A DNA stretch of 64,000 nucleotides, from positions 1,630,824-1,694,823 of the forward strand of contig NZ_KI911559.1 of the NCBI RefSeq assembly GCF_000515255.1. The letters run 5' to 3'. Shown here piece after piece: positions 1 through 64,000 of this stretch. The DNA is from Rhodovibrio salinarum DSM 9154. GTDB taxonomy: Bacteria; Pseudomonadota; Alphaproteobacteria; Kiloniellales; Rhodovibrionaceae. Numbering within the stretch: position 1 is the first letter of the stretch; every line of letters begins with the position of its first letter. The translations under genes were made by a program, and so were the position numbers. The notes beneath the pieces are model-generated. The model was not told the DNA's origin and searched no databases. It saw only the letters and a program-made list of their open reading frames with translations.

Positions 1-18
1 GGGCGGCGCCTGATCCAT
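1..18 (-). CDS. possible 5' end of a leftward gene (truncated by window edge)
   Basis: On the minus strand an ATG at 16-18 opens a frame (Met-Asp-Gln-Ala-Pro-Pro) that runs off the window edge. A good Shine-Dalgarno sequence (AAGGAG on the minus strand, about 27-32) sits eight bases upstream, which is the only support. Six codons are too few to name a product. Confidence 0.4.
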
Positions 19-346
19 CCGCAGGTCTCCTTTCGAACCGGGGAAACCTGTTTGAATCAAACCGCTCCGCGTCGGCACCAGCGAAATCCGTACCTCACCG
101 CGTTAACCTGAGCAGGTTGCCGTGTGGGTGTTGCCGAGCGGAGGCTGGATGAGGGCGCTGAGGGTCAAAACGAAAATTGTCAGATCCAGAACAACTGCCG
201 GAGCCCGATCCCCCCCTTTACGCGCGCACGGCACTTCTGAAGGCAGCTAACAGCGCTAAAAGGGCCTCCCGTGGCTTGCCATCCGTGAGGCGGTTCGGAA
301 AACAACGATGCTGTCGCAGACGGGGCGCGTCGCGGGGATGTCGGCC
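19..346. other. intergenic region, no gene seen
   Basis: About 330 bases separate the leftward start at 18 from the end of the regulator gene at 347. A small perfect inverted repeat (AACCTG-AG-CAGGTT) lies at 105-118. The frames open here show no recognisable product. The 5' leader of the leftward gene may be structured, but I could not match it to a riboswitch I know. Confidence 0.4.
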
Positions 347-1804
347 TCATACCATCGGCATCGCCGCTTCCGGGCGGCGGGCCAGCAGGTCGGCGATGAT
401 GGTGAGGCCCTGTTCCAGCTGCGCGCGCTCGGGGACGGCGGACAGACACAGGCGCACCGCGCCCGGGTCGGTGCCGTCGGCGCGGAAGGCGGTACCGGAG
501 GTTACTGCAACACCGTGGGCGCGGGCTTCCGCGGTGAAGCTGCTGGCACGCCAGCCTTCGGGCAGTTGCAGCCAGGCATGGAAGGAGGAGTCGGCGCCGG
601 CCGGCTCCTGGAGCGGTAGCAGGCGGCGGGCGATGCGTTGGCGCGCCGCTGCTTCCTCCCGCTGGGCGCGCGCAGCGGCTTGTGCCTGGCCGCTGTCGAT
701 CAGCTTCATCGCGATTTCCAGCAGCAGGGCCGAAACCATCAGCGTATCCGCGGCGACCGCCTGTGCAATCCGGGGGACCAGGGACGCCGGTGCCTTGATG
801 AAGCCGATGCGCAGGCTGGGGGCGACGCATTTCGACAGGCTGGTGACGTAGACCGCCCGCTCGGGATCGCGTGCGGCGAGCGGGGCAGGCGGGGTCTCCG
901 CCAGGAAGCCGTAGATGTCGTCCTCCACCAGCATCAGGTTCTCCGCCCGGGCCGTCTCGATCAGGGCGTCGCGCCGGGCGTCCGGCATGGTGATGTTGGA
1001 TGGGTTGTGCAGGGTCGGCACGAGGTAGGCCGTACGCGCGCCACTGCGTCGGGCGGCTTCGGCCAGGGCGTCCGGGCGCATGCCCTCGGCGTCGCTTGCC
1101 ACCGTGATCAATCGGATGCCGTGCTGCCGGGCGATGTAATGGACGCCGGGCCAGGTCAGTTCTTCCACCAGCAATGCGTCGCCTGGCCGGTCGAGGGCAT
1201 GCAGTACGGCCGTCAAGCCGCCCTGCGTGCCGTGCACGGGGACAATATCGTCCGCCTGCGCCGGCAGGCCGAACTGCGCGATCCAGCGCGCCCCGGCCGC
1301 CCGGTGCTCCGGCCTGCCGACCGATGGCTGGTAGCCGGCGAGGGCGGTCAGGCGGCCAATGTCGCCATCGAGCCCGGCGAGCCCGGGCTGCAGGGCGCCG
1401 GCAAGGAAGGTGCGGGCGGGGTAGTTGACGCTGAGGTCGATCGGTCCCTGGGGTTCGACGTTCTCCGCCCCACAGTCCTCGAGCGACAGCGCGCTGTGCG
1501 GATCGTTTCGTGGCGGGCTTCCCGGGCGCATCCAGTCGGCCGTTGTGGCCTTGTGCGGCCGGACGAAGGTGCCGCGTCCGACCGTTGCTTCGACCAGTCC
1601 GCGGCGCTCCGCCTCGGTATAGGCACGCGTGACCGTACCGACCGTGACCTCCAGCGCTTGGGCTAACGCGCGGTGGGTCGGCAGACGCGTCCCTTCGGGC
1701 AGGCGCCCGGCGTCGATATCCGCCGCCAGCGCATCTGCAATCGCGCGGTAGCGCGCGCCGCTACGGGCCGTGAGATCAGGGGTCCAGCTCAAATGTTCGG
1801 TCAT
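347..1804 (-). CDS. MocR/PdxR-type GntR regulator with aminotransferase domain
   Basis: Transcription factor of the MocR subfamily: an N-terminal GntR winged helix (about residues 12-85) fused to a class I/II aminotransferase-like domain that binds PLP as effector. The PLP lysine is visible as Lys325 in the motif SLSK. Length is 485 residues, usual for MocR proteins. The start was set at the ATG at 1804 because the helix-turn-helix begins there; an upstream ATG in the same frame would add 33 unlikely residues and read through the operator-like repeats. The gene is divergent from a PhzF-like gene, and MocR regulators usually control such a divergent neighbour. Inference: it senses PLP or an amino-acid aldimine and controls the PhzF/GNAT pair and itself. 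Effector and target are not proven. Confidence 0.9.
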   Translation of the reverse strand: MTEHLSWTPDLTARSGARYRAIADALAADIDAGRLPEGTRLPTHRALAQALEVTVGTVTRAYTEAERRGLVEATVGRGTFVRPHKATTADWMRPGSPPRNDPHSALSLEDCGAENVEPQGPIDLSVNYPARTFLAGALQPGLAGLDGDIGRLTALAGYQPSVGRPEHRAAGARWIAQFGLPAQADDIVPVHGTQGGLTAVLHALDRPGDALLVEELTWPGVHYIARQHGIRLITVASDAEGMRPDALAEAARRSGARTAYLVPTLHNPSNITMPDARRDALIETARAENLMLVEDDIYGFLAETPPAPLAARDPERAVYVTSLSKCVAPSLRIGFIKAPASLVPRIAQAVAADTLMVSALLLEIAMKLIDSGQAQAAARAQREEAAARQRIARRLLPLQEPAGADSSFHAWLQLPEGWRASSFTAEARAHGVAVTSGTAFRADGTDPGAVRLCLSAVPERAQLEQGLTIIADLLARRPEAAMPMV

Positions 1805-1904
1805 ATTGTACCCGTACAATAAAGGCGTTGACGGAATTGTATGGGTAGTAGTAGCAACAATCAAGTCGTGATCGATGCACGCTGCGGAAATGTATCGATA
1901 CAAT
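1805..1904. promoter_or_regulatory. probable MocR operator region with repeated ATTGTAY half-sites
   Basis: A perfect inverted repeat ATTGTAC-CC-GTACAAT lies at 1805-1820, directly against the regulator's start codon. A further ATTGTA copy in direct orientation is at 1836-1841, and the palindrome TGTATCGATACA at 1891-1902 extends into an inverted ATTGTAT half at 1898-1904. MocR proteins are known to bind combinations of direct and inverted half-sites in the divergent promoter region, so this is the likely binding region. The sequence is seen directly; the function is inferred. Confidence 0.65.
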
Positions 1905-1936
1905 TATCGCAGCCGAGAGGGCTGCTGGAGGACCGC

Positions 1937-2731
1937 ATGACCGTTCCGTTCTATCAGGTCGACGCCTTTGCGCCCGCCCGTTTCCAGGGCAATCCAGCGG
2001 CCGTGATGGTGCTGGAAACTTGGCTCGGCGACGCCCATCTGCAGGCGATCGCGGCGGAGAACAATCTCGCGGAAACGGCGTTCCTCGTGCCCTCGGAGGG
2101 CCACGCGGCGGACTATGAACTGCGTTGGTTCACGCCAACGGTGGAGGTCGACCTGTGCGGACACGCCACGCTGGCGAGCGGCTTTGTCGTCCTGACCCAT
2201 CTGGTGAGCGGTCGCGACACCGTGACCTTCAGCTCGCGCAGCGGCCTGCTATCGGTTCGCCGGACCGGCGATCTGTACACGCTCGATTTTCCGGTCAATC
2301 CACCGGAGCCGGCCAACGAACACCGCGCAGCGATGGCGGTCGCGCTCGGGAGCCGGCCGGAAACAGTGTTACGCGCCGGTGGGTTCTGGCTCGCGGTGTT
2401 CGACCACGAAGCCGCGGTCGCCGGGCTCGTGCCGGACATGGCGGCGACGGCTGCGCTCGGCGGGGTGGGGGTGATCGCGAGCGCCCCTGGAGAGTACGTC
2501 GATATCGTCTCCCGTTTTTTCGCGCCGCAATCCGGGATCGACGAGGACCCAGTCACCGGGTCGGCGCATACCGTACTGACCCCTTATTGGGCCGAGCGGC
2601 TCGACAAGGGCAACCTGCAGGCCCGGCAAATCTCCGCGCGCGGCGGGACGTTGAGTTGTCGACGGAATGGCGATCGGGTCGCGATCGGCGGTCGTTGTGA
2701 ACTGGTGATCGCGGGGCACTTCCATGTCTAG
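1937..2731 (+). CDS. PhzF family isomerase-like protein
   Basis: A 264-residue protein of the PhzF family (diaminopimelate-epimerase fold, cytoplasmic). The catalytic glutamate expected in the family is Glu46 in NLAETAFL. GNPAAV near residue 18, DLCGHATLASG and EDPVTGSAHTVLTPYW are the family's conserved blocks. Family members isomerise small substrates by acid-base chemistry; outside phenazine producers the substrate is generally unknown, and no other phz gene is present here. The start at 1937 has GGAGG just upstream; an in-frame ATG at 1841 lies inside the operator region and was rejected. The gene overlaps the following acetyltransferase by eight bases, so the two are translationally coupled and probably controlled by the divergent MocR protein. 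Confidence 0.85.
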   Translation: MTVPFYQVDAFAPARFQGNPAAVMVLETWLGDAHLQAIAAENNLAETAFLVPSEGHAADYELRWFTPTVEVDLCGHATLASGFVVLTHLVSGRDTVTFSSRSGLLSVRRTGDLYTLDFPVNPPEPANEHRAAMAVALGSRPETVLRAGGFWLAVFDHEAAVAGLVPDMAATAALGGVGVIASAPGEYVDIVSRFFAPQSGIDEDPVTGSAHTVLTPYWAERLDKGNLQARQISARGGTLSCRRNGDRVAIGGRCELVIAGHFHV

Positions 2732-3263
2732 GCCCGTCGAAATCCGCCGGGCTGTACAAGCGCCCGAGTACGAGGCCGCCCGGCGTCTGCTGCGCGAGTA
2801 CGAGGCCGAGATCGGGGCCGATCTGTGCTTCCAGCACTTCGCGGCAGAACTGGCCGAGTTGCCGACGCGCTATGCCGGGCCGGCGGCTGGCCTGTGGCTC
2901 GCCTGGGGCGGAGCGTTGCCGCTCGGGTGTATTGCGCTGAGCCCGGCAGGGCCGGAAGCGCCGCAAACCGGCGAGTTGAAGCGGCTATATGTGCGCCCGG
3001 AGGCGCAGGGCACAGGTCTGGGGCGCGCGCTCAGCGAGACCGCGATCACGGCGGCCCGCACCGCTGGCTACGCGGATTTGCGGCTGGAGACGCTGGACCG
3101 GCTGGTTGCGGCGCGGCGGCTGTACGAGGCGTTGGGGTTCGCCGAAGTTGCCGATTTTACCATGGATGGCCGAGCGCCGGGCACACGCTTTCTTGCCCGC
3201 CGGTTATCCGCGGCTGACCACTCGGCGCGGAGCCCGCATAGCGTGCGCGCACAATTCGGATAG
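2724..3263 (+). CDS. GNAT family N-acetyltransferase
   Basis: A 179-residue protein with one GNAT domain. The acetyl-CoA pyrophosphate-binding loop is visible as QGTGLG, after the strand LKRLYV, near residues 95-105. The final beta-alpha element (RRLYEALGF) is also typical. It should transfer an acetyl group from acetyl-CoA to an amine; the substrate cannot be read from the sequence. The start codon lies inside the end of the PhzF-like gene (eight-base overlap), so the two belong to one transcript. The pairing suggests a small amino-compound modification or detoxification step under MocR control, which is inference. Confidence 0.85.
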   Translation: MSRPVEIRRAVQAPEYEAARRLLREYEAEIGADLCFQHFAAELAELPTRYAGPAAGLWLAWGGALPLGCIALSPAGPEAPQTGELKRLYVRPEAQGTGLGRALSETAITAARTAGYADLRLETLDRLVAARRLYEALGFAEVADFTMDGRAPGTRFLARRLSAADHSARSPHSVRAQFG

Positions 3264-3395
3264 CGCGCAGGCGGCGATCCGCGTCTGACTCGATGTGCCT
3301 TCGAGGCCCGACGTGCCTTCAAGAAGTGTAACCGCGACGGGCCTTCCGCGCCGATGACCCGGCGGGGCTGGCCTCAGAGCCGGAGGAGAGATCCG

Positions 3396-3629
3396 ATGTC
3401 GCGCAAAGCGTTGACGTTCACCGTGACGATCCCAATGCCCGCGATCGGCGACTTGGTGCCACTGGTCCGTGCCTTGCCGACGCGCATTTGGCGGGCGTTG
3501 CTGGTCTATCAGGAGCGTGCGAGTTCGCGTGCCGCCCTGCGCACCATGGACGACCGGCTGCGCCGGGACATGGGCATCTGCTACGAGGATGCTTTGCGCG
3601 AGGCTTACAAGCCGTTCTGGCGGCCGTGA
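3396..3629 (+). CDS. small DUF1127 domain protein
   Basis: A 77-residue basic protein. The C-terminal part, from LVYQERASSRAALRTMDDR to LRRDMGICYEDALREA, fits the DUF1127 pattern of arginine-rich small proteins common in Alphaproteobacteria. Some relatives are reported to affect RNA turnover and phosphate or carbon metabolism, but the role here is unknown. The start at 3396 was chosen for the GGAGGAGAG sequence just upstream, over an in-frame ATG at 3354 with no such signal. A strong hairpin at 3668-3699 follows the gene, which looks monocistronic. Confidence 0.75.
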   Translation: MSRKALTFTVTIPMPAIGDLVPLVRALPTRIWRALLVYQERASSRAALRTMDDRLRRDMGICYEDALREAYKPFWRP

Positions 3630-3667
3630 CGCGGGCTCTGGCCGTCAGCACTCAGGCGCGCTAGTGA

Positions 3668-3699
3668 GGGAGTAGCCACGCACCCGCGTGGCTGCTCCC
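3668..3699 (+). terminator. strong hairpin after the DUF1127 gene
   Basis: A 14-bp stem (3668-3681 with 3686-3699, one G-U pair) closes a four-base loop ACCC. There is no long T tract, so it may be a weak intrinsic terminator or an RNA stabiliser. It ends only seven bases before an ATG at 3707. That leaves no room for a ribosome site and is one reason for preferring the later MaoC start at 3731. Confidence 0.6.
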
Positions 3700-3730
3700 A
3701 TTCCGTATGTCTGAACAGAGTTTCTTTGCC

Positions 3731-4216
3731 ATGAGTATCGAGCAGCCGCTGTACTTCGAGGATTTCACGGTCGGCCGCCGTTTTACGACGCGCGGCGTCA
3801 CCCTGACAGAGGCCGACATTATCGACTTCGCGTTCAAGTATGACCCGCAACCCTTCCACATCGACAAGGTCGCGGCCGAGCAGTCGCCTTACGGCGGTCT
3901 GATCGCCAGCGGTTTCCACACCCTTTCGGTCTGCTTCCGCATGGCGATCCAGGCAGAGGTGTTCACCGCCTGCTCGATGGGGTCGCCCGGCTTGGACGAA
4001 TTGCGCTGGCTACAGCCCGTGCGTCCGGGCGACACGTTGTGCACCGAGTTCGAGGTCGTCCATGCCGAACCCAGCCAGTCCCGTTCGTCGCGCGGGCGTG
4101 TGCGGATCGCCTATACCATGAAGAACCAGCGCGGCGAGACGGTGATGACCGTGACCGCGAATCAGATCCTGCGGACGCGCAAGGGGGCGGAAAGCGCCCA
4201 AGGCAGTACGGCATGA
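3731..4216 (+). CDS. MaoC family dehydratase (R-specific enoyl-CoA hydratase-like)
   Basis: A 161-residue single hot-dog-fold protein. The hydratase motif is clear: Asp38 and His43 within KYDPQPFHID, followed by PYGGLIASGFHTLS. Members hydrate trans-2-enoyl-CoA to (R)-3-hydroxyacyl-CoA and serve fatty acid breakdown or polyhydroxyalkanoate supply. No PHA or beta-oxidation gene is next to it, so the pathway is undecided. The start at 3731 is preferred over 3707 because of the hairpin that ends at 3699; neither has a strong Shine-Dalgarno sequence. The stop overlaps the next start by four bases (ATGA), which couples it to the GNAT gene. Confidence 0.85.
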   Translation: MSIEQPLYFEDFTVGRRFTTRGVTLTEADIIDFAFKYDPQPFHIDKVAAEQSPYGGLIASGFHTLSVCFRMAIQAEVFTACSMGSPGLDELRWLQPVRPGDTLCTEFEVVHAEPSQSRSSRGRVRIAYTMKNQRGETVMTVTANQILRTRKGAESAQGSTA

Positions 4217-4725
4217 CAGCTCGTATGACGGCTCGACGGGCGCGTGCTGAAGATGCCGAGTGGATGGCCGTCAGCGACCGTGATCCGGATGTCGCGCCCT
4301 GGGTCAGTGGGGACGACGCCACTGGACACCGCACCCGGATTGCCAGCGACAAAAGCCTGATCCTGGTTCTCGAGGACGGGTCCACACCGGTCGGCTACGC
4401 GCTGATCACCGATCTCGACGATCCACATGACAACCGGCAAATCCAGCGGCTGGTCGTGGCCAAGCGCGGGCAGGGGTATGGACGGATGTTGCTGGATGCT
4501 GCCGTCGGAGCCTGTTTCGGGCCGCTGGGGGCGCATCGTTGCTGGCTCGATGCCTTGTCCGACAACGCCCGGGCGCTTGCGCTCTATCGCGCTTACGGCT
4601 TCATCGAGGAAGGCACGCGGCGCGAGGGCTACATCAAGGACGGCCGTTACCGCGACCTGGTCGTGCTGTCCCTCTTGCCCGCCGACTGTCCGGCGACGGC
4701 CTGGCGTACGCTTACGCTCGACTGA
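4213..4725 (+). CDS. GNAT family N-acetyltransferase
   Basis: A 170-residue acetyltransferase. The acetyl-CoA loop is RGQGYG in LVVAKRGQGYGRMLLDAAV (about residues 77-95). The C-terminal half (DNARALALYRAYGFIEEGTRREGY) resembles the RimJ/RimL/SpeG-type branch that acts on protein N-termini or polyamines; the exact substrate is not readable. The start is the ATG that overlaps the MaoC stop; longer in-frame starts lie wholly inside the MaoC gene. It is convergent with the permease gene that follows, with only about 20 bases between the stops. Confidence 0.85.
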   Translation: MTARMTARRARAEDAEWMAVSDRDPDVAPWVSGDDATGHRTRIASDKSLILVLEDGSTPVGYALITDLDDPHDNRQIQRLVVAKRGQGYGRMLLDAAVGACFGPLGAHRCWLDALSDNARALALYRAYGFIEEGTRREGYIKDGRYRDLVVLSLLPADCPATAWRTLTLD

Positions 4726-4746
4726 AGCGGTTGCGCGTCGACTGCG

Positions 4747-6528
4747 CTACAGCGGCCAGACCCAGAGGATCATCGGCACCGAGACGAGCAGGATGATCGC
4801 GTCCAGCGGCAGGCCCATCCGCCAGTAGTCGCCGAACTTGTAGCCGCCCGGGCCCATCACCAGCAGGTTCGACTGGTGGCCGATCGGGGTCAGGTAGGTT
4901 GACGACGCAGCGATCGCCACCCCCATCAGGAAGGGGTCCACGCTTGCCCCCAGGCCCTGAGCCACCGTCACGCCGATCGGGCCCATCAGGACGGCGGTGG
5001 CGGCATTGTTCATGATGTCGGACAGCAGCATCGTCGTGATCATCAGCAGCGCCAGGATGCTCCAGTCCGGGATCGTTCCCGCCATCGACAGGATCGGATC
5101 GGCGATCACACCCGTGCCGCCGGTCGTCTCCAGCGCCTGGCCGACCGGGAGCATCGCGCCCAGCAGTACGATGATCGGCCATTCGACCGCTTCGTAGATC
5201 TCGCGCACCGACAACTCGCCCAGTAGCACTTGCACCAGCACCGCCAGCACGAAGGCGATGTGTGCCGGCAGCACGCCGAAGGCCACCAGCCCGATCGCGC
5301 CGGCGAAAACGATCGGCGCGCCCGGGCTCGCCTGCCGGCGGCCCAGCGGCAGTTCGCGTTCGGCCAGCGGCAGACAACCGAGCGCCTGGAAGGCTTCCGG
5401 CATCGACTCGCGCTCGCCCTGGAGCAGCAGCACGTCGCCGGCGACCAACCGCACGCTGCCCAGACGCTCGGTGATCGGCTGGCCCTGGCGGGCGACGCCC
5501 AGCAGGTTCAGCCCGTAGCGTGTATGCAGGCGCAGCGAGCGCGCGGTTCGACCTTCCAGGCGTGAGCCCGGGGTAACCACCGCCTCGACCATGCCGACGC
5601 GTTCCGAGCGGAGGTTCTCCGCCGACAGCTCGGCCTCGCCGACCATCACCATGCCGGCCTGCTTGACCACGCGTTCCAGGGCGTTGGTGTCGCCCTCGAC
5701 CAGAAGGATATCGCCGGACTGCAGGCGCAAGTAGCCGGACGGGGCGAGCATCCGATCCTTGCGCCGGATCAGCGCGACGATCGCGATGTCGCCTTGCGCG
5801 GCCGTTTCCAGATCGACCAGCCGCCGGCCGACGTAGGGCGAGTCCTCCGGCAGGCGAACCTCGGTGATGTAATCCTCGACCTGGAACAGCGACTTGGTGC
5901 CTTCCGTCTGGCCCTGCCGTTCGGTCGGCAGCAGGCGCCAGCCGACCAGGCTGACGAACAGAATGCCGGCGACCGCGACGCCCAACCCCACCGGCGTGAA
6001 GTCGAACATGCCGAACGCGGTGCCCAGTTCCTGGCTCCGGTAGCTGGCGATGATGATGTTCGGCGGCGTGCCGATCAGCGTCACCAGCCCGCCCAACAGC
6101 GAGGCGAAGGACAACGGCATCAGGATCTGGCTGGCCGCCCGGCCGGCGCGGTGCGCGGACTGCAGGGCGACCGGCAGCACCAGCGCCATGGCACCTACGT
6201 TGTTCATGAACGCCGAGCAGGTCGAGGTCAGGCTGGACAGCGCCATGATGTGCGTGGTCGGGCGCGCGGTCGCCGGCCGCAGCACACGCGTTACCCATTC
6301 GATCAAGCCGGAGTTGTGCAGCGAGCGCGACAGCACCAGGACCGCCGCCACCGTGATCACGGCTGGATGGCCAAAGCCGTCGAACGCTTTGCCTTCAGGG
6401 ACGATGCCGAGCAGCACCGAGGCCATCAAGGCGCCGACGGCGATCACGTCGTAACGCCAGCGTCCCCAGGCGAACAGTACGAGCGCGCCCAGCAGGATGG
6501 CGAACAGCATAAGCTGTTGGCTGGTCAT
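4747..6528 (-). CDS. SLC13/DASS-type permease with two RCK_C (TrkA-C) domains
   Basis: A 593-residue inner-membrane permease. Hydrophobic segments occupy roughly residues 5-200 and 400-593. They flank a cytoplasmic insert with two TrkA-C/RCK_C domains (about 215-295 and 305-385; note LRLQSGDILLVEGD and VRLVAGDVLLLQGE). The two pseudo-symmetric ion/substrate motifs are visible as FMNNVGAM with GTPPN (153-157) and DIMNNAATAVLMGP. This architecture is known from SAC1-like sulfate or dicarboxylate transporters coupled to sodium; the substrate here is not decidable. The start at 6528 fits the first membrane segment; longer in-frame starts add a sequence unlike any transporter. Its ribosome site is weak. 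Confidence 0.88.
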   Translation of the reverse strand: MTSQQLMLFAILLGALVLFAWGRWRYDVIAVGALMASVLLGIVPEGKAFDGFGHPAVITVAAVLVLSRSLHNSGLIEWVTRVLRPATARPTTHIMALSSLTSTCSAFMNNVGAMALVLPVALQSAHRAGRAASQILMPLSFASLLGGLVTLIGTPPNIIIASYRSQELGTAFGMFDFTPVGLGVAVAGILFVSLVGWRLLPTERQGQTEGTKSLFQVEDYITEVRLPEDSPYVGRRLVDLETAAQGDIAIVALIRRKDRMLAPSGYLRLQSGDILLVEGDTNALERVVKQAGMVMVGEAELSAENLRSERVGMVEAVVTPGSRLEGRTARSLRLHTRYGLNLLGVARQGQPITERLGSVRLVAGDVLLLQGERESMPEAFQALGCLPLAERELPLGRRQASPGAPIVFAGAIGLVAFGVLPAHIAFVLAVLVQVLLGELSVREIYEAVEWPIIVLLGAMLPVGQALETTGGTGVIADPILSMAGTIPDWSILALLMITTMLLSDIMNNAATAVLMGPIGVTVAQGLGASVDPFLMGVAIAASSTYLTPIGHQSNLLVMGPGGYKFGDYWRMGLPLDAIILLVSVPMILWVWPL

Positions 6529-7129
6529 GAAGGCGTTCCAGATTTGCTGGGAAAGGATGACGAGCCGAACGAAAGGGCTTGCACGAGCGCCTGCGGAACC
6601 GAGGTGAGTCGACGGCGACCATGGCAGTGGCCACGGTGCGCGATGGTAGCGCCCCAAGCCCGTTGGCCCAAGGGGGCGTTCGCGCCGGGCTGGCCCGTCA
6701 TCTGTTCCGCCATGCGGTCTGTCATGCGACGAATGGTTGATACCTTTTTCGGGGGAACGTCCCGAAAGGTGCCGCGTTCGCTTTGCCGAACCCTGCCTTC
6801 TAAGGGCCGTGGTTGCGTGTGTCCAGCACGCTGATCGGCCGTATCTATCGCGGAATCGGGCGGTTGTCCGAGTGCGGGGTGGCAACCTTGCGCTGCAGCA
6901 TAGAAGGGGGCTGCGTTGACGCGGTGCAGCGTGCGCCGTAGGTTCGGCGCTGTCTCGCGCCCGGCTCGAAAACCCGATGCGGCATTACCGTGACTCGAAA
7001 TATCGCGGGCGTGCAAGCGCATGCGCCCCGGATTTGGCCCAACTATGCCGAGCCCGCTGACCGCTGCGCAGCGCGCCGGGTTGAACCGATACAGAGCCTG
7101 GCTATCGCAACAGACGAAGGAGGTCAGAC
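6529..7129. other. long intergenic region and serC leader
   Basis: No convincing gene in about 600 bases. The right part should hold the serC promoter and leader. From the promoter candidate at 6916-6944 to the serC start there would be an untranslated leader of about 175 bases. Known biology: Alphaproteobacteria often carry the Rfam 'serC motif' RNA in exactly this position, ahead of serC-serA. I could not confirm its fold by eye. Confidence 0.45.
6916..6944 (+). promoter_or_regulatory. candidate sigma-70 promoter for serC-serA
   Basis: TTGACG (6916-6921) and TAGGTT (6939-6944) are separated by 17 bases. The -35 matches five of six consensus bases; the -10 is weak. No better pair was seen in the region. 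Confidence 0.4.
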
Positions 7130-8302
7130 ATGACCGGTCCCACGCCGCCGCAGACCCGTCCGGCCGATCCCCGGTTTTCTTCCGGACCGTGCGCCAAGCG
7201 GCCTGGCTGGTCCCTGTCGGCGCTGGAGGACGCGGCCGTCGGGCGGTCGCACCGTGCCAAGGGTCCGAAGGGGAAGATCAACGAGGTGATCGAGCGCTCG
7301 CGCAAGCTGCTCGGTATCCCGGACGATTACCGCATCGCGGTGGTGCCGGCGTCCGACACCGGCGCTTACGAGATGGCGATGTGGTCGCTGCTTGGCCAGC
7401 GCGGGGTCGACGTGCTGGCGTGGGAGAGCTTCGGAAGCGGCTGGGTGACCGATGTCGTCAAACAGCTGAAGCTGGAAGATCGCCGCGTTTTCGAGGCGGA
7501 TTATGGACACCTACCGGACCTGAACGCGGTCGATTGCGACCGGGATGTCCTGTTCACCTGGAACGGCACGACCTCCGGTGTATGTCTGCCGGACGGTGAC
7601 TGGATCGATGCCAAGCGCGACGGTTTGACGCTGTGCGACGCCACCAGCGCGGTCTTCGCCATGGACCTGCCGTGGGACAAGCTGGATGTCACCACCTGGT
7701 CCTGGCAGAAGGTGCTGGGCGGCGAGGCCCAGCACGGCATGCTGGTGCTCTCCCCACGCGCGGTCGAGCGGCTGGAGAGCTACACGCCGCCGTGGCCGCT
7801 GCCCAAGCTGTTCCGTATGACCAAGGGCGGCAAGCTGAACGAAGACCTGTTCAAGGGCTCGACGATCAACACGCCCTCGCTGCTGGCGGTCGAGGATCAC
7901 CTTGATGCCTTGAAGTGGGCCGAGGAGATCGGCGGCTTGAAAGGGCTGAAGGAGCGTGCGCAGCAGAACCTCAAGGCGGTCGCCGATTGGGCCGCGAGCC
8001 GCGACTGGGTCGACTTCCTGGCGGAAGATCCGAAAACCCGATCCTGCACCTCGATCTGCCTGAAGATCGTTGACCCCTGGTTCACCAACCTGGACAGCGA
8101 GGCCCGCGCGACCGCTGCCAAGCGCGTCACCACGCTGGTCGAGGAGCAGGGGGCCGGCCTTGACCTTAGCTCCTACCGCGATGCGCCGGCGGGTATCCGC
8201 GTGTGGGGCGGCGCTACGGTGGAGCCGTCCGACATGGCCGCCGTGCTGCCGTGGCTCGACTGGGCGTTCGAGACGGTCAAGTCCGAGCGGATGGCCGCGT
8301 AA
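7130..8302 (+). CDS. serC: phosphoserine aminotransferase
   Basis: A 390-residue cytoplasmic PLP enzyme of the class V fold. It transfers an amino group from glutamate to 3-phosphohydroxypyruvate, the second step of serine synthesis, and can also serve in vitamin B6 synthesis. The PLP lysine is Lys194 in [11 protein letters not shown]. The N-terminal block ([15 protein letters not shown]) and overall form match the alphaproteobacterial/methanogen-type SerC rather than the E. coli type. A textbook ribosome site (AAGGAGGTCAGAC) precedes the ATG. It stands about 125 bases ahead of serA in the same direction, and the two make the core of the phosphorylated serine pathway; serB is not in the window. 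Confidence 0.95.
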
Positions 8303-8330
8303 GCATCGCGCGCTAGAGCACACTAAGGGT

Positions 8331-8356
8331 CCTCTCTCTTCCCTTTGGAGGAGAGG
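8331..8356 (+). other. imperfect hairpin between serC and serA
   Basis: CCTCTC at 8331-8336 can pair with GAGAGG at 8351-8356, with further partial pairing inside. No T tract follows. It may modulate the serC/serA ratio or mean nothing. Confidence 0.3.
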
Positions 8357-8427
8357 GGGCCGGATGAACGCGTCTCTCTCGCCAAGCAGTTTTCAATCGA
8401 GTTCATAGCACAGGATCAATTCGTCCG

Positions 8428-10008
8428 ATGCCCAAAGTCCTGATCGCCGACAAGATGTCCGACAGCGCGGTGGAGGTGTTCCACCAGCGCGGCGTGGAGA
8501 CCGAGGTCGCTACCGGTCTTAGCGCGGAGGAGCTGAAGCAGAAGCTGCCGGGCTTCGACGGCCTGGCGATCCGTTCCGCCACCAAGGTGACGCGCGACGT
8601 ATTGGAAGCCGCTGGCGACCTGCGCGTGATCGGCCGCGCGGGTGTTGGCGTCGACAACGTCGATACCGATGCCGCGACCGCCCGCGGGGTGGTGGTGATG
8701 AACACCCCCGGCGGTAATTCGGTCACCACGGCCGAGCACGCGATCTCTCTGATGCTCGCAATGGCGCGGCGGATCCCGCAGGCCGACGCCTCCACCAAGG
8801 CCGGCAAGTGGGAGAAGTCGAAGTTCCAGGGGGTCGAGGTGACCAATAAGACCCTCGGCCTGGTCGGCTGCGGCAACATCGGTGCGATTGTCGCCGAGCG
8901 CGCCCGCGGCCTGCGCATGAAAGTGGTGGCCTACGATCCCTACCTGACGGTCGAGCGTGCCCGCGATCTCGGCATCCGGCGGGTGAAGAACCTCGAAGAC
9001 CTGTATGCCGAGGCCGATTTCATCACCCTGCACGTGCCCAAGACCGAGCAGACCACGGGCATGATCGACAAGGCCGCGATGCAGCAGATGAAGAAGGGCG
9101 TGCGGATCATCAACTGCGCGCGTGGCGGCCTGATCGTCGAGCAGGACCTCGCCGACATGCTGAAGGATGGTCATGTCGCCGGTGCGGCGATCGACGTCTA
9201 CGATGAGGAGCCGGCCCGCGAGAATCCCCTGTTCGAGCTGGAGAACACGGTCTGCACCCCGCACCTAGGCGCCTCGACCTCGGAGGCGCAGGAGAAGGTC
9301 GCCGTCCAGGTCGCCGAGCAGATGGCCGACTACCTGCTGACCGGCGCGATCTCCAACGCGATCAATATGCCGAGCCTGACGGCGGAAGAGTCGGCACACC
9401 TGGGCCCTTACATGACGCTCGCCGAGCAGCTCGGTTCGTTCGCCGGTCAGTTGACCGAGAGCGGTGTGCAAAAGGTCAACATCGAGTACGAAGGGGCGGT
9501 CGCCAGGCTGAATACCCGACCGCTCACCCAGGCCGCGCTGGCCGCACTCCTGCGACCGATGCTGGACAGCGTGAACATGGTCAACGCGCCCGTGGTGGCC
9601 CGCGAGCGCGACATCGAGGTGTCCGAGGTCAAGCACGAGCGTGACAGCGACTATCAGACGCTTCTGCGCGTGACGGTGGAAACCGAACGCCAGACCCGCT
9701 CCGTCGCCGGCACGCTGTTCGGCGGCGACAAACCGCGGCTGGTCGAGATCAAGGGCATCCCGATCGAGGCCGAGCTGGGCCCGCACATGCTCTATATTAC
9801 CAACGAGGACAAGCCGGGTTTGATCGGTGCGCTGGGCCGCACGTTGGCGGAGGCCAACGTTAACATCGCAACCTTCCACCTGGGCCGCCAGTCGCGCGGC
9901 ACCGACGCCATCGCGCTGATCGAGGTGGACGATGCCATGTCCGAGCAGACGCTGGAAAAAATCCGCGGCCTGGACTTGGTGAAGCAGGCCAAGGCCCTGC
10001 GGTTTTAA
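8428..10008 (+). CDS. serA: D-3-phosphoglycerate dehydrogenase
   Basis: A 526-residue cytoplasmic enzyme that oxidises 3-phosphoglycerate with NAD to 3-phosphohydroxypyruvate, the first step of serine synthesis. Residues 1-95 and 285-310 form the substrate lobe. The NAD-binding loop GCGNIG is at 147-152. The catalytic triad is readable as Arg232 (NCARGG), Glu261 (YDEEP) and His279 (TPHLGAST). An intervening domain (about 320-450) and a C-terminal ACT domain (about 455-526, LYITNEDKPGLIGALG) make this the long form; the ACT domain usually gives serine feedback. It lies downstream of serC, and two strong hairpins close the unit. Confidence 0.96.
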   Translation: MPKVLIADKMSDSAVEVFHQRGVETEVATGLSAEELKQKLPGFDGLAIRSATKVTRDVLEAAGDLRVIGRAGVGVDNVDTDAATARGVVVMNTPGGNSVTTAEHAISLMLAMARRIPQADASTKAGKWEKSKFQGVEVTNKTLGLVGCGNIGAIVAERARGLRMKVVAYDPYLTVERARDLGIRRVKNLEDLYAEADFITLHVPKTEQTTGMIDKAAMQQMKKGVRIINCARGGLIVEQDLADMLKDGHVAGAAIDVYDEEPARENPLFELENTVCTPHLGASTSEAQEKVAVQVAEQMADYLLTGAISNAINMPSLTAEESAHLGPYMTLAEQLGSFAGQLTESGVQKVNIEYEGAVARLNTRPLTQAALAALLRPMLDSVNMVNAPVVARERDIEVSEVKHERDSDYQTLLRVTVETERQTRSVAGTLFGGDKPRLVEIKGIPIEAELGPHMLYITNEDKPGLIGALGRTLAEANVNIATFHLGRQSRGTDAIALIEVDDAMSEQTLEKIRGLDLVKQAKALRF

Positions 10009-10019
10009 GAGGCCTTTGG

Positions 10020-10069
10020 GCAGACAGCTGTCAGGTGGCCATGATCGAGGCTGCCTGATAGCTGTCTGC
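10020..10069. terminator. 16-bp stem hairpin after serA
   Basis: Arms 10020-10035 and 10054-10069 pair over 16 bp with one G-U wobble. The loop is 18 bases. The 3' flank is only moderately T-rich. It lies between convergent genes (serA and the cation exporter). Confidence 0.7.
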
Positions 10070-10074
10070 TTACT

Positions 10075-10117
10075 CTGATGTCGGGGCTCGACCGGGTTCG
10101 ACCGACCCCGACATCAG
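10075..10117. terminator. second, perfect 12-bp hairpin after serA
   Basis: CTGATGTCGGGG at 10075-10086 pairs perfectly with 10106-10117; the loop carries a TCGACC direct repeat. It begins six bases after the first hairpin ends, making a tandem terminator-like structure that could serve both converging transcripts. No T tract is present. Confidence 0.65.
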
Positions 10118-10168
10118 GCCGAGCAGTCGGCCTGTTGAAGCGTGGCCGATGGGCGGAAATGGTGCCGC

Positions 10169-11155
10169 TTACGATTTCCCGGCCACGTTCATCTCGGCAC
10201 CGCAGACGTGTTCGCGCTCGTGGTCGGCACAGGGGCCGGCTTCCAGTTGCACGGTGGAATGCTCGACCGAGAAGCGTTCCGCCAGGTGGGTCTTGATCGC
10301 CTGCAGCACGCGACCATGGTCCGCGCCTTCATGGACATTGGCATGGAGCGTCACCAGCGGCCGTTCGGCCGTCAACGACCAGGCGTGTACGTGATGCACG
10401 TCCGAGATGCCGGGGACCGCTGCCGGCAGCTCGCGCTTAATTTCCTCGATATCCAGATGACCCGGCGTGCCTTCCAGCAGGATATGGCTGCTTTGGCGCA
10501 CCAACATCCAGGCGCTGCGCAGGATCAGCGCGGCGACCAGAAGTGACAGCAGCGGATCGATCGGCGTCCAGCCGGTGGTCAGGATCACGATCGCCGCCGC
10601 GATCGCCGCGACCGAGCCCAGCAGGTCGCCGAGAACGTGCAACGCCGCCCCGCGCAGGTTCAGGTTGTGCTGATCCCCGCCGTGCAAAAGGCGGAAGGCG
10701 ACGAGATTGACCACCAGCCCCAGGATCGCCACGCCCATCATGGCCGAGCCCATCACCGGCTGCGGGTTGAGCAGGCGGCCAACCGCTTCCACCGCGATCC
10801 AGCCGACGATGGCAAGCAGCGTCGCACCGTTGACGAACGCCGCCAGCACCTGAAAGCGCTGATAGCCGTAGGAGCGTGCCTTGTCGGCCGGCTTGCGGCC
10901 CAGTTGGAACGCGAACCAGGCGAGTGCGAGCGAGGCGGTGTCGGTCAGCATGTGGCCGGCATCGGCCAGCAGCGCCAACGAGCCCGAGATCAGCCCGCCG
11001 GCGACCTCCACCGTCATGAAGCCGCCGGTGATCAGCATCGCCCAGAAGACGCGGCGCTGGTTGTCCGCGTCGACCGGCGGGGCATGACCGTGGGTATGGT
11101 CGTGCCCGCAGCCCTCGCCGTGCTCGTGCGTATGATCCTGATCGTGCTGGTGCAT
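10169..11155 (-). CDS. cation diffusion facilitator (CDF) metal exporter
   Basis: A 328-residue inner-membrane exporter, about six transmembrane helices, of the ZitB/CzcD type, which exchanges cytoplasmic Zn(II) (or Co/Cd) for protons. The N-terminus is very histidine-rich (HDHTHGH and similar within the first 26 residues), typical of metal-sensing tails. The transport-site helix contains LLADAGHMLTD, with the expected HxxxD. A C-terminal cytoplasmic domain (HHVHAWSLTAERPLVTLHANV) should mediate dimerisation. The start at 11155 precedes the His-rich tail; longer in-frame starts read into the next gene. It follows the PqiA-like gene by about 35 bases, so the two may be co-transcribed. Metal specificity is inferred only. 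Confidence 0.93.
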   Translation of the reverse strand: MHQHDQDHTHEHGEGCGHDHTHGHAPPVDADNQRRVFWAMLITGGFMTVEVAGGLISGSLALLADAGHMLTDTASLALAWFAFQLGRKPADKARSYGYQRFQVLAAFVNGATLLAIVGWIAVEAVGRLLNPQPVMGSAMMGVAILGLVVNLVAFRLLHGGDQHNLNLRGAALHVLGDLLGSVAAIAAAIVILTTGWTPIDPLLSLLVAALILRSAWMLVRQSSHILLEGTPGHLDIEEIKRELPAAVPGISDVHHVHAWSLTAERPLVTLHANVHEGADHGRVLQAIKTHLAERFSVEHSTVQLEAGPCADHEREHVCGAEMNVAGKS

Positions 11156-11190
11156 GGTGCCGTCTAACCTGACCCGGGCGGCGGGTCGGA

Positions 11191-11715
11191 TCAAGCCGTC
11201 GCGGAGTCGCGCGCCTGGCGGGCAAGTGCGCGCAGCCGTTGCGTCGCTGTGATCGACAGCACCACTGCGCTGGTAAAGAGGTACAGGCCGGCATGCAGCG
11301 TGACGTCGCTGACCAGCGAGGCTTGGACCGCGACCACCAGCAGGGCGGCGACGAAGACATCCAGCATCGACCAGCGCCCGAGCAGGTCGAGGGCGTCGAG
11401 CGCGCGGGGAAGAGCGTGTCCGCGGGCATCGACGATCAAGAAGATCCACAGGGCCGCGACCAACTTGACGAGCGGAAACGCGAAGGCGAACACCGCCAGC
11501 ACGCCGAACAACAGCCAGTCGCCTTGGCCGTAGAGCGCCCGCGTGGCGTTCAACAGCGACACCTCGTCCTCCAGCCAGACGAACCGGCTGACCGTCATCA
11601 TTGGCCAGGTCCAGCCGGCGATCAGTAGCCCCAAGGCCCCTGCCAGCGCGGGTCCGACGAGCCGGTCCAGCCCGCGTGCCCGCCCCGCCAGCGTTTCAGG
11701 ATGAGTCAGCCGCAT
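11191..11715 (-). CDS. PqiA-like (paraquat-inducible protein A family) membrane protein
   Basis: A 174-residue protein with about four hydrophobic segments (for example AGALGLLIAGW, WLLFGVLAVFAFAFPLVKL and LDVFVAALLVVAVQ). The block LLGRWSMLDVFVAAL followed by a long hydrophobic stretch is the signature of the PqiA domain. E. coli PqiA works with the MCE protein PqiB in envelope lipid traffic, but no MCE gene is nearby and the protein has only one PqiA module, so the role is uncertain. The start at 11715 was chosen where homology-like sequence begins; the preceding in-frame ATG lies in the dispersed repeat region. It is probably in one transcript with the CDF gene. Confidence 0.75.
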   Translation of the reverse strand: MRLTHPETLAGRARGLDRLVGPALAGALGLLIAGWTWPMMTVSRFVWLEDEVSLLNATRALYGQGDWLLFGVLAVFAFAFPLVKLVAALWIFLIVDARGHALPRALDALDLLGRWSMLDVFVAALLVVAVQASLVSDVTLHAGLYLFTSAVVLSITATQRLRALARQARDSATA

Positions 11716-12047
11716 CTTGCCCCGTTGTTTCGTTTGGTGATCGATACGCGTTGGGTGTTCACCACCAAAACACGATGGCACCAAGGATTTTCTTGCGCGG
11801 TTCCGCGCGGTCGCAACCCCGTGGCACCCGGGTCTGAAGAGTTTTCGACATCTTTCGCGATCCTGATGCCTGAGTGGTTTTGGCGGTGAAAGTTCACGAT
11901 CTGACACCCGCGTCTCGACGGCACGGCGGCATTTCCGTTTGCAGGCGTGTCCGCGAACGCGCTAGGACGAGCCCGGTTGGCTGGCGGGGAGACCCGCTAG
12001 CGACCACCGATCCTTAAACACCCCTTCGAGCCCGGGACGACGCGTCA
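11716..12047. other. intergenic region between divergent PqiA-like gene and hisZ
   Basis: About 330 bases without a gene, holding the start regions of both flanking genes and one copy of a dispersed 28-bp repeat at 11758-11785. The open frames through the repeat encode the string FTTKTRWHQ, a known false-ORF signature of that repeat type. Confidence 0.6.
11758..11785 (+). repeat. dispersed 28-bp intergenic repeat, copy 1
   Basis: The 28 bases beginning TTCACCACCAAAACACG match, with four differences, the minus strand of 36836-36863 near pheT. Similar TTCACCACCAAGACAC-type repeats occur between genes in many unrelated bacteria. Function unknown. Confidence 0.7.
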
Positions 12048-13202
12048 ATGACCGCCACCGCCGATCAGGCCCTGCTGCCCGCCGGCCTTCAGGACCTGCT
12101 GCCGCCCGCCGCGGCGCAGGAAGCAGGCGCGGTCGAGCGACTGATCGAGGCGTTCGGCGCGTACGGTTATGACCGCGTCAAGCCGCCCCTGATCGAGTTC
12201 GAGGACGCGCTGCTCGCTGGCGCCGGGGCCGCCTTGGGCCAGCAGACCTTCCGGCTGATGGACCCGGTTTCGCAGCGCATGCTGGGCGTGCGCGCGGACA
12301 TGACGACCCAGGTCGCGCGGATTGCCACCTCCCGTTTGTCGCGCGCGCCGCGGCCGTTGCGTTTGTGCTACGGCGGGCAGGTGCTGCGGGTGACCGGGAC
12401 ACAGCTGCGCCCGGAACGCCAGTTCGCCCAGGTTGGTGCGGAACTGATCGGCAGTGAGAGCGAGCATGCCGACGCGGAAGCGTTGGTTATGGCGGTCAGC
12501 GGCCTGACCGGCCTTGGCGCCGAGGGGCTGACGGTCGATCTCAACCTGCCGCCGCTGGTCGCTGCGCTGGCTGAGCGGCTGCAGATCGACGGCGACACGA
12601 CGCAGCGTTTGCGCCAGGCGCTGGACCGCAAGGATGCCGCGGCGGTGGATCGGCTGGCTGGCGACCAGGGGACGCTGTTCCAGGGGCTGCTGCGCGCCGC
12701 CGGTCCAGCGGATCGGGCGCTGCAGAACCTGGCTGCGCTCGATCTGCCGGAACGTGTCCAGCGCGAAGTCGACCGCTTGCAACACGTGGTCCGGCTGGTA
12801 CAAGCCGCGCTGCCGGAACTGACGCTGACGGTGGATCCGGTGGAGCACCGTGGTTTCGAGTATCACCAGGGTGTGACCTTCACGATCTATGCCCGCGGCG
12901 TGCGCGGCGAACTTGGCCGGGGCGGGCGCTACACCACCGACGCCGCCGGGGGTCCGGCGGAACCGGCAACCGGCTTCACGCTGTTCATGGACAGCGTGCT
13001 GCGCGCGCTGCCGGACCCAGAAACGCCGCGGCGCGTCTACGTGCCGCACGCCCACGCCGTCGAGGCGGCCCGGCTACGCCAGGCCGGCTGGTCGGCGCTG
13101 GTCGGCCTGCTGCCGGAGGACGACCCGGTGGCGGAAGCGCGGCGCCTGGACTGCACGCACCTGTTGATGCAGGGCGACGTGCAGCCGTTGGACGGTCTAT
13201 GA
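12048..13202 (+). CDS. hisZ: ATP phosphoribosyltransferase regulatory subunit
   Basis: A 384-residue paralogue of histidyl-tRNA synthetase catalytic domains without the tRNA anticodon-binding part. HisZ forms an octamer with the short-form HisG and makes the first enzyme of histidine synthesis responsive to histidine. Seen here: the class II-like motif 1 region (LPAGLQDLLPPAAAQE), the motif 2-like stretch RPLRLCYGGQVLRV and the ERQFAQVGAELIG block. It lies 48 bases before purA on the same strand, an arrangement seen in many Alphaproteobacteria. The partner hisG is not in the window. The ribosome site is weak, but the ATG fits the family N-terminus. Confidence 0.92.
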   Translation: MTATADQALLPAGLQDLLPPAAAQEAGAVERLIEAFGAYGYDRVKPPLIEFEDALLAGAGAALGQQTFRLMDPVSQRMLGVRADMTTQVARIATSRLSRAPRPLRLCYGGQVLRVTGTQLRPERQFAQVGAELIGSESEHADAEALVMAVSGLTGLGAEGLTVDLNLPPLVAALAERLQIDGDTTQRLRQALDRKDAAAVDRLAGDQGTLFQGLLRAAGPADRALQNLAALDLPERVQREVDRLQHVVRLVQAALPELTLTVDPVEHRGFEYHQGVTFTIYARGVRGELGRGGRYTTDAAGGPAEPATGFTLFMDSVLRALPDPETPRRVYVPHAHAVEAARLRQAGWSALVGLLPEDDPVAEARRLDCTHLLMQGDVQPLDGL

Positions 13203-13250
13203 ACGTGACCGGGCGATATTCGTAGCCACAACCGCAAGGAAAGTGACGAC

Positions 13251-14543
13251 ATGGCCAACGTGGCGGTCGTGGGCGCCCAGTGGGGCGACGAAGGCAAGGG
13301 TAAGATTGTCGATTGGCTCTCCGAGCGTGCCGATGTGATCGTACGCTTCCAGGGCGGTCACAACGCTGGGCATACGCTCGTCGTGGACGGCGTGACCTAC
13401 AAGCTGTCGCTGTTGCCCGCCGGCGTGGTGCGCCCGGACAAGCTGTCGATCATCGGCAACGGCGTGGTGATCGATCCCTGGGCGCTCCTGGAGGAGATTG
13501 ACCGGTTGCGCGGCCAGGGCGTCGAACTCACCCCTGATCGGCTGAAGATCGCTGAGAACGCCTGCCTGATCCTGCCGTTGCACGGGCAGGTCGACCGCGC
13601 CCGTGAGGAGGCGCGCGGCGCTGAGAAGATCGGCACCACCGGGCGCGGTATTGGCCCGGCTTATGAGGACAAGGTCGGCCGGCGCGCCATTCGGGTGTGC
13701 GATCTGATGGATGACGCGCTGCTGGAAGAGCGGGTCGATCACCTGCTGCTGCACCACAACGCGCTGTTCCGCGGTCTGGGCCGGGAAGAGTTCGATCGCG
13801 ACGAGCTGCTGCGCGGCCTGCGCGAGGTCGCGCCGCGCATCCTGCCCTTCGTCGACCGTGTCTGGGACGTGCTCGACCGCGCGCGCAAGGATCGCCAGCG
13901 CATCCTGTTCGAGGGCGCCCAGGGCGCCATGCTGGACGTCGATCACGGCACCTATCCCTACGTGACCTCGTCAAACACCGTTTCCGGCCAGGCGTTGACC
14001 GGCAGCGGCTTCGGCGGCGGCTTCGACTATACCCTCGGCCTCGCCAAGGCCTACACGACGCGCGTCGGCGCGGGGCCGTTCCCAACCGAGCTGTTCGACG
14101 ATACCGGCCAGCAGATCGGCGAGCGCGGCCGGGAGTTCGGCACCGTGACCGGGCGGGCCCGGCGTTGCGGCTGGTTCGACGCCACGCTGGTTCGCCAGGC
14201 GGTCAAGGTTGGCGGCATCGACGGCATCGCGCTTACCAAGCTGGACGTACTCGATGGGCTGGACGAGCTGAAGGTCTGCACCGGCTATGAGATCGACGGG
14301 CAGACCTACGACCACCTGCCGGCCGCGCCCAGCCTGCAGGCCAAGGCCAAGCCGCTGTACGAGACGCTGGAGGGCTGGTCCGCCTCGACCCAGGGGGCAC
14401 GCCGGTGGCGCGACCTGCCGGCGACCGCGATCAAGTACATCCGTCGGATCGAGGAGCTGATCGAGGCGCCGGTCGCTCTGCTCTCGACCAGTCCCGAACG
14501 CGACGACACGATCCTGGTGACCGATCCCTTTCTGGTTCACTGA
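13251..14543 (+). CDS. purA: adenylosuccinate synthetase
   Basis: A 430-residue cytoplasmic enzyme that joins IMP and aspartate, using GTP, to give adenylosuccinate, the committed step to AMP. Recognised by the P-loop [11 protein letters not shown] near residue 12, QGGHNAGHT near 35, [13 protein letters not shown], the block [20 protein letters not shown], and the GTP-base segment [16 protein letters not shown]. Length is that of the family. AAGGAAAG upstream of the ATG is a good ribosome site. It is probably in one transcript with hisZ and followed after 17 bases by a small gene of unknown role. Confidence 0.97.
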
Positions 14544-14560
14544 GGCACGCGACGACAGCG

Positions 14561-14974
14561 ATGTTCGGCAAGCTGTTCGGCAAGAAGGGCGCCGCCGGCC
14601 AGACCCCCGTTGGCCCGCCGGATTTGAGCCGGGTCACGGAGACCGGCGGCGCCTTCTTCGTGCCCGGGGTCGATGATGCCGAGACGGCCCGCGCACGGCT
14701 CACGGAAGCGCGCGAGCGTCTGGCCCGGCCGCTCAAGGCGGCGGTCGGCGCGCCGGCCTACGCGGCCCTGGAGTACACGCACGAGCAGGACAGCTACCGT
14801 TCGGCAGTTGGCGCACTCGACCCGCGCCTGAACGAGACGGTGCGCGCGATCCTGCGTCAGGATGCCAAGTACCGCTTCCTGATCCTGACCGATCGCCACG
14901 GCTTCGACGCCGGGCTGCCGCTGATCGTGAGCGACCGGGAAGTGACCCGGGCTGTCGCCTTCAAGGACGGGTAG
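14561..14974 (+). CDS. hypothetical protein downstream of purA
   Basis: A 137-residue soluble protein that I do not recognise. It begins MFGKLFGKKGAAG, a lysine/glycine-rich leader, and continues with a mixed alpha/beta-looking sequence containing YTHEQDSYRSAVGALDPRLNE and RFLILTDRHGFDAGLPLI. No signal peptide or membrane segment is visible. It lies 17 bases after purA in the same direction and has normal base composition and codon use for the region, so it is probably real and co-transcribed. A longer in-frame start would overlap purA extensively and was rejected. Confidence 0.6.
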   Translation: MFGKLFGKKGAAGQTPVGPPDLSRVTETGGAFFVPGVDDAETARARLTEARERLARPLKAAVGAPAYAALEYTHEQDSYRSAVGALDPRLNETVRAILRQDAKYRFLILTDRHGFDAGLPLIVSDREVTRAVAFKDG

Positions 14975-15023
14975 GGCGCTCGGCCACCTGCATGGGCTCG
15001 TGCGGGAACCCGACCCTCGACGC

Positions 15024-15875
15024 TCATTTCACCAGCAGGATCGGCACGCGGCAGACCCGCAGCATCTCGATGGTCGTCGAGCCCACGAAGAAGGCGCGGA
15101 AGCGGGTGTGCCCGGACGATCCCATCACGAGGTGGTCGAACCGCTCCTCTTCGATCAGCCTGCCCAGCGCCTCGTCCGGCTGGCCCGGCCGGATTTCGGT
15201 CTTGGCGTCGCGGCCGGCGGCCGAGAGGGTGGCTTGGGCGTTGGCGAGGCTCTTCTCCGCCGCGTCCGTCGTTGGACCGAAGGTGACGACTTTCAGTTCT
15301 AGCCCCGCGTAAAGCGGGCTGCGTGCCACGTACTCGACCGCCCGGGTTGCGCTCGGGCTGCCGTCGAAGGCGATCAACACCCGGTTGATCGCCTGGAATG
15401 CGCGCGACGCAACGAACAGCGGCTTGCCGACCGCCCGCATGACGCGGTCGAGGTTGGAGCCGAGGTGCTCCGTGGCGAAATCGGCGGCTTCGCCCCGCTT
15501 GCCGATCAGGACCATCTCGGCTTCGGTTTCCTTCTGGGCGATCGCCTCGACCAGGTCGCCGTGGCGCAGATGGGCCTTCACGGCGATCCCCGCGTCCTCC
15601 AGCAGGGCCTTGGCGTCGTCCAGAATGGCGCGTCCGCGTTGTAGCGCGAGCTTGGCCCGCTGCTCGTCGAGTTCGGACAGCTCGTTCAGCAGGGTGCTGC
15701 GGGCGCCCAGCGCGATCGAGCCGGACAGGTCGCTGCCCCCGCCGGCCTCGCGCCGGCCGAGCACGTGCATCAATTCGACGTCCAGCTCCGCTCGCCGGGC
15801 GATCCAGGCGGCATGGTCGCAGACGCTTTTCGAATAGGTGGAGCCGTCCACCAGCGCGGTCAGTTTGTGTGTCAT
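15024..15875 (-). CDS. universal stress protein with two Usp domains
   Basis: A 283-residue cytoplasmic protein with tandem Usp domains (about 1-145 and 150-283). The second domain keeps the ATP-binding signature near its end, GSSGHTRFRAFFVGSTT, before ILLVK. The first has VLIGKRGEAADFATEHLGSN at the corresponding place. Such tandem Usp proteins often accompany membrane transporters. The gene follows the SulP transporter by 11 bases in the same direction, so the two probably form an operon and the Usp protein may tune transport in response to ATP. That link is inference. Confidence 0.92.
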   Translation of the reverse strand: MTHKLTALVDGSTYSKSVCDHAAWIARRAELDVELMHVLGRREAGGGSDLSGSIALGARSTLLNELSELDEQRAKLALQRGRAILDDAKALLEDAGIAVKAHLRHGDLVEAIAQKETEAEMVLIGKRGEAADFATEHLGSNLDRVMRAVGKPLFVASRAFQAINRVLIAFDGSPSATRAVEYVARSPLYAGLELKVVTFGPTTDAAEKSLANAQATLSAAGRDAKTEIRPGQPDEALGRLIEEERFDHLVMGSSGHTRFRAFFVGSTTIEMLRVCRVPILLVK

Positions 15876-15886
15876 GCGTCTGCCCC

Positions 15887-17371
15887 TCAGTGCCCCATCA
15901 ATTTTTCCATGGCGCCCGGCTCGTCATGGATGGCGAGCCGGTCCACGATCGTTTCCGATGCCTCGTTCATGCCGACGATCTCGACGTCGGCGCCGTCGCG
16001 ACGGAACTTGAGCACGGCCATGTCCAACGCGGCAACGGAGGAGATATCCCAGATGTGCGCATGACTGACGTCGATCACCACGCGTTCGATCGCTTCCTTG
16101 AAGTCGAAGGCGTCCATGAAGGCTTCCGCAGACGCGAAGAAGAGCTGGCCTTCGACGTAATAGGTGCGCGTGTGGCCGTCCTCCGACAGGGCGGAGCGAA
16201 CCCGGAAGAGCTGCGCGATCTTGCTGGCGAAGAAGATGCCGGACAGGAGCACGCCGACCAGAACGCCGATTGCCAGATTGTGCGTCACCACGACCACGAC
16301 CACGGTCGAGAGCATCACGACCGACGAGGACATCGGATGCGTCCGAAGCTGCTTGATCGACGACCAGGAGAAGGTGCCGATCGAGACCATGATCATGATT
16401 GCGACGAGGGCCGCCATCGGGATCCGGGCGACCAGGTCGCCGAGCACGACCACCATGAACAGCAGGAAGACGCCCGCGGTGAAGCAGGAAAGCCGGCCGC
16501 GGCCGCCGGATTTGATGTTGATGATCGACTGACCGATCATCGCGCAGCCCGCCATTCCGCCGATGAAACCGGTGAGCGTGTTCGCCAGCCCCTGGCCGAT
16601 GCATTCCTGCTTCCGGTCGGAGGGCGTATCGGTCAGGTCGTCGACAATATTCTCGGTCATCAGGCTTTCGAGCAGCCCCACCACCGCCACGGCGGCCGCG
16701 TAGGGGAGGATGATCGTCAAGGTCTCAAAGGTCAGCGGGATATCCGGGATCAGGAACATCGGCAGCGTGTCAGGCAGTTCGCCCATATCGCCGACCGTCC
16801 GGACATCCCAGTCGAACACGAGTGCGAGACCTGTCAGCACGACGATCGTCACCAGCGGTGAGGGCACGATTTTGGTGATCAGTGGGAACAGGTAGATGAT
16901 CGCCAGTCCGCCCAGCACCAGCGGATAGGTCAGCCAGGGCACCCCCACCAGTTCGGGGATCTGCGCCATGAAAATCAGGATCGCCAGCGCATTGACGAAA
17001 CCGGTCATGACCGAACGCGACACGAAACGCATCAGACGCCCGAGCCCGGCGGCGCCAGCCGCGATCTGGAGCAGACCCGCAAGCACGGTGGTGGCGAGTA
17101 GGTATTCGAGGCCGTGGTCGCGCACGAGCGTGACCATAAGCACAGCGGTCGCCGCGGTCGCTGCTGAGATCATGCCGGGTCGACCGCCAGCGATGGCGGT
17201 CACGACGGCGATCGAAAAGGCGGCGTAGAGCCCGACCTTCGGATCGACCCCGGCGATGATGGAAAACGCGATGGCTTCGGGAATGAGGGCCAACGCAACG
17301 ACGATCCCCGAGAGCAGGTCGCCTGTGACGTTGCCGAACCACTGATCGCGGTAGGCGTGAAAGTTAAACAT
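15887..17371 (-). CDS. SulP family anion transporter with STAS domain
   Basis: A 494-residue inner-membrane protein with about 12-14 membrane segments and a C-terminal STAS domain (about 385-494). Family hallmarks: [21 protein letters not shown] near residue 20, GLYAAF with GRPGMIS, and [21 protein letters not shown]. SulP proteins carry sulfate, bicarbonate or dicarboxylates, often with sodium or protons; the substrate cannot be fixed from sequence. The STAS domain ([23 protein letters not shown]) resembles anti-sigma antagonist folds and may bind a nucleotide. The Usp gene directly downstream supports nucleotide-linked control. The start at 17371 has an AGGAT-like ribosome site. Confidence 0.92.
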
Positions 17372-17719
17372 GCAAATCCTATCGCCGCGCGGCTGCGCTT
17401 CGCCGGTCGTGTGATGGTTTTCAGGTATTGAATGAGGCTCAGGCTAAGCGGCGGCCAGAAGGTCCCTGGATTCCCGCGGACACGAGCCCAAGCAACCGGC
17501 CGACTACCGCCATGTCATTGTGCGCTGCACAATCGGCGTCCCCAGCGTAAATTTCAAGCCGAAAAGCTTCCCATACGAACCGTGGAAAGCGTGCGCCTGT
17601 GCGGGACTCATGCAGATGCACTGGGTTTGCCAGTGCCAAAATACGCGTGTGCTAACCGCTTACATCATAGAGTCGGCAAGGAAGGCCGCGGTTGCGACGG
17701 CCTCCCGCACCGCCAGCCG
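17372..17719. other. intergenic region between sulP and apt
   Basis: About 350 bases with no supported gene. The sulP promoter should lie here because sulP reads leftward from 17371; apt also reads leftward and ends at 17720. The only clear structure is the perfect inverted repeat at 17517-17533. Confidence 0.5.
17517..17533. promoter_or_regulatory. perfect inverted repeat, operator candidate upstream of sulP
   Basis: ATTGTGC-GCT-GCACAAT is a perfect 7-3-7 palindrome about 145 bases before the sulP start. It contains a T-N11-A core of the sort bound by LysR-type regulators, but no such regulator gene is nearby. Confidence 0.45.
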
Positions 17720-18235
17720 TTAGCTGTCGAACTGGATCAGCGAGGTCACCGGCACGTCGAGCTTGGCGCGGCCCTGCAAGAACGACAACTCGATGATGCA
17801 GGCGCAGCCGCGCACGTCGCCGCCGATCTTACGGATCAACTCGACCGAGGCGGACATCGTGCCGCCGGTGGCGAGCAGGTCGTCCAGCACGATCACCCGC
17901 TGGCCCGGCTGGATCGCGCCTTCCTGAATCTCGATCGTGTCCTGCCCGTATTCGAGATCGTAGGTGTAGGGCACGTTCGGCCCCGGCAGCTTGCCCTGTT
18001 TGCGCACCATCACGAAGCCCAGGCCGAGTTGCAGGGCAAGCGGGGCTGCGACCAGGAACCCCCGGGATTCGATGCCGGCCAGGATTTCCGGCTTTTCCGG
18101 CCGCACCGCGTCCTCCAACTGTTGCACGGTGGCCTGCCAGGCTTGGGGGTGCGCCAGCAGGGTCGAAATGTCGTAGAACAGGATTCCCGGCTTGGGGAAA
18201 TCCGGCACCTGCCGGATGTGCGGCTTGAGGTCCAT
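17720..18235 (-). CDS. apt: adenine phosphoribosyltransferase
   Basis: A 171-residue cytoplasmic purine-salvage enzyme that makes AMP from adenine and PRPP. The PRPP-binding loop is plain in [13 protein letters not shown]. The N-terminal hood ([18 protein letters not shown]) and the adenine-pocket segment [15 protein letters not shown] are family-typical. Length equals that of known Apt proteins. It reads leftward and is separated from the divergent aminotransferase by about 225 bases. Its ribosome site is not strong. Confidence 0.97.
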
Positions 18236-18461
18236 GAGCGCAGCGGTTTCCTAACGTGTGGGGGAGAGCGGCGCGGCCGGCGCGCAAGACGCGGCGCGCT
18301 TGATATTCTGCCCCGCGATCCTACTGGGGCGGCTGGCGGGTGACAACGGGCCGACAGGACGCACCCCGCCTGCCGCAACCGTCAGGGGTTGCGCCGGGGC
18401 CGGGCTTGGCGTGGGATGCGGCTGTTCCTAGTCGCCCAACACGAACGGCAGCCACGACCCG

Positions 18462-19808
18462 ATGACCCGCATCCTCCACCGCTCCACCCGCCAGAGCTAT
18501 CCCATCGCCGTTGGCGGTGACGGCCCGTACATCATCGCCCAGGACGGCCAGCGCTACCTCGACGCCTCCGGCGGCGCGGCCGTGTCCTGCCTGGGTCACA
18601 GCCGGCGCGACGTGATCGAGGCGGTCCAGGCTCAGCTCGACCGGCTGCCTTACGCGCACACGGCCTTCTTCAGCAATCAGCCGTCCGAGGAGCTTGCCGA
18701 GCACCTGACCAGCCGGGCGCCCGAGGGGCTGGAGCACGTCTACTTCGTCTCCGGCGGATCGGAAGCGAACGAGACGGCCCTCAAGCTTGCCCGCCAGGCG
18801 GCGGTGGAGCGCGGCGAGTCGCAGCGCACCCAGATCGTTGCCCGGCACCAGAGCTACCACGGCAACACGCTGGGAGCACTGGGGGCGAGCGGCAACCCCG
18901 GCCGGCGCGCGCTGTACGGGCCACTCTTGGCCGACAACGTGCACTTCATCGATCCCTGCTACGCCTATCGCTATCAGGAGGCAGGCGAGTCGGATCTGGA
19001 CTACGCCCTGCGGGCGGCCGACCAACTGGAAACGAAACTGCAGGAGCTGGGCCCGGAAACCGTGCTGGCGTTCATCGCCGAGCCAGTGGTGGGTGCGACC
19101 CTGGGCGCGGTGCCGGCGGTCGAAGGGTATCTGAAACGCATTCGCGAGATCTGCGACCGTCACGGCGTTACCCTGATCCTGGACGAGGTGATGAGCGGGA
19201 TGGGCCGTACCGGCACGCTCTACGCTTGCCGCCAGGACGGCGTGGCGCCGGACCTGTTGACCTGCGCCAAGGGCCTGGGCGCGGGCTACCAGCCGGTCGG
19301 CGCGGTGTTGATGTCCAACGCGATCTACGACGCGATCGCCAACGGTAGCGGGGCGTTCCAGCACGGCTTCACCTACATCGGGCACCCGACCGCCTGCGCC
19401 GGCGCGCTTGCGGTGCAGCGCGCGATCGAGCGCGATGATCTGCTGGCCAACGTGATCGGGCAGGGGGACAAGCTGCGCGCGGATCTGACCGCGCACTTCG
19501 GCAAGCATCCGCACGTGGGCGACATTCGGGGCCGTGGCTTGTTCGTCGGCATGGAACTGGTCGCCGACCGCGCCACCAAGGCCCCGTTCGACCCGGCTGA
19601 GAAGCTGCACGCCCGGATCAAGTCGGCCGCCTTTGCGCGCGGGCTGGTCTGCTACCCCAATGGCGGCACGGCGGATGGAACGCGCGGAGACCACGTGCTG
19701 CTCGCCCCGCCGTACATCCTGGAAGACAGCCACCGCGAGGAGCTGGTGGAGAAGCTGGAGGCGGCTCTGGCGGATGCGCTCGGCCAGGTGAGTGGAGCGT
19801 CGGCGTGA
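18462..19808 (+). CDS. class III PLP aminotransferase
   Basis: A 448-residue cytoplasmic enzyme of the class III (omega/acetylornithine-type) aminotransferases. Visible blocks: SGGAAVSCLGHSRRDVI, the PLP phosphate site VSGGSEANETALKLARQ, the aspartate motif LILDEVMSGMGRTG, and the Schiff-base lysine in LLTCAKGLGAGYQPVGAV. The physiological amine is not readable. Its last four bases overlap the start of a beta-keto acid cleavage enzyme, so the two are translationally coupled. The likely scheme, by analogy with amino-acid fermentation and catabolism pathways, is that the aminotransferase yields a keto acid that the second enzyme cleaves with acetyl-CoA; this is inference. Confidence 0.9.
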   Translation: MTRILHRSTRQSYPIAVGGDGPYIIAQDGQRYLDASGGAAVSCLGHSRRDVIEAVQAQLDRLPYAHTAFFSNQPSEELAEHLTSRAPEGLEHVYFVSGGSEANETALKLARQAAVERGESQRTQIVARHQSYHGNTLGALGASGNPGRRALYGPLLADNVHFIDPCYAYRYQEAGESDLDYALRAADQLETKLQELGPETVLAFIAEPVVGATLGAVPAVEGYLKRIREICDRHGVTLILDEVMSGMGRTGTLYACRQDGVAPDLLTCAKGLGAGYQPVGAVLMSNAIYDAIANGSGAFQHGFTYIGHPTACAGALAVQRAIERDDLLANVIGQGDKLRADLTAHFGKHPHVGDIRGRGLFVGMELVADRATKAPFDPAEKLHARIKSAAFARGLVCYPNGGTADGTRGDHVLLAPPYILEDSHREELVEKLEAALADALGQVSGASA

Positions 19809-20650
19809 GTGCGCACGTCGCGCCCCTGGTGATCGCCGCTGCCCCGAACGGCGCGCGCAAGACCCCGAACGATTGTCCTGCCCTGCCGGTGACCGCCGAC
19901 CAGTTGGCCGATGCTGCGGCGACCTGCCAGCAGGCGGGGGCTGCGATGTTCCACCTGCACGTCCGCGACGCCGAGGGCCGCCACAGCCTGGACCCGGCGC
20001 ACTATGCCCGGGCGATCGACGCGATCCGCGCGCGGGTCGGCGACCGGCTGGTGATCCAGGCGACCTCTGAGTCCGGCGGCCGGTACGGTCCGCGCGAGCA
20101 GCTGGACGCCATGCGCGCCCTGCAACCGGAGTCGGTCAGTCTGGCGGTGCGCGAGGCGATCGGCCGGCCGGAGGACGAGGAGGCGGCGGCGGACTTCCTG
20201 AGCTGGGCGCGGACGCAGGCGGTGTCGGTACAGTATATCCTGTACGATTCCGGCGATCTGGCCCGTTACCGCGCCCTGGTCGCTCGCGGCGTGATCCCCG
20301 GCCGGCGGCACTGGCTGCTATTCGTCCTCGGCAGCTATGCTCAAGCGCGTGATGCAACCCCTGGGGAGTTGCTGAATTTTGTGACGCCGGACTGGCCGGA
20401 CGAGACGCCCTGGATGGTATGTGCCTTCGGCCCGCGCGAGGCCGCCTGCGCGCTCACGGCAGCCGGGCTCGGCGGGCAGGTACGCGTGGGATTCGAGAAC
20501 AATCTACTGTTGCCCGATGGCCGCAGTGCGCCGGACAACGCCGCCTTGGTTGCCAACGTTGCCACGGGTGCGCAGGCGATCGGCCGGCCGCTTGCGGACG
20601 CCGCCACCTTGCGCGCGGAATTGAACGGGCTGCTTTGGGAACAGGGATAA
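19805..20650 (+). CDS. beta-keto acid cleavage enzyme (BKACE, DUF849)
   Basis: A 281-residue TIM-barrel metalloenzyme of the BKACE family, whose founding member is 3-keto-5-aminohexanoate cleavage enzyme. Such enzymes condense a beta-keto acid with acetyl-CoA and release acetoacetate plus a new CoA ester. The zinc-site motif HLHVRD is visible in AAMFHLHVRDAEGRHS (about residue 48), and FENNLLLPDG lies near the C-terminus. It starts with GTG inside the end of the aminotransferase gene (GTGA overlap). The substrate depends on the specificity-loop residues, which I cannot interpret with confidence. Confidence 0.87.
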   Translation: MSAHVAPLVIAAAPNGARKTPNDCPALPVTADQLADAAATCQQAGAAMFHLHVRDAEGRHSLDPAHYARAIDAIRARVGDRLVIQATSESGGRYGPREQLDAMRALQPESVSLAVREAIGRPEDEEAAADFLSWARTQAVSVQYILYDSGDLARYRALVARGVIPGRRHWLLFVLGSYAQARDATPGELLNFVTPDWPDETPWMVCAFGPREAACALTAAGLGGQVRVGFENNLLLPDGRSAPDNAALVANVATGAQAIGRPLADAATLRAELNGLLWEQG

Positions 20651-21044
20651 AATTGCCCGTAGCTCCCTCTGGTCATGCGAGGGGAAACTGTGTTCAATGG
20701 GACACGCGCGCCGACCCCATGATGCGAAGCAACGGCGCGTGTGAGGGAAGAAGAACAAAACCCTTCAGGGATTGGCTTCAACAGAGGGGAACGTTGAGGA
20801 CCCAGCGGGTAAGCGCCACACGCTCTGGGTGCACGCACGCCGATGTCGAACGGCTTGGGGCACCGAGCCTGCATGTGCTCTCCAGATCACCGCGTCTCTC
20901 CTTTGTTGTTAAGGCCGAGAATCATCGCCGGCTTGCGTCTACGCGCTTTCGCGTAACGGGCCGGTCGGGGAGGACTGGCGTATCTGCCGTCGCTATGCCA
21001 TCCCCGAAACCAACCAACCCAAGGCAGTCTACGGAGGCTCCTAC
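20651..21044. other. intergenic region before the TAXI gene
   Basis: About 390 bases with no gene I can support. It must hold the end of the BKACE transcript and the promoter of the TRAP operon. No convincing terminator or operator was seen. Confidence 0.45.
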
Positions 21045-22031
21045 ATGAAGAAGCTCGTGATCACGGCCGCCGCCGTCGCCGTTGCGACCGGTGCCTGGAT
21101 GGCGGGAACCAGCAGCGAGGCGCTGGCCCAGGACGATACGAATTTCGTCACCATCGGCACCGGCGGCGTGACCGGCGTCTATTATCCGGCCGGCGGCGCG
21201 ATCTGCCGTCTGGTCAACAAGGACCGCGACGAGCACGGCATCCGCTGCTCCGTCGAATCCACCGGCGGGTCGGTCTACAACCTGAACACCATCCGCGCGG
21301 GTGAGCTGGAGTTCGGCGTCGCCCAGTCGGACTGGCAGTATCACTCCTATAACGGTTCTTCCCGCTTCGAGGATGCGGGCGCGTACAAGGATCTGCGCGC
21401 GATGTTCTCGCTGCACCCGGAGCCGTTCACCGTGGTCGCCCGCGAGGGCAGCGGCATCGAGGACTTCGAGGACCTGAAGGGCAAGCGGGTCAACGTCGGC
21501 AACCCGGGCTCCGGTCAGCGCGCCACCATGGAGATCGCCATGGAGGCCATGGACTGGAGCATGGATGACTTCTCGCTCGCCTCCGAGTTGAAGGCTTCCG
21601 AGATGGCGCAGGCGTTGTGCGACAACAAGATCGACGCCTTCGTCTATGTGGTCGGCCACCCGTCCGGTTCGATCCAGGAGGCCACGACCACCTGTAACGC
21701 CCAGCTGGTCAACGTGAAGAACGAGCAGATCGAGAAGCTCGTGTCGGATCGGCCATACTACTCCTTCGCCACCATCCCGGGCGGCATGTACAACGCCAAC
21801 CCGGACGATGTGACCACCTTCGGTGTGCGTGCGACCTTGGTCACCAGCGCGGACGTCAAGGACAAGGTGGCTTACGAGCTGGCCAAGGCCGTGTTCGAGA
21901 ACTTCGACCAGTTCAAGTCGCTGCACCCGGCCTTCCAGGTCCTGAATAAGGAGGAGATGGTCAGCCAGTCGCTGTCCGCTCCGATCCACGAAGGGGCTCT
22001 GAAGTACTACAAGGAAGCTGGCCTGAAGTAA
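21045..22031 (+). CDS. TAXI family TRAP transporter substrate-binding protein
   Basis: A 328-residue periplasmic binding protein. A signal peptide covers about residues 1-28 (basic MKK, hydrophobic core, cleavage after EALA). The mature part begins with [27 protein letters not shown], the TAXI signature (GTGGxxGxYYPxG), and continues with the [27 protein letters not shown] block. It delivers a ligand, in studied cases glutamate, glutamine or related carboxylates, to the fused TRAP permease encoded 150 bases downstream. The ribosome site ACGGAGGCTCCTAC is good. Ligand unknown here. Confidence 0.94.
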
Positions 22032-22182
22032 GTCAGCGACCTTGATCTGAGATGCAGACGGCCGCGTCCCGGCAAGCGGGGCGCGGCCGATCTGTACTGT
22101 GAAGAGGCGGCGTTGAAACGTCGGCGGATCTGCTTCGACAATGCGCGTCGCCGGTGCACGCGCTGGGTGACCTGGAGGCGTC

Positions 22183-25017
<2,835 letters not shown>

Positions 25018-25070
25018 CCGGCTAGGGGCGACCGATCCCCGATGACCGGTCAACGATAGAGGGTAACGGC

Positions 25071-25511
25071 ATGTACAAAGACATCCTGGTTCCGGTCGAC
25101 TTGGCCGAGGAAAACTCCTGGAAGGCCGCCGTGTCGCGGGCGGTCGAGCTGGCGCAGGCGTTCGGCAGCCGGCTGCACGTGCTCACCGTCGTGCCCGATT
25201 TCGGCGCCACGATGGTCGCGCAGTACTTCCCGCACGACTACGAACAGAAAATCGTCGAGGAGGCGCGCCAACGCCTGCATACATTCACCAGGGATCACGT
25301 GCCGGCCGGCGTCGAGGTGCAGCACCTGGTGGGGCACGGGCGCGTCTATGACGAGATCCTACGGATGGCCGAGGAAGCGGATTGCGATCTGATCTGCATG
25401 GCCTCGCACCGTCCCGAATTGCGCGATTATCTGCTGGGGCCGAACGCCGCACGCGTGGTTCGGCATTCGAAGCGCTCCGTCCTGGTGGTGCGCGACGCGC
25501 CGAACGGGTAG
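25071..25511 (+). CDS. universal stress protein (TRAP-associated)
   Basis: A 146-residue single Usp domain. It begins MYKDILVPVDLAEENSWKAAVSRAVELA. The nucleotide-binding end segment is altered: SHRPELRDYLLGPNAARVVRHSKRSVLVV in place of a strict G-2x-G-9x-G(S/T). It lies 53 bases after the TRAP permease. In the ectoine TRAP system of Halomonas the Usp protein TeaD has the same position and modulates transport, so a comparable control role is reasonable but unproven here. Confidence 0.9.
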   Translation: MYKDILVPVDLAEENSWKAAVSRAVELAQAFGSRLHVLTVVPDFGATMVAQYFPHDYEQKIVEEARQRLHTFTRDHVPAGVEVQHLVGHGRVYDEILRMAEEADCDLICMASHRPELRDYLLGPNAARVVRHSKRSVLVVRDAPNG

Positions 25512-25572
25512 GCTGTTGGGATGGCGCTAGCGATTGGCAGCGCATCCGGGCGGCGGACGAAAGTAGGCGCAG

Positions 25573-26319
25573 GTGAACGTACAGGCGGAAACGAAGGCCG
25601 CGTCGGAAGGCGGCTTTGCGACAGTCGATTTGTCCCAGGTGGGTGACGCGGAGGTGGCCGCTCTGGGCGCTGCGGCGCGGCGGGTGCGTGAGATCGAGAC
25701 GGACCTCGCGGTGCGCGGCGGCAACGTCGTGGCCCGTCTGTTGGCGGAGGCCGAGGCCTTTTACGAGTGGGACCATTATCCCGAGGGCGATGCCTATGAC
25801 CCGTCCCGGGAAAGCCAATATTTCTACCATGCACATGCGGCCGAAGAGCGCTTTCCCGGTGAGCATGGGCATTTCCATACCTTTGTCCGTCCGGTCGGCC
25901 TGAGCGATCTGCTCCCAGGGGACGAGATGCCGCCGCCGACCGCACTCACCCACTTGGTCGCGGTGTCGATCGATACCTCCGGACGCGCCGTGCGGCTGTT
26001 CACCACCAACCGTTGGGTCACGGGTGAGCGTTGGTATCCTGCCGCGACGGCGGTGCGTCTGTTGGCCAACTTCGAGATGACGGGCGATAAGCCGGCGCCC
26101 GAGGTCAATGGTTGGCTGAGCGCGTTGTTGCGTCTCTACCGGGCGGATATCGCAGCCCTGTTGACCGCGCGTGACGCGGCCTTGGTGCAGGCCGGCGGCG
26201 GCGTTGTGAGCGAGGCGGCACTGGAGAACAGGGAGCTGGAGGTGACCAGCCAGTTGGAGATCGACGTTGCGGCCCGCATCCAGATAGTCGAGGCGGAGGC
26301 CACGCGCCGGGGCGTCTAA
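25573..26319 (+). CDS. uncharacterised protein, DUF6969-like
   Basis: A 248-residue soluble protein with a GTG start shortly after the Usp gene. The middle is striking: EWDHYPEGDAYD, then SQYFYHAHAAEERFPGEHGHFHTFV, a cluster of six histidines and several acidic residues, followed by LTHLVAVSIDTSGRAVRLFTTNRWVTGE. From memory this pattern fits an uncharacterised family called DUF6969; I hold that assignment loosely. The histidine cluster suggests a metal site, which is inference. The order after TRAP and Usp genes and the short spacing suggest the same transcript. No signal peptide is visible. Confidence 0.7.
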   Translation: MNVQAETKAASEGGFATVDLSQVGDAEVAALGAAARRVREIETDLAVRGGNVVARLLAEAEAFYEWDHYPEGDAYDPSRESQYFYHAHAAEERFPGEHGHFHTFVRPVGLSDLLPGDEMPPPTALTHLVAVSIDTSGRAVRLFTTNRWVTGERWYPAATAVRLLANFEMTGDKPAPEVNGWLSALLRLYRADIAALLTARDAALVQAGGGVVSEAALENRELEVTSQLEIDVAARIQIVEAEATRRGV

Positions 26320-26448
26320 GTGCTCGTGCTTGTTTTGGGCCAGTAGGGCGGCTGCGCGCCCTCGTCGCTTGACAGGGTGACTGCGCTGGCTAGCTTGACG
26401 CCACGGTCGCGTAACGGGCCGGCAGTGTTAGTTGAGAAGGGCAGAGTT

Positions 26449-28401
26449 TTGACGCGTGTTGCCAAGGCCGCGCAGGCGGTGACGATCACACTCCCGGACG
26501 GCAACCAACTGGCGTTCGACCACGCACCGACCGGCCGCGAGATTGCGGAGCGGATCGGCAAGCGGTTGGCCAAGGACGCGCTCGTGGTCAAGGTGGACGG
26601 CGAGTTGCGCGACCTGGACCTGCCGGTCACGGGCGACGCGCGGGTCGAGATCGTCACCCCGAAGCACGAGGACGCGCGCCAGATCATCCGGCACGACGCC
26701 GCCCACGTGATGGCGGAGGCGGTGCAGGAGCTGTTTCCGGACGCGCAGGTCACCTTCGGCCCGGCGACCGAGACCGGTTTCTATTACGACTTCGCCCGCG
26801 CGCACCCCTTCTCGACCGACGATCTGGAGAAGATCGAACAGCGCATGCACGAGATCGTGGATGCGGACAAGCCGTTCGTGCGCGAGGTCTGGGACCGCGA
26901 CGCGGCGGCGCACTTCTTTGACGAGAAGGGCGAGAAGTACAAGGCCCAGCACATCCGCGAGGGCATCCCGAAGGGCGAGCAGATCACGATCTACCGCCAG
27001 GGCGACGACTGGCTCGACCTTTGCCGTGGGCCGCACGCCCCGTCGACGGGACGGGTCGGTCATGCGTTCAAGCTGATGAAGGTCTCCGGCGCCTATTGGC
27101 GCGGCGACCCGAACAACGAGCAGCTGCAGCGGATCGCCGGCACGGCTTGGGAGAGTGAGAAACGGCTCAACGACTACCTGGCCATGCTGGAGGAGGCGGA
27201 GAAGCGCGACCACCGCCGGCTGGGCCGCGAACTCGACCTGTTCCACCTCCAGGAAGAAGCCGTCGGCAGTGTGTTCTGGCACCCCAAGGGCTGGACGCTC
27301 TACCGGCAGGTGGAAAAGTACGTCCGCCGGATGCAGGAGCGCGAAGGCTACCACGAGGTCAAGACGCCGCAGCTGATCGACCGGTCGTTGTGGGAGCGCT
27401 CGGGCCACTGGGAGAAGTTCCGCGAGGCGATGTTTACGGCGAAGAGCGAGGATGACCATACCCTCGCGATCAAGCCGATGAACTGCCCGGCGCACGTTCA
27501 GATCTTCAACAAGGGCGTTACCAGTTACCGTGATCTGCCCTACCGGATCGCGGAGTTCGGCTCCTGCCACCGCTACGAGCCGTCGGGTGCGCTGCATGGG
27601 TTGATGCGCGTGCGCGCCTTCACCCAGGACGACGCGCACATTTTCTGTACGCCCGAGCAGATCAACAGCGAGACGCAGAAGTTCTGCGACATGCTGCTGG
27701 AGATATATCACGCGTTCGGGTTCGAGGACGTGCGGGTCAAGTTCTCCGACCGCCCCGAGACACGCGCCGGCTCGGACGAGGTTTGGGACAAGGCGGAGGC
27801 CGCGCTCAAGGAAGCGATCGAGGCGACCGGCATCCCCTACACGATGAATCCGGGCGAGGGTGCGTTCTACGGGCCCAAGTTGGAGTTTGTGCTGCGTGAT
27901 GCGATCGGCCGCGATTGGCAGTGCGGTACGCACCAGGCCGACTTCGTGCTGCCGGAGCGGCTAGACGCCAACTATATCGGCGAGGACGGCAACAAGCACC
28001 GGCCGGTCATGCTGCACCGGGCGATCGTCGGCTCGTTCGAGCGGTTCATCGCGATCCTGATCGAGGAGCACGCCGGGCGTTTCCCGATGTGGCTCGCGCC
28101 GGTGCAGGCGACCGTGGCGACGATCACCAGCGCGGCCGACGCGTATGCCAACGAGGCTGCGGCGGCGTTGCGCCAGGCGGGTCTTCGGGTTGAGACGGAC
28201 CTGCGCAACGAGAAAATCAACTACAAGGTCCGCGAGCACTCCAACCAGAAGGTCCCGGTGATCGCCGTGGTCGGTGAGCGCGAGGCGCAAGACCGGACGG
28301 TGGCGTTGCGTCGGCTGGGCAGCAAGCAACAAGAGGTTCTTGCGCTCGACGATGCGGTGACTAGACTCGCGGAAGAAGCAGCAATGCCCAAGGTTGGTTG
28401 A
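26449..28401 (+). CDS. thrS: threonyl-tRNA synthetase
   Basis: A 650-residue cytoplasmic class II synthetase. Domains in order: TGS (about 12-75, [20 protein letters not shown]), editing/SAD domain with the HDAAH metal motif, and the catalytic core with the zinc cysteine in [12 protein letters not shown]. Motif 2 is [19 protein letters not shown] and motif 3 is [16 protein letters not shown]; the anticodon-binding domain follows. The start was set at TTG 26449 because AAGGG lies seven bases upstream and the TGS domain begins 12 residues later; an earlier in-frame GTG at 26377 has no ribosome site. It heads the thrS-infC cluster. Confidence 0.95.
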
Positions 28402-28567
28402 GCCACCTGCGATTGTCCGGTCTATGACCGGCGATCGATCGGATGGGTTGCACCGACGGGTTGGATTGCATCGACAGGACAACCACGTAACGACACGCGA
28501 CGCGTTGCCGGCAGTGCCGGCGGCGCCGAGCGAGCGACACGGTTAAACAGGCAAGGGAGTCTGATCC

Positions 28568-29104
28568 ATAGCCAGGCCAGCAACTTCGGGCCCGCCGACC
28601 AAGGGCGGCCCCCGCGTCAACGACCAGATCAATGTCCGTGAAGTGCGCCTGATCGGCCCCGAGGGCGAGAATCTCGGCGTGCTCGAAACGCGTGATGCAC
28701 TCGATCGGGCAGGGGAGCACGGCCTCGACCTGGTCGAGGTGTCGCCGAACGTCTCGCCGCCGGTGTGCCGCATCCTCGACTACGGCCGCTACAAGTACGA
28801 AGAACAGAAGAAGCGCGCCGAAGCTCGAAAGAAACAGAAGACGATCGAGCTTAAAGAGATCAAGATGCGCCCGAACATCGACGACCACGACTACGGCGTG
28901 AAGATGAAGGCCATCAATAAGTTCCTGGACGAGGGCGACAAGGTCAAGGTCACGCTGCGTTTCCGTGGCCGTGAAATGGCGCACCAGGACTTGGGCAAGC
29001 GGCTTCTGGGAAAGGTGCAGGAAGACCTGGGTGAAAAGGCCAAGGTCGAGGCCCACCCGAAGCTGGAAGGCCGTCAGATGATCATGGTGATCGCGCCGCG
29101 CTGA
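28568..29104 (+). CDS. infC: translation initiation factor IF-3, AUA start
   Basis: A 178-residue initiation factor that binds the 30S subunit and checks the start codon. The N-domain begins [22 protein letters not shown], and the C-domain carries [12 protein letters not shown] and [16 protein letters not shown]. The start must be the ATA at 28568-28570: the in-frame codon two before it is a TGA stop (28562-28564), there is no ATG, GTG or TTG before the conserved RVNDQI block, and GGGAG sits eight bases upstream. IF-3 genes of many bacteria use AUU, AUC or AUA, which IF-3 itself discriminates against, giving autoregulation. An ATG/GTG-only reading would begin at GTG 28643 and lose the N-terminal 25 residues. 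Confidence 0.95.
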
Positions 29105-29143
29105 GGCGCTGCCGGAGTCGGCCAGTCACGGCCTTGGATCGCG

Positions 29144-29184
29144 AAAAAAAAGTCCACCGATCGGCATCGATCGGTGGACTTTTT
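29144..29184. terminator. bidirectional intrinsic terminator after infC
   Basis: A perfect 12-bp stem (29151-29162 with 29169-29180) around loop GGCATC is preceded by eight A and followed by TTTTT, so it can stop infC transcription rightward and the convergent MarR gene leftward. It means rpmI cannot depend on read-through from infC. Confidence 0.9.
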
Positions 29185-29253
29185 CCGTAAGCCGCCTGTG
29201 TCCGCCTGCAGCTGTATCAGGCCGCCCTTTGCGGCCAACCAGATCGCCGCGGG

Positions 29254-29799
29254 TCAGTCGCCGCGGGTCATATAGTCGACCAGCTTGGGCAGGGCACGCT
29301 CCAGGGCGCTGCGCTCCTGCGGATCCAGTGTGTCGATTGCCTGCACCAATTCGTTGATTGGATCGTCGCTCAACAGCTCGTGGCCCTCCTCGGTCACGTG
29401 TAACCCGCTGTTGCGCGCCCCGCTGCCGCGACGGCCCAGGTAGCCCTTGCGGACCAGAGCGGAAATCGTGGTCGATGCGGTTCCCATCGTGGATCCGCGA
29501 TGGCGCGCGAACGCCGTCACCGTCCGCTGTTCTTGCGGCATCACCGCAAAATAGCGCAGCGCATGCCATTGGGCTGGCTTCAGGCCGTGGACGAAGCTGC
29601 GCGCGAAGTGCACCCGTACGAGCTGTTCCAGTGAGTGGGCCACCGCACCCGCACCGCGCTCGTGATCGGTGATCGTCGGATGGGCCGGCTCGTCGACCGG
29701 CTCGGCACGGGCATCCTGGGAATCGGCCCAGCGCATTTCTGGTGCCGTCATAGGATCCCGTGGGCTCCAGGTTATTGAACGTCGATCAACACCGGCCAT
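29254..29799 (-). CDS. MarR family transcriptional regulator
   Basis: A 181-residue winged-helix regulator. The helix-turn-helix region reads VTAFARHRGSTMGTASTTISALVRKGYLGRRG, followed by the wing GSGARNSGLHVTEEGHELL. The N-terminal 40 residues are charged and probably disordered. The start at 29799 has an excellent AGGAAGAG ribosome site; ATG 29751 is a weaker alternative. It reads against infC and shares the short terminator. A perfect palindrome at 29890-29903, overlapping a TTGACC -35-like element, is a probable site for self-repression. Its target and effector are unknown; the neighbouring methyltransferase reads the same way and could be a target. Confidence 0.85.
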   Translation of the reverse strand: MAGVDRRSITWSPRDPMTAPEMRWADSQDARAEPVDEPAHPTITDHERGAGAVAHSLEQLVRVHFARSFVHGLKPAQWHALRYFAVMPQEQRTVTAFARHRGSTMGTASTTISALVRKGYLGRRGSGARNSGLHVTEEGHELLSDDPINELVQAIDTLDPQERSALERALPKLVDYMTRGD

Positions 29800-30035
29800 G
29801 CTCTTCCTTCGCAATTTCACAGCGCGAAAATGGATACCGCAGTATTTTTTACCAAAAGAAAGCTGAATGTCGATAGAGAAAGTTGCAATGCGTTGGTCAA
29901 CGCGCATGTGTCTTAATAAGACGGGGTTATCGGACGTATGTTGTTAGAGGTAAGGGGCAGGTACAGAGCTGCAAATTTCAAACGTTCACGGAACTTTAAG
30001 TGTGCTTTGGACTTTTATGAATACCTATTAATCTT
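29800..30035. other. AT-rich intergenic patch
   Basis: About 235 bases between the MarR and methyltransferase genes are markedly richer in A and T than the rest of the window (for example 29835-29875 and 29960-30040). No gene is apparent. The composition may mark the edge of acquired DNA. Confidence 0.55.
29890..29903. promoter_or_regulatory. perfect palindrome upstream of marR
   Basis: GCGTTG-GT-CAACGC lies about 90 bases before the MarR start. On the minus strand it overlaps TTGACC, a plausible -35 element. MarR proteins commonly bind such palindromes in their own promoters. Confidence 0.5.
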
Positions 30036-32174
30036 TTAACATCTAACGTGAAAGTGGTTGGTGATCTGCGAGCACTGGTTACGAGTGAGGCTATAGAGTC
30101 GCGCATAGAGTGCATCCAGCCGACTGCGGGCGCGCGCCCTGCGCTCCGGAGACCAGTCGACCGGCGGGCCGGGATGGCCCAGATCGTGGGCAAAACCATC
30201 CAGATCGTGGCTGGTGTGGCATAGCAGTTTGAGCTCATGGCGCACGGTCGCGGCCGTCTCGCTGGTGTAGGCGTGCGGCGGAATCACCGGGAGCTGTTCC
30301 AGGATGTAGAGGTTCAGGTTCTGGCCCTGCAGTTTGCCCCGCGCCAGCCAGTCGAGCACCTGCGCGTTCAGGTTCGCGAGCAATAACGGGGCCGCGCGAC
30401 GGTAGGCCGCGAGGGTTTCGTCGTCTTCCGCGGCGGGCAGCAGCAGCGGCAGTGAATTGGCCGCAGCGCAGCGCGGCACCGCCGCCGCAATCACAGTTCG
30501 GGCATTGCTGGGGGAGGTGACATGCTTCAACCCGATCGCCCAGTGCAGCCCCTCCGGCCAACGCATCTGATCGCCCGGAACGGCAAAACGGGGGGTGGGG
30601 CGAAAGGTCGGGTCGGCATGTTCAGCGTCGCTCGTGCGACGCGGCTGCGCCGGACGCTTCAGATTGCCCGGATGGATCTCGATGCTGGCTGCCCGATGGT
30701 CGAACGCCTGTACCATCTTGCCTTCGTAGAGCGGCCAGGCGTCCGGGTCGGCATCAGACCAGGGCTGGAATCGATGGGCATCGTTGGTGAGGTCGAACAT
30801 TCGCCGGTAGCGGACGGGAAAGGTGGGGCAGGGCGCATCGCAGCGTCGGTCGACCAGGGGCGGCCAGCGACGATGCAGCCTAAGCGCGAGCGCTGCGTCC
30901 TGTCGGCTGCGTGGCATCGGGAGGCCGCCTGTGGCCGGATTGAGCGTGGCGAGCGCGCGCCGGCTGAGCGCCAGCGGACGTTCCGCGGCGAGATCGCCTG
31001 GATCGCCGAGCGCGAAGGCAAGCCGGGTTCGCTGCCCGGCTTTCTCCTGTCCGCTCAACGTGAGGCAGGCGAAGCGGAAGCGGCTGTCGACCTCGGGGAA
31101 GAAACGGTGGGCGCCGCCGCTGCGCGCGCGTCCACGGTTCTCGAAGTCAAGGAAGGACGCCAGCCTGCCGGTAGCCGCCAGCCGGCGCACGAAGCCTGAC
31201 GTTCTGCGGTCGGTTGCGATCCCGCTCGGGACCAGCAAGGCGGCATGGCCATCGGGGGGCAAGCGGTCGGCGGCCAGCGCGGCGAAGCCGGCGTAGAGGT
31301 TGGCGTCGCTGGCGCAGGTGTGAGGGTAGCGCGCGCGCAGGGTTGCTGCGTAATCGGCGCGCCGCTGCCGTTCGGTCGCGAAGGCGTGCCACAGCGGGCT
31401 GCCGGTTGCGGCGAGCTGGGCGAGACGTTTCTTGCGCCCGGCGGAGTCCAGCCCGTGGAAAGCGGGGTCGCGGGCGGCCAGCCACTCGACCTGCTGCAGC
31501 TTCGCACGCTCCCATGGCGGGTTGCCGACGATCGCGTCGAAGCCGCCCGCCGGCGTCAGGCGCGCCCACGCATCGTCATCCAGCAGGGCGTCGGCGCACA
31601 CGATGCGCTGGGTCAGGTCCGGGGGTGCCACGCCCGATTGCTGGCACTTGAGGGCGAGCGCGACCCGCGTGCAGGCCACGGCCAGCGGGTCGATGTCGAT
31701 GCCGTAAAGCCGCTCGACCGGCATCCGCTCGGCCGCGGCCAACAGGAATGCGCCGGCACCGCAGGCGGGGTCGATCAGTGCCCGGGTAGCGGGACCGACG
31801 CCTGCCTGGTCGAGCAGCAGGTCGATTAGGGCAGGCGGCGTATAGTACGCACCGGCCTGTTGCCGGGCGAAGGGGCGGGGTCGCAGGACGATGTCGCCCG
31901 CGTCATCATTGGCCCCCTCCAGCCCGATCAGGTGTGCATAGGTTGCTTGCACGTCGCCCGGCGTCGGCGGGCACAGCGCCACCTGGGCGCTCGGCCCCTC
32001 GCCCAGATGTCGTCTGCGCCACGCGTCCCCCAGCTGTTGATCGGCCAGCGCGCGGAGCCAGGCGCGCACGCCGTCGTTCGCCAGAGTCCGCTGATCGCTG
32101 CCGCCCTCGGTGCGGAGATCGCGTAGCAGCGCGGCGAAGGCACGGTGGGTTGTGGCGGCGCTGGGAGTATGCAT
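30036..32174 (-). CDS. solitary N6-adenine DNA methyltransferase (Eco57I/type IIG-like)
   Basis: A 712-residue protein with a gamma-type N6-adenine methyltransferase core. Motif X-like QQAGAYYTPPALID is followed by the SAM-binding motif I DPACGAGAFLLAAAERM, the motif II/III region YGIDIDPLAVACTRVALALK, and the catalytic motif IV NPPW. The C-terminal 300 residues (with GLKHVTSPSNARTVIAAAVPR and LQGQNLNLYILEQLPVIP) look like the target-recognition region of type IIG/ISP and PglX-like enzymes. I see no PD-(D/E)xK nuclease, helicase or other partner on either side. So this is either an orphan methylase or a defence part separated from its system. Start at ATG 32174 or GTG 32219 is undecided. It interrupts infC-rpmI. 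Confidence 0.85.
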   Translation of the reverse strand: MHTPSAATTHRAFAALLRDLRTEGGSDQRTLANDGVRAWLRALADQQLGDAWRRRHLGEGPSAQVALCPPTPGDVQATYAHLIGLEGANDDAGDIVLRPRPFARQQAGAYYTPPALIDLLLDQAGVGPATRALIDPACGAGAFLLAAAERMPVERLYGIDIDPLAVACTRVALALKCQQSGVAPPDLTQRIVCADALLDDDAWARLTPAGGFDAIVGNPPWERAKLQQVEWLAARDPAFHGLDSAGRKKRLAQLAATGSPLWHAFATERQRRADYAATLRARYPHTCASDANLYAGFAALAADRLPPDGHAALLVPSGIATDRRTSGFVRRLAATGRLASFLDFENRGRARSGGAHRFFPEVDSRFRFACLTLSGQEKAGQRTRLAFALGDPGDLAAERPLALSRRALATLNPATGGLPMPRSRQDAALALRLHRRWPPLVDRRCDAPCPTFPVRYRRMFDLTNDAHRFQPWSDADPDAWPLYEGKMVQAFDHRAASIEIHPGNLKRPAQPRRTSDAEHADPTFRPTPRFAVPGDQMRWPEGLHWAIGLKHVTSPSNARTVIAAAVPRCAAANSLPLLLPAAEDDETLAAYRRAAPLLLANLNAQVLDWLARGKLQGQNLNLYILEQLPVIPPHAYTSETAATVRHELKLLCHTSHDLDGFAHDLGHPGPPVDWSPERRARARSRLDALYARLYSLTRNQCSQITNHFHVRC

Positions 32175-32275
32175 GGGAGGAGGCACGGCAATCTCCGGCC
32201 GGGGCGCACAGGCGGGCACCCATCGTAGGTTTGCATCGGCCGGCTCTCCGCGGCAAGGCGGCCCGTCGCGCCGCC

Positions 32276-32304
32276 TTGCAATGGCGGACCTGCGTGGTTA
32301 TAAC
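32276..32304 (+). promoter_or_regulatory. sigma-70 promoter for rpmI-rplT(-pheST)
   Basis: TTGCAA (32276-32281) and TATAAC (32299-32304) with an exact 17-base spacer form one of the best promoters in the window. It lies about 115 bases before rpmI, between the methyltransferase start and the ribosomal genes, and would free them from infC transcription. Confidence 0.75.
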
Positions 32305-32366
32305 CCGGCACCTCCAAACAAGGGCGACCGCGGCCATCTGGACATGCCCGGAAGTCCGAACACTGT

Positions 32367-32390
32367 GCCGGTGCGGTTTTGCGCACCGGC
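32367..32390 (+). other. hairpin in the rpmI leader
   Basis: A perfect 9-bp stem, GCCGGTGCG (32367-32375) with 32382-32390, and loop GTTTTG lies in the untranslated leader, 30 bases before the rpmI start. Ribosomal protein L20 represses its own operon through leader RNA structures in several bacteria, so a control role is possible but not shown. Confidence 0.55.
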
Positions 32391-32420
32391 CGCCAACGGC
32401 CCGATCCGAAAGGAACGAAA

Positions 32421-32621
32421 ATGTCCAAGCTCAAGACGAAGAGCGGCGCCAAGAAGCGCTTCAAGATGACCGGCTCCGGCAAGGTCCGGGTCAAGTACGC
32501 CTTCAAGTCGCACAACCTGCGCAAGCGTTCGCAGAAGATGAAGCGACAGGCGCGTGGCATGCAGGTGCTGCGCACCACCGAGGCGGATATGGTCAAGAAG
32601 CACTACATGCCCTACCACTAG
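32421..32621 (+). CDS. rpmI: 50S ribosomal protein L35
   Basis: A 66-residue, very basic ribosomal protein. MSKLKTKSGAKKRFKMTGSG and the KSHNLRKRSQKMKRQARG stretch are the L35 pattern. The start at 32421 follows AAGGAACGAAA. It is 69 bases before rplT, the normal order. Confidence 0.97.
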   Translation: MSKLKTKSGAKKRFKMTGSGKVRVKYAFKSHNLRKRSQKMKRQARGMQVLRTTEADMVKKHYMPYH

Positions 32622-32690
32622 GGCCGCTTCGCGACCGACCGATCCCGAGACTGAATTCCCGTCATCTCCTAGCCAAGCAGGAGCGCCGCC

Positions 32691-33089
32691 ATGTCCCGCG
32701 TGAAGCGTGGAGTTACCTCCCGCGCTAAGCATAACAAGGTCCTCAAGGCCGCCAAGGGCGCCCGGGGCCGGCAGAAGAACACGATCCGCGTTGCCCGTCA
32801 GCGGGTCGAAAAGAACCTCCAGTACGCCTACCGCGACCGCAAGCAGCGCAAGCGTGAATTCCGCAGCCTGTGGATTCAGCGGATCAACGCCGGGGCGCGC
32901 AACAACGGCCTGACCTACAGCCAGCTGATGGCTGGCCTGCGCGAGGCCGGCGTCGAGCTGGACCGCAAGGTGCTGGCCGATATCGCGGTGCGCGAGCCGG
33001 AGTCCTTCGCCAATCTGGTCGAGCAGGCGCGCAAGGCTCTGCCGGCGGGCGCGAAGGAAGATTCCTCCGCCGGCCGCGGCGCCATGTAG
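32691..33089 (+). CDS. rplT: 50S ribosomal protein L20
   Basis: A 132-residue 23S-rRNA-binding assembly protein. It starts with [20 protein letters not shown], then [20 protein letters not shown], and the globular part [20 protein letters not shown]. The family is usually near 118-120 residues, and the extra C-terminal tail here ([17 protein letters not shown]) is a short extension. L20 is the known autogenous repressor of rpmI-rplT in other bacteria. Confidence 0.97.
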
Positions 33090-33185
33090 GACGCATCGCG
33101 GCCCGCGCAGCGGCCGCGAGACGTTTCCTGACGAAGGATTGCAGGCGGCCCGGTCATCACGGCGATGGCTGGGCCGCTGGTGCGC

Positions 33186-33208
33186 CGGGCGGGCGCCAAG
33201 CCCGCCCG
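33186..33208 (+). other. GC hairpin in the rplT-pheS gap
   Basis: A perfect 9-bp stem, CGGGCGGGC (33186-33194) with 33200-33208, and loop GCCAA lies 34 bases before pheS. No T tract and no phenylalanine-rich leader peptide are present, so classical pheST attenuation is not supported. Confidence 0.45.
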
Positions 33209-33241
33209 CGATGATCGATAACAACCAAGACGTGTGCCGCG

Positions 33242-34318
33242 ATGGACGAGCCTGAAGAGCTGAAGCGGTCGCTGCTGAGCGAGGTTGAGGCCGCGCAGAC
33301 GCTCGACGATCTGGAGCAGGTGCGGGTTTCCGCGCTCGGCAAGAAGGGGCGCTTGACCCAGCAGATGAAGCAGCTGGGTCAGCTCGACGCGGACGAACGC
33401 AAGCGCGTTGGCCAGGCGCTGAATACGGTCAAGGACGCCGTTCAGAACGCCATCGAGACGCGCAAGGCACACCTCGCGGACGCAGAGTTGCAGGCCCGCC
33501 TGGAGCGCGAGCGGGTCGACGTGACCCTGCCGGCGCGCCCGTTCGACATGGGCCGCGTCCACCCGATCTCCCGCACGATCGAGGAGATGATCCAGATCTT
33601 CGGGGCGATGGGCTTCCGGGTCGCCGAAGGGCCGCACGTCGAGGACGACTTCCACAACTTCACCGCCCTCAATATCCCGCCCGAGCACCCCGCCCGGCAG
33701 GAGCACGACACCTTCTACGTCGAGGGCACGGGCGACGACGGCCACCGCAAGGTGCTGCGCACGCACACCTCGCCGGTGCAGATCCGCGCGATGCGCGCAT
33801 TGGAAGCGCCGCCGATCCGGGTGATCGCGCCCGGCCGTACTTTCCGCAGCGACGACGACGCCACCCACAGCCCGATGTTCCACCAGATCGAGGGGCTGGT
33901 GGTCGACTGCAAGACGCACATGGGGCACCTCAAGGGCACGCTGATCGAGTTCTGCCGCGCCTTCTTCGGGGTCGAGGACCTGCCGGTGCAGTTCCGTCCC
34001 AGCTACTTCCCGTTCACCGAGCCGTCCGCCGAGGTCGATATCGGCTGCTCCAAGCAGGGCAACGAGCTCAAGATCGGCAAGGGCGGCGACTGGCTGGAAA
34101 TCCTGGGCTGCGGCATGGTGCACCCGAAGGTGTTGGAAAACTGCGGCATCGATCCGGCCGTCTACCAGGGCTTTGCCTTCGGCATGGGGGTCGAGCGTGC
34201 GGCGATGCTGAAGTACGGCATCCCCGATCTGCGCACCTTCTACGATTCCGATCTGCGTTGGCTGCGCCACTACGGCTTCCTACCGATCGAGACGCCGTCG
34301 CCGGTGAAGGGTTTGTGA
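33242..34318 (+). CDS. pheS: phenylalanyl-tRNA synthetase alpha subunit
   Basis: A 358-residue catalytic subunit of the heterotetrameric PheRS. An N-terminal coiled-coil (about 1-85) is followed by the class II core. [50 protein letters not shown] (motif 2 region) and [17 protein letters not shown] (motif 3) are visible. Length is typical. It lies four bases before pheT and downstream of rplT, the usual order. The ATG fits the family start although the ribosome site is weak. Confidence 0.96.
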
Positions 34319-34322
34319 GACG

Positions 34323-36716
34323 ATGAAGTTCACGCTGTCCTGGCTGCAGGATCACCTCGACACCGACGCGACCGCCGAGGAGATCGGCGAGGCCCTGACC
34401 AACCTCGGGCTCGAGCTGGAGGGTCTGGAGAACAAGGCGGAGGAGCTGGCGCCCTTCCGCGTCGCCTACGTCAAGGAGGCTGCCCAGCATCCCGATGCCG
34501 ACCGGCTGAAGGTCTGCACCGTCGATCCGGGCGACGGCTCCGAGGTGCAGGTGATCTGCGGCGCGCCCAACGCCAAGACCGGCATGAAGGGCGTGTTTGC
34601 GCCGGTGGGGTCCTACGTGCCCGGGATCGATCTGACGCTGAAGGCCGGCAAGATCCGCGGCGTCGAGTCCAACGGCATGCTGGTCTCCGAGCGCGAGATG
34701 GGGCTCAGCGACGCGCACGAGGGCATCATCGAGTTGCCCGACGACGCGCCGCTCGGCGAGCCGTTCGCGAAGGTGATGGGGCTGGACGATCCGGTGTTCG
34801 ACATCGCGATCACGCCCAACCGCGCCGACTGCCTGGGCGTGCGCGGTGTGGCGCGCGATCTGGCCGCCGCCGGGCTCGGCGCGCTGAAGGAAGATCCGCG
34901 CCTGGCCGCGGTCGCGGGCAGCTACGAACCGCCGCTGCAGTGGCGGCGTGACCTGCCGGCGGGCGCGGAAGAGGCCTGCCCCTATGTTGGCGGGCGGCAC
35001 TTCCGCGACGTGCGCAATGGCGAGAGTCCGGCGTGGATTCAGCGGCGCCTGCGCGCGATCGGGCTGCGGCCGATCTCCGCGCTCGTGGACATCACCAACT
35101 ACGTCACCTTCGACCTGGGTCGGCCGCTGCACGTGTTTGACGCGGCCAAGGTGAAGGGCGATCTCACCATGCGCCTCGCCCATAACGGCGAGCAGATCGA
35201 GGCGCTGGACGAGCAGACCTATACCCTCGACCCCGAGACGGTCGTGATCGCCGACCGGGAGTGTGCCCACGGCATCGGCGGTCTGATGGGCGGACAGGAC
35301 TCCGGCGTGACCTCCGATACCACCGAGGTGTTCCTGGAGGTCGCGCTGTTCGATCCCGTGCGTATCGCCAAGGCCGGCCGGCGGCTGGGATTGCTGTCCG
35401 ATGCGCGCTTCCGTTTCGAGCGCGGCCTGGACCCGGAAAGCGCCGACTGGGGCGTTGCGGTCGCCACCCGCCTGATTCAGGAGCTTTGCGGCGGCGAGGC
35501 GAGCCATCTGACGGCCGCGGGCGAGATTCCCAATACGCGCAAGCAGATCGAACTGCGGGTCGCGCGCGTCGGGGAGCTGGGCGGCCTGGAGATCGGCGCC
35601 AAGACCTGCCGGCGGATCCTGGACGACCTCGGCTTCGAGACGGCTGGCGACGACCAGGTGATCAAGGCGACCGTCCCGCCCTGGCGCGTCGACGTCGAAG
35701 GCGAGGCGTGCCTGGTCGAGGAAGTGCTGCGGATCAACGGCTACGACGCCATTCCGACCGTGCCGCTGCCACCGCTCACGGCCGTGCCGCAGGCGGCCGT
35801 CACCCCGGCGCAGCGCCGGGGCGAACTGGCGCGCGCCGCGCTCGCCGCCCGCGGCATGAACGAGGCGGTGACCTTCTCCTTCATGTCGTCGCGCCATGCC
35901 GAGCTGTTCGGCGGCCAGATTCCGGACCTTCAGGTCGCGAACCCGATCTCCAGCGAACTCGACGTGATGCGTCCGGCGGTGCTCGCCAACCTGGTCGAGG
36001 CGGGCACGCGCAACGCCGACCGCGGCTTCCCCGACGTCGCCCTGTTCGAGATCGGCCCGCAGTACTTCTCCGCCGCGCCGGACGGGCAGGAAACGCTCGC
36101 TGCCGGTCTGCGCGCCGGCCACAACGCCCCACGCCACTGGGACGTCGACCGTCGGTCCCATGACGTGTTCGACGCTAAGACCGATGCGCTCGCGGCGCTG
36201 GCGGCGGCCGGGGCGCCGGTCGACAACCTGCAGGTCTCGACCGACGCGCCAGGCTGGTACCACCCGGGCCGTTCTGGCGCGCTGCGCCTGGGCAAGCAGG
36301 TTCTGGCCACCTTCGGCGAGCTGCATCCCAAGATACTGGAGGCCTACGACCTGCGCGGGCCCGTGGCGGCCTTCGAGGTGTTCGTCGACCGCGTGCCGCA
36401 GACCAAGAAGCGCGGCGGCCTCAGCCTATCGTCCCTGCAGCCGGTCGAGCGTGACTTCGCCTTCGTGGTCGGGGCCGACGTGCCCGCGGAAAACGTGATC
36501 CGTGCGGCCAAGGGCGCCGACAAGGCCCTGATCGCGGAGGTCAAGCTGTTCGACGTCTATACCGGCGACAAGGTCGGCGAGGGTAAGAAGTCGCTTGCCA
36601 TCGCCGTCACCCTGCAGCCGACCGAAAAGACCCTGACCGAGAAGGAAATCGACGCGGTCGGGCAGAAGGTGATCGGACAGGTGACGAAGAAGACGGGCGG
36701 CGAATTGCGGGGGTAG
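34323..36716 (+). CDS. pheT: phenylalanyl-tRNA synthetase beta subunit
   Basis: A 797-residue subunit. The order of domains is an N-terminal tRNA-binding (EMAP-like) domain with HPDADRLKVCTVDPGDG near residue 58 and VICGAPNAKTGMKG, then B3/B4 with the editing site (TPNRADCLGVRGVARDLAA), B5, the catalytic-like core, and the C-terminal ferredoxin-fold anticodon-binding domain (VERDFAFVV to TLTEKEID). It completes PheRS with pheS. Behind it lies a repeat unit rather than a clear terminator. Confidence 0.96.
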   Translation: MKFTLSWLQDHLDTDATAEEIGEALTNLGLELEGLENKAEELAPFRVAYVKEAAQHPDADRLKVCTVDPGDGSEVQVICGAPNAKTGMKGVFAPVGSYVPGIDLTLKAGKIRGVESNGMLVSEREMGLSDAHEGIIELPDDAPLGEPFAKVMGLDDPVFDIAITPNRADCLGVRGVARDLAAAGLGALKEDPRLAAVAGSYEPPLQWRRDLPAGAEEACPYVGGRHFRDVRNGESPAWIQRRLRAIGLRPISALVDITNYVTFDLGRPLHVFDAAKVKGDLTMRLAHNGEQIEALDEQTYTLDPETVVIADRECAHGIGGLMGGQDSGVTSDTTEVFLEVALFDPVRIAKAGRRLGLLSDARFRFERGLDPESADWGVAVATRLIQELCGGEASHLTAAGEIPNTRKQIELRVARVGELGGLEIGAKTCRRILDDLGFETAGDDQVIKATVPPWRVDVEGEACLVEEVLRINGYDAIPTVPLPPLTAVPQAAVTPAQRRGELARAALAARGMNEAVTFSFMSSRHAELFGGQIPDLQVANPISSELDVMRPAVLANLVEAGTRNADRGFPDVALFEIGPQYFSAAPDGQETLAAGLRAGHNAPRHWDVDRRSHDVFDAKTDALAALAAAGAPVDNLQVSTDAPGWYHPGRSGALRLGKQVLATFGELHPKILEAYDLRGPVAAFEVFVDRVPQTKKRGGLSLSSLQPVERDFAFVVGADVPAENVIRAAKGADKALIAEVKLFDVYTGDKVGEGKKSLAIAVTLQPTEKTLTEKEIDAVGQKVIGQVTKKTGGELRG

Positions 36717-36724
36717 ATGATCGG

Positions 36725-36863
36725 GTCACCGCCAAGGCACCGGGATAGCATGCCGGTGGCCTTTCAAGGCTTTTGCAGCCCGGAAAACCGGGTTGCGGCT
36801 GTTTCCGGTGAACCGAAGTCGATCTAGGCCCCAGGCTTGGTGTCTCCGTGTCTTGGTGGTGAA
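36725..36863. repeat. small inverted-repeat unit with dispersed 28-bp repeat, copies 2 and 3
   Basis: The minus strand of 36836-36863 matches the repeat at 11758-11785 (24 of 28 bases by hand). A more degenerate copy in the opposite direction lies at 36725-36745 (about five differences over 21 bases). The two face each other around a central hairpin, GCAGCCCGG (36775-36783) with 36788-36796 and loop AAAA. The whole resembles a non-autonomous intergenic element placed after pheT. It encodes nothing recognisable. Confidence 0.6.
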
Positions 36864-36871
36864 TATCCGCT

Positions 36872-37456
36872 TTAGCGCGGGGCGCGAATCAGGAAACTGC
36901 CGCGAACGTCCACGGTGCCGTCGTCCGCCACCTCGACGACGAGCACCTCGCCGCTCGACGGGAAGACGTCGGTGAGCGCGGTGATGTTCACTTGGTGGGT
37001 GACCAGCACGAGCTTTGCGTCGTCCGGCGCGGTCGCGAGGAAGTCGCGCACGGCCGCCGTCTGGGCATCGCGGGTAGCGCGGTTCTGGAAGAAGGAGTTG
37101 AGGGCGGGAAAATCCTCGACCGAGGCCAGGCCCAACTCCTGCGCGGTATGTCGGCAGCGGCACCACTGGCTGGTCAGCACGCGGTCGACCTCGATGCCGT
37201 TGTCCCGGAAGGCTTGGCCGATCCGTCGTGCCTGCGCGCGGCCGGCGGCGTTCAGGTCGCGCTGGGTCGAACAGTCGCCCAGCTTGAAATGCGATGGATC
37301 GCCGGTGCCTGGCGCCAGCGCATGGCGCATGATCGCGACGGTGCCGGGCGCCTCCAGCGCGGCCCAGACATCGCCGCCCTCCTGCGCTTGGCTGGGAACG
37401 GGCAGGGCGGGGACGGTCAGCAGAACAAGGGCCAGAAGAACGACAAGACGGGGCAT
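36872..37456 (-). CDS. exported histidine phosphatase family protein
   Basis: A 194-residue protein with a signal peptide (about 1-24, MPRLVVLLALVLLTVPALPVPSQA). The mature part holds the phosphohistidine motif in the form MRHALAPG (R-H-A instead of the common R-H-G), a later arginine in LTSQWCRCRHTAQEL, and the second catalytic histidine in VLVTHQVNITALT. This is the histidine phosphatase fold seen in periplasmic phosphatases; the substrate is unknown. The start at 37456 gives the signal peptide; longer in-frame starts do not. It reads in the same direction as the two genes upstream (DUF6644-like and DUF6152-like) and may share their transcript. Confidence 0.85.
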   Translation of the reverse strand: MPRLVVLLALVLLTVPALPVPSQAQEGGDVWAALEAPGTVAIMRHALAPGTGDPSHFKLGDCSTQRDLNAAGRAQARRIGQAFRDNGIEVDRVLTSQWCRCRHTAQELGLASVEDFPALNSFFQNRATRDAQTAAVRDFLATAPDDAKLVLVTHQVNITALTDVFPSSGEVLVVEVADDGTVDVRGSFLIRAPR

Positions 37457-37503
37457 CGGGACGCTCCCGGTGAGCAACGGAAGAGGTCGGGGAAAGGGGC
37501 GAC

Positions 37504-37986
37504 TCAGGGTCCGGTGAAGGCGATCAGGCGCCCGCAGGCGAGCGCGCCCAGCCACGCCGTCATCGATCCGAGCGCGGCCAAGACCCGCAGTCGGCGGCTG
37601 GCGCGCTCTGGATCGCGTCCGACCCGCAGCCGAAAGGCCAGGGCGCCGGCCGCACCGAGGCCGATCAGCGTCAGCTTGGCCCACAGCACGGGCAGGCCCG
37701 CATAGTCGAGCGGGCGCACGCTGACCAGCAGTACTCCCGTGGAAATCGCGAGCAGCAGGCCCGCGACCGCCATCGGCGTCAGGATCGCAGCCAGGCTTTG
37801 CAACGCGACCGACCGCCAAAACCCGAGTAGCCGCAGGTCGAGCGGCAGGATGCCACCAACCAGCAATGCGATCCCGAGGATGTGCAGCGCGCTGACGGTG
37901 GCGTAACTCCAGCGCCCCTGCGTCAGCGCCTGCGCGACCTCCCACTCGCCGAGCGCGCTCAGCGTTGTCGCCAGCAGCTCGGGCAC
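37504..37986 (-). CDS. four-helix membrane protein, DUF6644-like
   Basis: A 160-residue membrane protein with about four hydrophobic helices. A histidine lies in the first core (SALHILGIALLVGGILPLDL) and tryptophan-rich turns follow (WAKLTLIGLGAAGALAF). The pattern, with the small exported protein next to it, matches from memory the DUF6644 family that pairs with DUF6152. The conserved histidine in a membrane helix hints at a haem or metal ligand, which is speculation. The gene is nine bases after the DUF6152-like gene in the same direction. Confidence 0.7.
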   Translation of the reverse strand: MPELLATTLSALGEWEVAQALTQGRWSYATVSALHILGIALLVGGILPLDLRLLGFWRSVALQSLAAILTPMAVAGLLLAISTGVLLVSVRPLDYAGLPVLWAKLTLIGLGAAGALAFRLRVGRDPERASRRLRVLAALGSMTAWLGALACGRLIAFTGP

Positions 37987-37995
37987 GTTTGGCGG

Positions 37996-38361
37996 TCAGT
38001 CGCGTTCGGGATAGAGGACGTATTCCCGGTCGCCGAGGAACAGCCGTTCCACTTTCATCCGGCGTGCCTCGGCATCGGCCGACGGTTCACCGATCGCGCG
38101 GATCTCAACGCCCGGCGCCAGGTCGCCGTCCTTCAGACCGGCGCGTGCGTTGCGCCATGGCTGGCCGACCTCGACCGTCCAGCTTTCGCCGTCGGCCTCG
38201 ACCGTGAGCACGCCGTGGGGATTGCCCAGCTTGGCTTCCCGGATGACGCCGGTCAGTTCGATGTTGCCCCCGGTGGTCCAACGCCAGCCGTGGTGGGCCT
38301 GGGCCAGAACCGGGACAAGCAGGATGAACGCGGCCAGGGCCGCCAGGATCGGGGAGCGCAT
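37996..38361 (-). CDS. exported small protein, DUF6152-like
   Basis: A 121-residue exported protein. Signal peptide about residues 1-22 (MRSPILAALAAFILLVPVLAQA), then HHGWRWTTGGNIELTGVIRE, with a di-histidine straight after the cleavage site. The rest is a small beta-rich domain (VLTVEADGESWTVEVGQPWRN). The AHHGW start after a signal peptide is typical of DUF6152. The exposed His-His at the mature N-terminus could bind a metal such as copper; this is inference. It forms a pair with the membrane protein downstream. Confidence 0.72.
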   Translation of the reverse strand: MRSPILAALAAFILLVPVLAQAHHGWRWTTGGNIELTGVIREAKLGNPHGVLTVEADGESWTVEVGQPWRNARAGLKDGDLAPGVEIRAIGEPSADAEARRMKVERLFLGDREYVLYPERD

Positions 38362-38898
38362 GGATCGCCTCCATTATTGGCGCACTTGCGCCAAAATGGG
38401 GCGCGACTTTCCTGAGGAAAGGTCCGTCGGCACCCTGCGCAACCAAGTTCGCCTCATTGTGATAGAAGAGCTGGGCCGCCCGCCCGCACGAACGGGCATG
38501 GCGTGCCTGACGGGCGGCCCGAGGGCCCGGCATGCGGGGCCCGGCTCGCGGTGATCCGAAAGACGGGAAGAGACCACCGCGAACCACCCCTGACTACGCG
38601 CTTACCTCGGGATTGGTTCACCGATCTCTGGGCAGAAATCGGGCAGTCAAAGGCTAAGGCGGATGGGACGATGGTGCATCACAGGCACGCTGCCGGGGCC
38701 TGGAGGCCCTGGCGGACGGGAAGAGAGCCGGCGTCGTCGTCGGGCCAGTTGCGTGGATCGGGCGCGGCGCCTATGGTCGCGCCCGCCCGCGCGCATCACC
38801 CGCGATGACGGCGCCGCAGACGGCTGGCCGGGCCGCCGCCTGCGCCGCGCCCCGGGCCGCGCGTCGCTCCCAACACACGAAACCCTTAAAAGCTCCGC
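38362..38898. other. long structured intergenic region upstream of lepA
   Basis: About 535 bases without a supported gene. The left end must contain the promoter of the leftward trio and the right end that of lepA. Perfect inverted repeats are present: GGGCCGCCCG at 38473-38482 with 38511-38520, and GGGCCC at 38523-38528 with 38537-38542. Together they form an adjacent pair of stem-loops. Confidence 0.5.
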
Positions 38899-40701
38899 AT
38901 GACCGATCAGCAGCACACGCGCAACTTCGCCATCATCGCGCACATCGACCACGGCAAGTCGACCCTTGCCGACCGGATGATCCAGCTGTGCGAGGGCGTG
39001 AGCGAGCGCGAGATGCGCGAGCAGTTCCTGGACAACATGGACCTGGAACGCGAGCGCGGCATCACCATCAAGGCGCAGACGGTGCGCCTGACCTATCGGG
39101 CGACGGACGGGCAGGCTTACACCTTCAACGTCATCGATACGCCCGGCCACGTCGACTTCTCCTATGAGGTCTCGCGCTCGCTGAAGGCATGCGAGGGCTG
39201 CATCCTGCTGGTCGACGCCAGCCAGGGCGTGGAGGCGCAGACGCTCGCCAACGTCTACCTGGCGCTCGACCACAACCTCGAGATCATCCCGGTCCTGAAC
39301 AAGGTCGACCTGCCGGCGGCCGAGCCGGAGCGGGTGATGCAGGAGATCGAGGACGTGATCGGCCTGGACGCGACCGACGCGCTGCTGATCTCCGCCAAGA
39401 CCGGGCAGGGCGTGGCCGACGTCACGGAATCGATCGTCAAGCGGATTCCCCCGCCGGAGGGCAACGCCCAGGCGCCGCTGAAGGCCCTGCTGGTCGATAG
39501 CTGGTACGACCAGTACATGGGCGTGGTGGTGCTGACCCGGATCATGGAGGGGCAGGTCAAGCAGGGCACGCAGATCCGCATGCTGGGCACCCGTGCGCTG
39601 CACGACGTCAACGAGGTTGGTACCTTCCAGCCCGCCCGCACCAAGGGCGAGATACTGGGGCCGGGCGACCTTGGCTACATCATCTCCGGCATCAAGGACA
39701 TCGACGAGGCGCAGGTCGGCGATACGATCACCGACGAGAAGAACCCCTGCGATAAGCCGCTGGAGGGCTATAAGCCCTCCGTGCCGGTGGTGTTCTGCGG
39801 CCTTTTCCCGGCTTCCACGGAGGATTACGAGCAGCTGCGCGACGCGCTTGGCAAGCTGCGCCTGAACGACAGTTCCTTCCAGTTCGAGCCGGAGAACTCG
39901 CCCGCGCTCGGCTTCGGCTTCCGTTGCGGCTTCCTGGGGCTCTTGCACCTGGAGATCGTGCAGGAGCGCCTGGAGCGCGAATACGACCTTGACCTGATCA
40001 CCACCGCGCCGAGCGTGATCTACCGGGTGATGAAGACCAGCGGCGAGATCGTCGAGCTGCACAACCCGACCGATATGCCCGATCGCATGCACATCGAGGC
40101 GATCGAGGAGCCCTGGATCACCGCGACCATCCTGGTGCCGGACACCTACCTCGGCAACGTGCTCAAGCTGTGCGAGGAGCGCCGGGGCATTCAGCAGGAC
40201 CTGACCTACGCCGGCGACCGGGCGATGGTGGTCTACCAGCTGCCGCTCAACGAGGTGGTCTATGACTTCTACGACCGGCTGAAGTCGATCACCAGCGGCT
40301 ACGCCTCGTTCGACTACCAGATGGCCGGCTATCACGAAGGCGATCTGGTCAAGCTGGACATCCTGGTGAACCAGGAGCGGGTCGACGCGCTCGCCCTGGT
40401 CGTCCACCGCAGCCAGGCGGAGCCGCGCGGCCGGTCGGTCTGCCAGCGGCTCAAGGAGCTGATCCCGCGGCAGCTGTTCAAGGTCGCGGTACAGGCCGCG
40501 ATCGGCGGTAAGGTGGTGGCGCGCGAAACCGTGCCGGCGATGCGCAAGGACGTCACGGCGAAGTGTTACGGTGGTGACGTCACGCGTAAGCGCAAGCTTC
40601 TGGAGAAGCAGAAGGAAGGCAAGAAGAAGATGCGCCAGTTCGGCAAGGTCGAGATTCCGCAGTCGGCCTTCCTGGCGGCGCTCAAGATGGACGATCAGTA
40701 A
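38899..40701 (+). CDS. lepA: elongation factor 4 (LepA)
   Basis: A 600-residue translational GTPase that acts on the ribosome under stress or in 30S biogenesis. The G domain shows [15 protein letters not shown] (G1), [13 protein letters not shown] (G2), [10 protein letters not shown] (G3), LNKVDLPAA (G4) and ISAKTGQG (G5). The C-terminal LepA-specific domain ([25 protein letters not shown]) is complete. Length and all motifs agree with the family. There is no clear ribosome site just before the ATG (ACCCTTAAAAGCTCCGC). Confidence 0.97.
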
Positions 40702-40857
40702 GGGGCGTGAACCTATCGGTCGTCAGGGGTGTGTTTTTACGAAAGTTCTAAGAAAGAACACTAACGCACCCTGTCACCTTCATTTCTATTTTATGTCGAA
40801 AGTATTTACTTCAATTTTTTCTTAGCGATTTATCGGTTAGCTCTGCAACGCAGTCAG

Positions 40858-40888
40858 CCGGCCCGGGATTGGCCTGGGCCGGTTTTTT
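40858..40888 (+). terminator. intrinsic terminator between lepA and the chemoreceptor gene
   Basis: CCGGCCC (40858-40864) pairs with GGGCCGG (40876-40882) and is followed directly by TTTTTT. It is the best rho-independent terminator on this strand. It ends only 27 bases before the chemoreceptor ATG. Confidence 0.9.
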
Positions 40889-40915
40889 CGTTGTATTGCC
40901 CGAGTTATCAAAACC

Positions 40916-42607
40916 ATGTCGCTTAAGAACATCACGATCCGATCGAAGCTGTGGAGCTTGCTCGCGGTGGCGGTCTTGGCGCTGTTGCTCGCCACGGGGA
41001 CGGCCCTCTACTTCGCGCACGAGAACATGATCGAGGACCGCATCGCCAAGTTGCGTGACCTTTCCGAGACCGCCCACGGTGTCGCGGACAGCCTGGAGGC
41101 GCAGGTCGAGGCGGGTGAACTCACCCATGAGGAAGCGATCGGGCGGTTTCGCGAGACGCTGAACGCGATGTGGTTCGACCGTGGGCGGAACTACCTGTTC
41201 GCCTGGGCCTTCGACGGCACCAACGTGGTCATGCCGGCAAAGCCGTCGATGGTGGGGCAGAACAAGTTCGGGATGACCGACAGCAACGGGATGAAGCTGA
41301 TCCAGGAGCTCGTCCGCTTGTCGCAGCAGCCGGGGGGTGGGCATCTCTATTACATGTGGCCGCGTCCCGGGTCCGAAGCGCCGGAGCGTAAGCTTAGCTA
41401 TGCGATCGCGTTCGAACCTTGGGATCTGTTCGTGGGCACCGGCGTCTACCTCGACGACGTCGATGCCGCGTTCAACCGTCTAGCCCTGCGCGTTGGCGGG
41501 GTCATCCTGGTGCTGGCGCTGATCGCGGCCGGCGTGGTCCTGGCGATCCAGCGCGATATGATCGGCGCGCTGAGTGGCCTGTCGACCAAGATGCGCCGGA
41601 TCGCCGATGACGACCTCGACGTGGAGATCACCGAGAGCGCGCGCCGCGACGAGGTCGGGGGCATGGCGCAGGCGCTGCAAGTGTTCCAGGACAACGCGCT
41701 GGAGAAGCGCCGGCTGGAGGCCGAGCAGCAGCAAGCAGCCGAGCGTAACGAGGCGGAGAAGCGCGCGGCGATGCACCAGCTGGCTGATCGCTTCGACCAG
41801 GAGATCGGTGGAATCGTCGACATGGTCGGTTCCGCGGCCACCGAGCTGCAGGCGACTGCCAAGCAGTTGACCGGGGCCGCTGATGCGACTGAAACCCAGA
41901 CCGCGTCGGCCGCCAGCGCCGGCGACCAAGCCTCGGGCAGCGTTCAGACGGTGGCGTCGGCCGCGGAGGAGCTGTCGGCGGCGATCCAGGAGGTCAACGG
42001 GCAGGTCGCAAACGCCGCCGAGAAGCTGAAAGCGACCGCGACCAGCGCGCAGGATGCCGGTCAGCGTATGGACGAACTGCAGCAGGCCGTTGCGAAGATC
42101 GATGAGGTCGTCAGCCAGATTGGCGATGTGGCCGAGCAGACCAACCTGCTGGCGCTGAATGCGACGATCGAGGCGGCGCGTGCCGGCGATGCCGGCAAGG
42201 GCTTCGCCGTCGTCGCCGGCGAGGTGAAGACGCTGGCCAATCAGACGCAGCGGATGACCGACAGCATCGCCTCCCAGTTGACGGCGGTAAAGCGGGCCTC
42301 CGAAGCGGCCGTGGGCGGCACCCGCCAGATCGTCCAGGAGGTCGATGAGATCAGTTCGGCCACCAGCGCGATCGCCGCGTCGATGGAACAGCAGACCGCG
42401 ACCACCGCCGAGATCAGCCGCAGCGCGCAGCAGGCGGCCCAGGGCACGGAATCCGTGTCGGGCAATCTGACCAGTGTGCGCGAGGCCGCGCAGCAAACCT
42501 CCCAGGCCACGGGTAATGTCAGCAGTGCCGCGGACCAGCTGGCCGAGCAGGCGGAAACGCTGCGCGGTGCGGTCAACGGCTTCCTGACGGAGGTGCGCTC
42601 AGCCTAA
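40916..42607 (+). CDS. methyl-accepting chemotaxis protein with single Cache sensor
   Basis: A 563-residue transmembrane chemoreceptor. A first membrane helix (about 13-33) leads to a periplasmic single-Cache domain (about 40-185; [40 protein letters not shown]). A second helix (about 192-213), a HAMP domain (about 215-265) and a long cytoplasmic coiled-coil follow. The signalling tip is intact: [37 protein letters not shown]. It should signal to CheA/CheW encoded elsewhere. Single-Cache sensors often bind small organic acids. No ribosome site is obvious, and a terminator ends 27 bases upstream. No CheB/CheR pentapeptide is visible at the C-terminus. Confidence 0.93.
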
Positions 42608-42640
42608 GTCCGTGCGGGGAGGGCGCGCGGCTGTCCGGTG

Positions 42641-42961
42641 TCAGCCGAATTTGTGGTCGCGCTTCCGCCCGGCACGGGTGAGCAGGAACAGCACGAGGGC
42701 AAGCGCGAGCGCGCCCAGCGCAACATAGGGGGCGGGCTGCTGCAGCAGCGGGAATACCCCGGACTGCCAAAGCGGCGGCCAGAGGCCCCGCTCGATCGTC
42801 GCCTGAACCAGGTTCAGGCTGCCGGCGTCCAGCGTGAACCAGATCTGCCCCAGCGGCTGCATCAGCGGCTGGCCGGAGGCCGCCGCGGCCGCGAGCAGCC
42901 CGCTCGTTGCCAGTCCGACCAGCAGGGCCAGCAGGCCCAGAAGTCCAAAAATAAACCGCAC
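42641..42961 (-). CDS. small membrane protein, unknown
   Basis: A 106-residue protein that starts at GTG, with a hydrophobic helix at each end (IFGLLGLLALLVGLATSGLLA and YVALGALALALVLFLLTRA) and a basic tail (RKRDHKFG). The middle (IWFTLDAGSLNLVQATIERGLWPPLWQ) looks like a short exported loop. I do not recognise a function. The two-helix layout and the positive-inside tail support it as a real gene. It is convergent with the chemoreceptor gene. Confidence 0.6.
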   Translation of the reverse strand: MRFIFGLLGLLALLVGLATSGLLAAAAASGQPLMQPLGQIWFTLDAGSLNLVQATIERGLWPPLWQSGVFPLLQQPAPYVALGALALALVLFLLTRAGRKRDHKFG

Positions 42962-43300
42962 GATTCGCGCTCGCTCCCCGCTTTATGTGTGCCCCCATCC
43001 GGCGCCCGCGCGGTATCGACGGCGCCGCACAGGTGCCATCGAACCCTAGGGCAGGTTAAGCCGGCGGGGAAGGGGCGGGCCCGCATCTGTATCCTTCCGC
43101 GCGCCTCGGACAGGCGCCTGGGGGACAGGCGCATGGACGTTGGCTGTCGGCGGTTGCCGCCTTGTTGCATCGCCGGGATGCCTTCGCTAGGTTGCGCCCG
43201 CGCCGCGCGGCGGGACTCCGCCGCAGGCGACGACATCATATCTGCGCCCGCGTTGGCCCCGTGTGTTCCTGGGGCAGAACGATAGCGGGCGCGTCAACGC
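42962..43300. other. intergenic region upstream of tRNA-Ser
   Basis: About 340 bases, no supported gene. The tRNA promoter must be on the right. A weak candidate is TTGCAT ... TAGGTT with 17 bases between, about 43164-43192, roughly 110 bases before the tRNA. Nothing else stands out. Confidence 0.35.
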
Positions 43301-43393
43301 GGAGGGGTGGCCGAGCGGTCGAAGGCGCACGCCTGGAAAGCGTGTGTACGGGTATTCCCCGTACCGAGGGTTCGAATCCCTCCCCCTCCGCCA
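43301..43393 (+). tRNA. tRNA-Ser (anticodon GGA)
   Basis: A complete type II tRNA. The acceptor stem is GGAGGGG with CCCCTCC and discriminator G, and CCA is encoded at 43391-43393. The D-arm is followed by an anticodon loop reading CTGGAAA, so the anticodon is GGA (reads UCC and UCU). A long variable arm (TGTACGGGTATTCCCCGTACC) marks it as serine, and the T-arm GAGGGTTCGAATCCCTC is standard. Both genes on the right read the same way. No duplicated 3' end that would mark an integrated element was found. Confidence 0.97.
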
Positions 43394-43477
43394 GTTTTCT
43401 AGCAAAAACAAAAATATATTTCCGCCGACCCACCGTTCCCCACTCTCTATTCTCCCCACAGAGGCCTCGGACGGGTG

Positions 43478-43969
43478 ATGGAAAAAATCCTTGTTAGCGC
43501 CTGCCTTGTCGGCCGCCCGGTGCGTTACAACGGCTCGGCCAAGTTGGTTGAGCACCCACGATTGGCGCAATGGCGGCAGGAGGGGCGCCTGGTTGCCATC
43601 TGCCCCGAGTTGACGGCGGGGTTTAGCGTGCCGCGTCCGCCGGCCGAAATCTCGAACGCGCGGGACGGCCAAGCGGTTCTTGCGGGAAAGGGGCAGGTGT
43701 CGGAGGCGACAGGCGCCGACGTAACCAGCCTGTATGTTGCCGGCGCCGAGGCCGCGCTGGCCACGGCGCGCGCGCACGCGTGCCGCTTCGCCTTGTTAAT
43801 GGATGGCAGCCCTTCGTGTGGCAGCGGTTTTATCTATGACGGCAGTTTCCTCGGCCGCAAGCACGTTGGCGCGGGGGTCACCACCGCTCTGCTGCGCGAG
43901 AACGGCATCGAGGTTTTTGCGGAAACGGAAATCGATGTGCTGCACGCGCGTTTGGCGGAACGTGCGTGA
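43478..43969 (+). CDS. DUF523 family protein
   Basis: A 163-residue soluble protein of the DUF523 (YbbK-like) family. It opens with MEKILVSACLVGRPVRYNG, continues with ICPELTAGFSVPRPPAEI, and has the cysteine-containing loop LLMDGSPSCGSGFIYDG, all conserved in the family. The recurring cysteines (SACLVG, ICPE, PSCG) suggest a metal or Fe-S site; the function is unknown. ATG 43478 was chosen over the GTG one codon earlier. It follows tRNA-Ser by 84 bases. Confidence 0.87.
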   Translation: MEKILVSACLVGRPVRYNGSAKLVEHPRLAQWRQEGRLVAICPELTAGFSVPRPPAEISNARDGQAVLAGKGQVSEATGADVTSLYVAGAEAALATARAHACRFALLMDGSPSCGSGFIYDGSFLGRKHVGAGVTTALLRENGIEVFAETEIDVLHARLAERA

Positions 43970-44442
43970 TTGGCGGGCGCTGTTGCGCGTGTCCGATATT
44001 TGCTTATGAGTCCTGGAGGCTGGCAGGCGGCACAAAGGCGGGATAGCGCATCGGTGCATGTCGATGTCGGCCAACGCGCGATTGGCCCTGGCGCGTCAAG
44101 GCCTGCAGCGTTGAGTTCCCCTTGCAGCAAGGCCAAAGAGGCGCGGTGGATCAACTGATCACGTGGTCCATTCGTGCCGTGGCGTCGGCGCGCGGGCTTT
44201 GTCCGGCGGATAACTACTGGAAGAAGGCCTTTGAATGCGTTTAAGCTGCGGTGTCTCCATATGAACGATAAATGGAACTCACGCTCTGCGATTCCGCGCT
44301 TGAAGAACGACAAGGTGTATTTGCGGAAGCCGTAGAGATGATGAGACGGGGACTTCGCCAGAGGCGGGAGGTTGCGCAACGCTCATAAGTGGACGGCTCG
44401 GGACGTCACCGCCCGATGCCGCCACGGCCCTGGAGGTGCGTT
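43970..44442. other. degenerate region with a regulator remnant
   Basis: About 470 bases without an intact gene. Its middle carries the ROK-gene remnant described separately. The rest is of mixed composition and includes relatively AT-rich stretches (44200-44340). It probably represents decayed coding DNA plus the promoter of the GAF-Fis gene. Confidence 0.55.
44081..44190 (-). pseudogene. remnant of a ROK family regulator gene
   Basis: On the minus strand the frame reads GTNGPRDQLIHRASLALLQG then ELNAAGLDAPGPIA. This matches GTEGPPDQLIHRASLIFLQR then DLNAAGLDGPGLIA inside the intact ROK gene at 48187-49482. At DNA level about 86 bases (near 44094-44179) align without gaps to the corresponding part of that gene with about 15 differences by hand. 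Upstream and downstream the similarity is lost. It is a relic of a second ROK repressor gene, or of a duplication, not a functional gene. Confidence 0.75.
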
Positions 44443-45399
44443 ATGCGGCAGGAAAGAGAACACGCAGAAAAAGTGTTCCGCGTGGTTGGATCCAAGTCGG
44501 ACGCGGCCTGTTCGTCTCTGGCTGCGTCCTGGCGGCGCTCGATGGAGCGTTACGGGCTGGATCCGGCCTGGAGCAGGGCACCCGATCTGATCGAGGAGCG
44601 CGAGTTGGCCCAGAGGCGGGACGAACTGGGCCGGCTGATCGATCTGGCGGCGCCGAAATTGGACCAGCTTTTCGGACTTGTGGGCGCTTCGGGGTGCGGC
44701 GTTCTGTTGACCAACGAGGCGGGGATCGTGCTTGAAGGAAGGTACGCCGAGGCGGACGCCCGCACGTTTCGCGACTGGGGTCTGCATCCCGGGGCCGACT
44801 GGAGCGAGGCGTGCGAGGGTACGAACGGGATTGGCACGTGCTTGGCCGAAAAGCGCCGCGTCACCATCCATCGCGACGATCACTTCCTAGCGCGCAACAC
44901 CGCCCTTAGCTGCATGGACGCGCCAATCTTCGGGGCCGAGGGGCGCCTGCTCGCCGCGCTCGACGTTTCCTCGGCGCGGGTCGATCAGACCGAGGGCTTC
45001 AATCGGCTGCTCGCCGCTGCCGTAGCCCAGTCCGCGCAGGCGATCGAAGCCTGCAATTTCAAGTCGGCGTTCCCCGGCGCGCGCATCATCACAGCCGATA
45101 CCGCCGATGTGGATGCGGCTGTCCTGCTGGCCGTGGATGGGGATGATCTTGTCATCGGGGCGACCCGCGCGGCGCGGCGCATCTTCGGGCTGGAACCGAC
45201 CGGCCCGATCAAGCCGCGTCCTGCGGTGGATATCTTCGGTCGCGGGGATGGACCCACGGGGTTCGAGAAGGCGGAACGTGCCGCGATTGTGCGCGCGATC
45301 GCCCGTACGGACGGGAATGTCTCACAGGCTGCCCGAGCGCTTGGGATCGGGCGGGCCACGCTCTATCGCCGGATGCGGCAGCTCAATATCGACAGATAG
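44443..45399 (+). CDS. AcoR-like regulator: GAF plus Fis-type HTH, no AAA+ domain
   Basis: A 318-residue cytoplasmic regulator. The N-terminal two thirds resemble the sensor part of AcoR ([18 protein letters not shown] near 25, then a GAF domain with [20 protein letters not shown] and [24 protein letters not shown]). The C-terminal 45 residues are a Fis-type helix-turn-helix ([29 protein letters not shown]). The AAA+ ATPase with GAFTGA loop that sigma-54 activators need is absent, so it cannot open sigma-54 promoters itself. It precedes the aldehyde and alcohol dehydrogenase genes, and a palindrome lies 12 bases after its stop. GGAGG upstream decides the start. Confidence 0.88.
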
Positions 45400-45410
45400 G
45401 TCGGCGTACC

Positions 45411-45428
45411 TGTCTCACGCCTGAGACA
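45411..45428. promoter_or_regulatory. palindromic operator candidate before the aldehyde dehydrogenase gene
   Basis: TGTCTCA-CGCC-TGAGACA, a perfect 7-4-7 inverted repeat, lies 12 bases after the regulator's stop and about 105 bases before the aldehyde dehydrogenase start. It is the best candidate for binding of the upstream Fis-type regulator. No -24/-12 sigma-54 promoter was found between it and the gene. Confidence 0.65.
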
Positions 45429-45533
45429 CTGCGTGTGCATTCGCTGGTTCGGCCAGCTTTCGCCATCAATCCCCCGTGTCATGATGGTCCCTACACCGGA
45501 AAGAAGAAACCGGTGACCAAGGGAGAAACACTC

Positions 45534-47054
45534 ATGAACGTGATTAGCAAACCCGAAAGTACCTACGCCTCTCCTTTCCGGGATCGGTACGACAATTTCA
45601 TCGGCGGTGCGTTCGTCGCCCCGGTTGAAGGCGTTTACTTCGACAACGTAACACCGATCACCGGACAGAGAGTCTGCCAAGTTGCCCGCTCCGGTGCGGG
45701 TGACGTGGAAAAGGCGCTCGACGCTGCCCACGCCGCCAAAGCCGGTTGGGGCGCCACCCCAGCGGCCGAGCGTGCGAACATCCTCCTGAAGATCGCCGAT
45801 CGGATGGAAAGCAACCTCGACCTGCTGGCCCAGGCCGAAACCTGGGACAACGGCAAGCCGATCCGCGAGACCACGGCCGCCGACATCCCGCTCTCGATCG
45901 ACCACTTCCGCTACTTCGCAGGCGTTCTGCGGGCGCAGGAAGGCACGATGTCCGAGATTGACGGCGAAACCGTGGCCTATCACTTCCACGAGCCTCTCGG
46001 CGTCGTTGCCCAGATTATTCCGTGGAACTTCTCGATCCTGATGGCGGCGTGGAAGCTGGCCCCCGCTTTGGCGGCGGGCAACTGCGTCGTGCTGAAGCCG
46101 GCCGAGCAGACGCCCGCGGCGATCATGGTGCTGGCCGAGATGATCGCCGACCTGCTACCGGACGGCGTGCTGAACGTGATCAATGGCTATGGCTCGGAAG
46201 CCGGGGCCGCGCTGACCAAGAGCCCGCGTATCGCCAAGATCGCCTTCACCGGCTCGACCGTGACCGGGCGCAAGGTGATGGAGGCCGCGACCGAGAACCT
46301 GATCCCGGTGACGCTGGAACTGGGCGGCAAGTCCCCCAACGTCTTCTTCTCGGACATCATGGCCGAGGATGACGCGTTCCTCGATAAGGCGGTCGAAGGC
46401 TTTGTCCTGTTTGCGTTCAACCAGGGCGAGGTCTGCACCTGTCCCAGCCGTGCGCTGATCCAGGAAGATATCTACGAAGAGTTCATCGAACGCTGCATTG
46501 CCCGTGTGAAGGCGATCAAGCAGGGCGATCCGCGCGACCCCGAAACCATGGTCGGCGCCCAGGCCAGCGAGGAGCAGCAGGACAAGATCATGTCCTACTT
46601 GACCATCGGCGTGGAAGAAGGCGCCGAGGTGCTGACCGGCGGCGGTGCGGCGAAGATGGAAGGCGACCTGTCGGCGGGGTTCTATATCCAGCCGACGATC
46701 CTGAGAGGACACAACAAAATGCGTGTCTTCCAGGAGGAGATCTTCGGTCCCGTCGTATCGGTCACGACCTTCAAAGACGAGGCCGAGGCGTTAGAGATCG
46801 CCAATGACACTCTGTACGGTCTGGGTGCGGGTGTCTGGAGCCGCGATATGAACCGTTGCTACCGCATGGGCCGTGGGATCGAGGCGGGCCGCGTGTGGGT
46901 CAATAACTACCACAGCTATCCCGCCCACGCGGCCTTTGGCGGGTACAAGCAATCGGGCATCGGGCGCGAGACCCACAAAATGATGCTCGACCACTACCAG
47001 CAAACCAAGAACATGCTGGTCAGCTACGATCCCAAAAAGCTTGGCTTCTTTTGA
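45534..47054 (+). CDS. NAD-dependent aldehyde dehydrogenase (AcoD/ExaC type)
   Basis: A 506-residue cytoplasmic enzyme that oxidises acetaldehyde and similar aldehydes to acids. Marks: [21 protein letters not shown] (cofactor region), [12 protein letters not shown], catalytic glutamate in [12 protein letters not shown], and catalytic cysteine in [12 protein letters not shown], with two cysteines one residue apart as in the ExaC/AcoD subgroup. Length (506) equals that subgroup. ATG 45534 follows GGGAGAAACACTC; an upstream in-frame start lies within the control region. The alcohol dehydrogenase follows 13 bases later; together they would turn ethanol or another primary alcohol to acid. Confidence 0.94.
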
Positions 47055-47067
47055 GGGAGGTAGAACG

Positions 47068-48102
47068 ATGTCGAAAAAGATGAAAGCAGCCGTCGTCCGC
47101 GAATTCGGGTCGCCCCTGCAGATCGACGAGGTTCCCGTCCCGGAAGTCGAGCCCGGCATGATCCAGGTGGCGATCCAGGCCTCTGGCGTATGCCACACCG
47201 ATCTGCATGCCGCCGAAGGCGACTGGCCGGTCAAGCCCGAGCCGCCGTTCATTCCCGGCCATGAAGGCGTTGGCTATGTCTCTGCCGTCGGCAAGGGGGT
47301 GAACCACGTCAAGGAAGGCGACCGGGTTGGCGTGCCCTGGCTCTACACCGCGTGTGGCCATTGCCGGCACTGCCTGGCTGGCTGGGAGACGCTGTGCAAG
47401 AGCCAGCAGAACACCGGCTATTCGGTGAATGGCGGTTTTGCCAACTATGTGCTCGCCGACCCCGACTATGTCGGTCACTTGCCGGCGAACGTGGACTTCA
47501 ACGAGATCGCACCGGTCCTTTGCGCCGGTGTGACGGTTTACAAGGGCCTGAAGATGACCGAGACCAAGCCGGGTGATACCGTGGCGATCTCGGGGATTGG
47601 TGGCCTTGGTCATATGGCGGTGCAATATGCCGTCGCAATGGGGCTGAACGTGGTCGCCGTCGACATCGACGACGCCAAGCTCAACCTTGCCCGGCGTCTT
47701 GGCGCGGCGGTAACCGTGAACGCCCGGAACGAAGATAATCCGGCGGCGAAGGTTGTTGAAGAAACCGGCGGTGGCGTTCAGGGCGTGCTTGTGACCGCCG
47801 TCAGCGAAAAGGCGTTCGAGCAGGCCGTGGGCATGGTCGATCGCGGCGGAACCGTAGCCCTGAACGGCTTGCCCCCAGGGGACTTCCCGCTCAACATCTT
47901 CGGCATGGTGCTGAACGGTGTGACGGTGCGCGGCTCGATCGTGGGCACCCGGCTCGACCTGCAGGAATCGCTGGATTTCGCAGACAAGGGCAAGGTGAAA
48001 GCCACCATCGATACGGCGCCTCTGGATGATATCAACGCCATCTTCGACCGGATGAGGAACGGAAAAATCGAGGGCCGAATGGTCCTTGACCTTTCAGCCT
48101 GA
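47068..48102 (+). CDS. adhP: zinc-dependent alcohol dehydrogenase (AdhP type)
   Basis: A 344-residue medium-chain dehydrogenase. The catalytic zinc ligands are seen in [18 protein letters not shown] and GHEGVGYV; the structural zinc site has four cysteines in [17 protein letters not shown]; the NAD loop is [14 protein letters not shown]. It is close to E. coli AdhP in length and sequence pattern and should oxidise ethanol or other primary alcohols. GGGAGG lies 8-13 bases before the ATG. It is co-transcribed with the aldehyde dehydrogenase and ended by the hairpin at 48116-48148. Confidence 0.93.
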
Positions 48103-48115
48103 TCTAGTCGCGGTT

Positions 48116-48148
48116 GCGGTCGGCCCGCAAGACAGGCGGGCCGACCGC
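48116..48148. terminator. perfect 13-bp hairpin between adhP and the ROK gene
   Basis: GCGGTCGGCCCGC (48116-48128) pairs with 48136-48148; the loop is AAGACAG. No T tract follows on either strand. It lies between convergent genes and can serve both. Confidence 0.75.
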
Positions 48149-48186
48149 GATCAAGCTGACACCTCCTATTTGCAGCCTCGCAGAGT

Positions 48187-49482
48187 TCACGATTCACTCT
48201 GCACGAGTCGATTGCCGACAGAGTCGTCGGCGCCCGCAGAAGATAGGGTTTCCGTTGTGGGCGTCTGCTTCACCAACAGGTCGGCGTGCGGCGTGAAGCG
48301 GAGGGTTAAAGGCATCAGGGCAGCCCCGAGCGCGGGGGCTTGCTCGCCGACGCTGCCGGTCTCGATCGTGATGGGCGAGAGGCCGGAGAGATTTAGGTCG
48401 GTCAGCGTATGGCGGACCTTATGGACCAAGCGATCTTGCCAGTCGGCGCGCATGACGCCGTCGATCACCGCCTGCTCGAAGTCGAACACGCTAGCGGCGC
48501 AGACGACCGTGCGAGCGATGGCGGCGCCGGCGCGTGCACACCAAGCCTGGAAGATTTCCTCCCCGCGCAGATCGTCGACCCGGCCCGCGATCAGTCCCGG
48601 ACCGTCAAGGCCCGCCGCGTTGAGGTCCCGTTGCAGAAAGATCAGAGAAGCGCGGTGGATCAGCTGATCAGGCGGTCCCTCTGTGCCGTTCGCGCTGTCC
48701 ATGGGCATTGAGCCGAGCGCCCCGGCGTTGCCGCGGCTGCCGGTGTGCAGCCGGCCGTCCAGCACGATGCCGCCGCCAATGAAACCACCGACGAACAGGT
48801 AAACGACGCTCCGCGCGGTAATCGCCTCGCCGAAGTACATCTCGGCGGCGCAGGAGGCGGTGATATCGTTGTACGGGAAGGTGGGCAGGCCGGTGGCGGC
48901 CTGCAGTTCATCGGCCGGATCCGCGCCTTGCCAGTCGTCGAGCGCGCCGGGCTCGAGACCCAGTTCCGACGCCCAGGCGTGCATGTCGCCGGGCATGGCG
49001 ATGCCGATCCCGATGGTGCGCTGCCGCTCTTCCGCCGAAAGCGTGTCGAGCGTCCGCGATAGCGCGTCCTGCGCCGACGCGATCACCTGTTGCCGGTAGG
49101 GGCCGGCATAGTCCATGCGCTCGTGCGCGATGACCGTGCCGACGAAGTCCAACAGGACGACTTCCAGGTTGCGTCGGCCGATCTTGATGCCGACGGAGAA
49201 GCGGCCGCGCGGGTGCAGGGCGATCGGGGTGTAGGGCTGGCCGACGTTCCCCCGGACCTTGCTTTCCTTACGAACCAGTTTCTCCTTGAGCAGGCCACTT
49301 ACGATGATGGAGACGCCCTGCGCGCTCAGTCCCGTCACGCGGGCCAGTTCGGCTTTGGAAAGGGGGCCGCGCTGGCGGATGACGGACAGGATAAGGCGTT
49401 CATTGTAAGCCCGCAGCCCGGCGCGATCGCCGCCGCGTTGGTCGTCCGATTGCTCGCCGTAGCCGTCGGTGTCCCGCGCCAT
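48187..49482 (-). CDS. frcR: ROK family repressor, FrcR-like
   Basis: A 431-residue regulator. A winged helix at the N-terminus (about 25-90; RLILSVIRQRGPLSKAELAR, VTGLSAQGVSIIVSGLLKEK) is joined to a ROK sugar-kinase-like domain. No CxCGxxGC zinc cluster is evident in the usual place; the corresponding region reads QLIHRASLIFLQRDLNAAG. The start at 49482 follows a very good AAGGAGACGGA. It is divergent from frcBCA; in Sinorhizobium a ROK protein (FrcR) controls the same transporter. The palindrome at 49562-49576 is the probable operator. A relic of a related gene lies at 44081-44190. Confidence 0.85.
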   Translation of the reverse strand: MARDTDGYGEQSDDQRGGDRAGLRAYNERLILSVIRQRGPLSKAELARVTGLSAQGVSIIVSGLLKEKLVRKESKVRGNVGQPYTPIALHPRGRFSVGIKIGRRNLEVVLLDFVGTVIAHERMDYAGPYRQQVIASAQDALSRTLDTLSAEERQRTIGIGIAMPGDMHAWASELGLEPGALDDWQGADPADELQAATGLPTFPYNDITASCAAEMYFGEAITARSVVYLFVGGFIGGGIVLDGRLHTGSRGNAGALGSMPMDSANGTEGPPDQLIHRASLIFLQRDLNAAGLDGPGLIAGRVDDLRGEEIFQAWCARAGAAIARTVVCAASVFDFEQAVIDGVMRADWQDRLVHKVRHTLTDLNLSGLSPITIETGSVGEQAPALGAALMPLTLRFTPHADLLVKQTPTTETLSSAGADDSVGNRLVQSES

Positions 49483-49561
49483 TCCGTCTCCTTGCCGCTG
49501 ATACGCATGAGCCTGCGCACCATAGCCTAACACCACCGTCAGTATGCGTCAGATAATAACA

Positions 49562-49576
49562 AAATCAACTTGATTT
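49562..49576. promoter_or_regulatory. probable ROK (FrcR) operator
   Basis: AAATCAA-C-TTGATTT is a perfect 7-1-7 palindrome in an AT-rich stretch of the divergent frcR-frcB gap, about 80 bases from the frcR start and 140 from frcB. ROK repressors bind AT-rich palindromes. Position supports control of both directions. Confidence 0.6.
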
Positions 49577-49713
49577 ATCTATTGATCTGGTGTGGGAAAG
49601 CTGATCTTCTAAAGGTGCGGTGCCCGGAAGAAGGGCCGGTTGTGCAAGAGGCGGTGACAACGTCCGAGCCGGCACCTGGGACCGTCGAAAGCAAGTTTCT
49701 GGGAGGAAATGCT

Positions 49714-50748
49714 ATGTCGAGGCTGTTTCGCTTTCTGGCGTCCACCGTCGTGTGCGCCAGTATCGTTGCCGGCTCTGTCGGTGCTGCCGCCGCTGACGAC
49801 GACACGCTTGTGGGGATCGTGGTCAAGACGCGGACCAATCCCTTTTTCGTGAAGATGACGGAGGGGGCGGCTCAGGCTGCCGAGGAGCACGGTGTCGACC
49901 TGCGCTCCTATGCCGGCAATTACGATGGCGATGTCGGCTCGCAGATCGAGGCGATCGAAAGCCTGATCGCCGCCGGGGCCGACGGTATTCTACTGACGCC
50001 TTCGGATTCCTCGGCTCTGGTGCCAGTGGTCGAGCGGGCCCGCGAGGCCGGGATCCTGGTGATCGCGTTGGACACTGCGCTGACCCCGGCGTCAGCCGCG
50101 CACGCCACGTTCGCGACGGACAACTTCGAAGCGGGTAAATTGGTTGGTCAGTGGGCCCGGGCTCAGTTGGGCGATGCGGCGAGCGATGCGCGCATTGCCA
50201 TGCTCGACCTGAACACCAAGGAAATTTCCGTCGACGTGGCGCGCGATCAGGGATTCCTGACCGGCTTCGGTATCGACGTGAAGGACCCTGAGGACATCGG
50301 CGACGAGGAGGATCCACGGATCGTCGGGCACGACGTGACCCAGGGCTCGGCCGAGGGCGGTCGCCGTGCGATGGAGAACCTGCTGCAGCGGAACCCTGGC
50401 ATCAACGTCGTCTACACCATTAACGAGCCGGCCGCCGCTGGCGCGTACGAGGCCTTGCGTTCCTTCGGCTTCGAGGATCAAGCCTTGATCGTGTCGATCG
50501 ATGGCGGCTGCCCGGGGGTGAAGAACGTCAAGGCCGGCGTCATCGGCGCGACGTCGATGCAGTTCCCGCTGCGGATGGCCAAGATGGGCGTCGACGCGGT
50601 CGTAGAGTACGCCGACACCGGCAAGCTGCCGAAGACCGGCGCGGACTCGAACTTCGTCAACACCGGCGTGGAACTCGTGACCGACGATCCCGTTGAGGGG
50701 GTGCCGTCGATCTCCCCTGAGGAAGGCCTCGAGAAGTGCTGGGGGTGA
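49714..50748 (+). CDS. frcB: fructose-type ABC transporter substrate-binding protein
   Basis: A 344-residue periplasmic binding protein of the ribose/CUT2 class. Signal peptide about residues 1-26 (ending VGAAAAD). [20 protein letters not shown], then [19 protein letters not shown] and STDN-like [17 protein letters not shown] are class hallmarks. The whole order frcR, frcB, frcC, frcA, kinase equals the Sinorhizobium frc locus, so the likely sugar is fructose, possibly also ribose or mannose. GGGAGGAAATGCT precedes the ATG. An in-frame start further upstream gives no signal peptide and was rejected. Confidence 0.88.
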
Positions 50749-50825
50749 CCCTGCCGCTTCCGCAGATTGCCTGCGCGGTCCGCCCGGCCGCGTGGGCTGT
50801 GCCCCGTCATCCGAGGCAGTGAGCT

Positions 50826-51908
50826 ATGTCCGATCAATCCGCTCCCCAAAAGGGCGCGTCGCAGAGATACGACACCATGGTCGAAGGCAGCCCCGAGGAG
50901 GTTGCCTCCTTTGAACAGCATGCGCGTAGCCCGATCCAGCGGGTGCACCACTTTCTGCACGTCAACCCGACGGCGGTGCCGATGTTGGTGCTGGCGCTGA
51001 GTGTGGTCGTATTCGGGGCCGTGGCGAACAACTTCTTCACGGCCTTCAACCTGACCCTGATCATCCAGCAGGTGACGATCATCGGTATCCTCGGCGTCGC
51101 GCAGACGCTGATTATCCTGTCCGCTGGTATCGATCTGTCGGTCGCCGCGGTGATGATGCTGTCTGCCGTGGTCATGGGGAACCTGGCTGTTTATCAGGGC
51201 ATGCCCACTTTCGTGGCGGTCCCCATCGGTCTGCTCTGCGGGGCGGCCTGCGGTTTCATGAACGGCATGCTTGTCACGCGTTTTCGCCTGCCGCCGTTTA
51301 TCGTGACGCTGGGTGCGTGGAAGATGTTCTTCGCCCTGACCCTGTTCCTTTCGGGTGGCCAGTCGGTGCGCTCTCAGGACATCAACACGTCGGCCCCGGC
51401 GCTGAAGGTGTTCGGGACCCGTTTCGATGTTCTTGGAGCTCAGTTCACGACCGGGGCCTTGCTGATGCTGGCGCTGTTCGCGCTGGGCTGGTACGTGCTG
51501 AACAAGACCGCCTGGGGGCGTCACGTCTACGCCGTCGGCAACGATGCTGATGCCGCTCGCCTGGCCGGCATTCCCACCCGGCGCGTTCTGCTCAGCGTCT
51601 ACATGCTCGCGAGTACCCTGTGCGCCCTGGCGGCCTGGGTGTCGATCGGCCGCGTTGGCTCGGTGTCGCCGCAATCCTTCTACGAGGGCAACCTCGACGC
51701 GATCACGGCGGTGGTTATTGGAGGCTGTTCACTGTTCGGCGGGCGTGGCTCGATCCTTGGCACGCTGATCGGGGCGTTGATCGTGGGGGTGTTCCGCTCC
51801 GGCCTCAATCTGTCCGGCGTCGATGTGCTCTGGCAGCAGTTCGCTGTCGGTGCCCTTATTATCTTCGCGGTCGCAATCGATCAGTGGCTCAGAAAGGTAT
51901 CCGCGTGA
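50826..51908 (+). CDS. frcC: sugar ABC transporter permease
   Basis: A 360-residue CUT2 permease with about ten membrane segments after a hydrophilic N-terminus of about 45 residues. The conserved GIDLSVAAVMMLSAVVMGNL and GNDADAARLAGIPTRRVLLSVYMLAS (the EAA-like loop) are present, as is the final VVIGGCSLFGGRGSILGTLIGALIVG. It works as a dimer with FrcA. It lies 77 bases after frcB, and its stop overlaps the frcA start by one base. Confidence 0.9.
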   Translation: MSDQSAPQKGASQRYDTMVEGSPEEVASFEQHARSPIQRVHHFLHVNPTAVPMLVLALSVVVFGAVANNFFTAFNLTLIIQQVTIIGILGVAQTLIILSAGIDLSVAAVMMLSAVVMGNLAVYQGMPTFVAVPIGLLCGAACGFMNGMLVTRFRLPPFIVTLGAWKMFFALTLFLSGGQSVRSQDINTSAPALKVFGTRFDVLGAQFTTGALLMLALFALGWYVLNKTAWGRHVYAVGNDADAARLAGIPTRRVLLSVYMLASTLCALAAWVSIGRVGSVSPQSFYEGNLDAITAVVIGGCSLFGGRGSILGTLIGALIVGVFRSGLNLSGVDVLWQQFAVGALIIFAVAIDQWLRKVSA

Positions 51909-52702
51909 TGACGACACGCATCCCCATTCTGCAGGGTCGTAACCTGGTCAAGCGTTACGGCCGGGTCACGGCGATGGACGGCGCCGATTTCGATCTTCAT
52001 CAGGGCGAGGTGCTGGCCGTCATAGGCGACAATGGCGCTGGCAAGTCCACCCTGATCAAGGCGATCTGCGGCGCCACCATCCCGGATGCGGGCGAGATCC
52101 GCATCGCGGGAGAACCGGTCCACTTCAACGGCCCGATGGACGCGCGCAAGGCGGGCATCGAGACGGTGTTCCAGACGCTGGCCCTGGCGCCCTCGCTGTC
52201 GATCGCGGACAACCTCTTCCTGGGCCGCGAGATTCGCGTACCGGGGGTGCGGGGGAACTGGTTCAAGATGCTCGACCACAAGCGGATGCATGAGCTAGCG
52301 CGTGAGCGGTTGAACGAGCTTGGCCTGCTCACGATTCAGGACATCAGTCAGCCGGTCGAGACGCTGTCCGGCGGTCAGCGGCAAGGTGTGGCGGTGGCCC
52401 GGGCGGCAGCCTTCGGCTCCAAGGTGGTGATCATGGACGAGCCGACAGCCGCCCTTGGCGTGAAGGAGAGTCGCAAGGTGCTGGAGCTGATCCAGGACGT
52501 GAAGGCGCGTGGTTTGTCGGTGCTTCTGATTAGCCACAACATGCCGCACGTGTTCGAGGTTGCCGACCGTATTCACGTTCATCGGCTGGGGCGGCGCCAC
52601 GCCGTCCTCAAACCCGACGCGTGCACGATGTCGGACGCGGTCGCGATCATGACGGGTGCGATGGAACCGCCGGCCCCCCACGCGCCGGACCCGGTGCACT
52701 GA
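51908..52702 (+). CDS. frcA: sugar ABC transporter ATP-binding protein (single domain)
   Basis: A 264-residue ATPase. Walker A GDNGAGKST, signature LSGGQRQGVAVARA, Walker B VVIMDEPTAA and H-loop LISHNMPHVFEVADR are intact. Most CUT2 importers use a duplicated ATPase of about 500 residues; FrcA-type proteins are single, as here. The start at 51908 overlaps the frcC stop. The C-terminal tail (MSDAVAIMTGAM) is as in FrcA. Confidence 0.9.
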   Translation: MTTRIPILQGRNLVKRYGRVTAMDGADFDLHQGEVLAVIGDNGAGKSTLIKAICGATIPDAGEIRIAGEPVHFNGPMDARKAGIETVFQTLALAPSLSIADNLFLGREIRVPGVRGNWFKMLDHKRMHELARERLNELGLLTIQDISQPVETLSGGQRQGVAVARAAAFGSKVVIMDEPTAALGVKESRKVLELIQDVKARGLSVLLISHNMPHVFEVADRIHVHRLGRRHAVLKPDACTMSDAVAIMTGAMEPPAPHAPDPVH

Positions 52703-52708
52703 GGCACC

Positions 52709-53656
52709 ATGTTTGTCGTTTGTGGGGAAGCGCTTTGGGACCTGTTCGGGGGGGAGACGTCCTCGGGCGACCTCCAGTTCGACGCCCGGGTCGGCGGCTC
52801 GCCGTTCAACGTCGCTGTTGGCGTCGCCCGGCTGGGAAAGCGGTCGGCGCTGTTGACGGGGTTGTCGGCTGACAGCCTGGGCCGTCGACTGCATGCGGCT
52901 CTGGACCGCGAGGGCGTCGATACCGCCTTGTTGATGACGAAACAGGCGCCGACCACGCTTAGCCTGGTCGATCTCGGACCCGACGGCCATCCGGCCTATG
53001 CCTTCTACGGGACCGGCGCGGCCGACCGCGCGCTGGCTGCGGAGGATCTGCCGCAGCTGGGTGAAGACGTTTCCGGCCTGCATTTCGGGTCCTACTCGCT
53101 GGTGACCGATTCGACCGGGAGCAGTCTGCTCGAACTCGCGCACCGGGAAGCTGGCCGCCGGCTCATCACGCTGGATCCAAACGTGCGGCCGACAGTCGAG
53201 CCGGACCTCGCACTCTGGCGTCAGCGCATCGCCGCCTTCGTCAAGACGGCCGATCTGGTAAAGGTCAGTGTCGAGGATCTGGAAACGCTGTACCCTGGGG
53301 TCGCGCCGGCCGAGATTGCCCGGTGCTGGCTTTCGACGGGGGCGAAGTTGGTGGTGGTGACGGCCGGCGGGCAGGGCGCGGAAGCGTTCACCGCCGCAGA
53401 GCACGTCCGGATGCCGGCACGGCGCGTGGATGTGGTCGACGCGGTCGGGGCTGGTGACACGTTTCAGGCCGCGCTGATCGCGGCGCTGCTTGAAAGCGGT
53501 CGGCTGACCGGCCAGGCCGTCGCTGCGCTCGACGCCGAAGCCTTGTCCCGCTTACTTGACTTCGCGATGGCCGCTGCCGCCCTTACCTGTGCGCGCCGCG
53601 GCGCTGACTTGGCCTACCGCGCGGAGCTGCCCGCGCTGGATCTGGAGGTGCATTAA
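52709..53656 (+). CDS. frcK: PfkB family sugar kinase, probable fructokinase
   Basis: A 315-residue ribokinase-fold enzyme. VGGSPFNVAVGVARLGKRSALLTGL near residue 29 is the first PfkB signature. DAVGAGDTFQAALIAALLE is the second and holds the catalytic aspartate. It sits six bases after frcA and overlaps zwf by one base. The likely reaction is ATP-dependent phosphorylation of the imported sugar, fructose to fructose 6-phosphate, feeding Zwf after isomerisation. Specificity is inferred from neighbours. Confidence 0.87.
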   Translation: MFVVCGEALWDLFGGETSSGDLQFDARVGGSPFNVAVGVARLGKRSALLTGLSADSLGRRLHAALDREGVDTALLMTKQAPTTLSLVDLGPDGHPAYAFYGTGAADRALAAEDLPQLGEDVSGLHFGSYSLVTDSTGSSLLELAHREAGRRLITLDPNVRPTVEPDLALWRQRIAAFVKTADLVKVSVEDLETLYPGVAPAEIARCWLSTGAKLVVVTAGGQGAEAFTAAEHVRMPARRVDVVDAVGAGDTFQAALIAALLESGRLTGQAVAALDAEALSRLLDFAMAAAALTCARRGADLAYRAELPALDLEVH

Positions 53657-55122
53657 TGGTTGCACGCGTCGTGCCGGTCCCGGCCTTCGACCTCATCGTG
53701 TTCGGGGCCACGGGCGACCTCTCGAAGCGCAAGCTGCTGCCGGCGCTCTATCAGCGGTTCCGCGATGGGCAGTTGCCCGAAGCCGCGCGGATCCTGGGCA
53801 CCGGGCGTAGCCCCATGGAAGATGACGGCTTCCGGCAACTGGCCGAAGAGGCGATCCAGAACCATGTCGCCGCCGATCACCGCGATGCGGACTCGTTGCG
53901 CCGATTTGTCAGTCTGTTGGGCTACGTGCCGCTTAGCGTGGACAGTGATGACGACTGGCGGGCGCTGTCGGACCGGCTCGCACATGGCGAGGACCGGCCG
54001 TGCGTGTTCTATCTGTCGGTTGGCCCCGATCTGTTCGGCCCGATCGCCCGGCAGTTGGCGGCGCATGGCCTGAATGGGTCGAATGTCCGCATCGTGGTGG
54101 AAAAGCCGCTGGGCCACGACCTCGCCTCGGCGCGCGATCTGAACAGCCAGCTCGCCGAGGTGTTTCAGGAGGGTCAGATCTATCGGATCGACCACTACCT
54201 GGGAAAGGAGACGGTCCAGAACCTGATGGCGCTGCGTTTCGCCAACGCGCTGTTCGAGCCGGTGTGGAACGCGCGCCACGTCGATCACGTCCAGATTACC
54301 GTGGCGGAAAGCGTCGGGGTCGCCGGGCGTGGGGGCTTCTACGACGCCACCGGCGCGACCCGCGACATGGTGCAGAACCACCTGCTGCAACTGCTTTGCC
54401 TGACCGCGATGGAGCCGCCGGCGCACTTCGATCCAGACGCGGTGCGCGACGAGAAGGTGAAGGTGCTGCGCTCGCTGACGCCGCCATCCGGCAGCGACGA
54501 CATCGTGCGCGGCCAGTACCGCGGCAACGAGCGCCTGGAGTCCTACGGCGAAGACGTCGGCGATCCGGCTTCACGCACCGAGAGCTTCGTGGCGATCAAG
54601 GCGGCGGTGGCGAACTGGCGCTGGTCGGGCACGCCCTTCTACCTGCGCACCGGCAAGCGTCTGCGCGCCCGGATGTCGGAAATCGCGGTCTTCTTCAAGG
54701 ACGCGCCGCACTCGATCTTTCCGCATTCGGCTGGCGAGCCCTTGCCGAACGTGCTGGCGATCCGCTTGCAGCCGGATGAGGGGATCACGCTCAGCATGAC
54801 CATCAAGGACCCCGGTCCCGGCGGCATGCGGCTGACCGGGGCCAACCTGGACATGACCTTCGCGGATGGTCTGGGGCAGCCGGACCTGCGGATGCCCGAC
54901 GCCTATGAACGGCTGGTGATGGACGTCGTGCGCGGCGACCAGACGCTGTTCATGCGGAGTGACGAGGTCGAGGCGGCCTGGGCCTGGATCGATCCGCTGA
55001 TCACCGACTGGGCGGAGCGGCGGGATCGCCCCACGCCTTACGACATCGCCTCGTCAGGTCCGGAGGATGCGCTGATGCTGATGCATCGCGACGGTCGGCG
55101 CTGGCGGGAGATCGCGATATGA
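53656..55122 (+). CDS. zwf: glucose-6-phosphate 1-dehydrogenase
   Basis: A 488-residue enzyme that oxidises glucose 6-phosphate to 6-phosphogluconolactone with NADP or NAD. FGATGDLSKRKLLPALYQ is the nucleotide-binding start, VEKPLGHDLASA follows, and RIDHYLGKE holds the catalytic lysine/histidine motif. Length is typical. The gene overlaps the kinase by one base and pgl by four, so the three are translationally coupled. Confidence 0.96.
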   Translation: MVARVVPVPAFDLIVFGATGDLSKRKLLPALYQRFRDGQLPEAARILGTGRSPMEDDGFRQLAEEAIQNHVAADHRDADSLRRFVSLLGYVPLSVDSDDDWRALSDRLAHGEDRPCVFYLSVGPDLFGPIARQLAAHGLNGSNVRIVVEKPLGHDLASARDLNSQLAEVFQEGQIYRIDHYLGKETVQNLMALRFANALFEPVWNARHVDHVQITVAESVGVAGRGGFYDATGATRDMVQNHLLQLLCLTAMEPPAHFDPDAVRDEKVKVLRSLTPPSGSDDIVRGQYRGNERLESYGEDVGDPASRTESFVAIKAAVANWRWSGTPFYLRTGKRLRARMSEIAVFFKDAPHSIFPHSAGEPLPNVLAIRLQPDEGITLSMTIKDPGPGGMRLTGANLDMTFADGLGQPDLRMPDAYERLVMDVVRGDQTLFMRSDEVEAAWAWIDPLITDWAERRDRPTPYDIASSGPEDALMLMHRDGRRWREIAI

Positions 55123-55829
55123 CCGCCGGCGTGGACAGCCCGCCCGTGACAGCTTTCCCGGATCGCGACCTCTTGGCTGCCGGCTTGGCCGAGCGCGTCG
55201 CCCGGGATTTGGCTGCCGCGATCGACGCGCGGGGGCGGGCCACGCTCGCCGTGCCGGGGGGCGAAACGCCAGGCCGTTTCCTGCGCGCGCTCGCCCAGGC
55301 GGATATTGCCTGGATGCGGGTGCGCGTGACCCTGACGGACGAGCGTTGGGTGCCGCCGGAGGACGCGCGGTCGAACGCGCGCCTGGTGCGGGCGAATCTG
55401 TTGCACGGACCTGCGGCAGCAGCCGAGTTCGTGCCGCTTTACGCGCCGGGTTTATCCCCTGAAACCGGGGCAGAGCGGCAAAGCCGGGAGCTCGACGAAC
55501 GCATGCTGCCGCTCGACGTCTGTGTGCTGGGGATGGGGGCGGACGGCCACACGGCCTCGCTGTTCCCGGGGGCCGAGCAGTTGCAAGAGGCGCTGGACCC
55601 GGCGTGTCTGCAGTCGCTGGTCGCGGTTCACGCTCCAGGCGCAGGGGAACCGCGCGTCAGCCTGAGTGCCCCCGTGCTGTGCGGCGCCGGCCAAGTTTAC
55701 CTGTTGATCCAGGGTACGGAGAAACGGGCGGCGCTCGACGCTGCCCTGACGGCGACATCGGCCTTAGAGGCGCCGGTGCGGGTTGTGCTGACGCGTGCCG
55801 GCCCGGTTGAGGTGGTCTACGCCGACTGA
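55119..55829 (+). CDS. pgl: 6-phosphogluconolactonase
   Basis: A 236-residue DevB-type lactonase that opens 6-phosphogluconolactone to 6-phosphogluconate. Marks: [37 protein letters not shown] and [17 protein letters not shown]. It starts within the zwf stop (ATGA) and is followed after 50 bases by edd. Confidence 0.95.
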
Positions 55830-55879
55830 CGTGTGTCGGCATGGCAGGCGCACGCAGCGCCGAACGGAAGGTTGGAACA

Positions 55880-57694
<1,815 letters not shown>

Positions 57695-58036
57695 CCGTAA
57701 CTCGGAAAAGCAGCCTCATGGAGCTCAAAGGGGCCCGCCTCAAGGAAATTTCCCGACACACCACTCACGTGGGGAACGCTTTAGAGGCTCTTGTGGTTTA
57801 AGCGGTCTAACTGTGCTTGGCAGATGCCAGCCAGGTTCCATGACAGGAGTTTTAGTCGCCGATTCTGTAGCTTGCCGCCGCCTGTTGGCGCGGCGATTCA
57901 TTGTTGCGAGTGGTTCGCATTCTCACTAACGTCCATCCCGATTCAAACAGTCAGGTATTCCCGAGGGTGCACTCAAGCAGGAGCGCGCGGATGGCGACGC
58001 GCCGTAGGGAGGCCGGGACGCGGATGGGATGGGAGC
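57695..58036. other. intergenic region upstream of the FecI-like sigma gene
   Basis: About 340 bases between edd and the sigma factor start, with composition less GC-rich than the genes on either side. It holds a Fur-box-like sequence at 57906-57926. No gene is supported; the frame open through it is an upstream extension of the sigma gene without family similarity. Confidence 0.5.
57906..57926. promoter_or_regulatory. Fur-box-like site before the FecI-like sigma gene
   Basis: GCGAGTGGTTCGCATTCTCA agrees in 16 of 20 positions with the common proteobacterial iron-box pattern GCAAATGATTCTCATTCTCA (pattern recalled from memory). It lies 110 bases before the sigma start, where a Fur-controlled promoter is expected. 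Confidence 0.5.
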
Positions 58037-58555
58037 ATGGGATCCTCGGCGCAGGAGCTTGCGGTGGAGGCGCTATACCGCCAGCATCAGACGGCGTTGC
58101 GCCGGTTTCTCGTGCGCATGCTGCGCTGCGAGGAGACGGCGGCTGAGGTGTCTCAGGAGGCGTGGCTGCGTCTGCTTCGCCGCACGCCAGGACGGCCCGT
58201 GGAAGAGCCCCGGGCCTATCTGTTCCAGGTGGCCGCGAATGCTGCCCGCGACCGCATGGCGCGGGAGCGCACGCACGCGGGCGTCGTCGACGGCAGCCCG
58301 GTACCCGAGGCGGTGGCGTGCTCCGAGCCGGATGCGGAAACCGCCGCCCTCGCGCGGGAGCGCCTTCTGCTGCTGGCCGAGGCCGTGGACGCGTTATCCC
58401 CACGCTGCCGCGAGGTCTTTCTGATGAGCCGGCTTGACGGACTCGCCAACGGCGAGATCGCGGCCCGCCTGGGGATTTCCCGGAACATGGTGGAGAAGCA
58501 CATCATCCGCGCCCTGGTGCACTGCCGCCGTTGCCTCGACGCCGCCGGGAAATAA
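58037..58555 (+). CDS. ECF sigma factor, FecI-like
   Basis: A 172-residue extracytoplasmic-function sigma factor. Region 2 covers about residues 10-78 (LYRQHQTALRRFLVRMLRCEETAAEVSQEAWLRL pattern with EEPRAYLFQVAANAARDRMAR). Region 4 covers about 110-168 (LSPRCREVFLMSRLDGLANG then EIAARLGISRNMVEKHI). The MVEKHIIRAL ending is the mark of the FecI iron-starvation group. FecI proteins normally have a FecR anti-sigma gene and a TonB receptor next to them; neither follows here. The ATG at 58037 has GGGATGGGAGC before it. An upstream Fur-like site supports iron control. Confidence 0.85.
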   Translation: MGSSAQELAVEALYRQHQTALRRFLVRMLRCEETAAEVSQEAWLRLLRRTPGRPVEEPRAYLFQVAANAARDRMARERTHAGVVDGSPVPEAVACSEPDAETAALARERLLLLAEAVDALSPRCREVFLMSRLDGLANGEIAARLGISRNMVEKHIIRALVHCRRCLDAAGK

Positions 58556-58895
58556 TTGCATCTTCCCGGTCAGGAGGCGCTGCCCGCGGGCAGTCCAAGA
58601 TTGTGAACCAAGCGCGGGAGCAGAGCCGGGGCGATACCACCGGTGCCCGCTACAGCTAGCTGGCCGGCCCAGTGAGCTGAACCAGCGTGCACTCGCATCA
58701 GATATCCCAGGTAAATTAGTGGTTTAGCGCGTCATTCGGCACGTTCAGCCGATGGCGCTTCACCCGATCCTGACTGGCACGTCATTTGAAACCTTGCACG
58801 GTTCCAGCTGATGCGCTTAGTATAACGTTCTAGTGTAACGTTCTACCAATAACATCCGGTCAACCGGAGCCATCGAAAATCCTGAGGAGGGAAGC
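58556..58895. other. intergenic region before the second sugar ABC operon
   Basis: About 340 bases with no supported gene. The right third contains the promoter/operator candidates at 58794-58845. No FecR-like reading frame could be found even as a remnant. Confidence 0.5.
58794..58845 (+). promoter_or_regulatory. promoter and tandem operator candidate
   Basis: A possible promoter, TTGCAC (58794-58799) and TAGTAT (58818-58823) with 18 bases between, runs into two direct copies of TAACGTTCTA at 58823-58832 and 58836-58845, spaced 13 bases start to start. The central ACGT of each is typical of LacI-type half-sites. They sit where a repressor would block the ABC operon. Confidence 0.5.
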
Positions 58896-59864
58896 ATGCG
58901 AAGGGCGCTATTGGCGGCGGCCGCGATCATCGGCTTGGCCGTGGGAACGGCACATGCCGACGACCAAACGATGTTTGGGGCCGTCCTGAAGACCCCGGCG
59001 AACCCGCATTGGGGGGCGATGACGGAAGGCATCAAGGCGGCCGGCGAGCAGCACGGAATCGATATCATCGTCTCGACGGTCGAGAACGAAAGCGCGGCCG
59101 AGCAGCAACTCAATAATTGCCAATCGATGCTGCTGCGGGAGCCGGATGCGCTGTTGGTTGGCGCGATCAACTCCAATATTCTTCTGCCGTGCCTGAAGAG
59201 CGCGACCGAGCAGGGCATTCCAATTGCGGATCTGGATTTCAACCTGAACCGCGAAATCACCAAGGAAGCCGGGGTCGATGTCACCTTCACCGTCGGCGCG
59301 CCCGGCCGGGCCACCGGTAAGGCGGCGGCCGAATTTCTGGCGAATCGACTGGGGGCGGATGCCAGCGGCAGCGTGCTGGTTCTGCGGGGGCTGCCCGGCA
59401 ACTCCGTCAGCATCGCCCGGACGAAAGGCTTTGAGAGCCGTTTGTCGGAGGTCGCGCCGAACCTGAAGATCGCCGACACGCTGCACGGCGACTGGGATCG
59501 CGGCAAATCTGCCAACATCACCAACGACATCCTGCTGCGAACTCCCGATCTCGTCGCCGTGTTCGCGGCGAACGACACGATGGCGCTCGGCGCCACCGAG
59601 TCCGCGATCGCAGCGGGGCGAGGCGATATCGAAACGATCGGTGTCGACGGCAGTTCGAGCGCAATCAAGTCGATCCGCTCGGGACGGCTGACGGCGAGCG
59701 TTGCGACCTTTCCGTATCTCGTGGGTAAGACGGCCGTCGATGTGCTTGAGAAGGTCGTCCGCGAAGATGCGCAGGTGGACGACTATCAGCACACCGAGAT
59801 GCTGGTGTTGACCCAGGACGTCCTCGAAACCGGAGAGAACCCGCTTCTGGACTATATCCAATAG
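58896..59864 (+). CDS. sugar ABC transporter substrate-binding protein (ribose/allose class)
   Basis: A 322-residue periplasmic binding protein. Signal peptide about residues 1-22 (cleaved after AHA). FGAVLKTPANPHWGAMTEGIKAAGEQHGI and ANDTMALGATESAIAAGRG are class hallmarks, and GDWDRGKSANITNDILLRTPD recalls the D-allose binding protein AlsB. GAGGAGGGAAGC precedes the ATG. It heads an operon with permease, ATPase, CoA-transferase and GMC oxidoreductase. That gene set makes an ordinary aldose less certain as the ligand; a polyol, sugar derivative or small alcohol-bearing compound is possible. Confidence 0.88.
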   Translation: MRRALLAAAAIIGLAVGTAHADDQTMFGAVLKTPANPHWGAMTEGIKAAGEQHGIDIIVSTVENESAAEQQLNNCQSMLLREPDALLVGAINSNILLPCLKSATEQGIPIADLDFNLNREITKEAGVDVTFTVGAPGRATGKAAAEFLANRLGADASGSVLVLRGLPGNSVSIARTKGFESRLSEVAPNLKIADTLHGDWDRGKSANITNDILLRTPDLVAVFAANDTMALGATESAIAAGRGDIETIGVDGSSSAIKSIRSGRLTASVATFPYLVGKTAVDVLEKVVREDAQVDDYQHTEMLVLTQDVLETGENPLLDYIQ

Positions 59865-59935
59865 CTCCAGGTGGGGTGGCGGGACGCTTGCGCCCGCCAC
59901 GACCGCTCCTCCACCCAAATTTCGGGAATATTCGG

Positions 59936-60922
59936 ATGAACGCAACGGCATCGTTCATACGCAGGGCCGTACCGTCTCAAGTCACCAGATTGCGCGAATT
60001 CGGCTTCCGACTGGAATCCCTGATCGTGCTGGCTCTGCTGCTGATCGTCATGGGCAGCCTGTCACCGCTGTTCTTCAGCTTCACCAACCTGGTCAACATT
60101 GTTCTGGCGACTTCGACGATCGGCATCCTGGCGCTTGGCGTGACCTTCGTAATCGGGTCGGCGGGCATCGACCTTTCGGTCGGTTCGGTCATGGCGCTGG
60201 CAGGGGTCGTTGGCGCCCTTGTCGTGAACGATCTCGGACTACCCTGGTACTTCGCGGTGGTCGGCAGCCTCGCCGCAGGCGCCGCCTGCGGCTTCGTCAA
60301 CGGGGTCGTGACCCACTATGGACAGGTCCCAGCCTTCGTCGTGACGCTCGGCATGATGGGGGTGGCGCGCGGCGTCGCGCTGCTTCTGACCGACGGGCAA
60401 TCGATCTACGGCCTGCCGGAGGCCTTGCTGTTCCTGGGACAGGGGCGTCCCTTCGGTATCCCGGTGCCGGCGATCGTGTTCATTCTGCTTGCTTTCGGGC
60501 TGCACTTCATTCTGGTCCGCACGCGCTTCGGCAAGTACGCGGTGGCGATCGGGGACAACGCGACCGGCGCCCGCGCCATGGGCATCCACATCGGCCCGCA
60601 CCGCGTGAAGCTCTACATGCTGTCCGGCCTGATGGCTGGCGTTGCCGGCTTGCTGACCATGGCCCGCGTGAACGCCGGCGATCCGACGGCGGGCATGACC
60701 TTCGAATTAAGCGCGATCACCGCAGCCATTATCGGCGGCACGAACCTCTTCGGTGGCCGCGCGACCGTCGCCGGCACGTTGATCGGTGCCCTGATCATGG
60801 GCGTCTTGCAGAACGGCCTGAACCTGCTCGCCGTGCCGACCTTCTGGCAGCAGATCTCGATCGGCATCGTTCTGGTCCTCGCCGTTTGGATCGACCAGGC
60901 GTCAAGCCGCAGGAGCGAATAA
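59936..60922 (+). CDS. sugar ABC transporter permease (CUT2)
   Basis: A 328-residue permease with about nine to ten membrane segments. GSAGIDLSVGSVMALAGVVGALVV and GDNATGARAMGIHIGPHRVKLYMLSGLMAG (EAA-like loop) are family-typical, as is GGTNLFGGRATVAGTLIGALIMG. ATG 59936 was chosen at the natural N-terminus; an upstream in-frame start gives a proline/arginine-rich lead. Its stop overlaps the ATPase start by one base. Confidence 0.9.
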   Translation: MNATASFIRRAVPSQVTRLREFGFRLESLIVLALLLIVMGSLSPLFFSFTNLVNIVLATSTIGILALGVTFVIGSAGIDLSVGSVMALAGVVGALVVNDLGLPWYFAVVGSLAAGAACGFVNGVVTHYGQVPAFVVTLGMMGVARGVALLLTDGQSIYGLPEALLFLGQGRPFGIPVPAIVFILLAFGLHFILVRTRFGKYAVAIGDNATGARAMGIHIGPHRVKLYMLSGLMAGVAGLLTMARVNAGDPTAGMTFELSAITAAIIGGTNLFGGRATVAGTLIGALIMGVLQNGLNLLAVPTFWQQISIGIVLVLAVWIDQASSRRSE

Positions 60923-61689
60923 TGGCGCAACTTGAGATACGCAATATCAGGAAGCATTTCGGGCCGATTGAGGTGCTGCGCGGCGTCGATATCTGTGCCG
61001 ACAAGGGCGAGGTGATCGCCATCGTCGGCGACAACGGGGCCGGGAAATCGACGCTGATGAAGATTATCACCGGTGTCTATCGGCCGAGTTCCGGAGAAAT
61101 CCGCTTTGACGGCGAAGCGATCCAGGGCGGCGACCCTGCGGTGATTCGCGACTGCGGCATCGAGATGATCTACCAGAACCTCGAGCTGATGAATCAGCAG
61201 GATGTCGCCTCGAATATTTTCCTGGGACGCGAGCCCACGCACAGCTTCTTCGGCGCGAAGACCGGCATCATCGATAAACGCGCCGTCTATCGAGGCGCCG
61301 AGGAAATGATCTCGCGCCTCAGCGTCCGTCTTCCATCGATCTATCTGAAGGTTGGCAAGCTCTCGGGCGGCCAGCAGCAGTCGGTCGCCATTGCCCGGGC
61401 GCTGACGTTCAGCCCCAAGCTGGTGATCATGGACGAGCCGACGGCTGCCCTGGCGGTGCGGGAAATTGAACACGTGCTCGAACTGATCCGCGAACTCAAG
61501 CGCCAGGGCATTACGGTCATTCTGATCAGTCACCGGCTGACCGACATCTTCGAGGTCGCCGACCGGGTGATCTCGCTCTACCACGGCGTGGTGAGCGCCG
61601 ACGAGCAGATCGAGAACACTTCGATGGAACAGGTCGTTGCCCACATCGTCGGGGCCTCCGACGCCTGCAAAGCCCTGGAGGTCGAATAA
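60922..61689 (+). CDS. sugar ABC transporter ATP-binding protein (single domain)
   Basis: A 255-residue ATPase with Walker A GDNGAGKST, signature LSGGQQQSVAIARA, Walker B LVIMDEPTAA and H-loop LISHRLTDIFEVADR. Like FrcA in this window it is a single rather than a doubled CUT2 ATPase. It overlaps the permease and the CoA-transferase by one base on each side (TAATG), so all three are translated in step. Confidence 0.92.
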   Translation: MAQLEIRNIRKHFGPIEVLRGVDICADKGEVIAIVGDNGAGKSTLMKIITGVYRPSSGEIRFDGEAIQGGDPAVIRDCGIEMIYQNLELMNQQDVASNIFLGREPTHSFFGAKTGIIDKRAVYRGAEEMISRLSVRLPSIYLKVGKLSGGQQQSVAIARALTFSPKLVIMDEPTAALAVREIEHVLELIRELKRQGITVILISHRLTDIFEVADRVISLYHGVVSADEQIENTSMEQVVAHIVGASDACKALEVE

Positions 61690-63209
61690 TGGCGCAGGCA
61701 ATCGACGCCGCCGACGTCGCCGCCCTGATCCAGGACGGAGCGCAAGTGATCTCGAGCGGTTCCGGCGGTGGACTGGTCGAACCCGACGGCGTGTTCCAGG
61801 CCATCGAGCAGGCGTTCCTGGAAGGCGGACACCCGCGCGATCTGACGTACGTGCACGCGCTGGGGATGGGTGATCGCAAGACCCGTGGCACCAACCGGTT
61901 TGCCCATCAGGGCATGGTTAGGCGGGTGATCGGCGGACACTGGATCTGGTCTCCGGAGATGCTGCGACTGGCTGAGGAAAACGAGATCGAGGCCTATTGC
62001 TTTCCCTCCGGGGCGATTTCGCTGCTGTTCCGCGAGATCGGCGCTCGCCGCCCAGGCCTGATCACCCATGTCGGCTTGGGGACTTTCGCGGACCCGGAGC
62101 TCGGCGGCGGGAAATGCAATGCCCGGACGCACGAGGATCTGGTCGAGAAGGTCTCCTTCGATGGCCGGGATTATCTTCGCTATAAGCCCTTCGGGGTCGA
62201 CGTTGGCATCATCCGAGGCACCTACGCCGATGCCGACGGCAACGTTAGTTGCGTTGAGGAGCCGGCGGACCTCGACAATGCGGCCGTTGCCATGGCGGCC
62301 CGCAATAGCGGCGGGATCGTGATCGCCCAGGTGCGCGAGCGCGTCGCTTCCGGCAGCCTCCGGCCGCGCGAAGTGACGGTGACGGGAAACCTGGTCGATT
62401 ACGTGCTCGTCGTGCCCGATCAGCAACAGACCTATCGGGGCGGTTATGACCTGTCGCTCGCCGGTCTGGCCGATGCGCCGCAGGATCCGATTGCCGGGGA
62501 GAGCGATACGCTTCGTCGGATTGTGGCCCGGCGCGCGGCCGACGAACTGTTCGAGGGGGCCGTGATCAATTTCGGCTTCGGGATGTCTGCCGGGGTCGCC
62601 GAGATCATCGCGCGCAATGGAACGTCCGATCGTTACTGGGTGACGATCGAGCAGGGCATCCATGGGGGCGAACTGATGATGGGGGACCTGTTCGGTATCG
62701 CCGCGCGGCCGATGGCGATCGTGCCCTCCACCCAGCAGTTCGATCTTTATAGCGGCGGCGGGCTCGACATCACCTTCCTCGGAATGGCCGAGATGGACGC
62801 CGAGGGCAATGTGAACGTCTCGCAGCTCGGCGGCCAGATGACCGGACCGGGCGGCTTCATCGATATCTCCCAGGGCGCCCGCAAAGTCGTGTTCTGCGGC
62901 CGGTTCGACGCTAAGGGCACGCAGACCTCGGTCGAGGACGGGAAACTGTTGGTGCGCCAGCACGGTCAGTACCCGAAGCTGATCGACCGCGTGGCCAGCG
63001 TGACCTTCTCCGGGCCGGAAGCCTTGGCCCGCGGACAGGAGGTCATCTACGTCACCGAGCGCGCCACCTTCCGGCTCGCTCAGGACGGCGTCGAAATCAT
63101 CGAAATCGCCCCGGGCATCGACCTCGAACGCGACGTGTTGGCGGCCATGGAGTTCACGCCGATCGTTCGGAACCCCGCCCTGATGCGCAGCGACATTTTC
63201 GACCACTGA
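61689..63209 (+). CDS. family I acyl-CoA:carboxylate CoA-transferase (alpha-beta fusion)
   Basis: A 506-residue cytoplasmic enzyme in which both halves of a family I CoA-transferase are fused, as in YdiF or propionate CoA-transferase. The N-half has VISSGSGGGLVEPDGVF and THVGLGTFADPELGGGKCN. The C-half carries NFGFGMSAGVAEII and the motif TIEQGIHGGELM, whose glutamate is the expected covalent CoA carrier. It would move CoA between an acyl-CoA and a free acid. Its start overlaps the ABC ATPase gene, which ties it to the transporter. An acid made from the imported compound is the natural acceptor; that is inference. Confidence 0.9.
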   Translation: MAQAIDAADVAALIQDGAQVISSGSGGGLVEPDGVFQAIEQAFLEGGHPRDLTYVHALGMGDRKTRGTNRFAHQGMVRRVIGGHWIWSPEMLRLAEENEIEAYCFPSGAISLLFREIGARRPGLITHVGLGTFADPELGGGKCNARTHEDLVEKVSFDGRDYLRYKPFGVDVGIIRGTYADADGNVSCVEEPADLDNAAVAMAARNSGGIVIAQVRERVASGSLRPREVTVTGNLVDYVLVVPDQQQTYRGGYDLSLAGLADAPQDPIAGESDTLRRIVARRAADELFEGAVINFGFGMSAGVAEIIARNGTSDRYWVTIEQGIHGGELMMGDLFGIAARPMAIVPSTQQFDLYSGGGLDITFLGMAEMDAEGNVNVSQLGGQMTGPGGFIDISQGARKVVFCGRFDAKGTQTSVEDGKLLVRQHGQYPKLIDRVASVTFSGPEALARGQEVIYVTERATFRLAQDGVEIIEIAPGIDLERDVLAAMEFTPIVRNPALMRSDIFDH

Positions 63210-63226
63210 TCGACGGAGCGCGAACG

Positions 63227-64000
63227 ATGGACAAGGCGGCGACACGTTACGACTACGTCATCGCCGGAGGCGGCTCCGCCGGATGCGTTCTGGCTGCACG
63301 GCTCTCGGAAGACCCGGATATTCGGGTGCTGCTGATCGAAGCGGGCTCGTCGGACAGCCACCCGATGATCCACATCCCGGCGGGCTTCACCAAGCTGGCT
63401 GGTCCGCGGGTGAATTGGGGTTACAAGACCGTTCCGCAGCGGCATCTGAACGATCGCGAGATGTGGTATCCTCAGGGCCGAACCTTGGGTGGTGGGTCGT
63501 CGATCAACGCCATGATCTACACCCGGGGGCATGCGGCCGATTACGACCGGTGGGCCAGGGAAGGCTGCGACCAGTGGTCGTATGACCAGGTGCTTCCCTA
63601 TTTCCGCAAGGCCGAGGCCAACTCCCGGCTGAACAATGTCTATCACGGCATCGACGGACCGCTGAGCGTGTCGGATCCGATCAGTCCGCGCGAGATCACG
63701 CGCGCCTTCCTGAAGGCCGCCCAGGATACCGGAGCCCGCTTTACCCCGGATTTTAACGGCGAAAGCCAGACCGGCGTCGGCTTTCACCAGACCACGACGG
63801 TCAGGGGGCGTCGCGCCAGCGCTGCCGTGTGCTACCTGCATCCGGCGCGCAGCCGGCCGAACCTTGACGTAGCCACCCGCGCGACGACGACCAGGCTTCT
63901 GATCGAGAAGGGGCGGGCCGTCGGCGTTCGCTACCGGCAGGATCGCAACGGCGAGGAGCAAGAGGTCCGGGCTGACCGGGAGGTGCTGGTCACGAGCGGG
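63227..64000 (+). CDS. GMC family FAD oxidoreductase, 3' end outside window
   Basis: The first 258 codons of a glucose-methanol-choline oxidoreductase; the frame is open to the window edge. The FAD dinucleotide motif is YDYVIAGGGSAGCVLAARLSE near residue 8, and the first GMC signature GRTLGGGSSINAMIYTRGHAADY follows near 85. Family members oxidise primary alcohols (choline, polyethylene glycols, aliphatic alcohols, sugars) to aldehydes, passing electrons to oxygen or the respiratory chain. It begins 17 bases after the CoA-transferase and shares its operon. The catalytic His-His/Asn pair lies in the missing C-terminal half. Confidence 0.9.
   Translation, partial: MDKAATRYDYVIAGGGSAGCVLAARLSEDPDIRVLLIEAGSSDSHPMIHIPAGFTKLAGPRVNWGYKTVPQRHLNDREMWYPQGRTLGGGSSINAMIYTRGHAADYDRWAREGCDQWSYDQVLPYFRKAEANSRLNNVYHGIDGPLSVSDPISPREITRAFLKAAQDTGARFTPDFNGESQTGVGFHQTTTVRGRRASAAVCYLHPARSRPNLDVATRATTTRLLIEKGRAVGVRYRQDRNGEEQEVRADREVLVTSG

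Follow-up and report, generated by a model that had tools for sequence, protein, structure and literature searches.

A motorless relative of the AcoR/EatR activators as a predicted sigma-70-type regulator of aldehyde and alcohol dehydrogenase genes

Activators of the AcoR/EatR type (bEBPs) are characterised by a sensor, a Fis-type helix-turn-helix, an AAA+ domain and a -24/-12 promoter at the target gene. In the window, by which we mean the whole stretch of 64,000 nucleotides of Rhodovibrio salinarum DSM 9154 analysed here (contig NZ_KI911559.1, positions 1,630,824 to 1,694,823), a regulator gene upstream of aldehyde and alcohol dehydrogenase genes encodes the sensor and the Fis-type helix-turn-helix, and neither the AAA+ domain nor the -24/-12 promoter was found. 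This raises the question of how such a protein could turn on its target genes, and from what it descends. Considering the evidence below, we regard it as quite likely that the protein is a motorless relative of AcoR/EatR, derived by loss of AAA+, that binds a dyad and activates by recruiting sigma-70 polymerase to the aldehyde/alcohol dehydrogenase promoter.

The short regulator and its relatives

The regulator gene (44443..45399, + strand) starts with an ATG at 44443, preceded by GGAGG at 44432-44436, and stops with TAG at 45399. According to the open reading frame, Pfam and AlphaFold2, its 318 amino acids form N-terminal helices, a GAF domain, a PAS-like linker and a Fis-type helix-turn-helix. 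The GAF sensor covers residues 67-201 (44641..45045, + strand; Pfam 1.7e-12) and the helix-turn-helix, HTH_8, residues 275-313 (45265..45381, + strand; Pfam 1.8e-14), with the recognition-helix stretch RATLYRR at residues 304-310 (45352..45372, + strand). No AAA+ domain was matched by Pfam in the window protein, which bears out the first-pass annotation, made from the letters of the window alone, that had read a GAF sensor and a Fis-type helix-turn-helix with no ATPase domain. Among 47 aligned homologues, Pfam matched HTH_8 in all 47 and GAF in 46; no AAA+/sigma-54 interaction domain was detected in any of them (E 0.001). As a positive control, the same Pfam library detected this domain (Sigma54_activat) in 6/6 full-length relatives, which consist of GAF or PAS, Sigma54_activat and HTH_8; one of them is a 655-aa GAF-AAA-Fis protein encoded in the genome of the window itself. 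A sequencing deletion as the cause of the missing AAA+ domain is excluded, since the same length recurs in many independent genomes.

The AlphaFold2 model of the regulator is confident (mean pLDDT 88), and its top match in the PDB is the N-terminal half of E. coli DhaR (4lrx; TM about 0.53, E 1.6e-10), the fold match including the GAF sensor. DhaR is also the top partial match in NCBIfam, far below the cut-off, and databases annotate such proteins as GAF protein or helix-turn-helix protein. The earlier view of a shortened AcoR design holds, given this fold match and the full-length AAA+ relatives found beside the same dehydrogenase.

A scan of a collection kept 80 of 331 loci. Short homologues, measuring 311-326 aa from the aligned start, account for 53 of these (L021-L073). 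The other 27 are of the Pseudomonas type, some of them identified no further than Gammaproteobacteria, and match in the sensor half only. An ExaC-type gene lies directly downstream on the same strand in 50 of the 53 short loci, the exceptions being L022, L026 and L027. Among 58 related genomes, including that of the window, 13 matched at 1e-20, two of them to full-length proteins only. A class sample of 289 genomes gave 14 matches at 1e-25, five of them short, with the window's own among these five. In one further order (the second order below), 61 of 299 genomes matched at 1e-40; 60 loci were retrieved, the 61st being L130, and ExaC was present within 600 bp in 58 of the 60, at about 650 bp in L205 and not in L196. 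Among plasmids, 114 of 115 records matched over at least 80% of the protein, and the partial one is annotated as EatR of P. aeruginosa. An order search around G116 covered a single genome. L134, considered as a possible intermediate, was rejected as an AraC-type protein by Pfam.

In a tree built with the helix-turn-helix left out, full-length and short forms part by one change (99*), a split made less certain by several very long full-length branches. A single loss of the AAA+ motor, and in that direction, would be the simplest reading of this tree.

The proposed operator and its match to the recognition helix

The perfect palindrome TGTCTCA-CGCC-TGAGACA, which the first-pass annotation had placed just past the regulator gene, is present at 45411..45428 (a dyad, with no strand assigned), starting 11 bp after the stop codon, and we propose it as the operator. 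Its centre would lie near -72 from the predicted transcription start. In the 64-kb window it is the sole match at up to 3 mismatches, a laxity at which shuffles average 1.26 matches; it is the exactness that is improbable, about 6e-5 exact copies being expected per 64 kb from base composition. The 4.18-Mb genome contains this one exact copy and one further site with 2 mismatches.

The dyad is kept by the relatives. Across 54 loci (the window and L021-L073), the best dyad scored 14/14 in 43, 13 in nine and 7-8 in L022 and L027, the contig of L027 stopping 37 bases after the match; none of 5400 shuffles scored above 12 on this 14-base measure. A looser model of the 12 core bases (cut-off 11/12) was then applied to 128 loci. 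An ExaC-type aldehyde dehydrogenase gene lies within 600 bp downstream in 112 of these (the other 16 being L010, L012, L014, L015, L022, L026, L027, L132, L134-L139, L196 and L205), and 111 of the 112 carry a dyad of at least 11/12 core bases; the possible refutation by a lack of conservation in homologous loci did not materialise. The one left over, L204, has the dehydrogenase gene and a dyad scoring only 9/12. Shuffled regions, 2240 in all, reached 11/12 once and 12 never. From the end of the dyad to the ATG of the dehydrogenase there are 100-117 bp in 95 of the 112 loci, with extremes of 83 and 165. The dyad overlaps the stop codon of the regulator in L025, L058, L065 and L073, and L205 has a 12/12 dyad 539 bp after the stop. 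Across the relatives the arms are near-invariant while the central N4 and the flanks drift.

The position of the dyad in Salipiger abyssi is informative as to which gene it serves. In this genome exaC is apart from the regulator, yet its leader keeps a 12/14 dyad as well as GGGCTGACA and the hairpin described below, at the usual spacing; the dyad belongs to the dehydrogenase promoter, not to the regulator gene. For L027, the contig with exaC starts too near the gene to judge the dyad, and in the L026 genome exaC was not found at 1e-200.

On the genome scale, the exact TGTCTCA dyad occurs in 17 of 20 carrier genomes, once in 15 of them, twice in G064 and eight times in G065, and the remaining three have 13/14 sites adjoining exaC. 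In the second-order sample, which was chosen blind to the dyad, 55 of the 61 genomes with a regulator match have the exact dyad, compared with 13 of the 238 without one (Fisher p 2e-40, kinship uncorrected). No recognisable dyad was found near the gene of short homologues that stand next to other genes (L132, L138, L139, L012, L014, L015 and L196), and no recognisable operator in the plasmid loci L254, L255 and L257. A literature search for both half-sites returned, among the matches listed, unrelated titles; the sole exception concerns the plasmid protein KfrA, and there the letters belong to a primer list.

Position 5 of the half-site goes together with the recognition helix; in the window protein, the residue that tracks operator base 5 is Tyr308. 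With L204 excluded from the counts, T occupies this position in 167 of 168 half-sites where the helix has Tyr (RATLYRR, RATFYRR, RATLYRQ), G in 40 of 48 where it has His (RATLHRK; operator TGTCGCA), and T in 6/6 where it has Asn (RATLNRK). A second set of 17 plasmid loci agrees: G is present in both half-sites of 6/6 His-type loci (counting L256, whose C-terminus reads RATLHRK), and of the 16 half-sites in eight Tyr-type loci with an operator, RATLYRK and RATFYRA included, 13 have T, with departures in L244, L248 and L252. On the tree built without the helix-turn-helix, Tyr/His needs 3 changes; on average 2.4 of these are matched by a change in the operator, and none by a change in the opposite sense. 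Yet 3 independent changes are too few, and significance of the code across the tree was not reached. The sequences thus point to a strong association that rests on few independent events.

Several further dyads lie at other genes. L135 and L136, short regulators from another genus, are accompanied by TGTCTCG-type dyads flanked by a DUF4440 gene and a flavodoxin-fold reductase gene, the neighbours having been named by Pfam in the L135 genome alone. TGTCGCA-ATTT-CGCGACA follows the regulator in L137 and L010, and in L137 it stands ahead of a CoxG-[2Fe-2S]-molybdenum hydroxylase set. Two Maritimibacter genomes have exact dyads ahead of coxG-like genes (L107 1501-1518 and L146 1501-1518), and Maritimibacter L148 has a 13/14 dyad at 1501-1518 near a [2Fe-2S] hydroxylase subunit gene; these extra dyads suggest a second target. 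At L133, TGTCGCA-type dyads both after and before the regulator gene (5419-5436 and 6554-6571) suggest autoregulation. G065, the Tropicimonas genome of L039, contains seven identical copies of TGTCTCACGCGTGAGACA, either another repeat or a real regulon, which were not counted as a regulon; one of them (L116 1501-1518) is beside a gene that by eye resembles a short-chain dehydrogenase. Within the second-order sample, G427, G432, G442, G447 and G482, all of one family, hold exact dyads with no regulator match at 1e-40, and another regulator may use the same dyad there.

Promoter type, leader hairpin and target genes

The likely target genes follow the dyad. The first (45534..47054, + strand) encodes a 506-aa acetaldehyde (glycolaldehyde) dehydrogenase of the ExaC/EtgA type, above the curated cut-off of the ExaC equivalog, and the second (47068..48102, + strand) a 344-aa zinc alcohol dehydrogenase of the AdhP/EtgB type, above the curated cut-off of AdhP. 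In the PDB, the best match of the aldehyde dehydrogenase is EtgA (9FM9) and the second-best match of the alcohol dehydrogenase is EtgB (9FLZ). Neighbours in relatives, such as eutBC on a Paracoccus plasmid and a PQQ alcohol dehydrogenase in Methylocystis, fit a role in alcohol or aldehyde metabolism. The cassette itself is located between two ROK copies, a fragment at 44077-44202 (- strand) and a full-length gene at 48187-49536 (- strand) after adhP, which share 64% amino acid identity (1.5e-10) and 80% DNA identity over 104 bp.

No site between the window regulator and the dehydrogenase gene keeps the GG/GC pair of a sigma-54 promoter, in agreement with the earlier claim that no such promoter is apparent ahead of the dehydrogenase gene. 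At Pseudomonas-type loci with full-length regulators, a sigma-54 promoter (10-11 of 12) is present in 23/23 exaC leaders scored, the cut or broken leaders L080-L083 having been excluded. The 51 short-type leaders scored differently: 29 have no GG/GC pair, 20 score 4-7, L071 scores 8 and L065 scores 10 of 12, so that sigma-54-like sites are at about chance level; the genome of L065 (G075) does have sigma-54. In the second order the score reaches 9 in one of 60 leaders.

A different promoter emerges from the alignment of the short-type leaders. In 40 of 49 distinct leaders GAC begins at an offset of 48 or 49, counted from the start of the dyad, and leaders aligned on it read CTGAC-N17-CATNNT; among those 40 the A is conserved to 80% and the final T to 85%. 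In the 60 second-order leaders, GAC is at offset 48 in 10 and at 49 in 18, the rest having variants or nothing clear. A conserved dyad upstream of the promoter at a set spacing, as a class I arrangement would have it, is thus found in the family. The window is one of the nine leaders without GAC: in the family register its predicted sigma-70-type promoter (45457..45485, + strand, from the alignment with relatives) has a -10 element, CATGAT at 45480-45485, that fits, and a poor -35 slot, CTTTCG, that does not. Transcription would start at about 45492, placing the dyad centre at about -72.

As for the sigma factors themselves, Sigma54_DBD had no match in 15 of the 20 carrier genomes, which are mostly drafts with completeness not given. 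It is present in the genome of the window and in 7/7 second-order genomes tested, and independence of sigma-54 is therefore inferred from the other carriers. The sigma-70 reading of the first-pass annotation is supported, with qualifications. It is favoured by the carriers in which sigma-54 went undetected, by sigma-54 promoters in all full-length leaders scored against about chance in the short-type ones, and by CTGAC-N17-CATNNT at its set distance; the window itself gives it less, as its -35 is poor, a generic scan of its leader found no consensus sigma-70 promoter, and its genome has sigma-54.

Between the promoter and the dehydrogenase gene lies a conserved leader hairpin, CACCGG-AAAGAAGAAA-CCGGTG (45494..45515, + strand), with 18 nt separating it from the ATG. 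RNAalifold gave no pairs for the aligned leaders, probably since the length of the loop varies by one base, and hairpins were therefore counted per sequence, with stems compared to mononucleotide shuffles. A stem of at least 5 pairs is present in 39 of 47 distinct leaders versus 6.0 expected; the other eight have 3-4 pairs only, and in some leaders the longest stem is an alternative pairing. There are 30 different stem sequences; in 25 of the 39 leaders the distance from the end of the hairpin to the exaC start codon is 17-20 nt, and 29 of the 39 loops contain GGAG (often GGAGGA), which is absent from the window loop. The GGAG of the loop echoes the Shine-Dalgarno sequence downstream of the hairpin. 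CsrA as the reader of a GGAGGA hairpin was rejected, being undetected in 20/20 carrier genomes; the window genome has CsrA, though its hairpin loop is without GGAG. Rfam has no family for the dyad or the leader in the window stretch and six relatives. The hairpin might act as a 5'-end stabiliser or as a translational control element.

Proposed mechanism and comparison with known systems

The architecture, the conservation of the operator, its spacing, the promoter type, the co-occurrence and the helix-operator matching are supported by computation. Taken together, they are consistent with a one-component activator that would sense a small alcohol, an aldehyde or a downstream metabolite through its GAF/PAS part. 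We infer that the window protein binds TGTCTCA-N4-TGAGACA as a dimer, some 72 bp ahead of the predicted transcription start, and turns on the ExaC/EtgA-type and AdhP/EtgB-type genes through a class I contact with sigma-70-type RNA polymerase. Such recruitment would replace the ATP-driven remodelling of sigma-54 polymerase. In this view an ancestor of the AcoR/EatR/DhaR kind would have lost its AAA+ motor, and the promoter would have changed in step with the activator; sensor, target gene and overall operator form would have stayed as they were.

The dyad admits two other readings. Starting so close behind the regulator stop codon, an inverted repeat might be an intrinsic terminator or an RNA hairpin of the regulator transcript instead of an operator, but no run of T follows it and the terminator scan omits it. 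Near-invariant arms beside drifting N4 and flanks also speak against it; half-mixed versions (TGTCGCA..TGAGACA), which would weaken such a stem, are kept, and the dyad goes with exaC in the one genome where exaC is apart from the regulator, while elsewhere exact copies precede coxG-like genes. We therefore hold a terminator or hairpin to be very improbable. A repressor that leaves the operator on binding aldehyde is also unlikely, if a little less so. Small dyad-binding one-component regulators are often repressors, but an operator centred near -72 is outside the core promoter, and the promoters are poor, like activator-dependent ones. Moreover, deletion of EtgR in P. denitrificans abolishes both growth on ethylene glycol and induction of the reporter, as the main text of its description reports (PMC12214560).

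Two further readings concern the missing motor. The short protein might still serve sigma-54 if it teamed up with an AAA+ protein from another locus, and the window genome does have sigma-54 and the full-length GAF-AAA-Fis protein with a sigma-54 interaction domain, just as leader L065 combines a sigma-54-like site with a genome that has sigma-54. But the sigma-54 gene is undetected in most carriers, and a score of at most 7 of 12 in 49/51 short-type leaders, with 9 reached once in the second order, leaves such a partnership little room; we give it only a slight chance. Still less credible, to the point of being negligible, is a decaying and functionless AcoR remnant: the loss of a central domain can start decay, yet the frame is open, column identity averages 72% over 47 homologues, GAF and helix-turn-helix containing many invariant residues, and the operator is conserved together with the regulator. 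A sigma-70-recruiting activator that has lost its motor is the reading we retain.

With less assurance, we lean towards a wider history in which an Alphaproteobacterial clade of bEBP relatives shed the motor once and its target promoters exchanged sigma-54 for sigma-70, the sensor, the target and the form of the operator being kept, so that the aldehyde regulon outlived the loss of rpoN. Within the clade, the Tyr/His switch would redirect the protein from TGTCTCA operators to TGTCGCA ones, and the family would have been re-used for molybdenum hydroxylase/CoxG and flavodoxin-fold reductase genes. If true, this would be a natural case of an ATP-driven activator turned simple recruiter, with full-length counterparts at the same target gene, and the carriers with no detectable sigma-54 gene make the sigma-70 claim directly testable.

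Activation with sigma-70 by proteins of related build is known. DhaR of E. coli, the top structural match, shares the sensor and the Fis helix-turn-helix and acts at sigma-70 promoters; unlike the window protein, it keeps the AAA+ domain and is controlled by DhaK/DhaL. The response regulators PrrA/RegA/ActR have a Fis-type helix-turn-helix with no AAA+ domain and are used with sigma-70 polymerase, with a receiver domain in place of GAF/PAS. The sigma-54-dependent EatR (AcoR-type) proteins of Pseudomonas and its kin match in the sensor half, and most of the 27 loci are beside the same ExaC-type dehydrogenase, with dyads of similar form in their leaders (exact TGTATCA-N4-TGATACA in 3 of 23 scored). 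They differ in the sigma-54 interaction (AAA+) domain (4/4 tested), the sigma-54 promoter (23/23 scored), the divergent gene order and the helix RNTLYRK. In the literature searched, no AAA-less AcoR/GAF-Fis activator is described, as judged by titles and abstract openings among the matches listed. What the present analysis adds is a proposed motorless mechanism, with its operator, promoter register and helix code, and the leader hairpin, none of which was found described in that literature.

The closest characterised system is EtgR-EtgA-EtgB(-EtgC) of Paracoccus denitrificans, which shares the order of Fis-family regulator, NAD-dependent aldehyde dehydrogenase and alcohol dehydrogenase (PMC12214560). 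The window has the same order of regulator, EtgA-type and EtgB-type genes; unlike the EtgR system, no EtgC gene was identified next to adhP. The likeness to EtgR is drawn from gene order, partner enzymes and the published description. According to the main text of the 2025 study (PMC12214560), EtgR is an activator whose deletion abolishes growth on ethylene glycol and comes close to abolishing it on ethanol; a reporter under the control of the etgR-etgA intergenic region responds strongly to ethylene glycol and more weakly to ethanol and propylene glycol. That main text contains none of the terms GAF, AAA, AcoR, binding site, palindrom-, operator, inverted repeat, RpoN or motif, and elsewhere in the literature searched EtgR appears in one review, which merely repeats it. 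Asp193 and Val266 of EtgR, changed in evolved strains (PMC12214560), are separated by 73 positions; the same spacing, between an Asp of ALDVSSA type and a Val of ARRV type, recurs in 7 of the 13 short homologues listed and is absent from the window protein. This suggests the same sensor layout in EtgR and the short homologues, and concerns the sensor half, which is common to full-length forms too. The authors of the EtgR study propose EtgR-type regulators as candidates for ethylene glycol biosensors (PMC12214560), and for these the present analysis, if correct, offers an operator together with a promoter register and a protein-DNA code that can be put to the test.
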